Positions 1-64,000 of a DNA stretch of 64,000 nucleotides are shown here, piece after piece. The stretch comes from Candidatus Nitrosymbiomonas proteolyticus (GTDB lineage: Bacteria; Armatimonadota; Fimbriimonadia; Fimbriimonadales; Fimbriimonadaceae). Position 1 is the stretch's first letter; each line of letters starts with the position of its first letter. The notes beneath the pieces are model-generated. The model made no database searches. It was not told the origin of the DNA and worked only from the letters and a program-made list of their open reading frames with translations. The stretch covers positions 186,001 to 250,000 of the forward strand of contig AP021858.1 of NCBI GenBank assembly GCA_017347465.1, in the 5' to 3' direction. The position numbers and the translations under genes were made by a program.

Positions 1-3000
1 CCGAACGCGCCCGACGTTGATGTGTCCCCAGCCCCCGGTCTCTTCGTCCACGATCAAGAGGCGGAGCTTCTTGCCACGGTGCTTGGCAACGTCCCACACA
101 ACCTCTCGCATCCGCTCGGAGTTCTGCCCCCGCGCGACTTCGAGTTCTTTCCCCTCCCCATCGACGAGAGCCACATAGACGTTCGAGCCCGATCCTCCCC
201 CACGAGCAGGCGCATCTTGGGCTTGGTGAGGAGGAACGGCGGCGAGGTGATACGGCCCGTATAGGTGTCGTCGTACCCACCTTTCCCATTCTCGCAGGTG
301 CCGATGAACGCCTCACCGGGCGCGACGCCGAAGTTCATCCGCGTGGAATAGGTCGGAGTCTCTGCGAAGTTCCCTTGGACTTCCCAACCTGGCATCCGCC
401 AATCCGAGAAGTCGAAGGCGGGATCGACGTAGAACACCCACGGCCCTGCCGAGAAGTCGAGCCCTCGCCACTTCCCGACGAGCCGGACCGGCTTGCCGTT
501 CCAATCCGGCGTGAAGTCGGCTCGCAGACTCGTGCTTAGCGCCCCAGGTTGCTCAGGTCCCGAACGCACAGAGTAGGCGACGGCTCGATCGCCCACTTCG
601 GCGACGAAGTGCCCGGAAAACTCCTCAGGCGCGAGCCCCACGAAGTCGGCCGAGATCCCGATCTCGTTCGGTGTCGAACTCGTGCCCGGTCGCAATTGAA
701 GAGTTGCCGAAATCAGGTGCGGGTAGATGCCGGCAACGATTTGGCTCTTGCTTCCCGAGCGTCGCCGGACCTCGATCCGTCGCCGGGGCGCTTGGGTCGT
801 TCGGGCCGAGTAGTCCACCGCATCGTAGGCGACCTTGCCCCCCTCAGAAGGGATCGCTCCGTCGATTCCCACGGCCCATTTCTCCTGATCGTCGATGTAA
901 ACGTCCCCGTATTTGTCAAGCAGCCAAGCGATGGCCGCGAGCCCAGAGCCCTCGCCCCAGTCAAACCCTGTTCGTCCGTTTTGTTGATCCGTGCCGCCAT
1001 GTCCCGTGTTTTCGGGTTGCAACCCCGGCGGGTAGTTGGGGTTGGGATAGAGGTTGAGTTCGACGTGGAGGGGATGGTTGATCAGCGTCATCGAGGCCCG
1101 AGCCGCCGCGACGCCCCGCTCGAAGTAATCCCGTCGGCCAAGCGTCGCGCCAAAGTCCGCAAGCGTACATCCGAACTGCGCCTGCCGTGCGTCGAGGTAC
1201 TCGCCGTCGGAATTCTGCACGCCAAACCCTCCGAACGTGTAAGCAGCCTTGCGGAATGACACCGACCAGACGTTCTGATAGAGCGCCATGATGTCGAGCG
1301 CCTTCAGGGCGTACTTTCTCAGCTCGTACGAGGGGGGCCTGGGCGTTCCCGAAGACGCGATGGGTCCCTCCGTTAGGTCGGCGACCTTCCAGAGCGCCTC
1401 GGCCGCCCATTGCATGCAAAGCGTGTTCTGAGGAGGCGAAAGCGTGTGTGCGTCGTGCATCGCCACGTCGTCGAGCGCGCCGTTCGCTTGAAGACACTGC
1501 TTGGGTGAGCAAGAGAAGAAAGTCTCGAAATCGTAGTACCGCTGCTGGTCGATCACGTTCGTCACGAGGAACCCGGCCGCCCGATGCGCGGACTGCTTGG
1601 CTCGCGCCACGGTGTCGGCGATCCTCCCGAGTTCTTTGGCTTCGACCTCGGACAAGGGATCGGCTCGCCCTGCCTTTTGCGCCGCGGCAACGCGACCGAC
1701 GAGATCCGACCAAGTCGACACGTATTCGGCCAGGAACCATGCCGGTAGCGCGGACTGGGCGCTGTGATCGAGAATCGGCACGACTTCGTGCTCCTTCGTG
1801 AGCCAGGTCGGGAACGACGAATCGCCGTTCTGGAAGCGCATCATGAGCTCCGCCATTTCGCGGCATTGGCGGAGAATCTCCTCACGTCTCGGGCAGTCCT
1901 CGAATTCGAGCCAGCGGAGCATCCATATCCCCTTCCAGGCCATGTTGGTGAGGTCGTAGTAGCAGTCTTGCCTCGGCATGATCAGGCACCCGCGCCACTG
2001 CTTTTCGCGGGACAAGTACGTTGTGGGCACTGCGCCTCGGTCCATCGGCGCGGCAAGGGCAAGGTTGAGCATCTTGTCGGCCTTATCCACCCACTCGGCG
2101 TTGTCGAGCTTCTTGCCCCACCAGCGCAATCCCCAAGCCGAGCGGAGCTGATTGAACCAGCATTGCCAGCTCACCCAGCCGTTGGTGAATCCCCAACCCG
2201 CAGGGACGCCGCCGCACACCTGGCCGTCGATCTCGACTTCGAACCACCCGAGCTTGTTACTTCCGTAAGCCTCCTTGAACACCGCCGGATAGCAGAACTT
2301 GGCGTACTCCTCGAACGGCATGGCCTGCGGGAGGACCTTCTCAAAGTTCGCGTTGCCGTAGCGCTCCCAGGTGAAATCGACGGCCTGCCGGTAGGCCCCA
2401 AACGGCTCTGCATTGCCATCCAGCACCAGGTCATAGGCGAGAAGGAGCGTCTTGGGAACGCGTTTGGTCATCGAGGCGTCGTGAACGAAGTACACGTGCC
2501 CTGCAAGTTCATGTTCGGCGAATCCATAGCTCATCAGGGTGGCATCGACGACTCCGTTTGCGGCGTCCAGGTCGAGGATCGTAGCCATCGGCCGGTTGTC
2601 CGCCAAGACGTCGAGATCGGGCAGGATCAGCGCGGCGAGCGGGCCCCGTTGCGCCGAAATGACGGGGGCGCGATAGAAGTGGTCGCCTACGACCTGCCCC
2701 TCTTTCGGGCGAAGCCCCGGCGAGAACGTGGAGTCGGGTTTTCCGGCCCCCGAGAGCGGTTTTCTGTCAGGCGTGAAGGCATAGGAATCGAGGAAGTACT
2801 CGATGCGCTGGCCGTTCGTGGGGAACTCCGCTTGCAGGCTGACCTTGATTTGCCGGCCCTTCTGGGGAGCCCAGACTCTCTTGGTGAGAGTTACTCCCTC
2901 GGAAACGCGGCGCAAGAGAAACTCACTGCCCTGGCCCTTTTTCGAGAGGCTGCACGACTCGAACGAATGGGACGGCGCCGAAGCGAAGAGGCCCGCGCCC

Positions 3001-3266
3001 GTCCGCTTGAGGAGCGTGCTTTCCGCCACACGGGTCAGTCGAGCGACATCCGGGTGAGTCGGGCTCGAAAGCACTGCCTTCCACTTGCCCGTCTCTCCTC
3101 GAACGAAGAACTGCTCGACGAACTCGAAGGCTCCTGGATTCCCAGCGACGGGAACCTTGGTCATGCGAACTCCGACGTCGTCGCCGAAGAATTCGAGTTG
3201 AGAAGAGGACGGTTCGTTCACGATCGGGCCCATTGCGATCAGCACGGGAAGCAGTACGCTGAACAT
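1..3266 (-). CDS. Large secreted protein of unknown family, partial and frameshifted
   Basis: The first ~15 residues are hydrophobic (MFSVLLPVLIAMG), a short signal peptide or membrane anchor, so the protein is probably exported. The centre is rich in Trp and helical segments and resembles an (alpha/alpha)6-toroid glycosidase scaffold, but no catalytic motif is recognised. The reading frame breaks at the five-C run at 197-201. Beyond it, a shifted minus frame continues as a plausible C-terminal lectin-like domain containing LLVGGGSGSNVY and GWGHINVGRVR and runs past base 1, so the gene is incomplete here. The start is supported by a TATACT box 6 nt upstream. The frameshift is either a sequencing error or a real mutation. 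Function is not assigned. Confidence 0.7.
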
Positions 3267-3272
3267 AGTGCG

Positions 3273-3278
3273 AGTATA
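3273..3278 (-). promoter_or_regulatory. -10 box of a leaderless promoter
   Basis: TATACT on the minus strand ends 6 nt before the ATG at 3266. Transcription would then start at or next to the start codon. Confidence 0.55.
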
Positions 3279-3327
3279 ACCCTAGGGGAATCGCCTGTCG
3301 GCCCTATTCTTCGCGGGCAGGGGATGC

Positions 3328-3333
3328 TACAAT
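3328..3333 (+). promoter_or_regulatory. -10 box for the SRP RNA
   Basis: TACAAT lies about 7 nt before the predicted 5' end of the SRP RNA. No convincing -35 hexamer is seen 17 nt upstream. Confidence 0.5.
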
Positions 3334-3339
3334 GCTCCT

Positions 3340-3443
3340 GTTCGCCGGGAACTGCGCGGCAACCGGACGGTGAACTCCGCCAGGACCGGAAGGTAGCAAC
3401 GGTAAATCGCACTGGGGCGCGACGCACCCTTCCCGGCATCCGG
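3340..3443 (+). ncRNA. ffs: Signal recognition particle RNA, small bacterial type
   Basis: The conserved domain IV is present: the GGAA tetraloop in CCAGGACCGGAAGG followed by TAGCA, the internal-loop signature that binds Ffh. Outer helices can form between GCCGGGA (3344-3350) and TCCCGGC (3431-3437), and between GCGCG (near 3354) and CGCG (near 3418), giving a ~100 nt hairpin. The position directly before dnaX matches the well-known scr/ffs-dnaX-ebfC-recR arrangement. The RNA ends almost at the dnaX start codon. The exact ends are inferred from the helix and the upstream TACAAT box. Confidence 0.88.
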
Positions 3444-3452
3444 CACTGAGCA

Positions 3453-5102
3453 GTGAGCCACGTCTCTCTTTATCGCAAGTACCGAAGCCAACGTTTCGAC
3501 GATCTTGTTGGCCAGCCGCACGTCGTGCGAACCCTTCAGAACGCGCTCAAATCCGGCCGTTACAGCCACGCCTATCTATTCATCGGACCTCGCGGAACCG
3601 GAAAAACCTCGACGGCCCGAATGCTCGCCAAGGCTCTTTGCTGCGAAAAAGGGCCTGCCGAAGAACCCTGCAACGAGTGCGACATCTGCGTTTCGATCAC
3701 CGCGGGCAACTGCATGGACGTGATCGAAATGGACGCCGCGAGCGAGTCGGGAGTGGACGACGTTCGTGAGGCGATTCTGCACATGATCGAATACCGCCCC
3801 GCGCAAGCGAGTTTCAAGGTGTTCATCATCGACGAGGTTCACGACCTTTCGCCCAAGGCGTTCGACGCCCTGCTCAAGACCATTGAGGAGCCGCCCGCGC
3901 ACTTGGTCTTCGTTCTCGCGACGACGGAGTATGCGAAGGTGCCGCCGACGATCCGCTCTCGTTGTCAGAAGTTCGAGTTTCGACGGGGGTCGCTTGCTGA
4001 GATCGTCTCCCGGCTCCAGCACGTCGCAAAAAGCGAGGGGATCGAATCGGACCCCGCGGCGCTGGGAGCCATCGCCCGTATGTCGGACGGCAGTTATCGG
4101 GACGCCCTCAACCTCTTGGAGCTTGCGGCGCTCACGGCAGAAGGAAAGGTCACCCTCGACCACGTGTACGATCAACTTGGACTCGTCCACGAAGAGCAGG
4201 TCGACGCCCTCCTCACCGCAATTCGGGAGTCGGACGTCGCGAAGGTGGTCCAAACGATCGAGGACGTCTATCGGCAGGGCCGTGACGCCAGAGCCATCCT
4301 GGAGTCGCTGATGTATCGCCTTTCGGATCTGACGGTTTCGGCGTGGGGCCTGAGTTCGACCAGCGCCAGCGATGCGGCCGTTGTGGCGAGTCAAAAGGCG
4401 CTGGCGATGCAGCTTGGCCGCGACGCGATCCTCTCGATGCGCTCGAGCATTGGCGAAGCCTTAGTCAAGGTGCGGATGGTGAGTTTGCCGAGGTTGTGGC
4501 TGGAATCGGAACTGATCCGACTCGCGTCGGAAGTGCCTTGGGACGGCGCGAAGACCCGTCCTCAGCCTGAAGCCCGAGCGGCACAGCCCCAGGCCGAGAA
4601 GGCTCCCCAAGCCGTCGAAGAAAGACCCCGAAAGAGCGAGCCGAGTCCCACCAAGGCGGTCGTCGCCGGAGGCGAGGAGGCGTCCGCCGAGGCGCCCCCA
4701 GACGGCGTTTCGAGAATGGAGGAACCTCAGCCTGACGATCCGCCTGAGATCGCGAGAGCCAAAGAAGTTTGGAAAGCCGCCGTCGAGCACATCCAAGCGC
4801 AGTTCAGCAAAGTCATGGCGCAGAAGCTGTTGAGCACTCGAGTGGTGGGGTTCGAGAGCGGTACGCTTTCCATCGAGTTCGACCGCAAGATCGACTGCGA
4901 CAGCATGACCTCTGGCCCGAACGGGCCCGCTCGAATCACCAAGGTCAAAGAGATCGTCGGGAAGTTTGCCGGCGAGGAGTGGGAGGTGGATTTCGCCGCG
5001 GCGAACCGCAAAGCGAAGTCGAGTTCTGCCGAGGCGGTAGAATTGCCCGCAGAAGGCGAGAGCCTGCTCGATCTTTCGCGCCAGGTGTTTCCCAACAGCT
5101 AG
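3453..5102 (+). CDS. dnaX: DNA polymerase III subunit gamma/tau
   Basis: This is the AAA+ clamp-loader subunit that loads the beta clamp on primed DNA in the replisome. Walker A GPRGTGKT is at residues 45-52, zinc-binding cysteines at about 64, 73, 76 and 79, Walker B-like IIDEVHD near 125, and the SRC sensor/arginine-finger motif in TIRSRCQKF. After the three AAA+/collar domains (to ~370), a Pro/Glu/Lys-rich linker leads to a C-terminal tau-like domain (~430-549). The start is GTG, directly after the SRP RNA, with no separate leader. 549 residues is usual for the family. It is followed by ebfC and recR. Confidence 0.96.
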   Translation: MSHVSLYRKYRSQRFDDLVGQPHVVRTLQNALKSGRYSHAYLFIGPRGTGKTSTARMLAKALCCEKGPAEEPCNECDICVSITAGNCMDVIEMDAASESGVDDVREAILHMIEYRPAQASFKVFIIDEVHDLSPKAFDALLKTIEEPPAHLVFVLATTEYAKVPPTIRSRCQKFEFRRGSLAEIVSRLQHVAKSEGIESDPAALGAIARMSDGSYRDALNLLELAALTAEGKVTLDHVYDQLGLVHEEQVDALLTAIRESDVAKVVQTIEDVYRQGRDARAILESLMYRLSDLTVSAWGLSSTSASDAAVVASQKALAMQLGRDAILSMRSSIGEALVKVRMVSLPRLWLESELIRLASEVPWDGAKTRPQPEARAAQPQAEKAPQAVEERPRKSEPSPTKAVVAGGEEASAEAPPDGVSRMEEPQPDDPPEIARAKEVWKAAVEHIQAQFSKVMAQKLLSTRVVGFESGTLSIEFDRKIDCDSMTSGPNGPARITKVKEIVGKFAGEEWEVDFAAANRKAKSSSAEAVELPAEGESLLDLSRQVFPNS

Positions 5103-5135
5103 GCGCGGGGACGGTCAAGGCGGGAATCGGAATCC

Positions 5136-5474
5136 ATGAAACTACCTAAGCAGTTCGGCGGACAGGGTTTTGCGGGAGCGATGCGCGAAGCGCAGCAGGC
5201 GATGGCCCGCGCTCAGAACCTCGAGCAAGAGCTCGAGAACGAGCGAATCGAGGTGGACAAGGGACCCGTTAAGGGTCTGTTCCGGGGCACAGGAGTCATC
5301 GAGAAGATCACGATCGACCCAAGCGTCGTCGATCCGGACGACATCGAGGCGCTCGAAGACCTCATCGTGAGCGTCGTTCGAGATGGCCACGAAAAAGCGG
5401 TCGAATTGCGGGCCGCCAAAGTCAAGGAGATCATGCCGAACATCCCTGGGCTCGACAAGCTTTCTGGGTTCTAA
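5136..5474 (+). CDS. ebfC: Nucleoid-associated protein, YbaB/EbfC family
   Basis: A 112-residue member of the YbaB/EbfC family of small dimeric DNA-binding proteins. The N-terminal helix is rich in Met, Ala and Gln and the central region (VKGLFRGTGVIEKITIDPSV) is the typical beta-sheet core. It sits between dnaX and recR, as in most bacteria. The recR start codon follows its stop codon directly, so the two are co-translated. The encoded protein is cytoplasmic and nucleoid-bound. Confidence 0.94.
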   Translation: MKLPKQFGGQGFAGAMREAQQAMARAQNLEQELENERIEVDKGPVKGLFRGTGVIEKITIDPSVVDPDDIEALEDLIVSVVRDGHEKAVELRAAKVKEIMPNIPGLDKLSGF

Positions 5475-6068
5475 ATGCTGTATTCCAAGCCTCTCGCCGA
5501 TCTCATCGCCGAGTTTGAGAAGCTACCTGGGATCGGCCCCAAGAGCGCGCAGCGACTCGCCTATCACGTCTTGCGAAGGCCGGCTTCAGAGGCCGAACGG
5601 TTCGCGCTCGTGCTCAAGGCGGCGGTCGAAACTCTACGGTTCTGCTCGTCCTGCCACAACTTCTGCGAGGGCGAGATTTGCGAGATCTGCTCGGACCCCA
5701 GGCGCGATAAGGCCTCGATCTGCGTCGTCGCCGAACCCAAGGACATCTCCGCCATCGAGCGGGTGAACGAGTATCGTGGTTCCTACCATGTCTTGCACGG
5801 CGTCTTGAGCCCGATGGACGACGTTGGGCCGGATCAGATTCGAGCGAAGGAGTTGATCGCTCGATTGGAGTCCGGAGTCAGCGAGGTCATCTTGGCGATG
5901 AACGCCACCGTCGAGGGCGATGCCACTGCGCTGTACCTGGCGAGGCTCATCAAGCCGCTCGGAGTGAAGGTGACGCGGATCGCCCACGGGATGCCCATCG
6001 GAGGGGAACTCGATTATGCGGACTCCGCGACCCTTCTCAGCGCCTTCGAGTACCGGCGCGAAATGTAG
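5475..6068 (+). CDS. recR: Recombination mediator RecR
   Basis: RecR (197 aa) works with RecF/RecO to load RecA on gapped DNA. The N-terminal helix-hairpin-helix LPGIGPKSAQRLAYH is followed by the four-cysteine zinc motif CSSCHNFCEGEICEIC, and then a Toprim domain beginning ICVVAEPKDISAIE with a later EVILAMNATVEGDATALY segment. Length and domain order are those of the family. It begins immediately after the ebfC stop codon. Confidence 0.97.
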   Translation: MLYSKPLADLIAEFEKLPGIGPKSAQRLAYHVLRRPASEAERFALVLKAAVETLRFCSSCHNFCEGEICEICSDPRRDKASICVVAEPKDISAIERVNEYRGSYHVLHGVLSPMDDVGPDQIRAKELIARLESGVSEVILAMNATVEGDATALYLARLIKPLGVKVTRIAHGMPIGGELDYADSATLLSAFEYRREM

Positions 6069-6070
6069 CG

Positions 6071-6973
6071 TCAAGTGATCAGTTGAACTCCGGGGGCTGC
6101 GGGCCGCCAAGCCAGGCGCAGCCACGCCACCGCCCCATGAACCACCGACACCAAGAGCAGCCACATCAGCGAGAGCCGAGCCGTGTCGGGCAGGAAGAGG
6201 AACACACGTTTGAAGAACTTCGGGCGGTCGAGGTTGGTCAGGCCAAAGGGCCGGGACTCCAGGTTGCCCTGCCATTCCTCCTCTTGGGTGAGGACGCCCG
6301 AGTCGGGAGCCGCTTCGGACTCCAACGGCGCTTCTGTGTCGGAATCGTCCTGAATGCCGAAGAGGTCGTTACGGGAAGCGTCGAGCGCGAGCCATTCGGA
6401 TGTCGCTCTGGTCGAAGAGGTGTTGGCGGCTAGAAGCCCGGCAAGGGAGCCCGCGCTACTCAAGGGGTGAGGGTCGGCCTTTGAGATCGTTGGGTTGAAA
6501 AGCACCGCGAGCGCTGTCGTGAACGCGATGGCGGCTACGACGTTCTTCAAGTTCGCAAAATCGCCCGCTCGCTTTGCCGCATAGCCGTAACAGCCCGCTG
6601 CGCCCAGCATGAAGACCGTGGCCCACGTCCAGCTAATCGGGTGGTCGGGGGTCGACACGATCGCCCAAATGCACAGAACGACCGCGCCCAGGAATCCAAT
6701 CAGGACAGCAGGAGGGGCCCATGCCCGATCCCCCCGACAGTTCCGAGCGATGAGCGAGGCGATGCTCAGAGGCCTCTGGGGGTTCTGAAACCGGAGAAGG
6801 GCGATCTCTTCCGAGTCCCGCAACGGCAGCCCCGAAGCAGCCATGTCGTCGGCGCTCTCCCTGAGGTGGGCGTGAATCTCGGCGAGAACCTCGTCGACGC
6901 TCTCTTCGTCGAATCGCCGAACGAGTTGGGCTCGCTCTCGATCCAGGAAGACTTCAATCGAACTCCGATACAC
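6071..6973 (-). CDS. Membrane protein with permease-prefix-like N-terminus, PadR partner
   Basis: The first ~65 residues (start VYRSSIEVFLDRE) form a charged helical segment like the prefix domain found before permeases in PadR-linked genes. Four hydrophobic segments follow: around residues 85-125 (two), 130-165, and one near the C-terminus (LSLMWLLLVSVVHGAVAWL). I place the start at GTG 6973 because CGAGG lies 6 nt upstream; an ORF extension to 7063 would overlap the PadR gene by 49 bp. The gene lies directly downstream of the PadR regulator on the same strand. The substrate or activity is unknown. Confidence 0.7.
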   Translation of the reverse strand: MYRSSIEVFLDRERAQLVRRFDEESVDEVLAEIHAHLRESADDMAASGLPLRDSEEIALLRFQNPQRPLSIASLIARNCRGDRAWAPPAVLIGFLGAVVLCIWAIVSTPDHPISWTWATVFMLGAAGCYGYAAKRAGDFANLKNVVAAIAFTTALAVLFNPTISKADPHPLSSAGSLAGLLAANTSSTRATSEWLALDASRNDLFGIQDDSDTEAPLESEAAPDSGVLTQEEEWQGNLESRPFGLTNLDRPKFFKRVFLFLPDTARLSLMWLLLVSVVHGAVAWLRLAWRPAAPGVQLIT

Positions 6974-7014
6974 GTTGAGCCTCGATGAGACGGATGGTCG
7001 TAGAGTAAGGCTGG

Positions 7015-7329
7015 CTACTGGGTCTTCAAAACGGAATTGATGCTCTTGACGAATTTCAGCCAAGTGGTTCGCTGGCGTTCAAGTTCGTCGCGGCCCGCTT
7101 GAGTCAAACGATAAATCCTCCGGGACGGTTTGCCCTCTTGCTGGTCCCAAGTCGCCGTGACAAACCCGACCTGCTCCAGCTTGTGGAGCGCGGGATACAA
7201 CTGGCCCTCTCCCAACCTGAGGAGCCCGTTGCTGTTTTTCTGAAGACTCTTGACGATGGCGTAGCCGTGAAGGGGCCCGTCCGCCAACGCGCCGAGCAGG
7301 ACTGCATCTAGATCGCTTCGGAATGCCAT
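7015..7329 (-). CDS. PadR-family transcriptional regulator
   Basis: A 104-residue winged-helix repressor of the PadR family. The typical core is visible: LDAVLLGALADGPLHGYAI (helix 1-2), then LGEGQLYPALHKLEQVGFV (recognition helix and start of wing) and RIYRLTQAGRDEL. The ATG at 7329 has a good ribosome binding site (GGGAGCGAG) and the usual PadR start; the ORF extends 17 codons further upstream without support. It probably controls the membrane-protein gene behind it, which it may overlap slightly. The ligand is unknown. Confidence 0.9.
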   Translation of the reverse strand: MAFRSDLDAVLLGALADGPLHGYAIVKSLQKNSNGLLRLGEGQLYPALHKLEQVGFVTATWDQQEGKPSRRIYRLTQAGRDELERQRTTWLKFVKSINSVLKTQ

Positions 7330-7376
7330 TTCGTTATCTCGCTCCCTTACTATACAACACGCTCGCAGGTACCGAA

Positions 7377-7826
7377 TCATCCGTTGTTGCGCTCTTCGAC
7401 GCTGTTTTGGGCGCCGATGGCTTGGAGCAGGAGGTCGTGGCCCAGGTAAAGGCTGAGGGAGCTAGGGCCCAGCCGGAGCCACTTCAGCGACTTCGGCACT
7501 CCTTCGGTCAAGAACTCAGCGATCTCCAGCGCAGACTCGCGTTCGAGAGCCGCCCCGTCGGTTCGCATCAACAGCAGGTGGAGGAGGTCATCCTCACCTT
7601 CGAACACGAAGCGGTACTCTCCAATGACGCCACCGAACGGGCCCGTGAGCGCTCCGGGCGAGGGAAAGCCGCGAGTCGGATCGAAAGAGGCTCTCGGGGA
7701 GTCATCTGGAGGCCGAGGAAACGGGACCTTCCGGTTCTCTTCGAGGTAGGCGGCTAGTGCAGACCACACCCTCTCTCGCTCCCGACAAGCCTCATTGTCG
7801 GAAGAAAGACGATCAGCCGGTCTCAT
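7377..7826 (-). CDS. Hypothetical protein, 149 aa
   Basis: Not recognised. The sequence reads as a soluble protein: an amphipathic N-terminal helix (WSALAAYLEENRKVP), a Pro-rich loop, then a beta-rich part containing GGVIGEYRFVFEGEDDLLHLLL and a C-terminal helical segment. No signal peptide or membrane span is visible. A GGGAG ribosome binding site precedes the ATG. It ends 47 bp upstream of the PadR gene on the same strand and could share its transcript. Confidence 0.6.
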   Translation of the reverse strand: MRPADRLSSDNEACRERERVWSALAAYLEENRKVPFPRPPDDSPRASFDPTRGFPSPGALTGPFGGVIGEYRFVFEGEDDLLHLLLMRTDGAALERESALEIAEFLTEGVPKSLKWLRLGPSSLSLYLGHDLLLQAIGAQNSVEERNNG

Positions 7827-7880
7827 GATTCTCCCTGCGGGCGCGCAGAGGGGCAGGTCGGTAAGGGAGCGCGGGGAGTC

Positions 7881-7973
7881 TGGCGGAGCGGGTGGGATTC
7901 GAACCCACGACCCGGCTCAACACCGAGTACGCGATTTCCAGTCGCGCTCCTTCGACCACTCGGACACCACTCC
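7881..7973 (-). tRNA. tRNA-Ser (anticodon GGA)
   Basis: On the minus strand the acceptor GGAGTGG pairs with CCGCTCC, the D region is TCCGAGTGGTCGAAGGA, and the anticodon stem-loop CGACTGGAAATCG carries GGA. A long variable arm (class II) follows, then the T arm GGTTCGAATCC, discriminator G and encoded CCA. Confidence 0.97.
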
Positions 7974-8069
7974 GCAGGTATCGATTATGGCGACTTTGGC
8001 CTCGAATCGCAAGCAGGCCGGGACCTACCCCCGGCTCGTCGGTTTTCGAGTTCCTATAGCGAGCGCAAG

Positions 8070-8945
8070 TCAAATGTCGATCCCCTCGACGCCCAACTCC
8101 CGCCAACCTGCAAAGTTTGGGTCGCTCTGGCAAACTCGGCACGGTCGTCCGGAGTCCAGCGCATGGCCGAGAACCTGCCGCATGACCCCGCCCGGGTTGA
8201 TCCGAACGAAGTCAATCCTCCGGCTCAGCCCAGCGACCAAGAAATCCCGCGTCTTGGCTGTGGCCCTTCCGAACTTCATCGTCGGCCGATAAGGGCTCAC
8301 GACCAGGTCGCACTTCGGGTCGAATTGGTAGCGCCAGAGGCGGGCGGCGCGGAACGGCTCCTCCGTAAGGTCTTCGCCCAGCGTCGCCTCGACGCCCCGA
8401 TCGAGACAAAGGACCCTTGGCGATCCCCACCTCAGCGGGACGACAGCGGAACGCTGGTACTCTGGCCTCGTCGCGGAGGTTACGAGGATTTCGGACTGCA
8501 ATATCCCCTCTTCGGCGAGCTTCTCGATCCGGTCGAGTTCGGTCGGCGACGCTTCCTTCGAACTCAGAACCGCGAAGGTCTTGGCGTTGAGCAGGTGGCC
8601 GTTCCCATAAAGGAACAGAAGCGCGGGGTGGTCGGGCATGAACTTCGAAAGGGCCTCCGGGAAGTGGGCGTCTGCGGCGGTAACGACCTGCACTCCCCTC
8701 GCTTCGAGCTTCTCCAAGTACTCGCCGTCGGCTTTGTCTGCGTTGTCCGAGTAGTGGGCGAGGGTCTCCGCAACCCGAGGAGGCAACCCGAAGTCTTCTT
8801 GGAGCGCTTGAGGCGAGAGCTTGAAGAAGGAGTCGCCATCGCATTGGAGCGCTTCGCAACGGGTGAGCACGCGCGTAAGTAACGCCCCACCGATTCCAGG
8901 GGTCATCGCGAGCGCCAACGTGAATCGTCGCCGAGTCAGCTTCAC
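8070..8945 (-). CDS. DprA-like protein with degenerate Rossmann core
   Basis: Residues ~75-115 (ARGVQVVTAADAHFPEALSK, then PALLFLYGNGHLLN) look like the segment that opens the DprA/Smf Rossmann fold, where DprA binds single-stranded DNA and loads RecA. The following strand reads TFAVLSSKEASP where DprA has a GSR motif, so the classical nucleotide-like pocket is not conserved. An N-terminal helical region (TPGIGGALLTRVL) resembles the HhH/SAM-like start of DprA. The ATG overlaps the end of the phosphorylase gene by 4 bp (ATGA), implying translational coupling. It may be a divergent paralogue rather than the transformation DprA. Confidence 0.6.
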   Translation of the reverse strand: MKLTRRRFTLALAMTPGIGGALLTRVLTRCEALQCDGDSFFKLSPQALQEDFGLPPRVAETLAHYSDNADKADGEYLEKLEARGVQVVTAADAHFPEALSKFMPDHPALLFLYGNGHLLNAKTFAVLSSKEASPTELDRIEKLAEEGILQSEILVTSATRPEYQRSAVVPLRWGSPRVLCLDRGVEATLGEDLTEEPFRAARLWRYQFDPKCDLVVSPYRPTMKFGRATAKTRDFLVAGLSRRIDFVRINPGGVMRQVLGHALDSGRPCRVCQSDPNFAGWRELGVEGIDI

Positions 8946-9673
8946 GGGGATCCTCGTTCGATAACGCGCTGAAACAGGGCCAGAATCGTGGGACCTACCT
9001 CGTGGGCTACCTCAAGAACCTCCGCGTGGTTCGGGTCTGCCTCGACCAGGCCGCAACCCAGGTTGCTCACGAACGCCAGACAGGCATAGCTGAGGCCCGC
9101 TTCGCCCATGCACACGGCCTCAGATCCCGCGGTCATGCCCACCACGTCCCCGCCCCACCGCCGATACATTTCGATTTCGGCCGGAGTTTCGTAGCGCGGT
9201 CCGTTCGCGTTGACATAGATGGCCTTCGGCTCGATGGCAAGTCGCTCTTTGCCCGCGGCCTCGAGGATTCGCTCATTGAGGCCCTCATGGAACGGCGACC
9301 CAAACGGAACGTGTTCGACTCGGGTGTCGAAGAGCGTGAGGTTTCTTCCGGATGCGTCGATGAAGTCGGTGCAGAGAGCGAGAGTCTTCGGACGCCAATC
9401 CACCCTTAACGAACCCACTGCGGCCGTTGCGAGAACATGACGGATGCCGGCCGACCGAATCGCCCAGGCGATCGCAGCGAAGTTGACTCGGTGCGGCGGA
9501 GTCTTGTGTCCTAAGGAGTGTCGGCTGACCACCAGGACCCGCTCTGAGCCCAACTCGATCTCCCGTCCGCGTTGCATCCCTAGCGGTGTGGGGATGTGGA
9601 CGGGACGGCCGGCGAGTCCCTCAAGGAGACCCCCGATCCCCGAACCTCCCACAATCGCCCAGCGCGCCTGCAT
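8942..9673 (-). CDS. mtnP: S-methyl-5'-thioadenosine/thioinosine phosphorylase family protein
   Basis: Purine nucleoside phosphorylase family 2 (243 aa): phosphorolysis of MTA, MTI or a purine nucleoside in methionine salvage. Visible motifs are the N-terminal phosphate loop GGSGIG, RHSLGH (RHGxGH in the family), TAAVGSL, the substrate loop NANGPRYETPAEI and DVVGMTAGSEAVCMGEA. In MTAPs the last motif reads GMTNVPEA; the TAGS variant suggests a shifted substrate preference. The start at 9673 is supported by the family N-terminus and a TATAAT box 7 nt upstream. It forms an operon with the DprA-like gene. Confidence 0.85.
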   Translation of the reverse strand: MQARWAIVGGSGIGGLLEGLAGRPVHIPTPLGMQRGREIELGSERVLVVSRHSLGHKTPPHRVNFAAIAWAIRSAGIRHVLATAAVGSLRVDWRPKTLALCTDFIDASGRNLTLFDTRVEHVPFGSPFHEGLNERILEAAGKERLAIEPKAIYVNANGPRYETPAEIEMYRRWGGDVVGMTAGSEAVCMGEAGLSYACLAFVSNLGCGLVEADPNHAEVLEVAHEVGPTILALFQRVIERGSP

Positions 9674-9680
9674 CGTGCAG

Positions 9681-9686
9681 ATTATA
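9681..9686 (-). promoter_or_regulatory. -10 box of a leaderless promoter
   Basis: TATAAT on the minus strand, 7 nt before the ATG at 9673. It is divergent with the box at 9711-9716. Confidence 0.6.
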
Positions 9687-9710
9687 GCGTTGCGAACTCG
9701 CTCGACCAAG

Positions 9711-9716
9711 TAGACT
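9711..9716 (+). promoter_or_regulatory. -10 box of a leaderless promoter
   Basis: TAGACT lies 6 nt before the ATG at 9723. It fits the TANNNT pattern seen at other starts in the window. Confidence 0.5.
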
Positions 9717-9722
9717 CTCGCT

Positions 9723-10127
9723 ATGACGCTCCGCGAGGTGCTGCACGCGCACATTCCAATGCTCACGGTGGAGAACACCGTTCGAGACGCGACGGACGCC
9801 ATGGACATCTACCAGTTTCCGGGCGTCGTGATCGTCGATAAGGACCGCGCTCCCGTCGGGGTGCTGACGGAGGGCGACGTTTGCAGAGCCGCGGGTTCGA
9901 ATGACAGCTTTGTCTCCGTAGCTTCGAGTTCGGTCAGCGTCTATATGACCCCCGATCCCACTTGCTTGTCGCCCGATACAGAAGTCGGCGAGGCGTTTCA
10001 CGTGATGCTGCGAAGCGGACTCACCCTGCTTCCCGTCGTCGAGGATGACAAGCTGTCGGGAATCGTCACGAGGTCGGACTTGATGCATGCCTTGATGCTC
10101 GACGTCGCAAGCCGCGCTAATCCATGA
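9723..10127 (+). CDS. CBS-domain pair protein
   Basis: A 134-residue stand-alone Bateman module: two CBS motifs (residues ~5-60 and ~70-128). The typical strand-turn GVVIVDKDRAPVGVLTEGDV is followed by the second copy with LLPVVEDDKLSGIVTRSDL. Such proteins bind adenine nucleotides and act as energy sensors; no attached catalytic domain is present, so the partner is unknown. Transcribed divergently from the phosphorylase gene, 49 bp away. Confidence 0.9.
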   Translation: MTLREVLHAHIPMLTVENTVRDATDAMDIYQFPGVVIVDKDRAPVGVLTEGDVCRAAGSNDSFVSVASSSVSVYMTPDPTCLSPDTEVGEAFHVMLRSGLTLLPVVEDDKLSGIVTRSDLMHALMLDVASRANP

Positions 10128-10163
10128 CCTTCTGGCCTCGTATGGGTACATGGAGATATTGCG

Positions 10164-10616
10164 ATGATCAAAGAAGGCGACCCTTTTCCGGAGTTCTCGT
10201 TGCAGGACCAAGACGGCAACCTCGTTTCAAGTAGCGACTTGGTGGGCCAGAAGACGATCCTGTATTTCTATCCGAAGGACGACACCAGCGGCTGCACGGT
10301 CGAGGCCTGCGAGTTCCAGGCGGCGCTCCCAGACTTTGGAACCGCCAACGTGCTAGGCGTAAGCCCCGATCCCATCGACTCGCACGCAAAATTCGCAGCG
10401 AAGCATGGACTTTCGTTTCGGCTGCTCGCGGACGTGGAGCGTAGCTTGATCGAACCCCTTGGACTGTGGGTCGAGAAGACGCTTTACGGCAACAAGTACA
10501 TGGGGGTCGCTCGGACGACCTTCCTCGTCGGCGAAAACGGCTCGATTCAGCGGGTTTGGCGCGACGTAAAGCCCGAAGGCCACGCGGCTGAGGTGCTGGC
10601 GGCGTACAACGCCTGA
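10164..10616 (+). CDS. bcp: Thioredoxin-dependent thiol peroxidase, Bcp/PrxQ family
   Basis: Peroxiredoxin (150 aa) reducing H2O2 and organic hydroperoxides in the cytoplasm. The active-site block YPKDDTSGCTVEACEF contains the peroxidatic Cys and, five residues on, the resolving Cys typical of PrxQ. Later family blocks are LGVSPDPIDSHAKF, KHGLSFRLLAD and RTTFLVGENGSIQRVW. No signal peptide. It ends 18 bp before panB but panB has its own -10 box. Confidence 0.94.
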   Translation: MIKEGDPFPEFSLQDQDGNLVSSSDLVGQKTILYFYPKDDTSGCTVEACEFQAALPDFGTANVLGVSPDPIDSHAKFAAKHGLSFRLLADVERSLIEPLGLWVEKTLYGNKYMGVARTTFLVGENGSIQRVWRDVKPEGHAAEVLAAYNA

Positions 10617-10619
10617 CGG

Positions 10620-10625
10620 TACAAT
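10620..10625 (+). promoter_or_regulatory. -10 box for panB-panC
   Basis: TACAAT ends 9 nt before the panB ATG at 10635, overlapping the region just after the bcp stop codon. Confidence 0.5.
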
Positions 10626-10634
10626 GGGCCGCCA

Positions 10635-11420
10635 ATGAGCGGACGTGTTACAGCGCCTTCGATCCTCGCTAAGAAAGGGCGCGAGAGAATCGTATGCGTG
10701 ACTGCGTATGACGCGGTGACGGGCGCGATTGCCGACGAAGCTGGAGTCGATATCGTTTTGGTGGGCGACTCCGTGGGCAACGTGATGCTGGGCTACGATT
10801 CGACCCTGCCGGTGACGCTGGACGACATGCTCCATCACACCGCGGCTGTTGCCGCAGTAGTCGATCGGGCGCTGATCGTAGCCGATATGCCGTTCGGCTC
10901 ATATCAAGCCTCGACGTCCGCTGCCGTCGAGTCCGCTGTCGAGTTGGTTCGAGTGGGCGCGCAAGCGGTAAAGCTCGAGGGTCCCTATACCGACGAGATT
11001 CGAGCGATCGTCCGCGCGGGGATTCCCGTGATGGGGCACCTTGGGATGACCCCCCAATCGATCCACTCTTTTGGGGGACATAAGGTACAAGGCAAGTCCG
11101 AATCGGACTCAGAGATGCTCCTCGCGGCGGCTCGGCAGGTGGCCGATGCAGGGGCCTTTTCGATGGTGCTCGAGTTAGTCCCGGCTGCCCTTGCGGGTCG
11201 GGTCACCGCGGAGGCGCCTTGCCCCACGATAGGGATCGGAGCCGGACCCGAATGCGATGGCCAGGTTCAAGTGTTCCACGACGTAGCGGGCCTCTCCCCC
11301 ACGAAATACAAGCACGCCAAGCGGTACGCGGAGGGCTATGCTCTCTTTCGCGAGGCGATCGAGCGGTATGCAAGCGAGGTCCGAAGCGCGGAGTTTCCCA
11401 CGAAGGAACATAGCTTTTGA
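10635..11420 (+). CDS. panB: 3-methyl-2-oxobutanoate hydroxymethyltransferase
   Basis: First step of pantothenate synthesis: ketoisovalerate plus 5,10-methylene-THF to ketopantoate. TIM-barrel enzyme, 261 aa. Metal-ligand motif VGDSVGNVMLGYDST is at residues ~36-50, GSYQAS near 88, KLEGP near 114, HLGMTPQS near 136 and the catalytic LELVPAALA region near 180, followed by TIGIGAGPECDGQVQV. The stop codon overlaps the panC TTG start (TTGA), so the two are translationally coupled. Confidence 0.97.
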   Translation: MSGRVTAPSILAKKGRERIVCVTAYDAVTGAIADEAGVDIVLVGDSVGNVMLGYDSTLPVTLDDMLHHTAAVAAVVDRALIVADMPFGSYQASTSAAVESAVELVRVGAQAVKLEGPYTDEIRAIVRAGIPVMGHLGMTPQSIHSFGGHKVQGKSESDSEMLLAAARQVADAGAFSMVLELVPAALAGRVTAEAPCPTIGIGAGPECDGQVQVFHDVAGLSPTKYKHAKRYAEGYALFREAIERYASEVRSAEFPTKEHSF

Positions 11421-12250
11421 AAGTCGTGCGAACGATTTCGGAGATGCGGTCCCTCCGAAGTGGCGCAGTCGGGTTGGTCCCGACGATGGGCGCGTTTCAC
11501 GAAGGCCACCTCTCGCTGATGCGTTCGGCCCGTGAATTGTGCGATCAACTGGTCGTGTCCCTATTCGTGAACCCGCTCCAATTCGGGCCGGCGGAGGATT
11601 GGGATGCGTATCCGAGGAATGAGGAACGGGATATCTCGTTAGCTCAACAGGAAGGGGTGGACGTCCTTTTTGCGCCTTCGGTCAGCGAAATGTACGAGTC
11701 CATGCGGACGACGGTTAGGGTCTCGGAGGTGTCCGACCTTTGGGAAGGCGAACGCCGCCCAGGCCACTTCGAGGGTGTCGCTACCGTCGTAGCCAAGCTC
11801 TTCGGAATCGTCGGGTGTCGCTTTGCTCACTTTGGCCAAAAGGACTACCAGCAATGCCGGGTTATCGAGTCCATGGCCAACGATCTGAGCATGGACGTGG
11901 TCCTCTTCTTTCACGATACTATTCGGGAGTCGGACGGCCTCGCGATGTCGAGCCGGAACGTCTACCTGAGCCCAGAGGAGCGCACGGTTGCCCCGGCGAT
12001 CTTCCAAGGCCTTCAGGAACTCGCTGCTGAACTCCAGTTCGCTCCAGGACGGCCCGTCGAAACGTCGCTGCAGAGGGTCGCTTCGTGGTGGAAGAGTCTG
12101 GGATTAGAACCCGAATACCTGGCATTGGTAGACGCAGATACATTAAAACCGTTGAGAACCAACAGTCGCAATAGCAGACTGATAACAGCGGTCCGGCTCG
12201 GGTCTACTCGGCTGATCGACAACGTGGATTGTTCGTTGATCGAAAGATAG
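11417..12250 (+). CDS. panC: Pantothenate synthetase
   Basis: Condenses pantoate and beta-alanine with ATP (277 aa). The nucleotidyltransferase motif PTMGAFHEGHLSL (HIGH-like) is at residues ~22-34, FVNPLQFGP near 50, FGQKDYQQC near 140 and the KMSKS-equivalent MSSRNVYLS near 176. The start is TTG overlapping the panB stop, with AAGGAA upstream. A usual aspartate decarboxylase gene (panD) is not next to it. Confidence 0.96.
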   Translation: MKVVRTISEMRSLRSGAVGLVPTMGAFHEGHLSLMRSARELCDQLVVSLFVNPLQFGPAEDWDAYPRNEERDISLAQQEGVDVLFAPSVSEMYESMRTTVRVSEVSDLWEGERRPGHFEGVATVVAKLFGIVGCRFAHFGQKDYQQCRVIESMANDLSMDVVLFFHDTIRESDGLAMSSRNVYLSPEERTVAPAIFQGLQELAAELQFAPGRPVETSLQRVASWWKSLGLEPEYLALVDADTLKPLRTNSRNSRLITAVRLGSTRLIDNVDCSLIER

Positions 12251-12360
12251 TCTTTGGGGGGCAAAAAGTTGCGAATTGGCAGCAATTTACGGAAGTTCCT
12301 GTTGCGTTCTGTGTCAAATTTTGGAGTACACTCGTTTGCGCTCCCCTTTTGAGGATTCTA

Positions 12361-12753
12361 ATGGCAAAGTCTGTGCAAACCGTAAAAAACTCGTTGAAAT
12401 TCAAAGCGAACGTTCGTTCGGGCGTTCTTTCCGTGAGAGTCGGCATGAAGAAGCATAAGCTTCCTCTGCAAGTGAGAATGCTCACGGATGACAAGTACAT
12501 TTTCCTGTCGTTCCCTGCAAGTTCTGAGCTTTACCGAATCGAAGGCAAGGACTTAGTGGCGATGGGCGTTCAAGAGGATGCGACCGAGGCCTTTACCGCG
12601 CTCAACCCTGGAAAGCGCGGCGGTCGGAAGCGCGCTTCAGCCCTTCCCGACAGCGTCGCTGTTGCGCTAGCGAAGATCCCTTCTGGATACCGCATCGGTT
12701 ACGACGCGGACGGCAACGCGCGCCTCGTCCGAACTCGCAAGCGACGGGCATAA
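12361..12753 (+). CDS. Hypothetical basic protein, 130 aa
   Basis: Not recognised. The ATG at 12361 follows GAGGA at good spacing and ACACTC about 50 nt upstream could belong to a promoter; the ORF extends further up only through panC-adjacent sequence. The protein is lysine/arginine rich, with a beta-rich N-terminal half (SGVLSVRVGMKKHKLPLQVR, YIFLSFPASSELYRI), a GKRGGRKRAS stretch resembling a nucleic-acid-binding hook, and a basic tail ending RTRKRRA. A DNA- or RNA-binding role is possible but is only inference from composition. Confidence 0.65.
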   Translation: MAKSVQTVKNSLKFKANVRSGVLSVRVGMKKHKLPLQVRMLTDDKYIFLSFPASSELYRIEGKDLVAMGVQEDATEAFTALNPGKRGGRKRASALPDSVAVALAKIPSGYRIGYDADGNARLVRTRKRRA

Positions 12754-12838
12754 CCCCGAGGGTTTGAGATCCCGGTGGGCCCTTCCGCCGGGATTGCCGA
12801 CCCGCTAGCTGGGGCGTGTAAACTTCTCACCCCTAGGC

Positions 12839-12913
12839 GCCGGCGTAGCTCAGAGGTAGAGCGGCTGTTTTGTAAACAGCGGGTCGCGGGTTCGAATCCT
12901 GTCGCCGGCTCCA
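12839..12913 (+). tRNA. tRNA-Thr (anticodon TGT)
   Basis: Acceptor GCCGGCG pairs with CGCCGGC; D arm GCTCAGAGGTAGAGC; anticodon stem-loop GCTGTTTTGTAAACAGC with TGT; T arm GGGTTCGAATCC; discriminator T and encoded CCA. Confidence 0.97.
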
Positions 12914-13071
12914 CCAGGCGAAGCGCCGGTAGCGCGCTTGCCCCCTCCAACTGCAATTCTGCAGCGCCCCTGATTCTTTGGCTCCCCCCGGCGATATGAC
13001 CCGCATCATGGCGCGCCGAACGAAGATTCCCCAATCTTTGTGCAGTCCCGCACTGCGGGAACGGTGATACG

Positions 13072-14463
13072 ATGCCAAGCCGATTTCCCAAGCGCTCCTG
13101 GGCCGAGCCCTACAAGATCAAGGTCGTCGAACTCCTGCAGATGACCTCCCGCGAACAGCGCGCTGCCGCGCTCGAAGCCGCCGGCTACAACACGTTCTTG
13201 CTTCGTTCGGAAGACGTCTATATCGACCTCCTGACCGATTCAGGGACCAGCGCGATGAGCGATCGACAATGGGCCGGGATGATGGTCGGCGACGAAGCTT
13301 ACGCCGGAAGCAAGAACTTTGAGAACCTCGAGGCCGCCGTTCGAAAATACTACGGCTTCCGCTACATCGTCCCGACTCACCAAGGCCGGGGCGCCGAGCA
13401 CATCCTCTCCAAGTCGTTGATCGAGCCTGGGGACTTCGTTCCGGGAAACATGTACTTCACGACCACGAGGTTGCATCAAGAGCTCGCCGGGGCAACGTTT
13501 GTGGACGTTATCGTGGACGAGGCGCACGACCCCGACGACCTGAGCCCGTTTAAGGGCAACATCGACCTGCAAAAACTCGAAGACTTGATCGGCAAAGTTG
13601 GAGCGGAGCGCGTTCCCTACGTCAGTTTCGCCGGCACGGTGAACATGGCGGGCGGCCAACCCTTCAGCATGAACAACTTGAGGGAGGTTCGCTCCCTGAC
13701 CGAGCGGCACGGCATTCCGATCTATTTCGACGCAACGCGCTTGGTCGAAAACGCTTACTTCATCCAGCAGCGAGAAGAAGGGTGGCGCGAGCGGACGGTG
13801 GCGGAGATCCTCTTGGAAATGTGTCGCCTAGGTGACGGTTGCACAATGAGCGCCAAAAAGGATTCGCTCGTGAACATCGGCGGCTTCTTAGCTACGAACG
13901 ATCCCAAGTTCTATGAAGAGGCCTGCAACCTCGTGGTGGTGTATGAAGGGTTGCACACATACGGGGGTTTGGCGGGCCGGGATATGGAGGCGATGGCGCA
14001 AGGAATTGCCGAAAGCGTCTGCGACGACCACATTCGGGCCAGGATAGGGCAAGTCGAATACCTCGGCCAGCACCTCATCGAACAAGGCATCCCCGTCGTC
14101 CAGCCGATCGGGGGGCACGCCGTGTTCTTGAACGCGAAAGGGTTTTATCCTCACCTTCCCCAGGACGCATTCCCCGCGCAGACTCTAGCGGCCGAGCTGT
14201 ATCTGGAAAGCGGAATCCGGTCCATGGAACGAGGCATCGCGAGCGCGGGGCGCGACCCTGAAACGGGCGACCATATTCGGCCTGCCCTCGAACTCGCGCG
14301 ACTGACCATTCCGCGCAGAGTCTATACGCAAGCGCACATGGACGTAACCGTCGAAGCGGTGTGCGAGACGTACGACCGCAGGAACGAAGCGAAGGGACTG
14401 CGAATGGTGTATGAGCCGCGTTACTTGAGGTTCTTCCGGGCTCGGTACGAACCTCTCTCCTAA
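13072..14463 (+). CDS. tpl: Tyrosine phenol-lyase
   Basis: PLP enzyme that splits L-tyrosine to phenol, pyruvate and ammonia (463 aa). Numbering runs 6 ahead of the Citrobacter enzyme and the specificity residues all match: Thr130-132 (FTTTR), Asp220 (IYFDATR), Lys263 forming the PLP imine (MSAKKDSLVNIGG), Met385 and Arg387 in SMERG, and Phe454 in RYLRFFRARYEP. Tryptophanase has an AVEIG-type sequence in place of SMERG, so tryptophanase is unlikely. The gene stands alone behind tRNA-Thr; no transporter or regulator is adjacent. Confidence 0.93.
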   Translation: MPSRFPKRSWAEPYKIKVVELLQMTSREQRAAALEAAGYNTFLLRSEDVYIDLLTDSGTSAMSDRQWAGMMVGDEAYAGSKNFENLEAAVRKYYGFRYIVPTHQGRGAEHILSKSLIEPGDFVPGNMYFTTTRLHQELAGATFVDVIVDEAHDPDDLSPFKGNIDLQKLEDLIGKVGAERVPYVSFAGTVNMAGGQPFSMNNLREVRSLTERHGIPIYFDATRLVENAYFIQQREEGWRERTVAEILLEMCRLGDGCTMSAKKDSLVNIGGFLATNDPKFYEEACNLVVVYEGLHTYGGLAGRDMEAMAQGIAESVCDDHIRARIGQVEYLGQHLIEQGIPVVQPIGGHAVFLNAKGFYPHLPQDAFPAQTLAAELYLESGIRSMERGIASAGRDPETGDHIRPALELARLTIPRRVYTQAHMDVTVEAVCETYDRRNEAKGLRMVYEPRYLRFFRARYEPLS

Positions 14464-14616
14464 CGGCTTGGGATTGGGGGGCCTAGGACTCTAGTCCAAG
14501 CGCTTCGGGCTCAATTTTCTCACGTCGAAGGCCGTTGAGCGGTAGGGGCCTCGAACATTTCGGCGCATCGCGCGGTCTGCTCACCATGGCCTACGGGCCG
14601 AGGAGACAAACCGAAA

Positions 14617-14949
14617 ATGCTACGCACCCTCGCACTCGCAACCGTGCTCTCGACGTTCGCTTTCGCGCCCTGCCTGTCGGCGGCGCAGACTCAGACCGCT
14701 TCAGGCAACCCAGCCAACCTTACCAAGACCCAAGGCCAGATTCCTGTCGGCCCCAGCTTCGAGGACCTCGTCGCCAAGCTCAGGGACCTTCGAGAACGAA
14801 AGAAGCACGACCTCGCTAACGGGCGCAAGCACCAGGCATACCTCGCCGAGAAGATCGAAATTGTGAAGAGGGCGCTTCGGAACCACCACGGTTCCCGCGG
14901 GCAAAAGGCTGCCCTCAACCAGCCGATCGACTCCAACCCCCCCAAGTGA
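14617..14949 (+). CDS. Small secreted protein of unknown function
   Basis: 110 residues with a clear Sec signal peptide (LRTLALATVLSTFAFAPCLS, cleavage after AQT or SAA at ~23). The mature part is a Gly/Asn/Pro-containing stretch and then a highly charged helix (VAKLRDLRERKKHDLANGRK) and a basic C-terminus. GAGGAG lies 11 nt before the ATG. A Rho-independent hairpin follows the stop codon. Function unknown. Confidence 0.65.
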   Translation: MLRTLALATVLSTFAFAPCLSAAQTQTASGNPANLTKTQGQIPVGPSFEDLVAKLRDLRERKKHDLANGRKHQAYLAEKIEIVKRALRNHHGSRGQKAALNQPIDSNPPK

Positions 14950-14982
14950 ATGGGCGCCAATAGGCCACTCCTTTAACAAATA

Positions 14983-15020
14983 CCACGGATGAGCCAATCA
15001 GGTTCGTCCGTGGCTTGGTT
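14983..15020 (+). terminator. Probable Rho-independent terminator
   Basis: Stem CCACGGATGA (14983-14992) pairs with TCGTCCGTGG (15004-15013) with one G-T pair, followed by a T-rich stretch. It lies just after the small secreted protein gene. Confidence 0.5.
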
Positions 15021-15103
15021 TGTCTGAGCCGACCGCTCGCTCCGCTCGACCGCTCAACTCAGGCAGAATGTACGACCCCGTATTTTTTGGGGCCAAGAGG
15101 CGG

Positions 15104-15109
15104 TACTCT
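15104..15109 (+). promoter_or_regulatory. -10 box of a leaderless promoter
   Basis: TACTCT lies 7 nt before the ATG at 15117. Confidence 0.45.
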
Positions 15110-15116
15110 CGCTCCC

Positions 15117-15686
15117 ATGCCGATTCGATCCGCCCTCAAGGAGCAGTACCACGCCGCGCTGGCGATGATGGAGGACTGCGTAGCCAAGTGCCCGGACGAC
15201 CTTTGGACCACGCCGTCCCGAAGCGACCCTTACGAGGATGCGCCGGGCCGTTGCTGCACGAGGAGCTTCTGGCGCATCGCCTTCCACGGCATCTACTTCA
15301 CCCACCTCTACATGGGCCAGAGCGTGGAGGACTTCGAGCCGCCAACGAACCTGCTGATGGGCGTGCGCGAGGACTTCAAGGGGCTTTGGGACAAATCGTG
15401 GGACCTCGATCCTTTCGAGATTCCCGAAGGCGTCGAGCCCGTCTCAATGGAGGAAATGATCCAGTACCTGCGATGGGTGGACTCGCGGGTGGATCCGACC
15501 CTCGATGGCCTCGACCTCGACTCTCAGGAATCCGGGATTCCGTGGTACAAGAAGTTTCCCAAGCTCAACCACGAACTGCTTACGCTCCGCCACCTTCAGG
15601 GCCACGTCGGCCAGCTTTCGGAACTCCTCATGGCGCGAGAGATCGATTCCGATTGGGTCAGCAGGGTCAAGCCCTCCGGCGCATGA
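15117..15686 (+). CDS. DinB-like helical-bundle protein
   Basis: 189 residues with the four-helix-bundle layout of the DinB/YfiT superfamily. Putative metal ligands are histidines in IAFHGIYFTHLYMG (~60-70) and in LRHLQGHVGQLSELLMA (~155-172). These proteins are often thiol-dependent transferases, but the substrate cannot be read from sequence. The ATG at 15117 is chosen because the family N-terminus (IRSALKEQYHAALAMMEDC) starts there and a TACTCT box is 7 nt upstream; the longer ORF is unsupported. Confidence 0.72.
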   Translation: MPIRSALKEQYHAALAMMEDCVAKCPDDLWTTPSRSDPYEDAPGRCCTRSFWRIAFHGIYFTHLYMGQSVEDFEPPTNLLMGVREDFKGLWDKSWDLDPFEIPEGVEPVSMEEMIQYLRWVDSRVDPTLDGLDLDSQESGIPWYKKFPKLNHELLTLRHLQGHVGQLSELLMAREIDSDWVSRVKPSGA

Positions 15687-15850
15687 GGTAGGGAAACTCC
15701 CTCTCCGGGGAAAGGCTCTCGACAACGGGATTGGCCAGACGATGCTTCACCCCCCCTCGGGGTGGTCCGGAGGCCCCGGTTGCCCCGGAGACATGGATGG
15801 CCGTGCCGTTTGTCCGGGAGGGATAAGCGAGGTTGGCGGATAGCCATCGC
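15687..15850. repeat. Hairpin-rich repeat patch at the left end of the island
   Basis: Contains CACCCCCCCTCGGGGTG and a GGCCCCGG/CCGG hairpin. It also holds a GGCCGTGCCGTTYGTCCGGG block (15792-15815) that recurs near 49324-49346. No gene is seen here. Confidence 0.5.
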
Positions 15851-15855
15851 CCGTG

Positions 15856-15861
15856 TATAAT
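15856..15861 (+). promoter_or_regulatory. -10 box of a leaderless promoter
   Basis: TATAAT lies 7 nt before the ATG at 15869. Confidence 0.55.
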
Positions 15862-16099
15862 ACGCCATATGAGCGATAGGCGAATGTCTACCTCCTCTGG
15901 CAATCGCACCCTCGCCAGCGCGAAGGCGGCCAAGCAGGACGAGTTCTACACCCAGCTCGCCGACATCGCCAACGAGCTGAAGCACTACAAGGACCACTTC
16001 AAGGGCAAGGTCGTGCTGTGCAACTGCGACGACCCGTTCGAGAGCAACTTCTTCAGCCCGGCGCGCTGGATCGCCGCCAATTCGGGTCAGCCCGAACTC

Positions 16100-16295
16100 A
16101 ACGCCACGACAAGACAGTCCAAGAGGCCCCTCCGAAGGCCCATCGGGCCGAAATCCTACAGAAGACAGTCCAAAAGGCGTCTCCGAAGGCCCATCGGGCC
16201 GAAATCCTATAGCGAAGGGCGGAGCCCTGGAACAGGGCCCACCCCCACCGATAAGCCCTGTAGGGGCGGAATGTCGGCCCCTGTAACGCGCTCCA
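16100..16295. repeat. Repeat family A copies inside the methyltransferase gene
   Basis: Two tandem 51-bp units start at 16113 and 16164 (GACAGTCCAAAAGGC-type start, GAAGGCCCATCGGGCCGAAA core). They run into TATAGCGAAGGGCGGAGCCC, the same two-hairpin layout as the elements flanking the transposase at 19.3-19.9 kb. Unit length is a multiple of three, so the host frame stays open. Confidence 0.75.
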
Positions 16296-16365
16296 GCTAC
16301 GCCGGCTCCCCCATCGTCGGCGGCCAACTCCCGCTGATAGTGATGGAGGGGCTGAAGCCGTATCT

Positions 16366-16425
16366 GGACCCCCTCGCCCCGATGAATGGCGGGGAGAGGG
16401 GGCAGGGGGTGAGGGGTCCGCGAGG
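16366..16425. repeat. Palindromic element E, copy 1
   Basis: Core CGCCCCGATGAATGGCGGGG with flanking CCCTC/GAGGG arms. It is the reverse complement of the element at 21126-21180. It interrupts the methyltransferase reading frame without breaking it. Confidence 0.75.
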
Positions 16426-16515
16426 CGCATGGGACGGAGCCCACCTGGTCGAAATCAACGAGGTCCCGGACCTCAATGAGGACGGCGCAACCAATCAGGA
16501 CGGTATGCCTCTAGC

Positions 16516-17382
16516 ATGAGATCGCCGATGTCTCCCCAGGTTCCATCCTATGACTCGATGATCGAGCCAACGTTGCGAGCGTTGCAGCTGCTTGGCGGGT
16601 CGGGCTCTATTGAGGAGGTGAATGCGAAAGTCGCTGAGCTGATGTCACTCAGCGATGAGGTGCTAGATGTTCCGCACGGAACGACCTCCACTTCCGAAGT
16701 TGCGTATCGGCTTGCGTGGAGCCGAACCTATCTAAAGAAGTTCGGTCTTCTCGAAAACTCGAGCAGGGGGGTCTGGTCGCTGACAGCAAGAGGAGTGGAA
16801 GCTCAAACCATCGACGCACGGGAAGTGGTTGCATTTGTTAGGTCTCAGTTTCCGGGCCGCGCCAATGCAACGCCCGGCATCGAAGCGACAGATGCGGCAG
16901 AGGAATCTGAGCCGCCGCAGGCTGGTTGGCAAGAGCTATATCTCCAGAAGCTACTCGGTTTGCAGCCCGCAGCCTTTGAACGCCTTATCCAGCGAATGCT
17001 TCGGGAGTCAGGATTTACTCACGTCGAAGTAACTGGTCGGACCGGAGATGGTGGCATTGACGGCGTCGGTATCGCCAGAATTAGCGGCTTCTTGAGCTTC
17101 AGGGTCTTGTTCCAATGCAAACGCTACCAGGGAAGCGTATCTCCTTCAGAGATTCGCGACTTTCGCGGCGCAATGCAAGGTCGCACGGACAAGGGTTTGT
17201 TTGCCACGACGGGTTCCTTTAGCCAAAAGGCGATCGCCGAGGCAACCCGCGATGGCGCACCTCCGGTTGATCTGGTTGATGGAGGGCAGCTTGTACTTCG
17301 GCTCAAAGAACTCGGGCTCGGAGTGAAGGTCAACATGGTTGAATCCGTGGAGGTAGATGGGGAGTGGCTAGATTCCCTATGA
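16516..17382 (+). CDS. Mrr-family restriction endonuclease
   Basis: 288 residues. The N-terminal part (~10-105) resembles the Mrr winged-helix domain, with YRLAWSRTYLKKFGLLE and SLTARG. The C-terminal PD-(D/E)xK domain carries GFTHVEVTGRTGDGGIDGVG and VLFQCKRYQGSVSPSEIRDF, with catalytic Asp in DGGIDG and the QxK motif in FQCKR. Mrr enzymes cut modified DNA. The ORF is complete and sits inside the broken methyltransferase gene. Codon use is less GC-biased than in neighbours, which fits a separate arrival. Two ATGs (16516, 16528) are possible starts. Confidence 0.88.
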   Translation: MRSPMSPQVPSYDSMIEPTLRALQLLGGSGSIEEVNAKVAELMSLSDEVLDVPHGTTSTSEVAYRLAWSRTYLKKFGLLENSSRGVWSLTARGVEAQTIDAREVVAFVRSQFPGRANATPGIEATDAAEESEPPQAGWQELYLQKLLGLQPAAFERLIQRMLRESGFTHVEVTGRTGDGGIDGVGIARISGFLSFRVLFQCKRYQGSVSPSEIRDFRGAMQGRTDKGLFATTGSFSQKAIAEATRDGAPPVDLVDGGQLVLRLKELGLGVKVNMVESVEVDGEWLDSL

Positions 17383-17919
17383 TGAATCCGCCGGGCGACT
17401 TCCGCAGCCGGGAATGCCTGGAGGTTTTGAAGCGAGCCGACGTCGTCGTCACCAACCCGCCCTTCTCCCTGTTCCGCGAGTACGTCGCCCAGCTCGTGGA
17501 GCACGGCAAGCAGTTCCTGATCATCGGCTCGAAGAACGCGATCACCACCAAAGAGGTCTTCAAGCTGATCAAAGAGAACAAGCTCTGGCTCGGCGTCGGC
17601 TTCAACGCCGGCAACGCCACCTTCGAGATTCCGAAGGAGAACGTGCGCGACTTCGCTTCGGGGGTCTACGACGAGAAGACCGGCCTCGTCAAGTTCCGCA
17701 ACGTCGGCTGGTTCACGAACATGGACTTCGAGGAGCGCCACCAGGACATCCCGCTCTTCAAGCAGTATTCGCCGGAGGCGTATCCGACCTACGACAACTA
17801 CGATGCGATCGAAGTGGGCAAGGTCGCCGACATCCCGGCCTCATCTGGCACAGGCGCACCCCAAGGGCTGTGCAGTTCGTAATGTAAGATAGGCTTCCCA
17901 GGCAAGGACAATCCAGCTC

Positions 17920-18810
17920 ATGCCCCTCACCGACCGACTCGACGAAACCATCCTCAGCATCCTAAACGGGGCTGCCGAGAAGTTGGAAACGAAGCTGGAT
18001 GCCAACGTCATGACGTACCTTGGCCCGATCCACGAAGTCTTCCTCAACGAGTTTCGTAACTTCGTGGAGCACCTCGCTCAAAGCAAGAAACCCCGCCTCG
18101 CCATGCTGATCAAGACCGGCGGGGGCAGTGCGCAGGCAGCCGAGAAGATGGTCGAGATCATGCGCCATCACTACAAGGAGGTCTGGTTCGTCGTCCCCGA
18201 CTTCGCCATGTCGGCAGGCACCATTCTCGTGCTTTCCGGCGATAAGGTCTGGATGGACTACTCGTCCTCCCTCGGGCCGGTCGACCCGCAAGTGCTCGTG
18301 ACCATTCAAGGCAACCAACAGTACGTGCCGGCCCTCGGCCATCTTGACAAAGTCGCGGAACTCATCGAGAAAAGTCGCCAAGGCACGTTGACAAATGCCG
18401 AGTTCGCCATCTTGAGGGATCAGAACCTGGCCGTTCTGCGTTCATACGAACAGGCCAGGGACCTCTCGATCAACCTGCTCGAAGAGTGGCTGGTGAAGTT
18501 CAAGTTCAAGACCTGGGCCAAGCACCGGACCGACCCTGCCAAGGTCGGGAAGAAGGTCACCGACGACGAAAAGAAGGCTCGGGCCAAGGAAATCGCTGCC
18601 CTTCTCTGCGACAACAAAGTCTGGCACTCCCACGGGCGCTTGATCGGGCACGACAGGCTGCGGGACGTCGTGCGGCTTGAGATCGACGACTACTCCGCCG
18701 ATCTTGAAATGAGGGCCCTGATCCGCGAATATCACGACCCGCTGAACGAATATGCAGCTAGAATGGGTCAACAGTTTTGTCTACACTCGAAAAACCGGAG
18801 CACGCTATGA
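17920..18810 (+). CDS. ClpP-class serine protease, SDH_sah family
   Basis: 296 residues of the SDH_sah (serine dehydrogenase proteinase) family, related to SppA/ClpP folds. The nucleophile region is FAMSAGTILVLSGDKVWMD (Ser near residue 91, preceded by the oxyanion strand LIKTGGGSAQ), followed by SSLGPVDPQV. The C-terminal block DNKVWHSHGRLIGHDRLRD and tail CLHSKN are family hallmarks. No signal peptide, so it is probably cytosolic or membrane-associated. ATGA overlap with the next small gene suggests an operon. Substrate unknown. Confidence 0.85.
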   Translation: MPLTDRLDETILSILNGAAEKLETKLDANVMTYLGPIHEVFLNEFRNFVEHLAQSKKPRLAMLIKTGGGSAQAAEKMVEIMRHHYKEVWFVVPDFAMSAGTILVLSGDKVWMDYSSSLGPVDPQVLVTIQGNQQYVPALGHLDKVAELIEKSRQGTLTNAEFAILRDQNLAVLRSYEQARDLSINLLEEWLVKFKFKTWAKHRTDPAKVGKKVTDDEKKARAKEIAALLCDNKVWHSHGRLIGHDRLRDVVRLEIDDYSADLEMRALIREYHDPLNEYAARMGQQFCLHSKNRSTL

Positions 18811-19016
18811 GAACCGCCGACAACGAAATCACCAAGGCCGTCGAAGCCATCCAAAACGACCAGGCGCTTGAGAGTGAGTTTCAGGCTGCCGCAGGTTCAA
18901 TGGAGGATTTCTACCAGCGCATGCTCGCTGCCGGCATCGCCCGCAAGGAAGACTACAACATAGTCGCCACCGGCGAAGCCAGCCACCTAGACGTTTCCTT
19001 CCTGATCCGCACCTGA
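18807..19016 (+). CDS. Small acidic hypothetical protein, 69 aa
   Basis: Not recognised. It starts at the ATG overlapping the protease stop (ATGA) with CGGAG 5 nt upstream. It is predicted mainly helical (EITKAVEAIQNDQALESEFQ) with a Met/Gly-containing middle and a DYNIVATG segment. Coupling to the protease suggests a partner or substrate-related role, which is inference only. Confidence 0.6.
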   Translation: MRTADNEITKAVEAIQNDQALESEFQAAAGSMEDFYQRMLAAGIARKEDYNIVATGEASHLDVSFLIRT

Positions 19017-19040
19017 AGTCCGCGGTTGCCCGCGTTCCGC

Positions 19041-19145
19041 CTGCTCCCGCACCCCCGACAACTGCTCCCGTCACCCTCACAATTGCTCCCGCGACCCCGA
19101 CAATGGCTCCCGTCACCCCGGCGAGAGCTTCCGTCAGGGCAGGAA
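19041..19145. repeat. 21-bp tandem repeat, about five units
   Basis: Units start at 19041, 19062, 19083 and 19104 with CTGCTCCCG-type starts and ACCCCGACAA-type ends; the fifth (19125) is degenerate. The period is 7 codons and gives a T-x-A-P-V-T-P type peptide in one plus frame, but no start codon or homology supports a gene. Confidence 0.65.
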
Positions 19146-19175
19146 TCTCGGCTGTCGGGGTTAGAATAAGCTCTT

Positions 19176-19268
19176 ATGGCAAGAATCAAGCGGGATGGGC
19201 CCGGCCTCCGGGACCAATTGACGCAGGCGAGCGCCGGCATCACCGCCAACTCTTGGCGGCCAGTTTAG
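19176..19268 (+). pseudogene. N-terminal fragment, probably of an fnIII-type protein
   Basis: ATG at 19176 opens MARIKRDGPGLRDQL and continues to ANSWRPV, where a stop codon arises at the edge of the repeat element that flanks the transposase. The peptide resembles the start of small fnIII proteins, and an fnIII piece lies on the far side of the element at 19946. I infer one gene split by the element. Confidence 0.4.
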
Positions 19269-19905
19269 GCCCAACGGGCCGATCATCCAACAGCGAAGGG
19301 CGAAGCCCTGGATAGGAACCGGACAACCCCCAGCGGGCTGAAGGCCCGCGATTCAGTCCCAGAAATACCGCTCGTCGAACTCCATCCCCGCCTCCCGCAA
19401 CATGCCCCGAAGCTCGTCCTGGAAGGAAATCTTTCGGTGGTGCTCTTCTTGGCCCTTGATGTACGCGATCACGCCGTCCGCCTCCATCGGCCCTACCGAA
19501 AACGCCCCATATCCGGCCTGCCAAGTAAATGCGGCGACGCCCTTGGTCTTCATCCACTTCGAGGTGCTCGTCTTCGTCTTCTCAATCACTTGGGCGAGGG
19601 ACATCTTGCGGGAGAGTCGAAAGAGGATGTGGACGTGGTCCTCGACGCCGCCCGTTTGGATCGAGGGGCATCCGATGTTCGCAAGAACCCCGACGATATA
19701 GGGATGCAGCTCCTGCCGGATCGTCGGGGTAAGCCAAGGGGTTCGTTCCTTCGTGCTGAAGACGGCGTGGACGAGGACAGTGGCGAGAGATTGCGGCATG
19801 TCTGTCGATTGTATCGCGGCCCTTCAGGCCGCCGGACATTCTGGGGCGTGCGTTTACCAGGGCTTCGCCCTTCGCTGGTGAATGCTCGCCCCTTTGGGGC
19901 TAGGC
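19266..19905. mobile_element. REP-transposase unit: RAYT gene between inverted repeat elements
   Basis: Left repeat 19266-19345 (TTTAGGCCCAACGGGCCGAT, then CAGCGAAGGGCGAAGCCCTG) and right repeat 19815-19905 are the same element in opposite orientation. Each has two short hairpins: GGCCC/GGGCC and AGGGC/GCCCT. Between them is a single Y1 transposase gene on the minus strand. This matches the REP/RAYT arrangement, in which the encoded transposase acts on flanking palindromes. Confidence 0.8.
19353..19799 (-). CDS. REP-associated tyrosine transposase (Y1_Tnp, RAYT)
   Basis: 148 residues of the IS200/RAYT-like Y1_Tnp family. The HUH motif is GVEDHVHILFRLSRK (His pair in HVH) near residue 57, and the catalytic tyrosine is in VIAYIKGQEEHHRK near 115. 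Also visible are VHAVFSTKERTPWL at the start, KTSTSKWMKTKG and the aromatic TWQAGYGAFSVGP. The length is typical. The start at 19799 is the family start MPQSLATVLVH. Inverted copies of a palindromic element lie on both sides. Confidence 0.9.
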   Translation of the reverse strand: MPQSLATVLVHAVFSTKERTPWLTPTIRQELHPYIVGVLANIGCPSIQTGGVEDHVHILFRLSRKMSLAQVIEKTKTSTSKWMKTKGVAAFTWQAGYGAFSVGPMEADGVIAYIKGQEEHHRKISFQDELRGMLREAGMEFDERYFWD

Positions 19906-19933
19906 TGGCAGCGACCTTGGTCGACACTCATGT

Positions 19934-19939
19934 TACAAT
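19934..19939 (+). promoter_or_regulatory. -10 box of a leaderless promoter
   Basis: TACAAT lies 6 nt before the ATG at 19946. Confidence 0.45.
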
Positions 19940-19945
19940 GATCTG

Positions 19946-20197
19946 ATGGCTACTATGGAAAGGCCCGGCTCGTTGAAGCTGGATTGGGAGCCGATCGAGG
20001 GCGCATCGTATGAGGTGCAGTGGTCCTCGGTCTCGAACTTCGCGACGATCGCGGGCTCGGCGACTTCGGCTTCGGCGTCGGACTACGTGTTTTCGGGCCT
20101 GGTTCCGGGGACTCAGTATTGGTCGCGCGTGCGGCCGATCCGGGGCGGGCAGACGGAGCAATGGTCCGACCCTGCGACGCGGGTTGCGCGGGTTTAG
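19946..20197 (+). CDS. Short fibronectin type III domain protein
   Basis: 83 residues forming a single fnIII-like domain: SLKLDWEPIEGASYEVQWS, DYVFSGLVPGTQYWSRVRPI and a final WSDPATRV. It lacks a signal peptide. It follows the right repeat of the transposase unit by 40 bp, and MARIKRDGPGLRDQL before the left repeat may be its missing N-terminus. It may be expressed from the TACAAT box 6 nt upstream, or may only be a remnant. Confidence 0.6.
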   Translation: MATMERPGSLKLDWEPIEGASYEVQWSSVSNFATIAGSATSASASDYVFSGLVPGTQYWSRVRPIRGGQTEQWSDPATRVARV

Positions 20198-20209
20198 GGG
20201 GAACAAGAT

Positions 20210-20560
20210 ATGAAGCTAATTGTATCAAGGAACCAATCAGACATGAAGGGGCTCCTCGGCGGCCACAAGGGCGTGAAGTTCAATCTACGTGCTCATGTCC
20301 AGTTAACACCTGAGGAACAGCAATTGGCTGAGCGCTACATGATCCTGAAGAAATGGCTTCCGACCGAGCTCGCTGCGGGCATGATGGGTGCCAAAAAAGT
20401 GCCGGAGTTTGGCGACCTCTTAACGCCTGTCGCCTTCGAGTACGAGAGCCTAGAGGTCCTTCTTGAAAAGGAAGAAGAGCTAAAGAAGGTTTGCGCAGGC
20501 GTGAAGAATTACATCGACGTCGCTCGCTCTTTCGGCGGGCAGGACGTCTTTGAGTTCTAG
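20210..20560 (+). CDS. Hypothetical protein, 116 aa
   Basis: Not recognised by function. GGGGAA precedes the ATG. The N-terminal half (GLLGGHKGVKFNLRAHVQLT) reads as beta-strands and a helical half follows (EYESLEVLLEKEEELKKVC and NYIDVARSFGGQDVFEF). Soluble, no signal peptide. It lies between the fnIII piece and the next small gene, on the same strand. Confidence 0.6.
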   Translation: MKLIVSRNQSDMKGLLGGHKGVKFNLRAHVQLTPEEQQLAERYMILKKWLPTELAAGMMGAKKVPEFGDLLTPVAFEYESLEVLLEKEEELKKVCAGVKNYIDVARSFGGQDVFEF

Positions 20561-20579
20561 TTGCTCACTGGGAGAAACG

Positions 20580-20813
20580 ATGGGAATCGTCAAGGGTCGA
20601 GTAGTAACGAGAACCGGTAGTCCGGTGCCAAACGCCACTGTGCGAGGGAACGTTGGTGGTTTGATGGGTGGATTCGTAACTTCCAAGACCGATCGCGAAG
20701 GGCGATTTGTACTGAACTATTCCGGGGTTGGGAGACTAGAATATGTCTCGGTCGAAGGCGGCGAGCGCGAGAATAACGTGGCAAGTGGTTCGGATTTGAC
20801 ACTCTACAAGTAG
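20580..20813 (+). CDS. Carboxypeptidase-regulatory-like domain protein, 77 aa
   Basis: A single small beta-sandwich domain: GIVKGRVVTRTGSPVPNATV at the start is the usual pattern of carboxypeptidase regulatory-like (CarboxypepD_reg) domains, followed by SKTDREGRFVLNYSGVG. GGGAGAAAC precedes the ATG at 20580. No signal peptide is present, unusual for this fold in exported proteins, so the gene may be a fragment. Confidence 0.6.
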   Translation: MGIVKGRVVTRTGSPVPNATVRGNVGGLMGGFVTSKTDREGRFVLNYSGVGRLEYVSVEGGERENNVASGSDLTLYK

Positions 20814-20892
20814 TCACCAACCAATGAAAATCGACCTCAAGAACATCACCGTCCGCGAGCTGGTCGAGGGCTACGTCGACAAGGCGGAAGAG

Positions 20893-20986
20893 GGGGTTCG
20901 CGGGCAGCTTCGCAGACCCCCACCCAGTTCGCTCCGCTCACTGACCTCCCCCTCTCACTGCGCTCCAAGGGGAGGGCGGCAAGCTG
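20893..20986. repeat. Hairpin insertion in the DUF262/HNH gene
   Basis: Two hairpins: GGGGGTTCGCGG with AGACCCCC, and ACCTCCCCCT with AAGGGGAGG. It replaces a few codons between EEGV and GGKLNIRP and shifts the frame. Confidence 0.65.
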
Positions 20987-21121
20987 AACATCCGCCCCGC
21001 CTACCAGCGCGAATTCATCTACAAGGACAAGCAGCGTAACGAGGTCATCCACACCGTGCGCAAGGGCTTCCCGCTCAACACGATGTATTGGGTGGTGGCT
21101 GGGAACTCGGATGCGCAGACG

Positions 21122-21180
21122 GAGAACCCCTCACCCCCTGACCCCCTCTCCCCGCCATTCATCGGGGAGAGGGGGAGTTT
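21122..21180. repeat. Palindromic element E, copy 2
   Basis: CCCTCTCCCCGCCATTCATC followed by GGGGAGAGGGGG. It is the same sequence, in reverse orientation, as 16366-16425. It lies just before the DGQQRT motif of the DUF262 domain and shifts the frame. Confidence 0.8.
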
Positions 21181-22065
21181 TATGAGCTGATGGACGGGCA
21201 GCAGCGCACGATCAGCCTCTGCCAGTACGTCGCGGGCGACTTCGCCATCGAGATCGAAAGGACGCCCTACTTCTTCGGCAACCTCACCGCCGAGCGGCAG
21301 AATCAGATCCTGGACTACGAGCTCCAGATCTACATTTGCGAGGGGACCGACCAGGAAAAGCTCGACTGGTTCAAGATCATCAACATCGCGGGCGAGAAGC
21401 TGACCGACCAGGAGCTTCGCAACGCGATCTACACCGGCCCCTGGCTCGCCGATGCCAAGCGTTGGTTCAGCAAGACGGCCTGTCCGGCCTATCAGATCGG
21501 CGAGAAGTACGTCAACGGCTCCCCCATCCGGCAGGAGTTCTTGGAGAGGGCGCTGGAATGGATCACGGGCGGCAAGGACGAGGTTGTTGAAAAGTGCATG
21601 GCCGTCCACCAGCACGACGCCGATGCCCAGGAGCTTTGGCAGCACTATCAGGCGGTGCTCGACTGGGTGAAGCGAGTCTTCCCGAACTACCGAAAGGAGA
21701 TGAAGGGCCTGGACTGGGGCAAGTTCTACCGCGACCACGGCCAGAGAAAGGACCTGAACGCGGCAACACTCGAGGCGCGGATCAAGGAACTCATCGATGA
21801 CGACGAAGTGCAAAGCGTCAAGGGAATCTACGAGTACCTACTGACGACCAACGAAAAGACCCTGAACCTGCGGACCTTCGACGACAGGATGAAGCGGAAG
21901 GTGTACGAGCAGCAAAGCGGCGTTTGCCCGGACTGCAGAAAGCCGTTCGATATCTCCGCGATGGAAGCCGACCACATCGTTCCTTGGCACAAGGGCGGGA
22001 AGACGGTCTTTGAGAACTGCCAGATGCGTTGCCTGCCATGCAACCGGGCGAAGAGCGGGAAGTAG

Positions 22066-22174
22066 CGGAACTGCCCGTCCTTCGCTCCGCGAAACGCAAC
22101 GGACATGGGGAGATTGTAGCGGACGGGCAGGAGCTTCTGAAAGGCTCAAACTTCCTGGTAGCATGGAAGCCACC
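22066..22174. other. Intergenic stretch before the Gfo/Idh gene
   Basis: Holds an inverted repeat CTGCCCGTCC (22070) / GGACGGGCAG (22120) with a ~40 nt loop, and a TAGCAT box (22159-22164) 10 nt before the ATG at 22175. No gene seen. Confidence 0.35.
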
Positions 22175-23593
22175 ATGTCGGACAAAGTTCCTCGTCGGGA
22201 GTTTCTCAAGGCAGCGGGCGCGGCAAGCCTCGCCGCGGCAGCCTCGGTATCGGTCGGCAGCGGCGGCTCGCCCAAGACACCGCGCATCCCTGAAAGCCCC
22301 CAGAAATCGACCATGATCGGCTACGCAGCGCCCCAACTCGATGCCGTCCGCCTCGGGTTCATCGGGGTCGGCGCGAGGGGTTCGGGGCACGCCGCCCAGA
22401 TGCTCGCTCTCGAGGGCGTCGAGATCAAGGCGATTTGCGACCTTTACAAGGACTGGGCCGACCGCTCCGCCAAGCGCTGCGTCGACGCCGGACGCCCCGC
22501 GCCCACCGTGTACGTCAACGGCAGCGATGAGTACAAGCGATTGCTGGCCCGGGACGACATCGACGCGGTAATCATCTCGACGCCTTGGGAAGAACACGCC
22601 CGGATGGCCATCGACGCCATGAAGGCGGGCAAGCACGCCTTCGTCGAGGTCCCCGCCTGCGTTACGCTCGAAGAGTGCTGGGAACTGGTCGAAACCTCCG
22701 AAGCCACGCGCCGGCACTGCATGATGATGGAGAACGTGAATTACGGCCGCGAGGAACTGATGGTCCTCAACATGTGCCGCATGGGGCTCCTCGGTGAGAC
22801 GCTGCATGGCGAAGCGGCCTACATTCATGACCTTCGAGGGCAGATGCACGAGGTGCAGCGAGGAACCGGATCGTGGCGAACGGTTCACTACACCAAGCGC
22901 AACGGCAACCTCTACCCGACGCACGGGTTTGGCCCGGTTTGCTGGTACATGAACGTCAATCGGGGCGACCGCCTCGATTACCTTTCGAGCGTCTCCAGCA
23001 ACTCGCGCGTCCGCGCCGAATATGCCAAGCGGAACTTCCCCCCCGACCACAAATGGAACCGGATGAAGTTCGTTTGTGGAGACATCAGCACGACGATCGT
23101 GCGGACGGTGATGGGCAAGACGATCATGGTCCAATGGGACGAGCAGTTGCCTCGGCCGTACAACCGGTTGAACCTGATCCAGGGGACGAAAGGCGTTTGG
23201 GGAGGGTTTCCCAGTCGGCTGGTCTTGGAGGGCCCGGCCGGTTCGGATGAGGCGGGCGCCCACCTTTTGACGAAATCGGCGGATTCGTGGACGCAAGGCG
23301 CCGACCTCAACCCGTTTTTCGAGAGGTACGACCACCCGCTTTGGAAGAAGGTCGCTGCGTTGCCTTCCAATCAGGGCGGGCACGGAGGGATGGACTTCGT
23401 GATGCTCTGGCGCATCATCTATTGTCTCCGCAATGGACTGCCCCTCGATCAGGATGTTTACGACGCCGCGGCTTGGACCTGCATCTCGCCCCTCTCAGAG
23501 AAATCGGTGGCGAACCGGGGTCAAAGCATCGACATCCCCGACTTCACACGGGGGCAATGGGCCTCAGCGAAGCCGGTGGACTTGGGCACGTAA
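22175..23593 (+). CDS. Gfo/Idh/MocA family protein, GH109-like, Tat-exported
   Basis: 472 residues. A twin-arginine signal (PRREFLKAAGAASLAAA) opens the protein. The NAD-binding loop GFIGVGARGSGHAAQML is near residue 60 and the family EVP motif in HAFVEVPACVTLEEC near 160. GH109 features follow: ENVNYGREELMVLNM, GNLYPTHGFGPV and a HGGMDF block near the C-terminus. GH109 enzymes hydrolyse glycosides by an NAD-dependent redox mechanism. ATG 22175 is preferred (GGAAG 5-6 nt upstream); 22163 is possible. Substrate is not predictable. Confidence 0.85.
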   Translation: MSDKVPRREFLKAAGAASLAAAASVSVGSGGSPKTPRIPESPQKSTMIGYAAPQLDAVRLGFIGVGARGSGHAAQMLALEGVEIKAICDLYKDWADRSAKRCVDAGRPAPTVYVNGSDEYKRLLARDDIDAVIISTPWEEHARMAIDAMKAGKHAFVEVPACVTLEECWELVETSEATRRHCMMMENVNYGREELMVLNMCRMGLLGETLHGEAAYIHDLRGQMHEVQRGTGSWRTVHYTKRNGNLYPTHGFGPVCWYMNVNRGDRLDYLSSVSSNSRVRAEYAKRNFPPDHKWNRMKFVCGDISTTIVRTVMGKTIMVQWDEQLPRPYNRLNLIQGTKGVWGGFPSRLVLEGPAGSDEAGAHLLTKSADSWTQGADLNPFFERYDHPLWKKVAALPSNQGGHGGMDFVMLWRIIYCLRNGLPLDQDVYDAAAWTCISPLSEKSVANRGQSIDIPDFTRGQWASAKPVDLGT

Positions 23594-23599
23594 CCCCAC

Positions 23600-25102
23600 T
23601 CAGTCCCCATCCTGCTTGCTGGCGGGACGAGTACGAAGCGCCGCCCAAGTGCGGAGTTCTTCGATGTCCTCTCGCATCATCACGCTAAGGGGCACGATCG
23701 ACTTCGCTTCGGTCACCAGGTCGGCCATGGTGAGTTCGCGGTCGTCCGCAAACGCCAGGTGCAACGCACCCACCACGACCTGCTCGATCTCCGCGCCGCT
23801 GTAACCGCGCGTGTGCTCGGCGAGCTTCGGCAAATCAAACTGCGCGGGGTCCCGTTTGCGCTTCTTCAGATGGATTTGGAAAATCTGCCTTCTTTCCTCA
23901 GCGTCGGGAAGGTCGACGAAGAAAATCTCGTCGAACCTGCCTTTTCGTAGCATCTCCGGCGGCAACTTCGTAACGTCGTTGGCCGTGGAAATCAAGAACA
24001 CGGGCCGGGTTTTCTCTTGCATCCAGGTGAGGAACGTCGAGAACACCCTTGCCGTAGTGCCGCTGTCGCTGACCCCGCTTCCCGCCATCCCGGAAAAACC
24101 CTTCTCCATCTCGTCCATCCACAAAATGCAGGGAGCGACGGATTCGGCGATACGAATCGCCCGGCGCATGTTTTCTTCGCTCTGGCCGACGAGGCTGCCA
24201 AAGATCCGCCCCACGTCCATTTTCAACATCGGCAGGCTCCAATGCGCGGCGACGGCTTTCGCCAAGAGCGACTTTCCGCAGCCCTGCACACCGAGAATCA
24301 GGATTCCTTTGGGAACGGGAATGCCGAACGCCTTGGCCTTTTCGGTGAAGCTCTTCCTTCGCACTTCGAGCCACTGCTTGAGGTACTCCATCCCTCCCAC
24401 GTCCTTGAGGGTGTGCTCCGCAGGGTAGTACTCGAGCAGCCCCGACTTGCGGACGATCTGTTTCTTCTCTTCGAGCACGACCTCGACATCGAACTTCCGT
24501 TTCTCGACGAAACTGCGGGCGAAGACGTTCTCAATTTCGTCCAGAGTCAGCCCTTGAGCCGATTTGACGATCAGTTCGCGGTCGGCCTTCGTGAGCTTGG
24601 ACTGCACCTTGGGGTCATCTCTTACCGCGGCGACGACCGAATCGAGACAATCCGAGATCTGCTGGGCGTTCGGCAGTCCGAATTCGACGACGGTCACGTC
24701 TTTTTCGAGTTCGACGGGCAAGCTCAGGATAGGTCCAACGAGGATCAGCGTCGTAGCCCTCCCGCGCAGCCGATGGGCGAGGTCGCGCAGTAAGCGCACG
24801 ACTCGGTAGTCCTTCATGTAGGGGTGGAAGTCGCGCAAGGCGAACACCGAACCCTCAGGCGCCTCATGGACCAGCGCGAGCGCTTCGAGTTCTCCCGGCA
24901 GCGTGGTCGGGTTGGGAGGACCGCTGGTCCGATTGACGGGCGGCCTCATTCCCTGCGTTACCGACCAGGTATGGAGCTTCCTCTTGAGCTCGGAGCAAAC
25001 CCCTTGGAGCGCCGTTTCCAACCTCCGCTCTTCCCAGGTGGTCACATAGAGAATCGGGTATTTGGCCCGAATGAGGATTTCGATCTCGCGAACGGAGTCC
25101 AT
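23600..25102 (-). CDS. AAA+ ATPase, Ycf46-like
   Basis: 500 residues. The N-terminal half (1-210) is the Ycf46-type region (IEILIRAKYPILYVTTWEER, GSVFALRDFHPYM). The AAA+ module has Walker A GVQGCGKS near residue 270, Walker B CILWMDEMEKG near 330, sensor 1 ISTANDVTKLPPEMLRKGRF and the arginine finger in KGRFDEIF. Related proteins in chloroplasts and cyanobacteria affect photosynthesis/CO2 regulation, but the bacterial role is unknown. No peptidase domain, so it is probably a remodelling ATPase. TAGCAT lies 9 nt before the start. Confidence 0.88.
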   Translation of the reverse strand: MDSVREIEILIRAKYPILYVTTWEERRLETALQGVCSELKRKLHTWSVTQGMRPPVNRTSGPPNPTTLPGELEALALVHEAPEGSVFALRDFHPYMKDYRVVRLLRDLAHRLRGRATTLILVGPILSLPVELEKDVTVVEFGLPNAQQISDCLDSVVAAVRDDPKVQSKLTKADRELIVKSAQGLTLDEIENVFARSFVEKRKFDVEVVLEEKKQIVRKSGLLEYYPAEHTLKDVGGMEYLKQWLEVRRKSFTEKAKAFGIPVPKGILILGVQGCGKSLLAKAVAAHWSLPMLKMDVGRIFGSLVGQSEENMRRAIRIAESVAPCILWMDEMEKGFSGMAGSGVSDSGTTARVFSTFLTWMQEKTRPVFLISTANDVTKLPPEMLRKGRFDEIFFVDLPDAEERRQIFQIHLKKRKRDPAQFDLPKLAEHTRGYSGAEIEQVVVGALHLAFADDRELTMADLVTEAKSIVPLSVMMREDIEELRTWAALRTRPASKQDGD

Positions 25103-25111
25103 CTTTCCACG

Positions 25112-25117
25112 ATGCTA
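25112..25117 (-). promoter_or_regulatory. -10 box of a leaderless promoter
   Basis: TAGCAT on the minus strand, 9 nt before the ATG at 25102. Confidence 0.4.
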
Positions 25118-25253
25118 CCTCGGAGGATCGAAAAGACCCAGGAAGTGGGCTTCGCGCGGCAGGGGACTATGCAATTCTTGTCGAAAGAGATAGAATGATC
25201 GGGAATCGCCTTCCAAGCGGATGAACGCGAAGGCTTAGTGAGGTATCAAGGAT

Positions 25254-26447
25254 ATGATCATCATCGTTCCTCCCATTCCGGGCATCAACGCCCCTTCTCC
25301 TGCTCTGCTCGACGATCCCAAGTTCAAGCCGATTCTCGAGATTCGGCAGCGGCTGGAGCGCCGAGAAGACAAGGACTTCGACGAATCTGTTTCCGACGAC
25401 CGGCGCGACTGGCTTTCGCGCGTGCGTTTCGGATTCGACTACACCGAAGGCGACAGCGTCATGAGGGTCCTTTGGCAGCGTCGCGACAACCGGTTCAAAG
25501 TCGGGAGCGGCCCCGAAACCGACACCGACAACGACGACCTTTTCGAGGGCTACCTGAAGCGGACCACCGATGCGAGCACCTTCCAAATCGGCCGATTCCG
25601 ACTGAGCAAGGGCGATCAGCGCTTGCTCGGCGAGTTCGATTGGGGCAATGGAGGCAGGTCGTGGGACGGCGTCCGTTTTCAAACGCAAGGCTGGGACCTG
25701 TTCGCTGGCAAGATCGCTGTCGACCCCACCAAGAACTGGCGGCGCTACTTAGGTGGCGTGGCCAAGACCTGGAGCCTCGGCGAGACCATGCTGGTTTATA
25801 AAAACGACCGAATGCCAACCCCGCAGACTTCGATCTACACGCTCGATCACCGTTGGTCGACGGCGATGGGCCGGTTTGGCGTGACGGCGGAAGGGGCCTT
25901 CCAGTGGGGCCGCTCCGGCGCCAAAGACGTCGAAGCTTGGTTCGCGCACGCCCAACTCAACAGTTGGATCAACGACCGCGTTCGATTCCGAGCCGAGGGC
26001 AACATCGCCTCGGGCGGCTCGCTCACAGGCTCGAAGGACCGAACGTTCGATCAGTTGTTCCCGACGAACCACTACAAGTACGGCACGCTGGACATGCAGG
26101 GCCTACAGAACATGACTCACGGCCAGGTCGGGCTGGACTTTCAGTTCTCCGATAGGTTCTCGCTGTCCGTCGATGCGCACACGTTCGAACTGTTCGACGC
26201 CAAGGACGGGTGGTACGGCGCAGGCGGAGCGTTCAACACCCACGCGGGTGGCTCGTTCTTCGATCCCACCGGCGCGTCCGGTAGCCGGGTCGGCTCTGAG
26301 TACGACGTGATCGCGCGGTTCACGATCAGCAACAACATGACCCTGGAGGCGGGCGGAGGGATGTTCAAACCCGGCCCGTTCGTCAAGTCGTTCGGAGTCA
26401 GCGACGAGCAGTTCTGGGGCTACGTCATGGCTCGCTTCAGGATGTAG
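25254..26447 (+). CDS. Alginate-export-like beta-barrel protein
   Basis: 397 residues dominated by alternating aromatic/polar strands, with GRFRLSKGDQRLLGEFDWGN near residue 120 resembling the Alginate_exp barrel family, and a C-terminal strand ending WGYVMARFRM, typical of outer-membrane proteins. Expected location is the outer membrane. The N-terminus MIIIVPPIPGINAPSPA is not a clear signal peptide, so the true start may be upstream or the leader atypical. AAGGA precedes the ATG. The gene overlaps the convergent aroF by 11 bp. Cargo unknown. Confidence 0.65.
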   Translation: MIIIVPPIPGINAPSPALLDDPKFKPILEIRQRLERREDKDFDESVSDDRRDWLSRVRFGFDYTEGDSVMRVLWQRRDNRFKVGSGPETDTDNDDLFEGYLKRTTDASTFQIGRFRLSKGDQRLLGEFDWGNGGRSWDGVRFQTQGWDLFAGKIAVDPTKNWRRYLGGVAKTWSLGETMLVYKNDRMPTPQTSIYTLDHRWSTAMGRFGVTAEGAFQWGRSGAKDVEAWFAHAQLNSWINDRVRFRAEGNIASGGSLTGSKDRTFDQLFPTNHYKYGTLDMQGLQNMTHGQVGLDFQFSDRFSLSVDAHTFELFDAKDGWYGAGGAFNTHAGGSFFDPTGASGSRVGSEYDVIARFTISNNMTLEAGGGMFKPGPFVKSFGVSDEQFWGYVMARFRM

Positions 26448-27495
26448 CGGCCGCCGATGTGGGGTGGAGCGAATCGAGGCTCCGCCCCACTCCTTCTGCG
26501 ACCGCCTTGAGGGGACGAATCAAAGTTTCGAACTCTTCCAACGAAAGAGTCTGCGCTCCGTCCTTTTCTGAGTGGCTTGGCTCGGCATGGACCTCGATCA
26601 GCAGCCCATCGAGCCCCGCCCCGACCGCTGCCACGGACATCGCTCCCACTAAGTCTCTTCGACCCGTCGAATGGCTCGGATCGGCAAGAACCGGAAGCTG
26701 GGTCAGCAGTCGCGCGAGAGCCGCGCCTGCCAGGTCGAGCGTGTTGCGCGTGCCGGATTCAAAGGTGCGAATACCCCGCTCGCAGAGCACGATGTCCAGG
26801 TTCCCTTCGGTCGCGATGTACTCCGCAGCAAGGAGCCACTCATCGACTTTCGCCCCCGGCCCGCGTTTGAGGAGTACGGGCTTGGTTTGCCGGCCGACCT
26901 CCTTGAGGAGTTCGAAGTTCTGCATATTCCTTGCGCCGATCTGCAGGCAGTCGGCATATTCGCCCACGAGGGGAACGTCCCGCGCGTCGAGGACCTCGGT
27001 TACCGTCGCCACTCCGAACTCGCTTGCTACTGAGCGGAGGATTTCGAGCCCCCTCTTTCGAAGCCCCTGAAAGCCGTAAGGGGAGGTCGAGGGCTTGTAC
27101 GCGCCGGCACGGACCGCCTTGACTCCCAGCGTCGCCAACTGGGAGATCGTCAAGGCAAGGCTCTCTTCGGATTCGATCGAGCAAGGGCCAGCGATCACCG
27201 TGAATTCGCGTCCCCCGCAGCCGATCTCGCCGATCGACACCTCGCGCCGCTGGCCTTCATAGTGGGGGCCCACCACTTCGTAGGGCCGCGCAGGTTCCGT
27301 CGCAGACTCCACGCCCGGCATCGCCCGAATCTGCCCCAAGACCCGCAGTCGCTGCGACCTGTCTGGACACGAGAAGATCAGGACGTGCCGATCTCCGTCG
27401 TGGGCGGCCTGGGGTTGGAACCCTTCCAACCTGACTCGCTGGACGACGGCTTCCACCTCGGAAGGGCTTGCGCTCGGTCTCAGCACGACGATCAA
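26437..27495 (-). CDS. aroF: 3-deoxy-7-phosphoheptulonate synthase, type I-beta
   Basis: First shikimate-pathway enzyme, condensing PEP and erythrose-4-phosphate. 352 residues: an N-terminal ferredoxin-like (ACT-type) regulatory domain (~1-75, LIVVLRPSASPSEVEAVVQR) as in the Thermotoga enzyme, then the TIM barrel with AGPCSIES, RAGAYKPSTSPYGFQG, LQIGARNMQNFELLK, LLKRGPGA, LCERGIRTFES and VLADPSHSTGRR. The start is a TTG overlapping the hisC stop (TTGA), so the two are coupled. The ACT-type domain implies feedback control by aromatic end products. Confidence 0.95.
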   Translation of the reverse strand: MIVVLRPSASPSEVEAVVQRVRLEGFQPQAAHDGDRHVLIFSCPDRSQRLRVLGQIRAMPGVESATEPARPYEVVGPHYEGQRREVSIGEIGCGGREFTVIAGPCSIESEESLALTISQLATLGVKAVRAGAYKPSTSPYGFQGLRKRGLEILRSVASEFGVATVTEVLDARDVPLVGEYADCLQIGARNMQNFELLKEVGRQTKPVLLKRGPGAKVDEWLLAAEYIATEGNLDIVLCERGIRTFESGTRNTLDLAGAALARLLTQLPVLADPSHSTGRRDLVGAMSVAAVGAGLDGLLIEVHAEPSHSEKDGAQTLSLEEFETLIRPLKAVAEGVGRSLDSLHPTSAAATS

Positions 27496-28592
27496 CGCGC
27501 ACCCCCGAGAACGGCGCAGTCCTCGATCGCGGCGCAGAAGCGCTCCACCTCTTCGGGAGTGCCGACCGTGATCCGCATCGCGTTTGGACAGCCCAATCCC
27601 GCGCCGCCCCGCACATAGATGCTCTTCGCTTCCAGCGCCGAGACTAGGTCTGCGGTTGGCCGTCCGAAGTCGGCGAAGACGAAGTTCGCGTGAGAATCGC
27701 TCACCTGGCCTCCCAACCTGCGCACACGTTCTTCGATGCGACGCATTCCGGAACGGTTGTTGGCGAGCGTTCGGTCGAGGAACTCGTGGTCTCGGAGCGC
27801 GGCAAGGCAGCCTGCCTGGGCGAGCGCGTTCACATTGAAGGGTTGCCGAGCGCGCTCGATCGCGTCGGCGAGGTCTCGTGGGAAGAACCCATACCCACAC
27901 CTCGCCCCCGCCAAACCGTAGGCCTTGCTGAAGGTGCGGAGTCCCACGACGGGCCTCCCCTGACGGACGTAGTCCAAGCTGGTGGGGCTGTCGGCGTTGT
28001 CCCTAAGAAACTCACAATACGCCTCGTCCAAGACGACCCAAACTGTGGCAGGTATGCGTTCGAGGAACCGCTCGAACTCACCGCGCGTGACTACGGTGCC
28101 CGTGGGGTTATGGGGGTTCGCAAGGAACACGATCTTGGTTTGGGGACCGATCAACGCCGCCATCGCAGGCAGGTCATGCCGAAAGTCATCAGTGAGGGGC
28201 GCCTGCTTTAGGGTGGCGGGGACCACATGCGCCGTGTGCTCATAGACTAGGAACGTGGGGGTCGCGCATACGACTTCGTCCTCCGGAGACTCCAAGACGA
28301 CCGCGCCGATCATTCGCAGCAGTTCGTCGCTGCCGTTGCCGAGCAGAATCTGTCCGGCCGGTAGGTCAAATCGCTGACTTAACTCTTCTCGAAGCAGCGT
28401 CCCGCCTCCGTCGGGGTACTGGTGGGCGCGCTCCGCAGCTCTAGCCATCGCTTCTACGGCGCGCGGCGAAGGTCCCAAGGGGTTCTCGTTGGAAGCTAGC
28501 TTGACAATGTCGGATCCAGGCGAGATAACGCTCGGCTTGCCTTGAACGTACGGTCGAAGCCGCAAGATATGGGGACGGATGGGGGCGCCCAT
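27492..28592 (-). CDS. hisC: Histidinol-phosphate aminotransferase family
   Basis: Class I/II PLP aminotransferase, 366 residues. Seen are the N-terminal LASNENPLGPSPRAVEAM, YPDGGGTLLREELS, LGNGSDELLRMIG, the NPHNPTGT motif near 150, VLDEAYCEFL near 195, and the PLP-lysine block RTFSKAYGLAGARCGYG (Lys near 228). Being next to aroF, it may act on imidazole acetol phosphate, prephenate/phenylpyruvate, or both. The ATG at 28592 is the family start, with a CACAAT box 6 nt upstream. Confidence 0.93.
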   Translation of the reverse strand: MGAPIRPHILRLRPYVQGKPSVISPGSDIVKLASNENPLGPSPRAVEAMARAAERAHQYPDGGGTLLREELSQRFDLPAGQILLGNGSDELLRMIGAVVLESPEDEVVCATPTFLVYEHTAHVVPATLKQAPLTDDFRHDLPAMAALIGPQTKIVFLANPHNPTGTVVTRGEFERFLERIPATVWVVLDEAYCEFLRDNADSPTSLDYVRQGRPVVGLRTFSKAYGLAGARCGYGFFPRDLADAIERARQPFNVNALAQAGCLAALRDHEFLDRTLANNRSGMRRIEERVRRLGGQVSDSHANFVFADFGRPTADLVSALEAKSIYVRGGAGLGCPNAMRITVGTPEEVERFCAAIEDCAVLGGAR

Positions 28593-28598
28593 GGCTCT

Positions 28599-28604
28599 AT
28601 TGTG
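28599..28604 (-). promoter_or_regulatory. -10 box for hisC-aroF
   Basis: CACAAT on the minus strand, 6 nt before the hisC ATG. Confidence 0.35.
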
Positions 28605-28608
28605 ACGC

Positions 28609-29571
28609 CTATTGGGTCGTGGCGGCGGCGCGGCCGAGCGCAGGCGGCATCGAGCGGCGTTCCTCCCGGGGAATCTGCGCCTCGGCCGCCTCTTCGCTGA
28701 GATCCCCTCGAAGGGCCACCATGACGGGGTCGTCCGGCGGGCGGCCATAGTATCGGCCCATCTGATAGGGGGTGCGTCCGCTAGCCGACTTCGTCTGGAG
28801 GTTGGCCCCGTGTTTCACGATTTCGTGTACCATCTCGGCGGTCGCGTGGACATTACGCGCAAGGTAATGCAGGGCGGTGTTTCCCCGAATGTCCTGGGAG
28901 TTTGGGTCTGCGCCGGCGTCGAGCAGCGCCCGAAGCGTTCGCCAGGTCTTTTCGGCAGGATCGTCCAAGAACTCCGTGCTCTCGGTGATCCACATTCTCA
29001 TGAGCGCGGTAATCCCCCGTTGGTTCCCCTTGCTAGCGTCCGCGCCATGCTTCAGGAGCACCTCGACCACATCGGCGCGAAGTTCGGCTGCGGCGCGATG
29101 AAGGGGCGTGTCGTTGTTCATGCCCGTTCCCTTGTTCACCTCAGCCCCCGCTTGAATCAGCAGTTCGGCGACCTCTCCGTTGGCTGCGAAACCAAGCGGC
29201 GGGTCGACTTCGGGTCCAGGCTCGGGGTCGCCACCGCGAGCCAACACGAGTTCGAGCGCGTCGGCATGGCCTGAACTCGCGGAAAGAAACACAGGGTTGT
29301 TCTTGGGGCTAGCGGGGTTGGGGCTTGCTCCGTGGTCGAGCAAGATACGGACGATCTCGGTGTGGCCGGCAAAGCAGGCGACCCCCAGAGCCGTGAACCC
29401 ATCTCGGCTGAGAGCTTCGACGTCGATCTCGTCGGCGAGCCCCCTGCGAACGGTTCGCGCGTCTCCCGCCCCTGCGGCGTCGACGAACTCATCGACAGTG
29501 AGGGGCTGGCCACAACCGACATTCAGCCCTACCGACACCAGGAGTCCGAAAAGCGCGATGCCATACTTCAC
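28609..29571 (-). CDS. Ankyrin-repeat lipoprotein
   Basis: 320 residues. The leader MKYGIALFGLLVSVGLNVGC ends in a lipobox (LNVGC), so the protein is probably a lipid-anchored exported protein. About six to seven ankyrin repeats follow, for example GFTALGVACFAGHTEIVRIL then LDHGASPNPASP, TPLHRAAAELRADVVEVLL and NTALHYLARNVHATAEMVHE. The C-terminus is acidic and Ala-rich. GTG at 29571 is used because it starts the leader; the longer ORF upstream has no signal. Ankyrin repeats mediate protein binding; the partner is unknown. Confidence 0.85.
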   Translation of the reverse strand: MKYGIALFGLLVSVGLNVGCGQPLTVDEFVDAAGAGDARTVRRGLADEIDVEALSRDGFTALGVACFAGHTEIVRILLDHGASPNPASPKNNPVFLSASSGHADALELVLARGGDPEPGPEVDPPLGFAANGEVAELLIQAGAEVNKGTGMNNDTPLHRAAAELRADVVEVLLKHGADASKGNQRGITALMRMWITESTEFLDDPAEKTWRTLRALLDAGADPNSQDIRGNTALHYLARNVHATAEMVHEIVKHGANLQTKSASGRTPYQMGRYYGRPPDDPVMVALRGDLSEEAAEAQIPREERRSMPPALGRAAATTQ

Positions 29572-29788
29572 AGTTTCATAATAACTCGACTTCGACACCA
29601 GAAACTGCCGCATCCTCGATTTTGCGGGAAGATGTGCTCGGGGACACGGCCCCGGACCCATTCCCACCGCCTCAGCCCTCCCGCCGCAAGGCATCGCTCC
29701 AAAACGTGTCCGCCGACACCGCTCCCACCGCCGGTTGCGGCATTCCGACTCCTGCAAGCAGCCCCTCGAGGGCACAGAGGAGCCAGAA

Positions 29789-30274
29789 ATGAAACTCGCA
29801 ACACTCATCAACAACGCCAAATGCACAAGCTGCATGAAGAAGATCTCCATGATGCTGGCCGCGATGTCCGTCCTCGGACTAATCGTCGCGGCCCTCTACC
29901 AGTCCAACCTTGAATCGAAGGCAGCGCTCACACAGCGCATCAAGCCTTACGACTCGGCGACGGCCGAACTGCTCGGCGAAGTCGGCACCCCGATCGGCGA
30001 CCCTCAACTCATGATCATTACTGACCCCAAAGCCTTCCTCTCCGGCAAGGGCGAGCAAGGCCAGCGGTTCGTAAACGACGAATACCTCAAGTCAAACGGA
30101 ATCTATCCGCTCCAGGTCAAGACGGTTGCCTTCGTCGGTGGGATCGTCAAGCTCGGGCTGCTCGGAATGGCCGCCGTGATGTCGCTCGCAGCGTGGTTCT
30201 TTGGGAGGCGGGCGAAGTCGTGCGGCGCCGCTTGCGCCCCTCGCCCCAAGGAGGTCGGAGCCCAGCATTGCTGA
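29789..30274 (+). CDS. Hypothetical protein with two membrane segments
   Basis: 161 residues, not recognised. Near the N-terminus is CTSC, then a hydrophobic span MMLAAMSVLGLIVAALY (~20-40); a soluble middle (to ~115) is followed by a second span around VKLGLLGMAAVMSLAAWFF. The Cys-rich tail (SCGAACAPRP) and CXXC suggest thiol or metal chemistry. GAGG precedes the ATG, 6-7 nt away. A peroxiredoxin remnant follows directly. Confidence 0.6.
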   Translation: MKLATLINNAKCTSCMKKISMMLAAMSVLGLIVAALYQSNLESKAALTQRIKPYDSATAELLGEVGTPIGDPQLMIITDPKAFLSGKGEQGQRFVNDEYLKSNGIYPLQVKTVAFVGGIVKLGLLGMAAVMSLAAWFFGRRAKSCGAACAPRPKEVGAQHC

Positions 30275-30308
30275 GTCACTTCCAGCCTGGGCAGTTTGTT
30301 TGGGTGAA

Positions 30309-30455
30309 AGCCACCACATCTTGCCCGTACCGTCCGTGTTTCTGATCGACAAACTCGAGAAGATCGTCTTTGCTTACAGCAACCCCGATTACAAGGTTCG
30401 ACTGAACGGCGACGTACTCATGAAGGCCGCACAAAAGGCGTTCCAGAGCGAGTAA
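30309..30455 (+). pseudogene. C-terminal peroxiredoxin remnant
   Basis: The last ~48 codons of an open frame read HILPVPSVFLIDKLEKIVFA then YSNPDYKVRLNGDVLMKAAQ, the C-terminal strand-helix pattern of AhpC/TSA-type peroxiredoxins. The active-site Cys region and all upstream domains are absent, and the preceding sequence has no similarity. It therefore looks like a degraded fragment behind the membrane protein gene. Confidence 0.5.
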
Positions 30456-30550
30456 CTTGCAGATTCGCCGACGGCTGCGGATGTACGGTTGGCCTCCCTC
30501 TATATGACGATAGCCGCTCGTCCTCGCTCAATGGGAAGGTCTCCCAAGAG

Positions 30551-30583
30551 AAAAACAAACGGCCCGGAGGGAATCCGGGCCGT
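30551..30583 (-). terminator. Rho-independent terminator of the PEP-CTERM gene
   Basis: CGGCCCGGA (30561-30569) pairs with TCCGGGCCG (30575-30583). On the minus strand the stem is followed by TTTGTTTTTC. It lies 28 bp after the stop of the gene at 30612-31307. Confidence 0.88.
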
Positions 30584-30611
30584 TATGCCGTCAAAGGGTC
30601 GACCTTCGGGC

Positions 30612-31307
30612 TTACGCCTTGCGTCGGCGGCGAAGGAACGCCACTGCGCCAAGGCCCAGCGCCATCATGGACGTGGGTTCAGGAACGACCGCCAGAAGCT
30701 CGTTCTTGAAGATCGTCTGGTAGTCGGCGTTATCCGCGCACGCGTCCAGCAGGAAGCCATTGTAGAACGTCCGCCCACCGTTGCCCTGCACGATCGCGCC
30801 GTCGCCACCCGAGAAGCTGGCGACCACAGTACCCGTCGTGGCCGAGAGGCCCATCGCGAAGATGCCATAGCCTGGGTTGGCGGTCATCACAGGATTGTTC
30901 GCAACGCCTGTGAAGATGCCGGTGCCGCTATGAGGGATAGACGGGTCGTTAATGTTGCCCGTGTAGGCTGCGCCGAACGCGTTCGCAAGCGCGTTGTCGG
31001 AAGTGTCCCAGTTGGAAGCGATCGCCCTGCCACCGCCCACGATCCAAGCAGTGATAGCCGCATCCGCGCTCGCATAGCCGCTGCTCGATCCGATGTTCAT
31101 GACGACGGCGTCCCAGCCGCCCAGGCCGACTTTCGCGACGAAGTCGCTTTCATCGACCGCTGTGGTCTGGCTGAATCCCGCAGCTGCGATCGCAGGGGTC
31201 CAGTTGTCTGTATATGCCCACTCGTTCCAGAGTAGCACTCCGGAAGCATTGGCGAGTCCGGCAGCGCTAAATAGCACCGAGCCGGCAAGTAGTAATCTCG
31301 ATTTCAT
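30612..31307 (-). CDS. PEP-CTERM sorted exoprotein
   Basis: 231 residues. The N-terminal signal peptide (KSRLLLAGSVLFSAAGLANA) is followed by a Gly/Ala/Ser/Asn-rich mature region, and the C-terminus is a PEP-CTERM sorting tag: VVPEPTSMMALGLGAVAFLRRRRKA (PEP motif, ~15-residue span, Arg cluster). An exosortase should cut it and move it to the cell surface or exopolysaccharide; no exosortase gene is in this window. ATG at 31307 is preferred to the GTG nine bases earlier. A strong terminator follows. Confidence 0.92.
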   Translation of the reverse strand: MKSRLLLAGSVLFSAAGLANASGVLLWNEWAYTDNWTPAIAAAGFSQTTAVDESDFVAKVGLGGWDAVVMNIGSSSGYASADAAITAWIVGGGRAIASNWDTSDNALANAFGAAYTGNINDPSIPHSGTGIFTGVANNPVMTANPGYGIFAMGLSATTGTVVASFSGGDGAIVQGNGGRTFYNGFLLDACADNADYQTIFKNELLAVVPEPTSMMALGLGAVAFLRRRRKA

Positions 31308-31316
31308 AGCTTTCAC

Positions 31317-31571
31317 TTTCGATGTCTAGAGGTCGCGCGACTTCAGTCACGGACCTAAACCAAGCTCCTTACGAGAGCCATTGTATAGCAAGATCAAAGG
31401 CGAAGATAGGTCAGAGCGAAAAAGACTTCGCAAACCTAGTAATTTGAGCGCGAAAACCGTCCTGACGCGGTTCACTACAACCCGCCGGGCGGGAACTGGC
31501 ACCAGGGAACCCCAACCTAAGCTGGCGCATTATGCCGCCATGCGGAGCCGAGAGGCTGTAGGAACAAGAAG
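31317..31571. promoter_or_regulatory. Divergent intergenic region
   Basis: About 255 bp between a minus-strand PEP-CTERM gene and a plus-strand gene, AT-richer than its surroundings (TTGTATAG near 31381, CGAAAAAGAC near 31418). No ORF with support. It probably holds both promoters. Confidence 0.4.
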
Positions 31572-33748
<2,177 letters not shown>

Positions 33749-33752
<4 letters not shown>

Positions 33753-34180
33753 AGAAGATTCGATTCGTTCACCTCCTTCTCGGGGCGCTCGTCCTGGCGG
33801 CGGCCTTGCGGATTTGGAACGACTTTCGGCCCCTGCCTCCTTCGAATATCGTCTGGCGCACCGACTATTTTTCGGCGGTTGCGGAGGCGAGAAGGACCCA
33901 CAAGCCGCTCCTCGTCGAATTCTATGCCACATGGTGTTCGGCTTGCCGCTCTCTCGACCGCGGAGCGCTCCGGGATTCTAGGGTGGAGGACGCGCTCGAG
34001 AGGTTCATCGCCGTTCGCGTAGATACCGACTACGCCCCGGCCTCGCTCGGACTGCAATACAACGTGTCCGGCATTCCGGCTCTGCATGTCGTCTCACCCG
34101 ATGAGAATATCCTGGCGAGTTCAATCGGCGTGATCAGCGCCAACGAGTTGCTGAACCTGCTCGAAAGGGCGCAGGAGTGA
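33749..34180 (+). CDS. Membrane-anchored thioredoxin-like protein
   Basis: 143 residues. One N-terminal membrane segment ([17 protein letters not shown]) leads into a thioredoxin fold with the active site [16 protein letters not shown] (WCSAC) near residues 57-62 and the cis-Pro loop [11 protein letters not shown] near 107. Starts with GTG overlapping the upstream stop (GTGA). Probably a periplasmic disulfide oxidoreductase facing the DUF255 protein; the pairing is inferred from the operon. Confidence 0.9.
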
Positions 34181-34500
34181 GGATCAACGGAATGGCTCGG
34201 TCCGGTTTCCTAGGCCTGAAAGGCCGCAAGCCTAGAGCGAAGGCCGAAGGCCTGGAACCCGCGCCACCGGACCGATCCAGTAGGCCTGAAAGGCCGCAAG
34301 CCTATAGCGAAGGCCGAAGGCCTGGAACCCGTGCCACCCTACGAGATTTCTAGGCCTGTAGGGCCGAAACTCTCCGAGCAACGGACAGCATGGCCCGATC
34401 CGTATCCCTAGGCCTGAAAGGCCGCAAGCCTAGAGCGAAGGCCGAAGGCCTGGTACCCGGGCCATCCGGTTCGTATCCCTAGGCCTGTAGGGCCGAGACT
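34181..34500. repeat. Array of repeat family A (REP-like, 50 bp)
   Basis: Full copies start at 34211, 34281 and ~34409; partial copies at ~34351 and ~34479. Each has TAGGCCTGAAAGGCC, a short spacer, then AGCGAAGGCCGAAGGCCTGG: two adjacent hairpins. Same layout as the elements beside the transposase at 19.3-19.9 kb and in the methyltransferase gene. Confidence 0.85.
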
Positions 34501-34501
34501 C

Positions 34502-34545
34502 CGATTCCCGTCATCGGAGCCGCAGGAAAGACGCCTACGGGAAAG
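34502..34545. repeat. Repeat family C, copy 1
   Basis: GATTCCCGTCATCGGAGCCG then CAGGAAAGACGCCTACGGG. A close variant occurs at ~49350-49399, also next to family B copies. Confidence 0.55.
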
Positions 34546-34650
34546 GCCCCCGATTCGCTCTCCTGCTTCAAAGAGGCTACACCTCTCCCGATGCCTCCCG
34601 CTATTGAGTGCGCGAAGCCTGCTTCGCGCCTTGCACCCGCCGGCCCCGGA

Positions 34651-34965
34651 GCACCCCAAAACGAGTTTGGGGTGGCACCCGTGCAAAGCCACCCAAACGC
34701 TCTCAACCCCAGCCCCGGAGCACCCCAAAACGAGTTTGGGGTGGCACCCGTGTAAAGCCACCCAAACGCTCTCAACCCCAGCCCCGGAGCACCCCAAAAA
34801 CAAGTTTGGTGTGGCACCCGTGCAAAGCCACCCAAACGCTCTCAACCCCAGCCCCGGAGCACCCCAAAACGAGTTTGGGGTGGCACCCGTGTAAAGCCAC
34901 CCAATCACTTTCAACCCTAGCCCCAGAGCACCCCAAAACAAGTTTGGGGTGGCACCCGTGCGGCG
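34651..34965. repeat. Tandem array of repeat family B, five units of ~69 bp
   Basis: Units begin at 34651, 34720, 34789, 34859 and 34928. Each carries a hairpin CACCCCAAAA-CGA-GTTTGGGGTG followed by GCACCCGTG and a shared ~35 bp tail (AAAGCCACCCAAACGCTCTC). Differences between units are few, indicating recent amplification. The tails are near-identical, so this is not CRISPR. Confidence 0.9.
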
Positions 34966-35177
34966 TCGTACGCAAACATGAAGGGCGGATCGTTTTTGTG
35001 AAGAACACCGGTCGGCCCTCCCACGGGGTCGAAGAAGCACTCGGTGACGTTGCAGAGCGCGTCCACCCTCGAAACCACATCGTTGCGGGCGTTGTAGACC
35101 GTGGTCGTGACGTTGTTCCGAGCATCCCGAACGGTCTTCGCTGCGGCCGGACTCTATAGAATGGACATGCAAGAAGG
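34966..35177. other. Gene-free stretch before tRNA-Val
   Basis: No gene or repeat recognised; short open frames here show no homology or ribosome binding site. It may hold the tRNA terminator. Confidence 0.35.
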
Positions 35178-35252
35178 TGGTGGGCGGTACTGGACTTGAA
35201 CCAGTGACCCCTACAGTGTCATTGTAGTGCTCTACCACTGAGCTAACCGCCC
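35178..35252 (-). tRNA. tRNA-Val (anticodon GAC)
   Basis: Minus strand: acceptor GGGCGGT pairs with ACCGCCC; D arm AGCTCAGTGGTAGAGC; anticodon loop ATGACAC on the stem CTACA/TGTAG, giving GAC; T arm CTGGTTCAAGTCCAG; discriminator A and encoded CCA. Confidence 0.97.
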
Positions 35253-35383
35253 GAGCTTGAGGTGCCGGCGTCCGGCGTGTGGGGCGACGGCGGGTTTGAG
35301 TATGGATTCCGAGCGGCTCGACTGTCAAGGACCCGCCCCGTCTCCCACCATACCACCCCGTCGAGGCCGCTTGATAGCGTCTC

Positions 35384-37039
35384 CTAGATAATCGTCTTGC
35401 GTGCAGTCTGCGCCTTCCCGCTTGCGTCGATCGGCTTGACCGCCACCACGTTCTCAGGTTCAAAGTCGAGCAGCTTCAGCCAGTCCTCTTGCGTGTCGGA
35501 CTTCGGGAATATCTCGTTCTCGGCGTACTCGTCGCGAGCGGCGGCTTCGAGGTCGGCCAGGCGTATCCCGGCGTCCGCCTCTCCTGCAACCACCCTCTTG
35601 ATCGCGTAGTCCTTGGCGCGGTCGACGATCGACTTGAGCAGCGCGCCCGAGACCAGGTCGCCCCAGTGCAGGACCTGCGAGGACCCGTTGCGGAAAAACA
35701 CCTGCAGAAACTCGGTCTCCGGAGCTTTGCGCCAAAGATGACGGACAAGCCCTTCGATCAGGTCGCGCCTTGCGCAATCGATCTCACCTCGATGCTGGGC
35801 GAGCAGTTCGGGATCGATCGGTACCGACTCGTGCAAGTAGATGCTCGCGATCTGCAGCGCTTCGTCGCGGGAAGGGCGTCCCACCTTGACCTTGCGATCG
35901 ATTCGCTCGGGGCGCAAGACGGCGGGGTCGATGTAGTCGGGCCGGTTCGAAGTCAACAGCAGCACCACGTTATCGAGCGACACCAGGCCATCGAGTTCGG
36001 CGCAAAACTGGGGCACGACGGTATTGCTGATGTTGAGCCACCTGCCCCCGGAGCGGGTCCGCAACACGGACTCGGCTTCATCGACGAAAATGAAGACCAG
36101 ACGGCCTTCCTTCGCCTTCTCGCGGGCGGTCTCGAAAATCTCGCGGACGATCCGCTCCGTCTCCCCGAGCCACATATTGAGTATTTTTGGCCCGCTCACG
36201 TACATGAAATACTCTTTGACCTCGTGGCCCACCCGCTCGGAGTACTCCCGCGTAAGGTTGTAGGCGGTCGCCTTTCCGATCAGGGTCTTTCCGCACCCAG
36301 GCGGGCCGTAGAGAAGGATCCCCTTCACGGGCTTCTTGTCAAACCGCCGGTACACCTCAGGGAAGAGAAGCGGATGCTCGATGGTGTCCCGGATGAGCTG
36401 GATGGCTTCGGTTTGGCCGCCGATTTTTCCCCACGGTATTTCCGGCACCTCTTCGAAAAAGTAGTCGCGGAGTTCCTTTTTGGGGAGGTGTTCGAGCGCC
36501 ACCCGTCCCATGGAATCGAGGCGCACTTCATCGCCCGCATGGAGCTTTTGAACCTCGATTCGCTCGGCCACGGCGACGATGCGGGAATCGCTTCCCGGCG
36601 CTTCGCTCCCCACCCGAACCGACGCCGTGCCAACGGGTTCGATGACCCTCACGATCGGGCCGCATCGGTCGTCGGGCAGCGACCCCACGACGGCGAACGC
36701 TTCGTTCAGCAGTACCCTGTCTCCGACTCTCAGCGAGCTTGCGTCCATCTTGGGATCGACGTTGACGACGTACTCCGACTCCCCGATTGCGACCAGCGCC
36801 CGCGAATCCTCGGCGGCGGAAACGAGCACCCCCACTCGATTCGCAGGAGCGGTGAGTTTCTCGTAGGCTTCCTCGAACTCCCGCAAAGCCTCCTGGTCCG
36901 AGCGATGCTGGGCGGCGTCGCGTTCGAGCGACTCGCGCAACGCGGCGAGGTGGTTCTTTAGCTTCGGATCGTCAGCGGGAACGTGCTGAGCGATGCTCTC
37001 GAGGATCGATTCAGAGGCACGGACGTCGCGATCGCCCAT
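35384..37039 (-). CDS. ARC/Mpa-like AAA+ ATPase (proteasome-type)
   Basis: 551 residues. An N-terminal helical, likely coiled-coil region (LAALRESLERDAAQHRSDQE and onward, ~25-70) is followed by OB-like domains (~75-190) and one AAA+ module: VPEIPWGKIGG, Walker A GPPGCGKT near 246, Walker B VFIFVDEAESVL near 317, LTSNRPDYIDPAVLRPERID with arginine fingers. This is the domain order of ARC/Mpa unfoldases that feed the bacterial 20S proteasome. The C-terminus (ARKTII) lacks the GQYL tail that docks Mpa, and no proteasome or Pup gene is in the window. A TAATAT box lies 6 nt before the start. Confidence 0.85.
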   Translation of the reverse strand: MGDRDVRASESILESIAQHVPADDPKLKNHLAALRESLERDAAQHRSDQEALREFEEAYEKLTAPANRVGVLVSAAEDSRALVAIGESEYVVNVDPKMDASSLRVGDRVLLNEAFAVVGSLPDDRCGPIVRVIEPVGTASVRVGSEAPGSDSRIVAVAERIEVQKLHAGDEVRLDSMGRVALEHLPKKELRDYFFEEVPEIPWGKIGGQTEAIQLIRDTIEHPLLFPEVYRRFDKKPVKGILLYGPPGCGKTLIGKATAYNLTREYSERVGHEVKEYFMYVSGPKILNMWLGETERIVREIFETAREKAKEGRLVFIFVDEAESVLRTRSGGRWLNISNTVVPQFCAELDGLVSLDNVVLLLTSNRPDYIDPAVLRPERIDRKVKVGRPSRDEALQIASIYLHESVPIDPELLAQHRGEIDCARRDLIEGLVRHLWRKAPETEFLQVFFRNGSSQVLHWGDLVSGALLKSIVDRAKDYAIKRVVAGEADAGIRLADLEAAARDEYAENEIFPKSDTQEDWLKLLDFEPENVVAVKPIDASGKAQTARKTII

Positions 37040-37045
37040 AGATGG

Positions 37046-37051
37046 ATATTA
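37046..37051 (-). promoter_or_regulatory. -10 box of a leaderless promoter
   Basis: TAATAT on the minus strand, 6 nt before the ATG at 37039. Confidence 0.5.
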
Positions 37052-37104
37052 CGACGTGAATGGGGGATTCGGCACAGAGTTGTGAAGGTCCACAGGCCGT
37101 TGGC

Positions 37105-38373
37105 CTAACCCAAGAGGTCCAGCACGGATTGCAGCGTCGCTTGAGCGACTGCGCGGAACACGTCTGCGCCAGCCTCGCAGGTTCCTGAAATCTCGGACTC
37201 CACGCCTGAATGCGTCGCCGTCCCGACCACCTCGACGATCCTCGTTCCGCCCGGCCGCTCGATGAGGCGAACGTCCTTCACCACGACCCGAACGCCGGGG
37301 AACGCCCGGTCCAAAGCCTTCGCGGTCGCCAAAGCGATCGATTCGACCGCCGACCTCCCTGAGCGAGACTGCACGCCGCTGATGAGCGCATCGCCTCGGC
37401 TGAGGATAACCGTGGTCAGTCCGTGAACCTGCGTGTCGTCGGCATGGACCTCCACGACCGCCATTGGCGCCTTGGCGGTGGGGATGGGGGCGGGCGTAGC
37501 CCCAGGGGTCTGAGCCTCGCCCTCGAGTTGGGCCGAAGGCCGCGCTGCTTGCGCCTTTTCGCGCTTCTTGAGGGTTGACTCGCGGCTGGCGGTGTTGATC
37601 AGATTATCGAGCGTCGCCATGAAGTGGACGTTCTCGCGTTCGACGGTTCGGCGCCCACCGGCGATCCCCACCGACATCAAGGAGCCAGACTCCGTGGGAA
37701 CATCGTGGAGGAGCAGCCCCGATTGGAACTCCTCAGCCAGTTGAACGGCCTCTGGCCGAGGTCGCAGCGTTGCGAACACGAACTCGTCGCCCCCGTACCT
37801 GACCAGCAGATCGCGGGCGGGATCGACGTACGACTGAAGAAACGCCGCGACTTGAACGAGCACACGGTCGCCGATCACGTGACCGTAACGCTTGTTGTAC
37901 TCGCCGAACTCGTCGAGGTCGCAGAAGATCACCGTCAACTCGGTGCCAGCCTTAAGGCTCTCGACCCCCCACTGACGGAGTTCATCGCTCCAAGCGAGTC
38001 CTGTGAGCGGATCATAAGAACGGCCGAGCTCCTCCAAGAGGTCTGTCGCGCTGACGATCCCCAAGAACCGATCGCCCTCGACCACAGGAACGAGGTCGAG
38101 CCCGTTCTCCGACATATAACCGGCTAACTTCCGGACCGACCATGTGGCCTCTGCGACGAAGCGGGCTGGCGACATGACGGTCTCGACGTAAGCGTCTTTC
38201 GACGCCGTCGCAAGTTCGAGCCGCGTAACGAGCCCCACAAGGCGGTAGCCCTCGAGGACTCCCAACGCGCGCGCTCGATGCCCCTCCACCAGGATGACGG
38301 CCGAATCGACGCGATGTCGAGGGCTCACCCAATGGGGCACGAGACCGAGTTCACTAAGCCTTTTCACGTTCAT
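37105..38373 (-). CDS. CBS-pair GGDEF protein (probable diguanylate cyclase)
   Basis: 422 residues. Two CBS motifs (~15-120: RALGVLEGYRLVGLVTRLEL and DLVPVVEGDRFLGIVSATDL) precede a GGDEF domain (~125-270) with DPLTGLAWSDELRQW, FCDLDEFGEYNKRYGHVIGD and the active site RYGGDEFVFA. The GGDEF signature is intact, so c-di-GMP synthesis is expected. The inhibitory I-site reads PARD instead of RxxD, so product feedback may be lost. A Pro/Ala linker leads to an unrecognised ~115-residue C-terminal domain. ATG at 38373 is chosen over a longer ORF because CBS homology starts there. CBS domains suggest adenine-nucleotide control. Confidence 0.88.
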   Translation of the reverse strand: MNVKRLSELGLVPHWVSPRHRVDSAVILVEGHRARALGVLEGYRLVGLVTRLELATASKDAYVETVMSPARFVAEATWSVRKLAGYMSENGLDLVPVVEGDRFLGIVSATDLLEELGRSYDPLTGLAWSDELRQWGVESLKAGTELTVIFCDLDEFGEYNKRYGHVIGDRVLVQVAAFLQSYVDPARDLLVRYGGDEFVFATLRPRPEAVQLAEEFQSGLLLHDVPTESGSLMSVGIAGGRRTVERENVHFMATLDNLINTASRESTLKKREKAQAARPSAQLEGEAQTPGATPAPIPTAKAPMAVVEVHADDTQVHGLTTVILSRGDALISGVQSRSGRSAVESIALATAKALDRAFPGVRVVVKDVRLIERPGGTRIVEVVGTATHSGVESEISGTCEAGADVFRAVAQATLQSVLDLLG

Positions 38374-38458
38374 TTCGGCCCCGTTGCAGGCCGACTCACA
38401 AGGATCAATTGCAATCGGTGTGCCATACGTCCACGGCACACCTCTCAGTTTATCGACG

Positions 38459-39502
38459 TTATCGGGCGATGTACGAGTCGGCAGCCCGGTCGAGTACCCG
38501 TCCGACGAGGTCATCGTGAACGTGGAGGCACTCAGGGCACTCGGCGATGTGTTTGTGGAGTCGGCTCGCACGGGCGTAAACCGAAGCAGGAGAGGCGTGA
38601 AAGTAGCCCGCCACCTGCGACTCGGGGATTTGTGCAACTCGCAACATTACGTGGATTGCAAAATCTCTGGTGTTCTTGCCGGGTGATGCCACCGATTCGG
38701 TCGCGTAGCAGACCTCGTGGATCAAGTCCCGGAGGTCCCAATTCGGGTTGTCCGTGAGATAGGGTCCGAGGAGCCCGAGCGCGCGCAGTTCGCCCTCCCT
38801 TTGGGTCCAGTCGGCGGATTCCAGCAGAAGGCGCTTGGAGACGCCGACCAGCGAGCGTCCAGTCCCCGTAAGAACGGTCGCCAAAATCCCGATCAGCCGC
38901 TTCGAGATTCTCAGCCCCAACGTTCGGGCGACGTGCTCCAGAACCGTCGCGCGATCGTGGATCGTCGGCTCGGACAAAAGGCCGATGCACCACTCGCGCG
39001 ATTGGGGGAGCAGCGCTCTGAGACTCCTGGCGTCGTCCTGAACCGTCGCGACGAGGAGCGTCCGCCGCCTCGACCTCATGCGGCGTTCGAGCGCCATGCG
39101 AAGCATCAGCTTGGCTTTGGGCCCCCGCAAGGCGTCCTGAACGTGATCGAGGACAAGGGCCTCGGACATCGGCTTGCACCCACCCGCCATCCACTCCGCC
39201 GCAGGCATGACCCGCGCGACCTCGCGGCATTGAGTCGTCAACAGTTCGGTAGCGGCTTCGATGAGGTGCGATTTGCCCCACCCGCTCGGCCCTGCGATGA
39301 CCGCGTTCGTCGCGATCCCGTTGGCAAAGAGCATTGCGGTCTCGACCGCTTGGACGTTGGTACGGACCACGGCGAAAGAAGCGAACGATTGACCGTCTTC
39401 GGGCAACTGAGAGCCGGGAAAGCGAACCTCATCCAAGCCGTCGTCCCAGGCGGTCGCCCAAGTCGCCGAACGGGTCCCCAAGGCGCTGAACTGTCTTCCC
39501 AT
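38459..39502 (-). CDS. DnaA-like AAA+ protein (divergent paralogue)
   Basis: 347 residues. A DnaA-type AAA+ domain (~35-230): FASFAVVRTNVQAVETA, Walker A GPSGWGKSHL near 77, Walker B ALVLDHVQDAL (DnaA has LLIDDIQFL) and LRELEG-equivalent GTGRSLVGVSKRLL. The last ~80 residues align with DnaA domain IV (RDFAIHVMLRVAQIPESQVA, then SVYARASRLHKHI), but the DHST signature that reads the DnaA box is missing. N-terminal domains I-II are also absent. It is therefore not the replication initiator; it may be a regulator related to Hda. GGGGGAG sits against the ATG; a TTG 9 bases earlier is possible. Confidence 0.72.
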   Translation of the reverse strand: MGRQFSALGTRSATWATAWDDGLDEVRFPGSQLPEDGQSFASFAVVRTNVQAVETAMLFANGIATNAVIAGPSGWGKSHLIEAATELLTTQCREVARVMPAAEWMAGGCKPMSEALVLDHVQDALRGPKAKLMLRMALERRMRSRRRTLLVATVQDDARSLRALLPQSREWCIGLLSEPTIHDRATVLEHVARTLGLRISKRLIGILATVLTGTGRSLVGVSKRLLLESADWTQREGELRALGLLGPYLTDNPNWDLRDLIHEVCYATESVASPGKNTRDFAIHVMLRVAQIPESQVAGYFHASPASVYARASRLHKHIAECPECLHVHDDLVGRVLDRAADSYIAR

Positions 39503-39743
39503 CTCCCCCAAAAAAGAACCTGAAACCCGGTGGAATCGGGTGGCCCTTGCCCGCTTGTCCTCTCAGGACGCCCCATGCGCGGCAGTCCCATTGTCCGAGA
39601 CCGACAAATGCCACGTCAAGCGTCCAAAAACCGGAGTTTGAGTGGCGCTTACTCTCGGAATCGCTCAGAAACGACGAATTGCGCCGAAATACGTCGTTTC
39701 ACGAAATCCGTAAGTTCGACGCAATCCCCAGGTTTTCCACCGC
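39503..39743. other. Gene-free stretch with an inverted repeat
   Basis: About 240 bp upstream of the DnaA-like gene. It contains AAACGACG (39668-39675) and CGTCGTTT (39691-39698), a perfect 8-bp inverted repeat with a 15-nt spacer, possibly an operator. No gene supported. Confidence 0.4.
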
Positions 39744-41006
39744 CTAATGTGAAATCTTCGGCCAGTAGGCGCCATAAACGAACTTGGGGCTGTGGTCGGG
39801 AACATGGCACTTCGCGCACGACTTCTCCCCACCCGCCGCGAGAGAGTGGTTAAAGGGATCGAGCGCGTGCCTGCCGCCCGGACCATGACAATTCTCACAG
39901 CCCACGCCCGCCAGCGAAGGAGTCGCCTCGCGCGATGCGAACCCACCTTTAGACTCCAACCCCACAACATGGCAGCCCACGCAATCCGGGTCGCGGTCAT
40001 GGCCCACCTTTTCGAGGGTGGCAAGAGCCTTCGCGTGAGCCGACTCGGACCAGACGCCGTGGGCGAGCTTGTGGCAGGTCCCACACCTTTCGCTCCCGAC
40101 GAACCCCACTTCGCTCGGCGTTCGCGGGAGTTTCGCGAGCAGGTCCTCTTCGCCAACGCGGTCCAGGTACGAGCGGTAGAGGCGTTGGGCGTTGGGATCG
40201 TCCGCATGGGTGAGGTTGAGCGCCGTCACGCGGAAACTCGAGAACTTCTTGCCGTCCCAGCGGAGCGAAGCGAGGTACTTGCCCTTGTCGCCGCAAGAGG
40301 CGAGCAGCGTTTCTCCGACTTGCTCGGGCTCGGGCGGAGTCCCTCCGGATCGATAGGCGATCAACCGGAGTTTGGGGTGTTGCTTCGCCACTTCCCGCGC
40401 GTGTTCCAACGTCCCCTGAAGCATCAATACGGGTACGAGACGCCCCTGCGAAGCCTCTTCGATCAAGGTTTCGACCGCCCGATCGAGGGCGAGTGGCCGA
40501 AGCCCAAGGGGCGATGCGACAGCGCCGGGGTCGCCAGAGAAGCCTCCGATCAAGAAAGGTCCAACTGAGGCAAACCGAGCCATGTCGAGTTCATCCCCAG
40601 AAGCAACGCAGCTCGACACGAAACGCCCGCCCGACAGGTTTTGCAGGGCCAGGACCTGGCCTCGCCCCAACTTGGCTTCGCTCGGCGCGAGGTTGACCGC
40701 TGAGACCTTCGAGAGCGAGGCCAACTGGGCAAGGGCCTCTGCCTTGAGTACGTCCTGCCTTCCAGTGCCCTCGACCCAACCCCCGTTATCGAGTACGAGC
40801 GCTTGCTTCCCCGCGGTCAGCGACTTCAGCGCCGTGGCGCGGCGAACGACGCCTCCGATCATGGGCGAAGAACAACCGCAAGGAGCGAGGTATCCCCGGT
40901 TGTCGCCCGTGAGCACCACGACCCATTCCTGAGGCTCGCTTGGGCCTCTGAGCGACCCCACCGCTAACCACGAAAACGCGGGCAACAGAATCCAGAGCTT
41001 TCTCAT
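39744..41006 (-). CDS. Exported tetrahaem cytochrome with phosphoesterase-like N-terminus
   Basis: 420 residues. Signal peptide (KLWILLPAFSWLAVGSL), then a domain beginning VVVLTGDNRGYLAPCGCSSPM that resembles the 5'-nucleotidase/calcineurin-like region fused to c554-type cytochromes. The C-terminal third holds four CxxCH haem sites: CGTCH, CVGCH, CENCH and CAKCH, with extra histidines available as axial ligands. Predicted periplasmic electron-transfer protein. The start overlaps the upstream DUF1573 gene (ATGA), so the two are co-translated. The electron donor and acceptor are unknown. Confidence 0.87.
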   Translation of the reverse strand: MRKLWILLPAFSWLAVGSLRGPSEPQEWVVVLTGDNRGYLAPCGCSSPMIGGVVRRATALKSLTAGKQALVLDNGGWVEGTGRQDVLKAEALAQLASLSKVSAVNLAPSEAKLGRGQVLALQNLSGGRFVSSCVASGDELDMARFASVGPFLIGGFSGDPGAVASPLGLRPLALDRAVETLIEEASQGRLVPVLMLQGTLEHAREVAKQHPKLRLIAYRSGGTPPEPEQVGETLLASCGDKGKYLASLRWDGKKFSSFRVTALNLTHADDPNAQRLYRSYLDRVGEEDLLAKLPRTPSEVGFVGSERCGTCHKLAHGVWSESAHAKALATLEKVGHDRDPDCVGCHVVGLESKGGFASREATPSLAGVGCENCHGPGGRHALDPFNHSLAAGGEKSCAKCHVPDHSPKFVYGAYWPKISH

Positions 41007-42613
41007 TGCACGCTCGCCCGGACGAGGGCCGAAACCACGGGCTGTTGCGGATCGTCGGTGTAAATGCGGAGCTGGGACGCCAGCAAACCGAACTCGGCGT
41101 TGCCCAAGTACGTAACCGTAACGCGATGCTCCGTCCCGTTCGCGTTGGAACGGTGCTCGACTCTGAAGTACGGGCTGTCCACTTCGACCTTGGTGATCTT
41201 GAACGGCTTGGAGAGCCGGGACACGAAAAGGTGCATCCGCTTCGGGTCCTTGCCGACTTCACCCATAAAGAGGACGTTCGGGCTGGCGACAATGCCCGAT
41301 TGCACCGTCATGCCATGCCGCAATATCCCGAACTTCTCGTGGTTGGTTCGAAGCAAAACGGTCGCAAACAGCCTCCCGTTGGGGATGTCAGGATCGAGTT
41401 GAACCTTGATACGGTAGCCTTTCTTCGGCTTCGGGGGCTCGTTGAGTTCAGGGTCGGCGATCGTTCCCGACCAGCGTTCGATGGAGACCTTGCCGTTCCA
41501 TCCATCGATCTGCGAGTCGGTGATACGGAACGACTCCGGATCGTCGACCACCACGTAAAACTCGTGCTTGCCTTCGCTGGCTTTGGCGTCGACCAGCCCG
41601 CTCTTGGGATCGAGGATCCGATACACCGGCTTCACGCGAAGCTTGATCGTAAGCTCGACGACCGGACGCTCCGGGTCGTTCGTATAGACCAAGACCTTCT
41701 TGTGCTGGTCCCCCACGAAGTCGGTGGTCTCCATACTGAGCCTCAGGAGCGCCGACTTCTGAGCGTCGAGCGGCGCGGGTCGAGTCACGAGCAAACACCC
41801 GCAATCCGGGATCAGCCGCAACGCCAGCGGCCCCGTGCCTACGTTCGATGCCTGAACCGTGAAGTCAACGTCCTGCCCCTGCACCGTAGAGCCCAGGTCC
41901 AGCGTCAGCGGCTGAAGCACCACGCTGGGCGCTTGGGCGGCGACCCTCTTCTTCTTTTCGAGGTTCGTATGGAGGAAATCGACCAGTTCGAGGTTGAATT
42001 TGGTGATCCCGATCTCCCACAGCGAGGGCTTGTTCCGCGAGCGCATCGAGACGTCGGATCGGCCCGTAAAGGACCCGTTGGGTTGCGTCTGGCCGGCCCC
42101 ATAGTAGTAGGCGAGCGCAAAGCCGACCTCGTTGTAGACATCCACAGCGTCAACGGGGAGCGCCGGATTGCCGCGTTGGAGGCCGATCACCGTCTCAACC
42201 GCAGGCTCGCCCGAAACATACGCGACCGAGTGTACGGCGCCCGCGGGCAAGTCCGAACCGGCTGGAAGGGGCAACGAAGGCTCGAAGCTGATCCGCACGT
42301 CGGCAGGCCTACCGAACTTCACTTTGAAGAAGGGCAGCATCTTGCCCCATTCCTTGATCGCCGCGTCCCTCGCTTCGGCGAACTCTCCCCGGAAGTCGGC
42401 TGGCGCCTTCGAATCATCCCAGTCGATCACGATCTGCTTTTTCGGAAGGGCTTGAGCGCGAGCGCTCGCCGCAGCGAAGTCGCCTTGCTCCATCAAGCGT
42501 TCGACTTCAAGAACCGAGCGCAGGAACTCCTCCGTCGCGCCTGGCGGAGCAAGCGGCGGTTGCAGCGGACCTTGCGCCGCCCCGATCAAGACCAATCCCA
42601 CGAGCCAATTCAT
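41003..42613 (-). CDS. Secreted DUF1573-containing protein
   Basis: 536 residues from the ATG at 42613. Signal peptide NWLVGLVLIGAAQG; residues ~60-190 look like a degenerate zinc-metalloprotease (matrixin) fold, with VDVYNEVGFALAYYYG at the place of the HExxH helix but without its residues. A DUF1573 domain (~235-340) has the typical IPDCGCLLVTRPAPLDAQKS and VYTNDPERPVVEL; a second repeat of the same type follows near the C-terminus. GGGA lies 7 nt before the ATG. Operon with the tetrahaem cytochrome; role unknown. Confidence 0.75.
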   Translation of the reverse strand: MNWLVGLVLIGAAQGPLQPPLAPPGATEEFLRSVLEVERLMEQGDFAAASARAQALPKKQIVIDWDDSKAPADFRGEFAEARDAAIKEWGKMLPFFKVKFGRPADVRISFEPSLPLPAGSDLPAGAVHSVAYVSGEPAVETVIGLQRGNPALPVDAVDVYNEVGFALAYYYGAGQTQPNGSFTGRSDVSMRSRNKPSLWEIGITKFNLELVDFLHTNLEKKKRVAAQAPSVVLQPLTLDLGSTVQGQDVDFTVQASNVGTGPLALRLIPDCGCLLVTRPAPLDAQKSALLRLSMETTDFVGDQHKKVLVYTNDPERPVVELTIKLRVKPVYRILDPKSGLVDAKASEGKHEFYVVVDDPESFRITDSQIDGWNGKVSIERWSGTIADPELNEPPKPKKGYRIKVQLDPDIPNGRLFATVLLRTNHEKFGILRHGMTVQSGIVASPNVLFMGEVGKDPKRMHLFVSRLSKPFKITKVEVDSPYFRVEHRSNANGTEHRVTVTYLGNAEFGLLASQLRIYTDDPQQPVVSALVRASVQ

Positions 42614-42695
42614 CGTTATTCCCAATCCTCAGCTTCTACGCAATGAGACGACACGAACGCTCCAACGCTTCGTTCCCTTGCGCTCTCCAAAATCC

Positions 42696-43812
42696 TTACT
42701 CGATATGGGTCCCTTCGACGGGCCGTTGCCTCAAGAAAGCCTCGATGAATCCGTCGATGTCGCCGTCGAGGACGGCCTGCACGTTCCCGGTCTCGTAACC
42801 CGTTCGATGGTCCTTGACCAGCGTATAAGGCTGGAGAACGTAGCTTCGAATCTGCCTGCCCCACTCGGCCGGGCTCGCTTCGCCCTTGATTTCGCGAATT
42901 TGCTGTTCGGTGATCGCTTGTTCGAGCGCCTTGAGCCGGGCAAGAAGCACCGTCATCGCGTGGGCGCGGTTCTTGTGCTGGCTGCGTTCGTTCTGGCATA
43001 CCACCGTGATTCCCGTAGGGAGGTGGGTGATCCGCACCGCGCTTTCCGTCTTGTTCACGTGCTGGCCGCCCGCCCCGCCCGCGCGGAGCGTGTCCACCTT
43101 CAAGTCGTCCGGGTTGATTTGCACCTCAGACTCATCGAACTCAGGCGACACCTCGACCCGAGCAAAGGAAGTGTGACGCCGGGCGTTCGCGTCGTACGGA
43201 GAGATGCGAACGAGCCTGTGAACGCCGTTCTCTGACTTCAGGTAGCCAAAGCTGTTGAGCCCGGAGACGGTAAATCCGATGTTTCGGTACCCGGTCACGT
43301 CGCCGGGCGTCTCGTTGAGGATCTCCAGTTTGAAGCCCCGACGCTGACACCACCTCTCGTAGATTCGAAACAGCATCGAGGCCCAATCGCAGGCCTCCGT
43401 ACCCCCCGCGCCCGCGCTGATCTCGACGATGGAGTTCCGAGCGTCGTGCTCGCCGCTGATGAGAGTCTGGAGTTCGTACGCATCGAACTCCTTGAGATAC
43501 TTGGCGGCCATCTGGGAAACCTCGCGCTCGATTTCCGCATTCGGGTCCTCCTTGAGCATCGCTAAGAGGTCCTCGATGTCGCTCAAGTCCTTTTGAAACT
43601 TGCGAAAGCCCTGAACGACGTCGCGCAAGCGCGAGAGCTTCTGAAACGTCTTGTTAGCCTCGGCCGGGTCGTCCCAGAAGTCGGACGCTACCGAAAGTTG
43701 TTCCAAGCGGGCGATCTCTGCATCAAGTCGATGCAGGTCAAAGATGTTCTCCGATAGCGTCCAGGCGCCCGCGCACCGTGGACAGCGCTTCATGCTGTTC
43801 GAGGGTCAGCAT
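42696..43812 (-). CDS. prfB: Peptide chain release factor 2, with programmed +1 frameshift
   Basis: RF2 ends translation at UGA and UAA. Frame 0 starts at ATG 43812 ([20 protein letters not shown]) and meets CTT-TGA at 43743-43738; a +1 shift at CTTTGAC continues as [16 protein letters not shown] to the stop at 42696. A GGAG Shine-Dalgarno-like element lies just before the slip site. The shifted protein has 371 residues, as in other RF2s. It contains the catalytic GGQ ([13 protein letters not shown]) and the anticodon-like motif reads SPY, where SPF is usual. The in-frame stop gives the standard autoregulation of RF2. Confidence 0.95.
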
Positions 43813-43904
43813 TCAGCGATTGTACCCACGGATCGGACTTTGGAGAGAACCAGAACCAGCCGGCCCCGAACCGCAAAGCTTCGGCCTCGCCGTGAAACGG
43901 CAAC

Positions 43905-43926
43905 AAACCCGGCTTCAGGCCGAGGC
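43905..43926 (-). terminator. Weak terminator-like hairpin
   Basis: On the minus strand CTCGGCCTGAAGCCGGG forms a short stem and is followed by TTTGTT. It lies after the PEP-CTERM gene at 43951-44580. Confidence 0.35.
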
Positions 43927-43950
43927 TCTTGCCGTATGGCCCGCCTTGCG

Positions 43951-44580
43951 TTACTTCCGTCGACGACGGATTAGGGACACCAGACCCAATCCAAGAACGC
44001 CGAGGGTCGCGGGCTCTGGCACTGCAACCATCGTAACGTTGTCGAGGAATCCGCCGTGGTAAGGGAAATTCGTGTATCCGTCTTGGAATCGCAGTTCAGT
44101 CGAAGTCGACGACGCGGTGAACACATAAGCGTAGGTCGTCCAGTCGAGATCGTCCGTCGTAGAATCACTTCCGTCAACATAAGCAAAGGCCGAGCCGTTG
44201 AGATAGAGCCTTAGCGAGTCGTCTGGATTCGTCGAGGATAAGTAGGGATTCGCGGCATAGTCAAAGGTGAGGCGGTACGATTGTCCCGCCCAAGTTGCGA
44301 TTGTTTGCGAAATCGAACCTGCATATCCGCTCTCCACTTCGGTGTATTGTTCGCCATCTGAGGCGATCCACTTGCCGGGTCTGCTTTCAAGCCAGGTCCA
44401 TTGGCTGCCGCTTCGGGTCCAACCGTCCGCGCTCGTCCCGTTGCGAACGTACCAATACGTGCCGAGCCCGTCGTCGGACGTGGCGACGACGTCAGGGCTT
44501 TCGAACGACCCGTTGACCACCAGATTCGCAGATGAAATAGCCGAAACGGCGAGAGTCACGGCAAGTGCAAGATGTTTCAT
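43951..44580 (-). CDS. PEP-CTERM protein with DUF642-like start
   Basis: 209 residues. Signal peptide (KHLALAVTLAVSAISSA), then NLVVNGSFESPDVV and a later GTYWYVRNG/WTWLESRPGKWIASDG region, reminiscent of DUF642/carbohydrate-binding-like beta-sandwiches. The C-terminus is VAVPEPATLGVLGLGLVSLI and an RRRRK cluster, a PEP-CTERM tag. Start at ATG 44580 is taken for the signal peptide; the ORF extends upstream without support. Likely surface or biofilm protein. Confidence 0.88.
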   Translation of the reverse strand: MKHLALAVTLAVSAISSANLVVNGSFESPDVVATSDDGLGTYWYVRNGTSADGWTRSGSQWTWLESRPGKWIASDGEQYTEVESGYAGSISQTIATWAGQSYRLTFDYAANPYLSSTNPDDSLRLYLNGSAFAYVDGSDSTTDDLDWTTYAYVFTASSTSTELRFQDGYTNFPYHGGFLDNVTMVAVPEPATLGVLGLGLVSLIRRRRK

Positions 44581-44631
44581 GAGGTTCAAGCGTCTCCGCA
44601 AGTTATTGACCAAAACGGCCGGCAATGTGAC

Positions 44632-44670
44632 GGAAAACGACAAAGAACCTCGGTTTCGAGCCGAGGTTCT
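44632..44670 (-). terminator. Rho-independent terminator
   Basis: AGAACCTCGG (44644-44653) pairs with CCGAGGTTCT (44661-44670), loop 7 nt. On the minus strand it is followed by TTTGTCGTTTT. It serves the gene at 44695-45513. Confidence 0.8.
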
Positions 44671-44694
44671 GGTAGTTCGGACGGGAACCACCGC

Positions 44695-45513
44695 CTACTT
44701 CTTGCGTCGCCGAAGAAGCGCCGCCGCCCCTAAGCTAAGCGCAGCCATCGTGGCGGGCTCAGGAACCGGGACAAACGCGATTCCCGCAAAGTTATCGCCA
44801 AGCGTTCCAACCGAGGTCGCCACGCCCGTCGTCGTGTTGATCGTGGCCAGGTGCCTGCTAGATCCCTGTCGAACGATTGCCCACAACGTGCCATCGTCAG
44901 GGTTGGTCGCAAGACCATTCATGCCGCTAATGCCGGCGCTGTTCATCGTGATCGCCAAGGTTCCAAGGGACGAGCCGTCGCTGGGGTCCAACGTGTAAAG
45001 AAGGCCGTCGAAGGCTGCCGCACCATAAAGGGTGCTCCCAACGAAAGCGAGACCCTTCAGATCCTCGGCCACGTCGCCGATGTCAGTTGCAGTTCCGCTC
45101 GTGGTCGTGTCGAAGAGTTGATTGGTACGATCTGTAACGAGAAGCCGGCCCGTGTTGGGGTTGTACGTGATGGCGAGTTGTTCGTTGGTGACGTTCGGAC
45201 CCGTGAACTGACCGGACGTTACGATTGAAGCAGTGTTTACGTCGATGCTCTCCCAGTATCGATCACCAGTGCTGATTCCCGATGCATGGTAAAGCAAACC
45301 GTCGGCCGGGTTGTAGCCGATCGTTTCGCCGTCGTTGCCGTTTCCCAAGGACATGAGAAACGTCGAACTCGCGTCCGTCTTGCTGAGCCAGTACAGCGTT
45401 TCTGAAACTGACGCGCCGTCGCCTGTCACGCCAACTAGACGGGACTGCGCCAAGGCCGCAACCGCGCCGAGCGCGACGGCGGCGAGAATACAAATGGGTT
45501 TGTGAATACGCAT
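44695..45513 (-). CDS. PEP-CTERM protein with beta-propeller-like repeats
   Basis: 272 residues. Signal peptide (PICILAAVALGAVAALA) and a mature region with repeated strand patterns like those of secreted beta-propellers (LVTDRTNQLFDTTTSGTATD, LYGAAAFDGLLYTLDPSDGS). The C-terminus is FVPVPEPATMAALSLGAAAL and LRRRKK. A strong GGAGGT lies 7 nt before the ATG. It has its own terminator, separating it from the next PEP-CTERM gene. Expected to be surface-sorted. Confidence 0.9.
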   Translation of the reverse strand: MRIHKPICILAAVALGAVAALAQSRLVGVTGDGASVSETLYWLSKTDASSTFLMSLGNGNDGETIGYNPADGLLYHASGISTGDRYWESIDVNTASIVTSGQFTGPNVTNEQLAITYNPNTGRLLVTDRTNQLFDTTTSGTATDIGDVAEDLKGLAFVGSTLYGAAAFDGLLYTLDPSDGSSLGTLAITMNSAGISGMNGLATNPDDGTLWAIVRQGSSRHLATINTTTGVATSVGTLGDNFAGIAFVPVPEPATMAALSLGAAALLRRRKK

Positions 45514-45745
45514 GACAAATACCTCCAGACATGAATTGTCAGGGGCGGACCAATACGTGACGCAAAGGTACGGTATCTTTGTCTGGGGGGCGACTATCTG
45601 GCAAAATTACGGGGGCAGCGTAAAGCGGATCGGTCGCAGATAAGACGACGCTCCCAATCCGTTGAACTTGACGAGGGCTTCGCTTCGTCAACAGTATAAT
45701 AACGGGAACGGCGGCGTGTGCCGCCTGCCCGGAGGGGTTTTGGGG
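45514..45745 (+). promoter_or_regulatory. Upstream region of the secreted protein gene
   Basis: TATAAT (45695-45700) with TTGACG (45668-45673) 21 bp upstream; a GC-rich hairpin (GGCGGCGTGTGCCGCC, 45711-45726) and GGAGGGG lie in the 5' leader before ATG 45746. Confidence 0.4.
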
Positions 45746-47818
45746 ATGAAACATCTTGCTTTGAGGTCATCGTTGACGGTCGCTTTCGGCGTCGCCCTTG
45801 CGGCTTCGCTTTCCGCGCAGCAAACGCAGCAGTACTACCCGTCGGCTCGAATCGGGGGGATTCAACCCGTGATCGAATCGAGCTACAAGTGGTTCCCGCA
45901 GATTCAGCCATCCTTCCGGATTGGCAAGCTCTCGCCTGCCAACCCCTCGATTCCCCCGCGCGAGGATGGTCCCTTCTCGGGTCTCCGAGCCGGCTCCCAA
46001 CTCCTTGCACCCCGATCCAACCTCGACGCCAAGTTTCCCGGTATCGACGCGACCGGGTGGGTGCCGCCCGATCCCAACCTCGCCGTGGGCCCAGGACACA
46101 TTGTCGAAGTCGTGAACTCCGACATCGCTTGGTTCAACAAAGCCACCGGGGCGAAGCAGTTCCAGGTCTCGATGGCGCCGGTTCCCGGCCCGACCGAGGG
46201 CTTCTTCGAGTCGCTCAATCCCTCCGACTTCGTCTTCGACCCCAAATGCTTCTATGACCAAGTGTCAGGCAGGTTCTTCGTCGTGGCGCTGGAGTTGGAT
46301 CAGGGTGGCCAAGCGAGCAAAGCGCTCGTCGCCGTCTCCGACGACTCCGACCCGAACGGCGTTTGGCACAAGTACCGATTCGAAGCGATGATGAACGTCA
46401 ATGGCACCCCCACTTGGCTCGACTATCCGGGCTTTGGGTGCAACAAGGACGCGCTCATCGTAACTGGCAACCAATTCGGTTTCTCTTCCGGCTTCTATGG
46501 CGTTCAGGTGATCACCGTGCCCAAGGCGCAGATTCTGAGCGGCGCGGTCGCCTCCCAAACCCAAACCCTTCTGGCGAGTTCCTTCACCATTCAAGTTGCG
46601 AGAACCCCAGACCCCAACTTGAACCATATTTACATGGTCGGCGAGGGGCAGAACAGATCCCAAATGAGGCTCTATGCGGTCACCGGGCTCCCCAATAACC
46701 CGGTCGTCAGTCAGACCGCCGTAGCGATCCCGACCTGGTTCCCGCCCTCGGTCAACGCGCCGAGCCCCAACGGACGCACCCTCGACAGCCTCGACGGCAG
46801 AATCTACGATGCGGACTGGCTCAACGGCCGGCTCGTGGCCGTTCATACCCCGAGAGTCTCGCAGTCCGACTCGCGGAACATGATCCGTTGGTATGAGTTC
46901 AGCACGAACGGCTGGCCGACCATGCCGAACCCGCCCACGCTCTTCCAGTCCGGCAACGTCATCGGAGGCTCGGGCGAGCACTACCACATGGCGGGCATCG
47001 CGTTGAACTCGGTGAACGACATGGCGGTCGTATTCACGCGGAGCAGTTCGTCGATCGTGGCCGACCTCATGGTCGCGGGACGCAAGGCGAGCGACCCTCC
47101 TGGCGCCATCGGCACGCCAGTCCTCGTTTCGAACAGCCTCGGAGCCTCGTACGGCTCGCCAGGATTCAACCGATGGGGCGACTATTTCAGCATGGAAGTC
47201 GACCCCGACGACAACCTGAAGTTCTGGAGCATCGGCATGATCGGTAAGGCCAACGGAAACTGGACCACGATCATCAACAGCCACACGATCTCCGACATCG
47301 GTACCGGCGGGCAGTTCACGCTGTTCCCGCCCCTCACGGCCTCGATCTACCAAGACCCGTATTCGAATCCATCCGTTCAGGGGATCAACCTACAGGGTGG
47401 ACCGGGTGACGTGGCCAATTCGGACAACATCAACCTGACGATCGGCTCGGTGTTCATGCCCGGACTCGGCCAAGTCGCCGCAGGTCATTTCACTTACGAC
47501 CTCGAGGGCAACCTCTCCGCCTTAACGACGCTTCGAGTCAATCTGGAAGCCAACGCGCTGAGCACCTGCACGATTTTCGTGATGGTGAAGAACCAGATCA
47601 CCGGAAAGTGGCACAGCGTTAAGGCGTTCCCCGCCAAACCGACCGGCAACGCCCAGGTGTTGGTGACGTTGCCGGCCCCCTTAAGCCAGTGGCGAACAAG
47701 CTCGGGCGCGATGGATGTGGTGATCCGCGCGGTGAACCCGATTCGGTCCCGGCTGTTCGTGATGCCGCTGGCGTTCACGTTGAGCTTGGACTTGGTTGAG
47801 GTTCAGGCGAGGTTCTAG
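45746..47818 (+). CDS. Large secreted protein of unknown function
   Basis: 690 residues with a signal peptide (RSSLTVAFGVALAASLSAQQ). The mature part is beta-rich: blocks such as GWVPPDPNLAVGPGHIVEVV, DPKCFYDQVSGRFFVVALEL and YPGFGCNKDALIVTGNQFG are typical of Delta-type secreted proteins seen in Planctomycetes and Armatimonadota, but the family is not one I can name. No PEP-CTERM tag. GGAGGGG is 9 nt before the ATG at 45746; the ORF extends upstream without support. Confidence 0.7.
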   Translation: MKHLALRSSLTVAFGVALAASLSAQQTQQYYPSARIGGIQPVIESSYKWFPQIQPSFRIGKLSPANPSIPPREDGPFSGLRAGSQLLAPRSNLDAKFPGIDATGWVPPDPNLAVGPGHIVEVVNSDIAWFNKATGAKQFQVSMAPVPGPTEGFFESLNPSDFVFDPKCFYDQVSGRFFVVALELDQGGQASKALVAVSDDSDPNGVWHKYRFEAMMNVNGTPTWLDYPGFGCNKDALIVTGNQFGFSSGFYGVQVITVPKAQILSGAVASQTQTLLASSFTIQVARTPDPNLNHIYMVGEGQNRSQMRLYAVTGLPNNPVVSQTAVAIPTWFPPSVNAPSPNGRTLDSLDGRIYDADWLNGRLVAVHTPRVSQSDSRNMIRWYEFSTNGWPTMPNPPTLFQSGNVIGGSGEHYHMAGIALNSVNDMAVVFTRSSSSIVADLMVAGRKASDPPGAIGTPVLVSNSLGASYGSPGFNRWGDYFSMEVDPDDNLKFWSIGMIGKANGNWTTIINSHTISDIGTGGQFTLFPPLTASIYQDPYSNPSVQGINLQGGPGDVANSDNINLTIGSVFMPGLGQVAAGHFTYDLEGNLSALTTLRVNLEANALSTCTIFVMVKNQITGKWHSVKAFPAKPTGNAQVLVTLPAPLSQWRTSSGAMDVVIRAVNPIRSRLFVMPLAFTLSLDLVEVQARF

Positions 47819-47843
47819 CTCGCTCCAAGGAATCGGGGGCGTC

Positions 47844-48176
47844 CTAAGCGGCGCCTTCGATTCTCCGGGCGTTGCGCTTCTGCCCGGCATAGGACCGGGT
47901 CGCCAGCGCCGCCCGGCGTCCGCTTGAAAGGTTCTCCAGCAACTTGCCTTGCGACTCCCTCGCGCTGGCAATGACCCTCTCCGCAACTTCGTTCGCTTGC
48001 GCCACAAGGGTTTGCGTTTCTTCGTCCAAAGGGAGTTTCGACAGCGCGTCGATCGTTTTCTCTCGCTCCGCCAAGACGGCGAAGAGCGATTCGAAGTCTT
48101 CTGCGCGAAGCGCCTGTTCGGCCGCCAAGGTCAGAATGAGGAGCCGACTCGATTCGGAGTGGGCGCTACGCCGCAC
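47844..48176 (-). CDS. Flagellar-chaperone-like small helical protein (FliT-like)
   Basis: 110 residues, almost all helix (LLILTLAAEQALRAEDFESL, AQANEVAERVIASARESQGK), ending in a basic tail. Its start overlaps the end of fliS, as FliT-type proteins often do. The assignment rests on position and helical content, not on a motif. Confidence 0.55.
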   Translation of the reverse strand: MRRSAHSESSRLLILTLAAEQALRAEDFESLFAVLAEREKTIDALSKLPLDEETQTLVAQANEVAERVIASARESQGKLLENLSSGRRAALATRSYAGQKRNARRIEGAA

Positions 48177-48573
48177 GCTGTCTCTCCTCCGGCTCAGGGG
48201 AAAGGCTCTTCGAGAGGCTGTCCCAACTCGAGCGCAGATCGCTCAGAACCTGCATCGATCGGTCGATGCCGCCTGGGTCGTCGTTCACGTTCGCCTCGAC
48301 CAGTTGGTTGAGAACATAGGAATAAAGCGAGAACAGGTGGGTGGCGATTTCGCCACCTTGCTCCATGTCGAGGCACGAAGTCAGTTCCAGGACGATTCTC
48401 TGCGCGCGCTGGAGGTTCTTGTTTTGAGCTTCGAGGTCACCTGCCTCCATCGCTCGCTTCCCCGCCTCCATGAACCTGAGAGCGCCATCGTAGAGCATCA
48501 GGACCAGTTGAAGCGGCGATGCGCCGTTGACGGCGTTCTTCTGATATTCGTGGAGATACCTGGATTGAGACAA
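48166..48573 (-). CDS. fliS: Flagellar secretion chaperone FliS
   Basis: 135 residues. FliS binds the flagellin C-terminus and delivers it to the flagellar export apparatus. Family pattern YLHEYQKNAVNGASPLQLVL, MLYDGALRFMEAGKRAME, RAQRIVLELTSCLDMEQGGE and HLFSLYSYVLNQLVEAN. The downstream gene overlaps by 11 bp. No flagellin or other flagellar gene is in the window, so the main flagellar cluster must lie elsewhere. Confidence 0.88.
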   Translation of the reverse strand: MSQSRYLHEYQKNAVNGASPLQLVLMLYDGALRFMEAGKRAMEAGDLEAQNKNLQRAQRIVLELTSCLDMEQGGEIATHLFSLYSYVLNQLVEANVNDDPGGIDRSMQVLSDLRSSWDSLSKSLSPEPEERQRAA

Positions 48574-48667
48574 TGCGTTCGTTCCCCGGCTGTGAGACTT
48601 GCCAGCTTTATCTTAGGCTTGGGGCGCGCCCATCTTCAGGTACCCGGTTGCGGTTTTTCCGATCGAG

Positions 48668-49147
48668 CTACTGGGCTTTCGGCTCGTCGGCTGCATATTC
48701 TTCGCGCCGGATAAAGAGCGCCACGACCACCGCTGAGGTGAGAAACCAAGCAAGGGGTACGAGGTAGGTCCACGCCGACGGGTACTCCGGTTGCGGCGCT
48801 TCCTTGACGGCTCGCAGAGCAAAATACTGGTCGAGCCGCAAATAGAGGAACGTCGACGAGGTCAGCACACCGCCGATAAACCCGCCCGCTGCGGCCATGC
48901 CAAACCTGCGCGTCGCCCAAGCCCCGAACGCAGCCGCCGGAACGCCTCCGATCACCAGGTCCATCAGCAGGGTCAAGGTCTTGTGCGTCTCCACAAACGC
49001 AAAATGCGGCCAAACCGTCAGCAGGTACGTCACCAGAGCCACGCCCACAAAGGACGAGCACCCGAAGAGCATCTGGGTGTCCGCGTCCTGAGTCTTCGGC
49101 GCGGGCGCCGGCAACTCCTCATCGGTTCTGAGCGGTTCAAATGGCAT
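48668..49147 (-). CDS. Hypothetical membrane protein, 159 aa
   Basis: Four predicted membrane segments (FVGVALVTYLLTVWPHFAF, TLLMDLVIGGVPAAAFGAW, GGFIGGVLTSSTFLYL, TYLVPLAWFLTSAVVVALFI) and a polar N-terminus MPFEPLRTDEELPAPAPK. The ATG at 49147 is chosen; the upstream ORF part runs into the repeat at 49232. Function unknown. Confidence 0.65.
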   Translation of the reverse strand: MPFEPLRTDEELPAPAPKTQDADTQMLFGCSSFVGVALVTYLLTVWPHFAFVETHKTLTLLMDLVIGGVPAAAFGAWATRRFGMAAAGGFIGGVLTSSTFLYLRLDQYFALRAVKEAPQPEYPSAWTYLVPLAWFLTSAVVVALFIRREEYAADEPKAQ

Positions 49148-49231
49148 GGCCCGATCCCCCGTGGCGAGTTCATTATGTAACCGGATGGGATGGAAGGCTG
49201 GGAACACCCAGGGAGCGCCCGCGTCTCGCCA

Positions 49232-49507
49232 GAGCACCCCAAAACGAGTTTGGGGTGGCACCCGTAGCGTCTCGCGGGCAAAGTCCTACGAGCGCCACGG
49301 ACCGAGTGGCTCGGATCGGCGGAGGGCCGTGCCGTTCGTCCGGGACGGTTCCGAATCCCATCGCCGGAGCAGTAGGAAAGACGCCCGCCGTAAAGGCGCC
49401 AGAGCACCCCAAAACGAGTTTGGGGTGGCACCCGTAGGAAGCAGGCTTGTCCCATAGGATAGCCATCAGCCCCGGAGCACCCCAAAACGAGTTGGAGGTG
49501 GCACCCG
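49232..49507. repeat. Repeat family B, three dispersed copies
   Basis: Copies at 49232-49264, 49401-49435 and 49475-49507 (the last slightly diverged) share the CACCCCAAAACGAGTTTGGG hairpin with the 34.65-34.97 kb array. Between them lie a family C relative (~49350-49399) and the GGCCGTGCCGTTCGTCCGGG block (49324-49343) also seen near 15800. Confidence 0.85.
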
Positions 49508-49701
49508 CGCGTGCATCGCGCGCTTGCGAACCCGTCCCGTCGTCTGGAACAGCGTATATAGGGACTCGGACCTTCTCGGACCGCCCCGCCTCATCGAAGT
49601 CCTTCCGAAAGTGTGCGATCAGCGCGCGCTTTGCCTTCATGCCCACCGCCGCCTCCTTGGGGCGCCCTACGGTCAGCTTTCCTATGAGGCAATGCGGTCC
49701 C
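49508..49701. other. Gene-free stretch before the ribosomal operon
   Basis: About 190 bp between repeat B and the rpsN promoter. No gene recognised. Confidence 0.3.
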
Positions 49702-49730
49702 TTGACGTGCGGGGACGAAGCAGGTATCCT
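49702..49730 (+). promoter_or_regulatory. Promoter of the ribosomal protein operon
   Basis: TTGACG (49702-49707) and TATCCT (49725-49730) with 17 bp between; the next bases (ACAAT) form an alternative TACAAT box. The leader to rpsN is ~95 nt. Confidence 0.55.
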
Positions 49731-49830
49731 ACAATGCTCGGAGCGTGTCGCAACGCCCCGGTACCCACATTTGGGCCGCGAGGTCCGTGCGGAGACCCCG
49801 CATACCACCTCGATAACGGCGGGAAAACGT

Positions 49831-50016
49831 ATGGCAAAACAGTGTTTGATCGAAAAACAGAAGCGCAAGCCTAAGTTCAATGCGCGCAGCTACAATCGCT
49901 GCTCGATCTGCGGACGAAGCCGCGGTTACTTCCGATTCTTCGGCCTCTGCCGAGTGTGTCTTCGCGAGCTCGCTCACAAAGGCGTGCTCCCTGGAGTCAA
50001 AAAGTCGAGCTGGTAG
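49831..50016 (+). CDS. rpsN: 30S ribosomal protein S14, zinc type
   Basis: 61 residues of the short C+ form: zinc ligands C24, C27, C40 and C43 in [10 protein letters not shown] and CRVCLRE. It binds 16S rRNA in the 30S head. It is the first gene of the operon here, whereas in most bacteria rplN, rplX and rplE precede it. The upstream promoter and a hairpin-repeat region suggest the operon was cut at this point. Confidence 0.96.
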
Positions 50017-50035
50017 CTCGGGGGAGACCATCGAA

Positions 50036-50431
50036 ATGCACAGCGATCCTATCGCCGATCTCTTGACGCGTATCCGTAACGGCTGTTCGGCCAACCTGCC
50101 GAGCATCGAAGTGCCGCATAGCAAGCTCAAGCTCGAAGTCGTGAAGATCCTCGAAAACGAGGGATTCCTCAAGGGCCACGAGGTGGTGAGCGAGGCCAAG
50201 TTCCCCGCGATCCGGATTCACCTTCGTTACGACGCCAAGCGGCGGCCGATCATCAAGCACATCCAGCGGGTCAGCAAGCCCGGACTGCGGGTCTACCGCC
50301 CGGTGGCGAACCTCTTGCCGAGACGCAGCGGCTTGGCGACCCAGATTCTGACGACGAGCATCGGCGTCATGACCGACCGTGAGGCACGAAGACGCAACGT
50401 CGGCGGCGAAGTCCTCTGTGAGGTTTGGTAG
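50036..50431 (+). CDS. rpsH: 30S ribosomal protein S8
   Basis: 131 residues. Begins at ATG 50036 (MHSDPIADLLTRIRNG), GGGGGAGACC upstream. Typical C-terminal block TSIGVMTDREARRRNVGGEV then LCEVW. S8 is an early-assembly protein of the platform and represses its operon in E. coli. Confidence 0.97.
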   Translation: MHSDPIADLLTRIRNGCSANLPSIEVPHSKLKLEVVKILENEGFLKGHEVVSEAKFPAIRIHLRYDAKRRPIIKHIQRVSKPGLRVYRPVANLLPRRSGLATQILTTSIGVMTDREARRRNVGGEVLCEVW

Positions 50432-50440
50432 GAAACGATC

Positions 50441-51007
50441 ATGTCGAGAGTTGGACTTAAACCTATTTCCGTCCCGGCCGGGGTAACCGTTACGGTCAGC
50501 CCCGAGAACCAAGTGTCCGTCAAAGGGCCGAAGGGCGAGCTTCGCGTCGACGTATACCCAGGGCTTTCCGTCAACGTGGGCGAAGGCGAGATCACGATTT
50601 CGAGGTCGAGCAACGAGCGCGTGGCCAGGAGCCAGCACGGGCTCGCTCGAACCCTGATCGGCAACTGCGTGCAAGGCGTCACGGCCGGGCACACGAAGCA
50701 ACTGGAGATTCAAGGCGTCGGTTTCCGCGCTCTGCTCGAGGGCAAGAACCTCGTCCTTAACGTCGGGTATTCCCACCCAGTGAAGATCGAAGCGGTTCCC
50801 GGTGTCGATTTCGAACTCGCTCAAGAGGAACGCTCGCGAACTCAGAGAGTCGTCGTTTCCGGCATCGACAAGCAGAAGGTGGGCCAAGTCGCCGCCGACA
50901 TCCGCAAGGTCCGAAAACCCGACCCGTACAAGGGCAAGGGAATTCGCTACGTCGGCGAAGTCGTGAGGCTGAAGGCCGGGAAGCGAGCGGCCTCCGCGAA
51001 GAAGTAA
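50441..51007 (+). CDS. rplF: 50S ribosomal protein L6
   Basis: 188 residues. RVGLKPISVPAGVTVTVSPE at the start and the KIRKVRKPDPYKGKGI-type C-terminal motif (DIRKVRKPDPYKGKGIRYVG). Located near the factor-binding centre of the 50S. Starts 10 bp after rpsH. Confidence 0.97.
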   Translation: MSRVGLKPISVPAGVTVTVSPENQVSVKGPKGELRVDVYPGLSVNVGEGEITISRSSNERVARSQHGLARTLIGNCVQGVTAGHTKQLEIQGVGFRALLEGKNLVLNVGYSHPVKIEAVPGVDFELAQEERSRTQRVVVSGIDKQKVGQVAADIRKVRKPDPYKGKGIRYVGEVVRLKAGKRAASAKK

Positions 51008-51025
51008 CCAAGAGGATAAATCGAA

Positions 51026-51379
51026 GTGGCAAAACGAACGAAGGTGATGCAAAGAAAGGCGCGGCACGCCCGAATCCGGAAGCGTGTGCTGGGAACGTCC
51101 GACCGTCCCCGGCTGTCGGTATTCCGCAGCCTGAAGCAGGTATACGCCCAAGTGATCGACGACACGCAAGGGATCACCCTGGCGGCGGCGAGCAGCCTGG
51201 AAAAGCCCCTGAGCGCGAGCGGCAACGTCGAAGGCGGAAAGCGAATCGGCGCAGAGATCGCCAAGCGGGCCAAGGCTCAAGGCATCTCGAAAGTCGTGTT
51301 CGACCGAGGCGGATACAGGTTTACGGGCGTGGTCGCGGGAATTGCGGAGGGCGCTCGGGAAGGAGGCTTGGAGTTTTAA
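51026..51379 (+). CDS. rplR: 50S ribosomal protein L18
   Basis: 117 residues with a GTG start; AGAGGAT upstream. Typical [20 protein letters not shown] and [20 protein letters not shown] blocks. Binds 5S rRNA. The next gene starts 2 bp after its stop. Confidence 0.96.
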
Positions 51380-51380
51380 C

Positions 51381-51953
51381 ATGAGAATGATGAGCAGGCT
51401 CAGCGGCAAGCGCCAGAGTTCCAACACCGAAGGCCCGCAACTGGACGTTCGCATCGTCCGAACGAACAAGGTGTTCAAGACCCACAAGGGAGGCAAGACC
51501 GCCTCTTGGTCGATCCTCGTCGTCGTGGGCGACAACAAGGGCAAGGTCGGCATCGGGCTCGGCAAGGCCCGCGGCATCCCTGACGCCATTCGCAAAGCCG
51601 AAGAGGCCGCGCGGAAGTCGATGATGGCGATTCCTATGATCAAGGAAACGATTCCCCACGAAGTGCAGGCCGTCGCCGGCACCTCGCGCGTCATCCTCCG
51701 CCCCGCCAGCGCGGGTACGGGCGTGAAGGCAGGCGGAGCGGTGCGAGCTTGCCTTGAGGCTGCAGGAATCCACAACGTTCTTTCGAAGACCCTCGGGAGC
51801 CGCAACCCCATCAACGTCGCGTATGCCACCATGACCGCGCTCCAGAAGTTGAGCGTTCCGGAAACGAACGCCGAGCTGCGCGGGCTGGAAGTGAACGAGT
51901 TGGTGCCTTGGCTCGCCCGCGCCCGAAAGGAGGAAGCCGATGCTGCGTATTAA
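51381..51953 (+). CDS. rpsE: 30S ribosomal protein S5
   Basis: 190 residues from ATG 51381. N-terminal double-stranded RNA binding domain (VFKTHKGGKTASWSILVVVG and GIGLGKARGIPDAIRKAEE) and C-terminal domain with RVILRPASAGTGVKAGGAVR and SRNPINVAYAT. The end overlaps rpmD by 14 bp. Confidence 0.97.
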   Translation: MRMMSRLSGKRQSSNTEGPQLDVRIVRTNKVFKTHKGGKTASWSILVVVGDNKGKVGIGLGKARGIPDAIRKAEEAARKSMMAIPMIKETIPHEVQAVAGTSRVILRPASAGTGVKAGGAVRACLEAAGIHNVLSKTLGSRNPINVAYATMTALQKLSVPETNAELRGLEVNELVPWLARARKEEADAAY

Positions 51954-52335
51954 GCTCGTCCGAAGCCTGATCGGGAACAACCCGCGAAATCGCGCGACCG
52001 TGGCCGCCCTGGGTCTGCGCAAAATGCAGCAAACCGTGTACCTACCCGACAACCCCAGCGTCCGAGGGATGGTCCATCACGTGAAGCACTTGCTCGAGGT
52101 CGAGGCCGTCGAGTCTGCGCCCGAAGTCAAGAAGAGCCCCAAGCCCAGGGCCGCCGCAAAGAGGGCCGAGCCCCGTGCCAAGGCAACTCCCAAGGCCAAG
52201 CCCGAACCCAAGGCCGCAACGGAAGCCGTTGCCGTCGAAGCCGAGGCGAAACCTGCGCCGAAAAAGCCCGCCGCCCCCAAGAAGGCTGCGGCCAAGCCTA
52301 AGGCTGCGAAGAAGTCCGAACCCAAGGTGAAATGA
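51940..52335 (+). CDS. rpmD: 50S ribosomal protein L30 with a long Lys/Ala/Pro tail
   Basis: 131 residues. Residues 1-60 are the L30 core ([40 protein letters not shown]). A ~70-residue tail follows, built from Lys, Ala, Pro and Glu (for example [20 protein letters not shown]); ordinary bacterial L30 ends near 60 residues. The start overlaps rpsE by 14 bp and the stop overlaps rplO by 4 bp. The tail may be disordered, solvent-exposed and nucleic-acid binding, or may reflect lineage-specific growth. Confidence 0.93.
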
Positions 52336-52778
52336 TGTCTGAATTGCACAATCTCAAACCGCCCAAGGGAAGCCGCTCCACCAAGCGCCGCGTCGGCCGA
52401 GGGATCGGCAGCGGCATGGGTAAGACCGCGACCCGGGGCACCAAGGGCCAAAAGGCTCGCCGCCAAATCCATCCAGGGTTCGAAGGCGGCCAAACGCCCA
52501 TCCACCGCCGGTTGCCGGTCAAGAAGGGCTTTCGCAACATCAACAAGAAGGAGTACGCGGTCGTCAACCTCGACGATCTGGAGATTCACTTCAAGGCGGG
52601 AGAGAAGGTGGATACGGCCGCCATTCAAGCGAAAGGCATCGTGGGTGACCTGAAAGACGGCATCAAAGTGCTCGCGTTCGGCAAACTCACGAAAAAGCTC
52701 ACCGTCACCGCGACGAAGTTCAGCGCGGCGGCAAAGGCAGCCATCGAATCGGCCGGGGGAGAAGCGATCATCCAGTGA
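52332..52778 (+). CDS. rplO: 50S ribosomal protein L15
   Basis: 148 residues. [28 protein letters not shown]-type ([20 protein letters not shown]) and [10 protein letters not shown] are the usual L15 blocks. Two consecutive ATGs at 52332 and 52335 overlap the rpmD end. The next start (secY) overlaps by 4 bp. Confidence 0.97.
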
Positions 52779-54112
52779 GCGGCGTTCTAGGCGGTGGAAT
52801 CGGCGATAAGGGCCTGAAGCTCTCCTTGATGGAGACGCTTCGCCACGCCTGGGCCGACGACGATCTGCGGCCCCGAATCCTGTTCGTCATCACGATGTTC
52901 GCCGTGTACGCCTTCGGAGTCAACGTTGCCGTTCCGATTCCCGGCGTCAGCACCGAAGCCATCGTCGACAAGCTGAAGTCGATCCCGATGTTCCAGTTCC
53001 TGGACGTGTTTGGGGGAGGCGCGCTCAAAAGGCTTTCCATCTTCGCGCTCGGCCTCAACCCCTACATCACCGCCTCGATCATCATGCAGATCCTAAGCGC
53101 GAGCATCCCTTCGTGGAAGAAGGAACTGCAAGAAGGCGGCGAGTACGCCCGGAGGCAACAGAACCGCCGCATCAGACTCCTAACCTTGATCTTGTGCGTG
53201 GTCCAAGCGACCAGCCTGCTCTCCATCATCAAGACCGCCGTTCCGATCACGACCGGCGACATCATAACGGTCACCGTGTTTTGGACCGCCGGCGCGATGT
53301 TCCTGCTCTGGGTAGGCGAGCAGATCACCGAGAAGGGAATCGGCAACGGGATCTCGCTGATGATCTTCGCGGGCATCATCATTTCGCTTCCGACCCAAAC
53401 TGGCGCGATCATCAAGCAGATTCAAGACGGGTTCGCGCACTGGTATCAACTCGTTCTCCTGTTCCTTATCTTTATCGCCGTCACTTGGATCATCGTGCTC
53501 TTCACCACGGCCCAGCGCAGAATCGGAATTCAGCACATGAGAAGGCAAGTCGGCACGCGCATGATGGGCGGCACTTCGAGCTACCTGCCCCTTTCGCTCA
53601 ACCTAGCGGGCGTTATTCCGATCATCTTCGCCATGTCGCTCGCCTTCATGCCGCTTCAGTTCGCGGCGGCGTTTCCTGCGGATTCATGGCCCCATGAGGC
53701 GCTGCAGACGGTGCAGAAGTTCCTTGCGCCCAGCTTCTCCTCGTGGGAAGGGGTCGCGGCCTGCTTCGTGTATTCGGCGCTGATCTTCTTCTTCACGTAC
53801 TTCTACACGGCGATCCAGTACAACGTGGAAGACATGTCGAACCACCTCAAGCGAGCCGGTTCGTTCATCCCCGGAGTTCGCCCAGGCAAGCAAACTAAAG
53901 ACTTCCTCGACGGAGTGATTTCTCGGATCACCCTCGTCGGCGCAGTGTTTCTCGCTGTCGTCGCGTTGCTCCAGTTCCTTGCGCCGGAGATCACGGGGCT
54001 GCAAAACGTTGGCTACTTCTTCGGCACCTCCCTGCTCATCATCGTGAGCGTGGCTCTCGAAACGATGAGGCAGATGGAGGCCAGCCTGTTGATGAAGCAG
54101 TACGAGAGGTAG
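52775..54112 (+). CDS. secY: Preprotein translocase subunit SecY
   Basis: 445 residues, ten transmembrane segments. Channel-forming subunit of Sec[18 protein letters not shown] plug region, [51 protein letters not shown] and [11 protein letters not shown] are the usual blocks. GTG start overlaps rplO (GTGA). It is followed directly by adk. Confidence 0.97.
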
Positions 54113-54766
54113 GTGGCCGTGCGACTGATCCTGATCGGCCCGCCAGGGGTAGGAAAAGGAACTCAAGCGGCCAAGCTTCAGCAAGCTTTCGGCGTCGTGC
54201 CGCTTTCCTCGGGCAATATCTTTCGCGCGGAGATTCAAGCCGGCACGCCTTTGGGTCTGCAAGCCAAGAAGTACCTCGACTCGGGCGAGCTCGTTCCCGA
54301 TGAAGTGACTATCGGGATGATGCAGACCCGGCTCTCAAACCCCGACGTCGTCAAATCGGGCTTTATCCTCGACGGGTTTCCAAGAACTCTCGAACAAGCG
54401 GTCGCGCTCGACAAGATGCTCGACACGCTCAACCTCACTCTCGACGCTGCGATCGTGTTCGAGGTCGACGACGAGATCGTGGTCGATCGCCTGAGTGGCC
54501 GACTGATTTGCCCCAACTGCGGCGAGATATTCCATAAGACGCACCGACCTCCCGCGACGCCCGGCCTCTGCGACAAGTGCCAAGGCCAGTTGACCGTCCG
54601 GGTCGATGACAACGCGGAGACCATCCGCAACCGACTCCGAGTGAGCCACGAGGCCACCGCGCCGATCCTCGGATACTACGAACAACGGGGAATCCTGATT
54701 CGGGTCGACGGAGCGCAGAGTCCGGACGGAGTGTTCGCTGAGGTGACTGCGGGGCTGGGTTCGTGA
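54113..54766 (+). CDS. adk: Adenylate kinase, zinc-LID type
   Basis: 217 residues. P-loop GPPGVGKGT at 10-18, FILDGFPRT near 83, RLSGRLICPNCGEIFH and the second pair CDKCQGQL forming the four-cysteine zinc LID. Interconverts ATP/AMP and ADP. GTG start directly after the secY stop; its stop overlaps map by 4 bp. Confidence 0.97.
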   Translation: MAVRLILIGPPGVGKGTQAAKLQQAFGVVPLSSGNIFRAEIQAGTPLGLQAKKYLDSGELVPDEVTIGMMQTRLSNPDVVKSGFILDGFPRTLEQAVALDKMLDTLNLTLDAAIVFEVDDEIVVDRLSGRLICPNCGEIFHKTHRPPATPGLCDKCQGQLTVRVDDNAETIRNRLRVSHEATAPILGYYEQRGILIRVDGAQSPDGVFAEVTAGLGS

Positions 54767-55512
54767 TCGAGCTCAAGACTCCCGAACAGATCGCGCTGAT
54801 GCGGGAAGCGGGCCGAATCGTCGCGCGCGCGCTTCGGATCATGGCCGAGGCGATCGTTCCTGGCAAAACCACCCCTCTTGAACTCGACGGCCTGGCAGAA
54901 GAGGTCGTGCGCAAAGCCGGAGGCATCCCCAGTTTCAAGGGGTACCGGGGGTTTCCCAACAGCGTCTGCATCTCGGTCAATGAAGCGGTCGTTCACGGAA
55001 TCCCGGATAGCCGCAAGCTCCAAGAAGGCGACATCGTTGGATTGGACCTCGGCGTCACTCTCGAAGGCTGGAACGCAGACGGAGCCTGGACCTATCCGGT
55101 GGGCGCCATCAACGAAAAGGCGCAACGGCTCTTGAATGTGACCAAGGAGTCGCTCTTTCAGGGAATCGCCAAGGCTCGAGTCGGAAACCGCGTGGGCGAC
55201 ATTTCGGCGGCGATCGAGAAGTACGTAACGAGAAACGGGTACGCCGTGGTACGCGACCTCGTGGGACACGGCATCGGAAGAAAGGTTCACGAAGAACCGA
55301 GCGTTCCCAACTTCGGCAGGCCGCGATCGGGCCCCAAGCTGCTCGAAGGAACGACGATCTGCATCGAGCCGATGGTCAACGAAGGAACTTGGAAGGTCCA
55401 GACGCTTCCTGACCATTGGACGTTAATCGCCGCCGACCGCAAGCTCTCCGCGCATTTCGAGCACACCGTCGCGATCACCTCTCAAGGCCCCGAACTCCTG
55501 ACCGTGGAGTAG
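54763..55512 (+). CDS. map: Type I methionine aminopeptidase
   Basis: 249 residues. Metal ligands are in NADGAWTYPVG (Asp), DLVGHGIGRKVHEEPSVPNF (His), CIEPMV (Glu) and FEHTVAI (Glu). Removes N-terminal Met from new proteins. GTG start overlapping adk. Confidence 0.97.
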   Translation: MIELKTPEQIALMREAGRIVARALRIMAEAIVPGKTTPLELDGLAEEVVRKAGGIPSFKGYRGFPNSVCISVNEAVVHGIPDSRKLQEGDIVGLDLGVTLEGWNADGAWTYPVGAINEKAQRLLNVTKESLFQGIAKARVGNRVGDISAAIEKYVTRNGYAVVRDLVGHGIGRKVHEEPSVPNFGRPRSGPKLLEGTTICIEPMVNEGTWKVQTLPDHWTLIAADRKLSAHFEHTVAITSQGPELLTVE

Positions 55513-55584
55513 TCGCAGGCCCAAAAGGGGGCGTTCCCTGCGTCAAATCGGGTTTACTGGGAAGTCTCAACGAACGGAGCGTTC

Positions 55585-55842
55585 ATGGCAAGAGCACGCA
55601 GACCTAAGAAAGCGCCAAGCGACGAAAAAGAAAAGGGCATCGAGCTCGAAGGAACGGTGATCGAGAACCTTCCTAACGCGCGGTTTCGCGTCAGGCTCGA
55701 TGAAGGCGATATGGAAGTGCTCGCGCATGTGAGCGGCAAGATGAGAATGCACTACATACGGATTCTCCCCGGCGACCGGGTAAGGCTGGAACTGTCGCCG
55801 TACGACCTGACGATGGGTCGGATCGTCTACCGCTACAAGTAG
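55585..55842 (+). CDS. infA: Translation initiation factor IF-1
   Basis: 85 residues: the OB-fold core is [40 protein letters not shown] and [13 protein letters not shown]. About 13 charged residues ([16 protein letters not shown]) extend the N-terminus beyond the usual 72-residue protein. Binds the A site of the 30S. GGAGCG lies 4 nt before the ATG. Confidence 0.96.
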
Positions 55843-55909
55843 CGCGAGCCGCCGAAGGAAGGAATTCCTGGGATTTGCGCCTACAAGGTAGAAAGCGCTC
55901 ACATTAGCT

Positions 55910-55918
55910 TGGTATACT
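55910..55918 (+). promoter_or_regulatory. Extended -10 promoter before rpmJ
   Basis: TGGTATACT: TG one base before TATACT, an extended -10 that needs no strong -35. It lies in the 169-bp gap between infA and rpmJ and could drive rpmJ-rpsM-rpsK-rpoA. Confidence 0.5.
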
Positions 55919-56011
55919 CCCCGTTTGCGTCAATCGGTGGAGCAACGCCGAACGATGCGGGCTGACTGTGCCCGGCTAATGTAGAGACGAATTCAAAGGA
56001 ACGACGGAGCC

Positions 56012-56125
56012 ATGAAAGTACGCGCGAGTGTAAAAAGAATCTGCGACAAGTGCAAGATCGTCAAGCGCAAGGGCGTCGTCCGTGTCCTCTGCGTCAACGC
56101 CAAGCACAAGCAGCGGCAAGGCTAA
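56012..56125 (+). CDS. rpmJ: 50S ribosomal protein L36
   Basis: 37 residues, [20 protein letters not shown] then [16 protein letters not shown]. The zinc ligands are Cys at 11, 14 and 27 plus His at 32. ATG at 56012 follows CGGAG. Its place between infA and rpsM is the usual one. Confidence 0.97.
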
Positions 56126-56152
56126 GCAAGCTCGGAGAGGAAACAAAGACGA

Positions 56153-56530
56153 ATGGCACGTATTGCAGGCGTAGACCTTCCCAGAGAGAAGCCGATCCTG
56201 TACGCCCTGCCGCATATCTACGGCATCGGCAAGCACAACGCGGCGGAACTGATTGAGAAGGCGGGGCTCGATCCGCGAGTTCGGGTCAGGGACCTTTCCG
56301 ATTCTGATGTCGCCAAGCTCCGTGAGATCATCGACCGCGACTATGTCGTCGAGGGAGACCTTCGGCGCGAGGTCCAATCCAACGTCCGACGCCTGATCGA
56401 AATCGGCTGCTATAGGGGCCTTCGGCACCGCCGAGGACTCCCCACGCGAGGGCAAAGAACCCGCAGCAACGCTCGGCAGCGCAAAGGACCTCGAAAGACG
56501 GTCGCCGGCAAGAAGAAGGCGAAGAAGTAA
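56153..56530 (+). CDS. rpsM: 30S ribosomal protein S13
   Basis: 125 residues: [52 protein letters not shown] and the [19 protein letters not shown] block. Contacts the P-site tRNA and 16S rRNA head. AGAGGAAAC upstream of the ATG. Confidence 0.97.
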
Positions 56531-56591
56531 TTCCTAACTGGGCCGCTTCCCCTCAAGGCGCGGCCCGAACCAGTCACAAGACACAGAACCC

Positions 56592-56984
56592 ATGGCGAGA
56601 AAGCAGACCCGTAGCAGCAAATCGAAGGAGCGGAGGCAGGTATCCGAAGGGATCGCCTTTATCCGATCGTCCTTCAACAACACCCTCGTTTCGATCACCG
56701 ACCCGACGGGGGCCGTTCTTTGTTGGTCCAGCGCGGGCGCGTGCAACTTCAAAGGAAGCCGAAAGGGCACTCCGTTCGCAGCGCAAGTCGCAGCCGAACA
56801 GTGCGCACGCAAGGCGCTGGAGCATGGCATGAAGAGGGTTGAGGTCAGGGTGTCGGGTCCCGGCTCCGGACGTGAGACCGCCATCCGCTCCCTCGCCGCC
56901 GCCGGCCTCGATGTCACTTCCATTTCAGACATGACGCCGCTTCCCCATAACGGATGCCGGCCGCCTAAGCGTCGGCGCGTTTGA
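56592..56984 (+). CDS. rpsK: 30S ribosomal protein S11
   Basis: 130 residues: [60 protein letters not shown] and [16 protein letters not shown]. Platform protein of the 30S. The usual rpsD gene does not follow; rpoA comes next. Confidence 0.97.
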
Positions 56985-57024
56985 CACATCGCTGTTTGAA
57001 TCGTAGCCAACCGTAAACAGAAAC

Positions 57025-58014
57025 ATGCCGCACATCACCACGCTCGAACTCACAACAGAATCGGGAACGTTCGTTCTCGAACCGCTCGAAAGAGGATACG
57101 GCCAAACGATCGGCAACGCCCTGCGCAGGGTGATGCTCAGTTCGATCCAGGGCGCGGCCATCAGCGCCTGCAAGATCGACAAGGTCTTTCACGAGTTCGC
57201 CGCGATCCCAGGCGCCAAGGAAGACACGACGCAGTTCCTTCTCAACCTCAAGGACGTCGCCATCAAGCTCAACGTGGACGACGGCCCGCCGCAAGAGGAC
57301 AAGACCCTGCGGCTCGATGTCAAGGGCCCGGGAGTCGTAACCTGCGCCGACATCAAGTGTCCCGACGGAGTGGAGATCATGAACCCGGAGCACTACCTGC
57401 TCACGCTTTCCGAAAAGGGTTCCTCGCTTTCGGTCGAAATGTATGTCGGATGGGGCAACGGGTACGTCCTCCCCGAAAAGCAAGACAAGTACAAAGGGAT
57501 CATCGGGGTACTCACGATGGGCGCGCAATACACGCCCGTTCGCAAGGTGAACTACGTGGTCGAGCAGACCCGCGTCGGAATGCGGACCGACTATGAAAGG
57601 CTCGTGATCGAAGTGACCACGAACGGAGCGGTGTCCCCGAACGACGCAGTTTCTCAGGCCGCGCACATCCTCGAACGTTGTTTCCGAATGTTCACTGACC
57701 TCGGTAACGCGGGGTTCGATTCGGATATGTTGCTCGACGAGACCGATTCGCCCGAACTGTCGAACATCCCGGACATCCGAATCGAGGAACTCGAGTTCAG
57801 CCAGAGGACCTTCAACTGCTTGCGGCGGGCGGGCCTCTTGACGCTCCGCGCGCTGGCCACCGCCACCGAAGCCGACCTCACCAGCATCCGAGGTTTCGGC
57901 AAGAAGTCGCTGATCGAAGTCAGAGACAAGCTCGCCGAAAACGGAATCGAACTCAAGCCCTCGAAGGGCGGCTATCGCGCCATCGAGTTGATGGACGACG
58001 AATTCGACGATTGA
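57025..58014 (+). CDS. rpoA: RNA polymerase alpha subunit
   Basis: 329 residues. N-terminal dimerisation domain: FVLEPLERGYGQTIGNALRR, VMLSSIQGAAIS, EDTTQFLLNLKDVAIKL. C-terminal domain (~245-329) with LEFSQRTFNCLRRAGLLTLR and the HhH LTSIRGFGKKSLIEVRDKL for UP-element and activator contacts. Nothing missing compared with the family. Confidence 0.97.
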   Translation: MPHITTLELTTESGTFVLEPLERGYGQTIGNALRRVMLSSIQGAAISACKIDKVFHEFAAIPGAKEDTTQFLLNLKDVAIKLNVDDGPPQEDKTLRLDVKGPGVVTCADIKCPDGVEIMNPEHYLLTLSEKGSSLSVEMYVGWGNGYVLPEKQDKYKGIIGVLTMGAQYTPVRKVNYVVEQTRVGMRTDYERLVIEVTTNGAVSPNDAVSQAAHILERCFRMFTDLGNAGFDSDMLLDETDSPELSNIPDIRIEELEFSQRTFNCLRRAGLLTLRALATATEADLTSIRGFGKKSLIEVRDKLAENGIELKPSKGGYRAIELMDDEFDD

Positions 58015-58029
58015 TAGGGACCAACACGG

Positions 58030-58479
58030 ATGAGACACAAAGTCGATCGTAGAAAACTCGGCCTTCCCAGCGACCAGCGGAAGGCGCTTCTGACCAACCT
58101 CGTGCGGCAGTGCATCCGCCACGGGTTCGTCCACACGACTCTGGGCAGGGCCAAGGAGACCCAGAGACTCGTCGAGCGGCTCATTACGGTCGGAAAAGAA
58201 GACACCCTCGCCGCCCGAAGGCAAGCGCGACGGCTCCTCGTCGGACACTCCACCAGCAGTCCTCGACCCGAGCGCGCCTTGGCTGGCAAGACCGATTACG
58301 AAAAGAACGAAATCCTCATCCGCCGGAGCTTGATCAACGGTGAGGACTTGGTCAAGCACCTCTTCGACGTTGTGGCGCCCAAGTACAAGAAGCGCGAAGG
58401 CGGGTATTCGAGGATCGTGAAGACCGGAAGGCGCAGGGGAGATGCCGCGCCGACCGCCGTGCTCGAACTCCTTGACTAG
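58030..58479 (+). CDS. rplQ: 50S ribosomal protein L17
   Basis: 149 residues: HKVDRRKLGLPSDQRKALLT, IRHGFVHTTLGRAKETQRLV, LFDVVAPKYKKREGGYSRIV. Exit-tunnel protein. The internal HSTSSPRPERALAGKT segment makes it longer than E. coli L17. It overlaps the truA ORF at its end. Confidence 0.96.
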   Translation: MRHKVDRRKLGLPSDQRKALLTNLVRQCIRHGFVHTTLGRAKETQRLVERLITVGKEDTLAARRQARRLLVGHSTSSPRPERALAGKTDYEKNEILIRRSLINGEDLVKHLFDVVAPKYKKREGGYSRIVKTGRRRGDAAPTAVLELLD

Positions 58480-59263
58480 AAGGATCAAACTGACCGTCGC
58501 TTACGACGGAACCGATTTCTGCGGCTGGGCCGCACAAGCTGGACGGAGAACCGTTCAGAGCACGTTGATAGAGGCTGTTCGCCGGGTCTCGGGCGAGGAT
58601 ACAGAGATCGTAGGGGCAAGCAGGACGGATAGCGGCGCCCATGCGAAGGGCCAAGTCTGCCACTTCGACACGGCGACGCCGATCGAACCTGCTCGTTGGA
58701 CTCAGGCGCTCAACCGCATCCTGCCTCCCGATGTGGCGGTTTGCAGGGCGGCCTACGTGAGCCCAAGGTTTCACGCCAGGTTCTGCGCGAGCGATCGACG
58801 GTATCGCTACCGGATCGCTACGGGCGACAGGGACCCCTTCGCAGACCGATATGCGCACTGGTTGGGGCGAACCCTCGACCTCTCAGCTATGCGGACTGCG
58901 GCAGGGGAACTCGTCGGGGAGCACGACTTTCGCAGCTTCACCGCGGAGCTCGATCCAGCAATTCGGAATTGCGTCAGAGAACTTCGCTCGGTCGAAGTAT
59001 CCCAGGTTGGGGACGAGGTGCGGATCGATGTGGTGGGCACGGCCTTCCTCCGAGGGATGATGCGGAGGATCGCAGGTCTCCTGCTCGAGGTGGGCCGGGG
59101 CAAGCGCGGCGCCGAAGACGCTCGCCAGCTTTTGCGGGGCGAAGGACACCTTCCGCCTGTCCTTCCCGCGAAGGGCCTGACCCTCATGCGAGTTAGGTAT
59201 ACGCGCCCCCTCTACGACATCCGATTCCGAGACGATCCCGATCAGCCTGACAACGTGGAATGA
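58442..59263 (+). CDS. truA: tRNA pseudouridine(38-40) synthase
   Basis: Up to 273 residues. Catalytic Asp is in GASRTDSGAHAKGQ; RRYRYRIATG, HDFRSFTAE and VGTAFLRGMMRRIAGLLLEV are family blocks. The ATG at 58442 overlaps rplQ by 38 bp with AGGGGAG against it; a TTG at 58475 (MTRRIKLTVAYDG) fits the usual TruA N-terminus better but has no Shine-Dalgarno. Modifies the anticodon stem-loop of many tRNAs. Confidence 0.94.
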   Translation: MPRRPPCSNSLTRRIKLTVAYDGTDFCGWAAQAGRRTVQSTLIEAVRRVSGEDTEIVGASRTDSGAHAKGQVCHFDTATPIEPARWTQALNRILPPDVAVCRAAYVSPRFHARFCASDRRYRYRIATGDRDPFADRYAHWLGRTLDLSAMRTAAGELVGEHDFRSFTAELDPAIRNCVRELRSVEVSQVGDEVRIDVVGTAFLRGMMRRIAGLLLEVGRGKRGAEDARQLLRGEGHLPPVLPAKGLTLMRVRYTRPLYDIRFRDDPDQPDNVE

Positions 59264-59290
59264 CGATTCGAACGAAATAAGGTCAACAAC

Positions 59291-59725
59291 ATGAACCGAA
59301 CGACAGTGGTAAAGGAAAGCGACATTGAGCGCAAGTGGTACGTGGTGGACGCCGACGGTGTTCCCCTCGGGCGTCTTGCCGCCCAGGTCGCGCAGGTATT
59401 GCGAGGCAAGCACAAGCCCATGTTCGCCTACAACATGGACTGCGGAGACTTCGTTATCGTGGTCAACGCCGAAAAGGTGGCGCTCACGGGCAACAAGGAA
59501 GAAGAACTCCTCCATCACCATACTGGCTGGCCAGGCGGACTCCGCTCGACCACACGCGGGAAGATGCTCGCCGACAAACCGGTCAAGCTCGTCGAAAAGG
59601 TGATCTGGGGCATGACCCCCAAGACCCGGCTCGGCCGGCAGATCATCAAGAAACTCAAAGTTTACGCAGGGCCCGACCACCCGCACCAGGCGCAATCGCC
59701 GGAGCCCCTCAAGATCGGAAGATAA
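59291..59725 (+). CDS. rplM: 50S ribosomal protein L13
   Basis: 144 residues: [40 protein letters not shown] and [20 protein letters not shown] are diagnostic. Forms the usual pair with rpsI, which starts 17 bp later. Confidence 0.97.
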
Positions 59726-59742
59726 CACGGAAACAGCAACCT

Positions 59743-60156
59743 ATGGCAGCCAAGACATCGAAGACCCAATCGGAAAGGTACTACGGAACGGGACGAAGGA
59801 AGAGCGCGATCGCGCGGGTGTGGCTCAAGCCCGGTGAAGGCAACATCGTCATCAACGGACGAGAGTACAAGTCGTACCTGGGCCGGCCGGTCCTGGAAAT
59901 CCTCGTGCGAAGCCCGTTCGAAGAGCTGGGGCTGATGGGCAAGTTCGACGTTGTGGCGACCGCGAAAGGCGGAGGCACCACGGGCCAAGCCGGCGCCGTT
60001 CGTCTCGGAATCGCTCGGGCGATGGTCGAGATGGACGAGAACCTCCGCAAAGCGCTTCGAGCCGAGGGCTTTCTAACCCGCGACCCCCGAGTGAAAGAGC
60101 GCAAGAAGTACGGCTTCAAGAAGGCCCGCCGCGGCTTCCAGTTCGTCAAGCGATAA
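59743..60156 (+). CDS. rpsI: 30S ribosomal protein S9
   Basis: 137 residues from ATG 59743: [59 protein letters not shown]. The tail RRGFQFVKR ends in the usual basic Lys-Arg that touches P-site tRNA. Last gene of the ribosomal block. Confidence 0.97.
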
Positions 60157-60173
60157 GCTGGGTGCGGTCGGGG

Positions 60174-60179
60174 TAAGGT
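60174..60179 (+). promoter_or_regulatory. -10 box of a leaderless promoter
   Basis: TAAGGT lies 7 nt before the ATG at 60187. Confidence 0.4.
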
Positions 60180-60186
60180 AGCTCCC

Positions 60187-61671
60187 ATGCCGACGCTCGA
60201 AGTGCGCGACATGGTGATGCAATTCCCCGCGATTCGCGCGCTGGATGGCGTCTCCCTCTCGTTCGCCGCGGGCCAAGTCCACGCGATCGTCGGTGAAAAC
60301 GGGGCCGGCAAGAGCACGCTTATGAAGATCCTCGCAGGTCTTCAGCAGCCGACATCAGGACGCATCCTCCTCGATGGCCGCGAGGTCCAGATCGAAGGCG
60401 TCCGCCATGCGCTCTCGCTGGGGATCGCCATGATCCATCAAGAACTCGATGTCATCGACGACCTGTCGGTAGCCGACAACGTGTTTCTCGGGAGCGAACG
60501 GGCTAGGTGGGGCATCGTGCGGCGCGCCGAGTCCATCGAGCGAGCCCAAGCCCTGCTCGACCGCGTCAAGGCCGGTTTCCCCGCCGACATCGCGGTCGGC
60601 AAGCTTTCCATCGCCGGGAAACAACTCGTCGAAATCGCGAAATCGCTTTCGCACCAAGCCTCCATCCTCATCATGGACGAGCCGACCGCGGTGCTCACGG
60701 AGTTGGAAACCGAGTCCCTTTTCGCGCTCATCCGGGAACTCAAGGGCCAGGGGGTCACGGTCCTCTACATCTCCCATCGCTTGGCCGAGGTCGAAGCGAT
60801 TTGTGACCGTGTGTCGGTACTCCGCGACGGCAAGCTTGTGTGTACCGTCGAGGCAGGTGAACTCACGCAGTCCGAGATTGCCGACCGAATGGTGGGGCGC
60901 TCGCTGGGCGATATGTTTCCCCAGAAGCTCCCCGCTCCCGACACCTCGCCGATCCTCGAGGTACAGGACCTCAACGTGCCGGGCGCGGTGTACGGCGCAT
61001 CGCTCCAACTTCGGCCCGGCGAAATCGTGGGGATCGCGGGGCTCGTTGGGTCGGGAAGGACCGAGCTGTGTGAGGCCATCATCGGCCTCCGCCCGGCCGT
61101 CGGCACCCTGCGGGTCGCGGGTTCCAGTTACTCCCCCCGATCGCCAAGGCACGCAGCGAACGTCGGCGTCGCGTACGTGAGCGAAGATCGCAAAGACGCG
61201 GGCATCGTCCTTGAAATGAGCGTCGTGGAGAACACGACCCTCGCGACGCTTGCCAAGGTCTCCAGGTTGACTCTCGATGAGCGCGCCGAAAAACGCGTGT
61301 TCGACCGTTGGAAGGAACGGCTCGATATCCGCGCTCCCGATCCTTCACAGCCGATCCTCTACCTCAGCGGCGGGAATCAGCAGAAGGTCGCCATCGCCAA
61401 GTGGCTCGAAGCCGAGCCACGGGTTCTGATCCTCGACGAACCCACTCGTGGAGTCGATGTGGGCGCCAAACGCGAGCTTTACAACTTGATCCACGAATTC
61501 GCTCAGCAAGGCATGGCTTGCTTGCTCGTTTCGAGCGAGTTGCCTGAAATCGTCGGACTCTGCGGTCGAACCTACGTGATGCGGGAAGGACGCATGGTGG
61601 CCGAACTCGCGGGCGCGGAGGTCAGCGAGGAGCGGATCATGGCGTACGCTGCGGGGGTAGAGGCCGCGTGA
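60187..61671 (+). CDS. Sugar ABC transporter ATPase, RbsA/MglA type
   Basis: 494 residues, two fused nucleotide-binding domains. First NBD: Walker A GENGAGKST near residue 38, signature region VGKLSIAGKQLVEIAKSLSH, Walker B ILIMDEPTAVLTELE. Second NBD: GLVGSGRTELCEAI in place of Walker A, LSGGNQQKVAIAKWL signature, ILDEPTRGVDVGAK. The second Walker A (GLVGSGRT) is degenerate, as usual in this family. The permease GTG overlaps its end by 4 bp. Confidence 0.95.
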   Translation: MPTLEVRDMVMQFPAIRALDGVSLSFAAGQVHAIVGENGAGKSTLMKILAGLQQPTSGRILLDGREVQIEGVRHALSLGIAMIHQELDVIDDLSVADNVFLGSERARWGIVRRAESIERAQALLDRVKAGFPADIAVGKLSIAGKQLVEIAKSLSHQASILIMDEPTAVLTELETESLFALIRELKGQGVTVLYISHRLAEVEAICDRVSVLRDGKLVCTVEAGELTQSEIADRMVGRSLGDMFPQKLPAPDTSPILEVQDLNVPGAVYGASLQLRPGEIVGIAGLVGSGRTELCEAIIGLRPAVGTLRVAGSSYSPRSPRHAANVGVAYVSEDRKDAGIVLEMSVVENTTLATLAKVSRLTLDERAEKRVFDRWKERLDIRAPDPSQPILYLSGGNQQKVAIAKWLEAEPRVLILDEPTRGVDVGAKRELYNLIHEFAQQGMACLLVSSELPEIVGLCGRTYVMREGRMVAELAGAEVSEERIMAYAAGVEAA

Positions 61672-62669
61672 ACCGGGTCGGCGCGTGGCTTCAGAACTAC
61701 GGCGTCGTGGTGGCGTTTGTCCTGCTACTTCTGATCGCGGCAGTCTTCAAGGGCGAGACGTTTCTGACGGCCGTCAACATCCGCAACATCGTCAACCAGA
61801 ACGCAGCCGTCGGCATCATCGCCGTGGGCATGACGCTGGTGATCATGACTTCGGGCATCGACCTCTCCGTCGGCAGCGCGTTGGCTCTGGCGGCCGCAGT
61901 TGGAATCAAGCTTCTCAACTCCCAGATCGACTCCGGTGCGAACCAAGCGACGGCCGTCGCGCTTGCCCTTGCGGCGATCCTCGCTACCGGAACGGCAATC
62001 GGCGCCCTCAACGGTGTGCTGATCACGTTCGGGCGGGTAGCCCCCTTCATCGCGACCCTGGGTGGCCTCGTCGCCTTCCGGTCGTTGACGAAGGTCGTCG
62101 CGGAAGGCGGACAAATCACCGCCAAAGGCGACGTGTTCGATGGCCTCGGCCATCTCGGGATCCCCATTCCAGGAACCCAAATGCCGAACGGCCAGCCCGT
62201 CGAGGTCACTTGGGGGATCGTGCTGTTTGCGGTCGTGGCGCTGGCGATCGGGTTTCTCGTGCGCCGAACCGCCTTCGGAAGGCATGTCGTCGCGGTCGGC
62301 GCCAACGAGCGGGCTGCGGTGTATAGCGGAATCAACCCGCGAGCGGTGCGGCTCCGCGTTTACACGCTGATGGGCCTGTGCGTCGGCCTTGCCGCCATCG
62401 TCCAAGGCATGCGGTTCAACTCCGTCGCTTCCCAGCAGACCGGCGTTTTTTACGAACTGTACGCGATCGCCGCCGTGGTCATCGGGGGCACCCGGCTGAG
62501 CGGAGGCAAAGGGCGAGTCTGGGGAACGGTCGTAGGCGTGATGATCCTGGCCGTTATCACGAACCTGCTCATCCTCATGAACGTACCCAGCGAGTGGCAG
62601 GATTTCGTGCAAGGTGTCATTATATTGATCGCGGTTCTGATTCAGCGCGGTCAAAGCGACCGAACCTGA
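61668..62669 (+). CDS. Sugar ABC transporter permease, RbsC type
   Basis: 333 residues, eight to ten membrane segments. BPD_transp_2 family: MTLVIMTSGIDLSVGSALAL, TFGRVAPFIATLGG, AVGANERAAVYSGINPRAVR (EAA-like loop) and VVIGGTRLSGGKGRVWGTVV. GTG start overlaps the ATPase gene. The usual order in this family has the binding protein first; here it follows. Confidence 0.94.
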   Translation: MNRVGAWLQNYGVVVAFVLLLLIAAVFKGETFLTAVNIRNIVNQNAAVGIIAVGMTLVIMTSGIDLSVGSALALAAAVGIKLLNSQIDSGANQATAVALALAAILATGTAIGALNGVLITFGRVAPFIATLGGLVAFRSLTKVVAEGGQITAKGDVFDGLGHLGIPIPGTQMPNGQPVEVTWGIVLFAVVALAIGFLVRRTAFGRHVVAVGANERAAVYSGINPRAVRLRVYTLMGLCVGLAAIVQGMRFNSVASQQTGVFYELYAIAAVVIGGTRLSGGKGRVWGTVVGVMILAVITNLLILMNVPSEWQDFVQGVIILIAVLIQRGQSDRT

Positions 62670-62690
62670 GATCGAACCCGGAGGGTGCTC

Positions 62691-63692
62691 ATGCGGATTC
62701 GGACCTTATTCTTCATAGTGGCGGGCGCGATTCTCGCGTCTTGGCTCGTGGGATGCTCGCAGGGGGGAACCGGCGCGGGAGCGGGCGGTGGCGGCGGAGT
62801 CGCGAAAAAGCTGACCGTCGCGATTTCCATCCCCAGCGGCGACCATGGATGGACGGCAGGGGTCAATTACTGGGCCGAAGAGGTTCAGAAGATGTACCCC
62901 GACATCACGTGGCTCTACCAGAAGGCGGACAACGTCGAGCAGCAGCGGACCCAGGTCGAAAACATGCTCGCCCAGAAGCCCGACGCGCTTGTGATTCTCT
63001 GCCATGAAAGCGGGCCGCTCGACGGGATCGGAAAGCAAGCCAAAGACCAAGGCGTGTACATCGTCAGCGTCGACCGCGGGTTCAAAGACCCTGCCATCGC
63101 CGACCTCTTCGTCGAAGGGGACAACGTGGCGTTCGGAAGGAAGTCCGCCGAATACGTCGTGGGCAAGCTGAACGGCCAGGGCAATATCTTGGTTTTTGAG
63201 GGAGCGACCTCAACGGTCAACGACGATCGCGTTGCTGGGGCGATGGAGGTTTTCGGAGCCAACCCCGGGATCAAGATTCTGAAGCGACAGCAATCCAATT
63301 GGAACGCGGAGAAGGCCTTCAACGACGCCGAGACGATCCTCGTCGAGTTTGCGGGCCAGAAGATCGACGCGATTTGGGCGCAAGACGACGACATGGCCGA
63401 GGGCATCGAAAGGGCGCTCAAAGAGGCGGGGCGTACCGACCTCTGGATGCTCGGCGGAGCGGGAAAGAAGACCATCGTCAAGCGAGTGATGGACGGCGAC
63501 CCGCTATATCCGGCCGACATCACCTATCCGCCCTCGATGATCGCGACGGGGATCCACCTTGCCGTAGCCAACCTGCGAGATGGCCAACTCGACAGGATTC
63601 GACCCTTTATGCCTAGGCACGTGAAGATCGACGTCGAACTCATCGAGCCTTCCAACGCGGCGAACTACTACTTCCCCGACTCTCCGTTCTAG
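62691..63692 (+). CDS. Sugar ABC transporter substrate-binding lipoprotein
   Basis: 333 residues, Peripla_BP_4 family. Leader RIRTLFFIVAGAILASWLVG ends in lipobox LVGC, then a Gly-rich linker (~22-38) and the type I fold: KLTVAISIPSGDHGWTAGVN, VENMLAQKPDALVILCHESG, VYIVSVDRGFKD and DAIWAQDDDMAEGIERALKE. GGAGG sits 7 nt before ATG 62691. With the two genes before it this forms a complete importer; the sugar is not predictable. Confidence 0.93.
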   Translation: MRIRTLFFIVAGAILASWLVGCSQGGTGAGAGGGGGVAKKLTVAISIPSGDHGWTAGVNYWAEEVQKMYPDITWLYQKADNVEQQRTQVENMLAQKPDALVILCHESGPLDGIGKQAKDQGVYIVSVDRGFKDPAIADLFVEGDNVAFGRKSAEYVVGKLNGQGNILVFEGATSTVNDDRVAGAMEVFGANPGIKILKRQQSNWNAEKAFNDAETILVEFAGQKIDAIWAQDDDMAEGIERALKEAGRTDLWMLGGAGKKTIVKRVMDGDPLYPADITYPPSMIATGIHLAVANLRDGQLDRIRPFMPRHVKIDVELIEPSNAANYYFPDSPF

Positions 63693-63768
63693 CGGCGGTG
63701 AGAGGGTGGCGTCGAATCGTTCGGCTCCACCCTCCGCCGGTCCCTGGCCGACAGCCCGAGGGGTTGGG

Positions 63769-64000
63769 GTGCTCGGCCCCAGAATCATGGTCGCCTTGCT
63801 CCTATCCGCCGCCTTGCTGTCGGGCTCTCCCCGTCAGGAATCCCTCGTTTACGTGGGCAATTCGGGGCCTGGACTCGGAAAGAACATCGTGTTCCTTGCT
63901 GGCGACGAGGAGTATCGCTCCGAAGAGGGACTTCCCCAGCTCGCCCGGATTCTCGCCTTCCGGCACGGTTTCCGGTGTACCGTGCTCTTTTCTCAGGCCA
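63769..64000 (+). CDS. ThuA-like protein, 5' part only
   Basis: Open frame to the right edge. A signal peptide (VALLLSAALLSGSPRQ) is followed by LVYVGNSGPGLGKNIVFLAG and DEEYRSEEGLPQLARILAFR then HGFRCTVLFSQ, the start of a ThuA/glutamine-amidotransferase-like domain common in secreted proteins of Planctomycetes and Armatimonadota. The start is GTG 63769 or ATG 63787. The C-terminus is outside the window. Confidence 0.6.
   Translation, partial: MLGPRIMVALLLSAALLSGSPRQESLVYVGNSGPGLGKNIVFLAGDEEYRSEEGLPQLARILAFRHGFRCTVLFSQA

Follow-up and report, generated by a model that had tools for sequence, protein, structure and literature searches.

An intact Mrr-type endonuclease gene within the methyltransferase gene of a decayed Type II restriction-modification operon in Candidatus Nitrosymbiomonas proteolyticus

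What does it mean when an intact restriction endonuclease gene lies inside a DNA methyltransferase gene? In a stretch of 64,000 nucleotides of the Candidatus Nitrosymbiomonas proteolyticus genome (G000, a single contig, C1, of 2.81 Mb), which we refer to as the window (C1:186001-250000), an Mrr-type gene separates pieces of an M.EcoRI-type methyltransferase gene (M). A preliminary description of this locus proposed that nested insertions had disabled the modification gene and that a modification-dependent nuclease had taken its place, so that the locus would record a switch in defence type. E. coli Mrr is a Type IV restriction enzyme, and Mrr-like nuclease motifs alone do not dictate modification dependence, as in LlaGI (PMC3874153). 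Here we find that the earlier interpretation is partly right at the level of the gene and wrong at the level of the genome. The features of the locus are listed in Table 1.

Table 1. Features of the locus, in positions of the window.
Feature	Position	Strand	Evidence or remark
Strain-specific 6.3-kb island, decayed R-M operon and Mrr	15791..22121	+	Absent from G132
M promoter region, TTGGCG-17-TATAAT at 15833-15861	15827..15868	+	Sigma-70-like site
M.EcoRI-type methyltransferase piece 1	15869..16054	+	PF13651 profile 2-49; 96.5% nt to paralogue
Insertion A, 2 x 51-bp tandem repeat and REP-like core AGCGAAGGGCGGAGCCCTGG	16056..16292	+	Replaced ~51 bp of M
M piece 2	16293..16362	+	Alignment to uninterrupted paralogue
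Palindrome E insertion, in frame	16363..16435	+	Shared by uninterrupted G000 M and G132 M
M piece 3	16436..16500	+	Alignment to uninterrupted paralogue
Intact Mrr-type endonuclease gene, 288 aa	16516..17382	+	Mrr_N and Mrr_cat; GDGGID...QCK
M piece 4 (NPPF motif)	17383..17840	+	PF13651 profile 122-274; 90.6% to G032, 92% to G132
SDH/ClpP-like serine protease gene, M-R cargo	17920..18810	+	G023 homologue between M and R, inverted
79-aa ORF, no family	18777..19016	+	ORF list, Pfam
21-bp tandem array before FN3-like gene	19042..19120	+	Repeat search
FN3-like gene (MARIKRDGPG...), split by REP/RAYT element	19176..20197	+	Homologue comparison
Y1_Tnp (RAYT-like) transposase	19353..19799	-	Inverted A-core copies flank: 19256-19311 / 19857-19912
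Cognate R gene (DUF262/GmrSD_N and HNH), broken	20824..22065	+	Homology over all 384 positions

Four collinear M.EcoRI-type pieces had been described, with repeat family A, palindrome E, and a complete Mrr gene of 288 codons between them, and this arrangement was confirmed by Pfam searches and by alignment to an uninterrupted M paralogue in the same genome (C1:2466266-2467372, PF13651 profile 2 to 345). The pieces align to this paralogue in collinear blocks at 15827-16055 (96.5% nucleotide identity), 16293-16500 (85%), and 17394-17838 (73%), interrupted by the repeats and by Mrr, which is the support that the preliminary description had asked for. The EcoRI_methylase domain (PF13651) is detected in the open reading frames at 15869-16516 (E = 1.7e-23, profile 2-49) and 17364-17879 (E = 3.6e-64, profile 122-274), which together leave the remainder of the 345 profile positions uncovered. 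The N-terminal frame is open up to 16519, as had been noted, and the C-terminal frame is also open (17364-17882); an open frame across the repeats was rejected as a sign of selection, as much of this stretch is free of stop codons in other frames too. The gaps in the alignment do not coincide exactly with the inserts, contrary to the earlier account: ~51 bp of M were lost at repeat A and 47-58 bp at Mrr (in alignments to the uninterrupted M and to the gene in G132, another genome of this species), and ~72 C-terminal codons are absent beyond 17840. Nor are the insertions nested, since each of A, E, and Mrr has its own site in M, and the three lie side by side. The NPPF, CNCDDP, and ESNFF motifs are all retained in the pieces, and 31 of the 119 columns that are invariant in an alignment of nine intact relatives have been lost, including 18 that belonged to the absent C-terminus and 9 from the segment between FF and SY. 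Judged by these alignments, the window M is a remnant of an M.EcoRI-family adenine methylase (PF13651). Because the C-terminal piece still has a dN/dS of 0.21 (relative to G032), either the inactivation of M may be recent, or this piece may have been under selection until lately. A DxNxDGxxNxxDV motif in M (A1 ~134-146, L001), close to where E and Mrr were inserted, may resemble an EF-hand/dockerin calcium loop.

The claim that insertions disabled M holds insofar as one methylase gene is disrupted and Mrr intruded upon it, but it fails for palindrome E. Both the uninterrupted M of G000, where the insert reads 'KPYLNPLAPMNGGERGQGVRGKPRGWDGAHLV', and the M of G132 carry E in frame, and we rejected it as an M-inactivating insertion. 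The preliminary description had named intact homologues with the inserts as evidence that would overturn it, and the occurrence of E in these genes supplies this evidence in part. Because these two genes share it, E appears to be an old and tolerated part of M, and it would have entered M before the alleles of this species diverged. The window has two exact matches to its core (16379-16402), where chance predicts 0, and the G000 genome has three. As all three sit within the two copies of the operon, E probably arrived together with the operon, and a genome-wide mobile element in G000 was rejected on the same count. The wider E family is patchy, occurring in 28 of 81 genomes, with 0 to ~25 copies in relatives, and an E-like palindrome also lies in frame within the uninterrupted endonuclease gene at 2.46 Mb (L004 ~7735-7784). 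REP-like palindromes that keep the frame of coding regions in this way are reminiscent of Rickettsia palindromic elements.

Repeat A contains a REP-like hairpin as its core (16211-16230), matched 6 times in the window against a chance expectation of 0.04 and at 18 sites genome-wide with up to 2 mismatches; a search of the G000 genome found no further full copies of its 51-bp unit. Downstream in the window, a Y1_Tnp match (E = 3.9e-20, Pfam) flanked by inverted arms of the same REP core, together with the dispersed cores, identifies a REP/RAYT element. Its layout, a Y1 transposase between inverted short hairpins, is that of the TnpA-REP superfamily (PMC6006769), and the same hairpin has been inserted in M. 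This element is the likely source of the A core hairpins.

The Mrr gene itself is intact. Its product combines an Mrr_N winged helix (2.1e-19, Pfam) with an Mrr_cat domain (1.1e-28) bearing a D...QxK motif, which is the architecture of E. coli Mrr; it differs from the latter in being embedded in M. The GDGGID...QCK motif aligns to MspJI (4f0p), and PADLOC matches, at the sequence level, include mREase_IV (E = 2.4e-26). The encoded protein may well be active. The nearest homologue, 87% identical in amino acid sequence, is in a genome from a different family (G073), and the DNA homology between the two is confined to 16540-17378, that is, to coding sequence, with M homology restarting at 17383-17394, right behind the Mrr stop codon. 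Relative to G073, the dN/dS is 0.047 (280 codons), a value that averages both lineages at a dS of 1.7, so that recent decay would stay hidden, and that indicates purifying selection on Mrr in the past.

How might Mrr be expressed? No clear ribosome-binding site is apparent for the gene itself, and its ATG overlaps the TGA of the M-fragment open reading frame (ATGA). Because the sole sigma-70-like site within 15690-18000 is that of M (15833-15861), and because of the ATGA overlap, Mrr is most likely expressed from the old M promoter, 650 bp upstream, although a further in-frame ATG at 16528 is a possible true start and would weaken the argument from the overlap. A near-identical promoter region precedes the uninterrupted G000 M and the G132 M. 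In Pectobacterium, too, one genome combines R-M with a methylation-dependent nuclease (PcaRCI/PcaRCII), and there the nuclease is silenced through methylation of its promoter (PMC8989522), whereas the window Mrr may share the promoter of M. The TATAAT of this promoter ends ~7 bp from the M ATG (window 15856-15869), and the M transcript may be leaderless.

A second broken gene, absent from the preliminary description, lies further downstream. In 78 of 80 M.EcoRI-family loci from many phyla (GTDB), an endonuclease gene (R) is found directly 3' of M, and the remaining 2 loci are at a contig end. Among relatives with an intact M, a DUF262 (GmrSD_N) and HNH gene follows on the same strand; the exceptions are one G025 copy (C30), which has only an R fragment, and one G087 copy, whose contig ends before R. 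PADLOC classifies R as a Type II REase (REase_II PDLC03418, E = 2.8e-121), and the window matches this Type II R-M system in its families, gene order, and orientation. Both genes of the window operon are interrupted, in contrast to the copy at 2.463-2.467 Mb, in which M and R are open and the operon is complete. Within the window R, a 64-bp insert (20905-20968) shifts the frame and is followed by stop codons, a palindrome E lies at 21127-21175, and the remaining open reading frame (21190-22065) lacks the N-terminus. Since R is broken as well, the unit in the window appears to be a whole dead M-R operon, in which both the M and R activities would have been lost.

The site of this operon is empty in G132. 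The same-species genome matches the window at 12000-15790 (97.7%) and 22122-24000 (98.7%) with 42 bp in between, and thus lacks the entire island, whose boundaries lie close to the limits of operon homology (15827 and 22101). This comparison has no outgroup to polarise it, and the empty site could instead reflect a deletion. The divergence between the island R and the paralogous R of G000 is 12%, against only ~2% for the flanks of the island between the two genomes; a local duplication of the operon within the genome is therefore unlikely, and import from another strain or species fits better. G132 carries an M at a 2.6-Mb locus that is closer to the window pieces than is the uninterrupted G000 M (92% in the C-terminal part vs 73%), and the difference of the G000 gene is concentrated in a central block that is only 53-56% identical, which looks like a swap of the specificity region. 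The G132 M is itself in two frames, with one frameshift that is either real or possibly a sequencing error. When the operons at the same locus in the two genomes are compared (L004 6862-11415 and L213 4096-9199), the flanks are ~93% identical, R differs by 18%, the M central block by ~46%, and the cargo between M and R is wholly different.

We consider it probable that the island holds a surplus Type II R-M operon that no longer functions, to which Mrr was added inside M while a complete operon persists elsewhere in the genome. An M.EcoRI-family adenine methylase and a DUF262-HNH endonuclease would have made up the operon on this strain-specific island. M would have been broken by the REP-like insertion, the intact Mrr gene, and the loss of its C-terminus, and R by a pair of insertions that includes palindrome E; in M, this palindrome causes no visible harm to the uninterrupted gene. 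Mrr would have arrived with little beyond its coding sequence and displaced some 50-60 bp of M, and its product would have to tolerate methylation by the persisting M-R operon. The order of these events is a tentative reconstruction. Thus, the decaying operon has gained a further defence gene, Mrr, and one type of defence has not been exchanged for another. That a modification-dependent nuclease took over from a modification gene after its knockout, as first proposed, now seems very unlikely. An intact Mrr does sit in a dead M, and in G025 (L060 6297-7513) a second Mrr, 31% identical to that of the window and in the opposite orientation, abuts a truncated M, the first 319 bp of which share 97% identity with the intact M that this genome carries on a different contig. 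However, there has been no switch at the level of the genome, because G000 retains its uninterrupted M-R operon at 2.46 Mb; the local R is dead; and the island is extra relative to G132. In addition, M and Mrr-type genes are not mutually exclusive, because G080 and G025 each carry an intact M together with an Mrr-type gene.

Alternatively, Mrr could be a passenger, inserted by illegitimate recombination, without useful expression, and on its way out. The breakage of both R-M genes and of the FN3-like gene of the island, the lack of a clear ribosome-binding site for Mrr, and the confinement of G073 homology to the coding sequence are all in keeping with such a fate, but the complete open reading frame with its catalytic motif and the low dN/dS over 280 codons speak against it, and we regard it as unlikely. 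It is highly improbable that M survives as a functional split methylase of which Mrr is an integral component: both the N-terminal and C-terminal frames are open and the C-terminal piece has a dN/dS of 0.21, but the invariant columns deleted between FF and SY and at the C-terminus argue against function, and the arrangement recurs in no relative among the 80 loci. Least credible is an ancestral arrangement in which M and Mrr form a functional pair. Although Mrr also abuts M in G025, that Mrr is divergent and inverted, the constant partner of the M family is the DUF262-HNH gene, and Mrr was found nearby in 1 and inside M in 0 of the 80 M.EcoRI-family loci, a family-wide synteny that already refutes the pairing.

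The interval between M and R is a more interesting lead than the single locus. All seven operons of families f1 and f5 (including the G025 C30 copy with its R fragment) have an M-R gap of 1.3-3.0 kb, against 6-45 bp in three other operons of the phylum. A set of 78 GTDB loci has a median gap of 9 bp, with only 2 gaps above 500 bp, one of them that of G023. The operon copy in the window has two broken genes, Mrr within M, and an M-R interval filled by 2.9 kb of cargo, and thus departs from Type II R-M systems elsewhere. Much of the cargo in these intervals matches PADLOC families (PDC-M34A/B, PDC-M30/M41, PDC-S02, and a PD-T7-5-like protein), and FN3-like or similar small genes recur inside or beside them. 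In G082 (L072 129-1986), a D12 adenine methylase gene begins one base past the stop codon of a truncated M. One possibility, which we hold tentatively and at rather less than even confidence, is that in this class the M.EcoRI-type/DUF262-HNH operon is a modular carrier, with the M-R interval as an exchangeable slot for defence genes that is swapped even within species, and that a truncated M serves as an expression platform (a promoter and an overlapping or adjoining stop and start) for an incoming Mrr or D12 methylase. If the slot is a true site of exchange, it would provide a defined place to seek new defence genes in Armatimonadota, as well as a natural test of a modification-dependent nuclease living beside an active adenine methylase. 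Restriction genes turning over within one another's remnants show how a defence island is renewed.

Two further observations concern the cargo. In G080 (L067 9130-10503), the gene for a PD-T7-5-like protein (PADLOC, E = 1.2e-78) lies between the M and R of an intact operon. Tandem arrays with a 21-bp unit are present in the window (19042-19120), G132 (L213 6796-6869), two loci of G025, G016, and G023, the further arrays being at L063 7005-7124, L060 5932-6080, L065 8269-8502, and L066 5861-6028. These arrays, found in several genera and mostly upstream of FN3-like genes, are possibly a recombination or regulatory element.

Follow-up and report, generated by a model that had tools for sequence, protein, structure and literature searches.

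A REPtron-like unit around a putative subclass 1.2 TnpA_Y1 transposase in a broken fnIII gene of Candidatus Nitrosymbiomonas proteolyticus

Introduction

Transposases of the TnpA_Y1 type fall into three classes according to Quentin et al. 2018 (PMC6006769), with class 2 (TnpA_REP, i.e., RAYT) marked by a Y---NP motif and subclass 1.1 (IS200) by Y---Q. Subclass 1.2 displays Y---Q--HH, a median length of 148 aa, DH[IV]H and WQ motifs, a C-terminal tail, and low copy number; the survey gives "no" REP and no typical IS ends for this subclass, whose members came mostly from Cyanobacteria and Bacteroidetes (PMC6006769). The papers that we searched tie no REPs to subclass 1.2.

Several systems resemble the locus described here. 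REPtrons, found in E. coli, Stenotrophomonas, and Pseudomonas, comprise a class 2 TnpA_REP/RAYT gene and its flanking REPs, and REPINs, each a pair of inverted REPs, are regarded as non-autonomous units mobilized by a RAYT. TIRtrons, with their TIRYT genes, place a Y1 gene between inverted repeats, some of which are dispersed, and a GGGGWSAS motif is a feature of many of these TIRs (De Nocera 2013, PMC3733652). IS200/IS605 elements lack terminal inverted repeats (PMC2817692).

The window analyzed here is a 64,000-nucleotide stretch (positions 186001-250000) of the single-contig, 2.81 Mb genome of Candidatus Nitrosymbiomonas proteolyticus (G000). Relatives used for comparison were Armatimonadota records, among them Fimbriimonadaceae and the isolate H1_ARM1 (CP054189), whose record is labelled Chthonomonadaceae.

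A transposase gene between inverted three-hairpin elements

The original prediction of a Y1 transposase between two copies of one element in opposite orientation was confirmed by an inverted repeat search, Pfam, and covariance model R1, which together define the following features.

19265..19356, plus strand: right three-hairpin element, on the 3' side of the gene and overlapping the tnpA stop region (R1, 84.8 bits; inverted repeat)
19353..19799, minus strand: tnpA, encoding a 148-aa HUH/Y1 transposase (PF01797, Y1_Tnp, E 4e-20)
19809..19903, minus strand: left three-hairpin element, on the 5' side of the gene and inverted relative to the right one (R1, 90.4 bits; inverted repeat)

The unit extends from 19256 to 19912. 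Its inverted repeat arms (19256-19311 and 19857-19912) are 56 nt long, 84% complementary, and spaced by 545 nt, while the elements measure ~95 nt each and have inner ends that lie a few bases from the tnpA start or stop codon.

By motif, the window protein is assigned to TnpA_Y1 subclass 1.2, next to IS200, and it fits every motif of that subclass: a length of 148 aa, DHVH at 54-57 (H55, H57), WQ at 93-94, Y113 within YIKGQEEHH (Y---Q--HH), a C-terminal tail, and low copy number. The NCBIfam IS200 model NF033573 just passes (55.8 bits against a cutoff of 55). Membership in class 2 (TnpA_REP/RAYT) is not supported, given that the protein reads YIKGQ rather than Y---NP and that the REP_Tyr_transpos model NF047646 fails by far (16.3 bits against a cutoff of 80). 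The name RAYT, as originally predicted, therefore suits the arrangement but not the protein class. A single-sequence search returned no match to a solved structure for the transposase. Judging from a dN/dS of ~0.11-0.13 versus its nearest intact homologues, tnpA is under purifying selection.

As in REPtrons, one HUH/Y1 gene is enclosed by a pair of inverted palindromic elements, copy number is low, further copies of the element are dispersed through the genome, and clusters alternate in orientation. The locus differs in its class 1 protein (by motif, Y---Q--HH instead of Y---NP), in elements of three hairpins and ~95 nt, and in copies numbering tens rather than hundreds. For the GT[AG]G foot of REPtrons the picture is mixed: a GTAG-type foot occurs at many loci, feet are often CCAG/ACAG, and the window elements themselves have CCAG/ACAG feet, not GTAG. 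Unlike REPINs, with which it shares inverted pairs, the pair here encloses a gene, and shortened pairs still hold the gene's remains. TIRtrons are similar in layout, but TIRYTs are mainly of subclass 2.1 (PMC6006769), unlike the window protein. In contrast to IS200/IS605, the unit possesses inverted ends and is not accompanied by several near-identical intact copies in its genome.

The broken fnIII gene

The unit lies between the two remnants of a gene ending in a fibronectin type III (fnIII) part.

19042..19120, no strand assigned: tandem array of a 21-bp repeat (3.8 copies), lying ahead of the broken fnIII gene (Tandem Repeats Finder)
19176..19244, plus strand: first 23 codons of the fnIII gene, left as its 5' remnant (96% aa identity to the start of the intact G025 protein, residues 1-23)
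19946..20197, plus strand: 3' remnant of the fnIII gene, to its natural stop (PF00041, E 3e-8; homology clear from ~19962)

The 5' remnant starts at 19176 as MARIKRDGPGLRDQLTQA..., and its frame continues to a stop at the edge of the right element (~19267). Homologues in two genomes from genera other than the window's, G025 and G050, are each one uninterrupted protein of ~201 aa from methionine, ending in the fnIII part, with N-termini reading MARIKRDGPGLRDQLTQA... (G025) and MARISRNATGLRDQLTTA... (G050). Neither genome contains a transposase match. The peptides flanking the window unit are thus the two ends of one gene. The 3' remnant displays 80% aa identity to the G025 homologue and 76% to that of G050 in a search with the fnIII piece, and the C-terminal part of the protein matches at 70% in another comparison. 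The predicted split of an fnIII gene was thus borne out: the uninterrupted protein joining both flanking peptides was found in both genomes, in which the flanks form single proteins instead of separate intact genes.

The insertion is not a simple one. In the DNA alignment, the match on the left covers 68 nt, and that on the right begins at position 371 of the 606-nt gene and continues to the stop, so that ~300 nt (~100 codons, roughly residues 24-124) are missing between the remnants; the idea of a clean insertion fails on this lost target DNA. The 3' remnant contains no internal stop, keeps its natural end, and has a dN/dS of ~0.3 versus G025, indicating that the gene broke recently or is still under some selection. 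H1_ARM1 lacks the stretch 15790-22122 at the collinear position (299031|299074), and parts of the stretch match a restriction-modification locus elsewhere in that genome. Because the whole stretch is absent, synteny with H1_ARM1 yielded no clean empty site at the position of the unit, and the intact gene is accordingly documented only by the homologues from other genera.

Comparable 7-codon arrays are found ahead of the intact fnIII homologues, and 21-bp (7-codon) tandem arrays of gene-specific sequence precede both fnIII-type and unrelated ORFs in the window's taxonomic order (19042-19120; L032, L033, L154, L156). The leader, comprising the 5' UTR and the first ~23 codons of the fnIII gene, occurs in five copies in the window's genome. 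Further copies at 1584661-1585341, 1727587-1727873, and 2464841-2464968 all lack the fnIII part, and one lacks an adjoining element. We considered whether the leader is an independent mobile piece.

Dispersed copies of the element

Covariance model R1 retrieved 25 copies in the window's genome, 54 in G001, and 35 in G044, and none in most relatives; some of these hits are the two flanking elements themselves, and the E-values are rough owing to a short calibration. Across 61 relatives, 10 of the 12 genomes that carry the gene also have the element, versus 3 of the 49 that lack the gene (Fisher 1.9e-7); by genus, the counts are 9/10 versus 2/37 (p 3.8e-7). Four of these genomes seeded R1, and p is 6e-5 once they are left out. 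Two sets of dispersed copies fall within the window.

16185..16276, plus strand: solitary element copy inside a broken EcoRI-type methylase gene (R1, 64.6 bits; the H1_ARM1 methylase is uninterrupted at that point)
34210..34503, plus strand: tandem cluster of three dispersed copies (R1: 34280-34374 and 34408-34503; a genome search adds 34210-34304)

At the methylase site, ~52 nt are replaced by ~238 nt, which is the nearest case to a clean presence/absence of an element between the window's genome and H1_ARM1. In this lineage, members of this element family can thus come to lie within genes, here too with replacement of part of the target DNA. The methylase gene, of the adenine type (15833-17882), is broken by both the solitary element and an Mrr-like gene (16516-17382), and its H1_ARM1 counterpart (L154) is without both. 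Comparison of the window's genome with H1_ARM1 yielded no clean empty site or single-element presence/absence; where intergenic stretches carry elements, the differences are wholesale replacements and local tandem duplications.

Paired elements around subclass 1.2 genes in other genomes

A sample of 86 homologous loci with enough flank, drawn from many phyla, was examined by taking the best alignment of the upstream flank against the reverse complement of the downstream flank, with shuffles as control. The Y---Q--HH motif is kept in 84 of the 86 homologues. Inverted-flank alignment scores had a median of 53 against a shuffle maximum of 27, and 61/86 loci exceeded that maximum. Since palindromes align in both orientations, a stricter count was also used, in which the inverted score exceeds the direct score as well (45 loci).

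The plan is constant: an outer hairpin, 10-15 nt, AG, a middle hairpin (often CCCAGGGC..GCCCTGGG), 20-28 nt, an inner hairpin, and the gene. RNAalifold identified compensatory changes in each of the three hairpins. At the foot of the middle hairpin, GTAG is the most frequent sequence (16 of 57 scored elements, in a scan that required AG). The elements of one unit are far more alike than those of different units, and element similarity tracks protein similarity (Mantel r 0.565, 0/2000 permutations), a relationship that shared inheritance by itself would also produce.

Paired elements occur in most members outside the Bacteroidota (53/65, versus 8/21 in Bacteroidota; p 5e-4), whereas the subclass 1.2 survey listed no REP (PMC6006769). 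The lower frequency in Bacteroidota may be the reason that the elements escaped a survey in which Bacteroidetes and Cyanobacteria were strongly represented. Opitutus and Rhodopirellula were already known to have many GTAG repeats or many tyrosine transposases with repeats on either side (PMC3733652), so part of the pattern may have been seen before without being tied to subclass 1.2. A general tendency of the units to disrupt genes is not supported: joined flanks read through in 18/43 loci, compared with 44.6% for a control of mismatched flanks.

Internally deleted units

Searching for further units of transposase plus inverted elements, as the original prediction proposed, revealed two in the window's genome, at ~1,584,827-1,585,233 and ~1,727,941-1,728,348, each with both elements present. 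They share one internal deletion of the transposase that keeps the first ~60 residues and the last few and loses the Tyr motif, and over 440 nt they are 96.4% identical, the homology beginning precisely at the element's outer edge. From their sequences, the two deleted units are MITE-like derivatives.

The 1.728 Mb unit is kept at 97% in H1_ARM1, surroundings included. When the 1.585 Mb unit is aligned with this H1_ARM1 copy, homology begins precisely at the outer border of the 5' element and continues across the two elements and a further 29 nt; it is near-identical inside the unit and falls sharply in the leader beyond, to roughly 70% by eye. At the 1.585 Mb site itself, H1_ARM1 has no unit; the corresponding point is occupied by one element of a different subtype, after which comes a different gene. 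A deleted unit was thus copied between loci at least once, with one border exactly at the element, which fits transposition or recombination alike. Near-identical intact copies were found in none of the genomes searched, the window's genome holding one intact copy and relatives divergent ones. The prediction that the unit moves, or once moved, as a block is thus supported by the two deleted copies for at least one past movement, though not for autonomous transposition of the intact unit; its description of such genes as single-copy and immobile is roughly right for the intact gene, given one intact copy and two dead ones.

Interpretation

We regard a REPtron-like unit whose enzyme is a TnpA_Y1 of subclass 1.2 as the best explanation, and probably the correct one. 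The sequences directly show the unit itself, a broken gene whose homologues in other genomes are intact, deleted copies of the unit, and dispersed elements that are associated with the gene. The inverted flanks at 61 of 86 homologous loci, the compensatory changes in the hairpins, the low dN/dS of tnpA, and the prevalence of the GTAG foot also speak for this explanation. To these observations it adds two steps that we infer: TnpA binding and cleavage of the elements, and movement of the copies by the enzyme rather than by recombination. The transposase would bind the palindromic elements on either side of its gene when these are single-stranded and folded (HUH H55 and H57; nucleophile Tyr113) and, by analogy with TnpA_REP and IS200 transposases, would cut and rejoin beside the middle hairpin. 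Its main activity would be to spread the ~95-nt element, with the gene-bearing pair copied only rarely. In this lineage the unit would have come to lie in the fnIII gene with the loss of ~100 target codons, and dead, internally deleted versions would have been copied to other loci. Against this explanation weigh the lost target codons, the extension of the copied block beyond the element on one side, the lack of a clean empty site between the window's genome and H1_ARM1, the lack of near-identical intact copies in all genomes searched, and the CCAG/ACAG feet of the window elements.

The strongest competitor, which we hold to be less probable though a serious contender, is that the elements are old dispersed repeats and that homologous or microhomology-driven exchange, both among them and between paralogous fnIII leaders, carried the unit, the leader, and the fnIII end to where they now lie. 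The ~100 missing codons argue against scarless Y1 insertion, which predicts no such loss, and count in favor of exchange; the copied block reaching 29 nt into the leader, so that its boundary on that side falls inside the leader, fits homologous recombination as well as transposition. The other element subtype that H1_ARM1 carries exactly where the window's genome has a deleted unit, the mosaic character of the 15790-22122 island, absent from the collinear place, and the local tandem amplification of elements point the same way. Recombination sits less well with the exact outer-edge boundary on the other side, where the flanks are unrelated, with purifying selection on the catalytic gene, and with elements that track the gene across genomes. 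An ordinary IS200-like insertion sequence that inserted in the gene and is decaying would agree with the IS200 model score just above its cutoff and with one intact plus two deleted copies; it is nonetheless improbable, as the ends are inverted copies of one element that is itself dispersed in 25 copies, near-identical intact copies were not found in the genomes searched, and the protein bears the subclass 1.2 signature Y---Q--HH. Strong hairpins near the start and stop codons would stop or shield transcription, but that the pairs are only terminators or stem-loop insulators unrelated to transposition appears very unlikely when dispersed copies accompany the gene's presence, element and protein similarity rise together, and one copy lies inside the methylase gene.

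Under the preferred REPtron-like explanation, subclass 1.2 appears to have a cognate element. The survey, having no REPs, left this subclass lacking a substrate or role; a cognate element supplies both and extends REP association to the IS200 side of the family tree. In the deleted units there is a candidate for the transition, long supposed, from a gene-bearing pair to a non-autonomous one. A bolder proposal, offered tentatively and in our view rather unlikely, is that subclass 1.2 represents an extant stage on the way from IS200 to domesticated RAYTs, in which the pair-plus-gene unit still transposes occasionally, can land in genes with target deletion, and sheds MITE-like deleted pairs. If true, the steps from insertion sequence to REPIN would be traceable within one genus.

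Other observations

In the window, a GmrSD/HNH gene (20824-22065) contains two short palindromic inserts (~20903-20975 and ~21102-21168) that belong to a different repeat family and are both missing in H1_ARM1. A unit is also present on contig L068 (JADZEW010000016.1), titled as a Methanoregulaceae archaeon, with alignment statistics to the window unit equal to those of an Armatimonadota genome, G012 (L054); the record is most likely mis-binned or mislabelled. Finally, a 1058-bp block is 99.8% identical between G061 (L196, 2935-3992) and the window's genome (L207, 857-1914), lying at different genomic places with an element nearby in both, and is probably an insertion sequence favoring these repeats.
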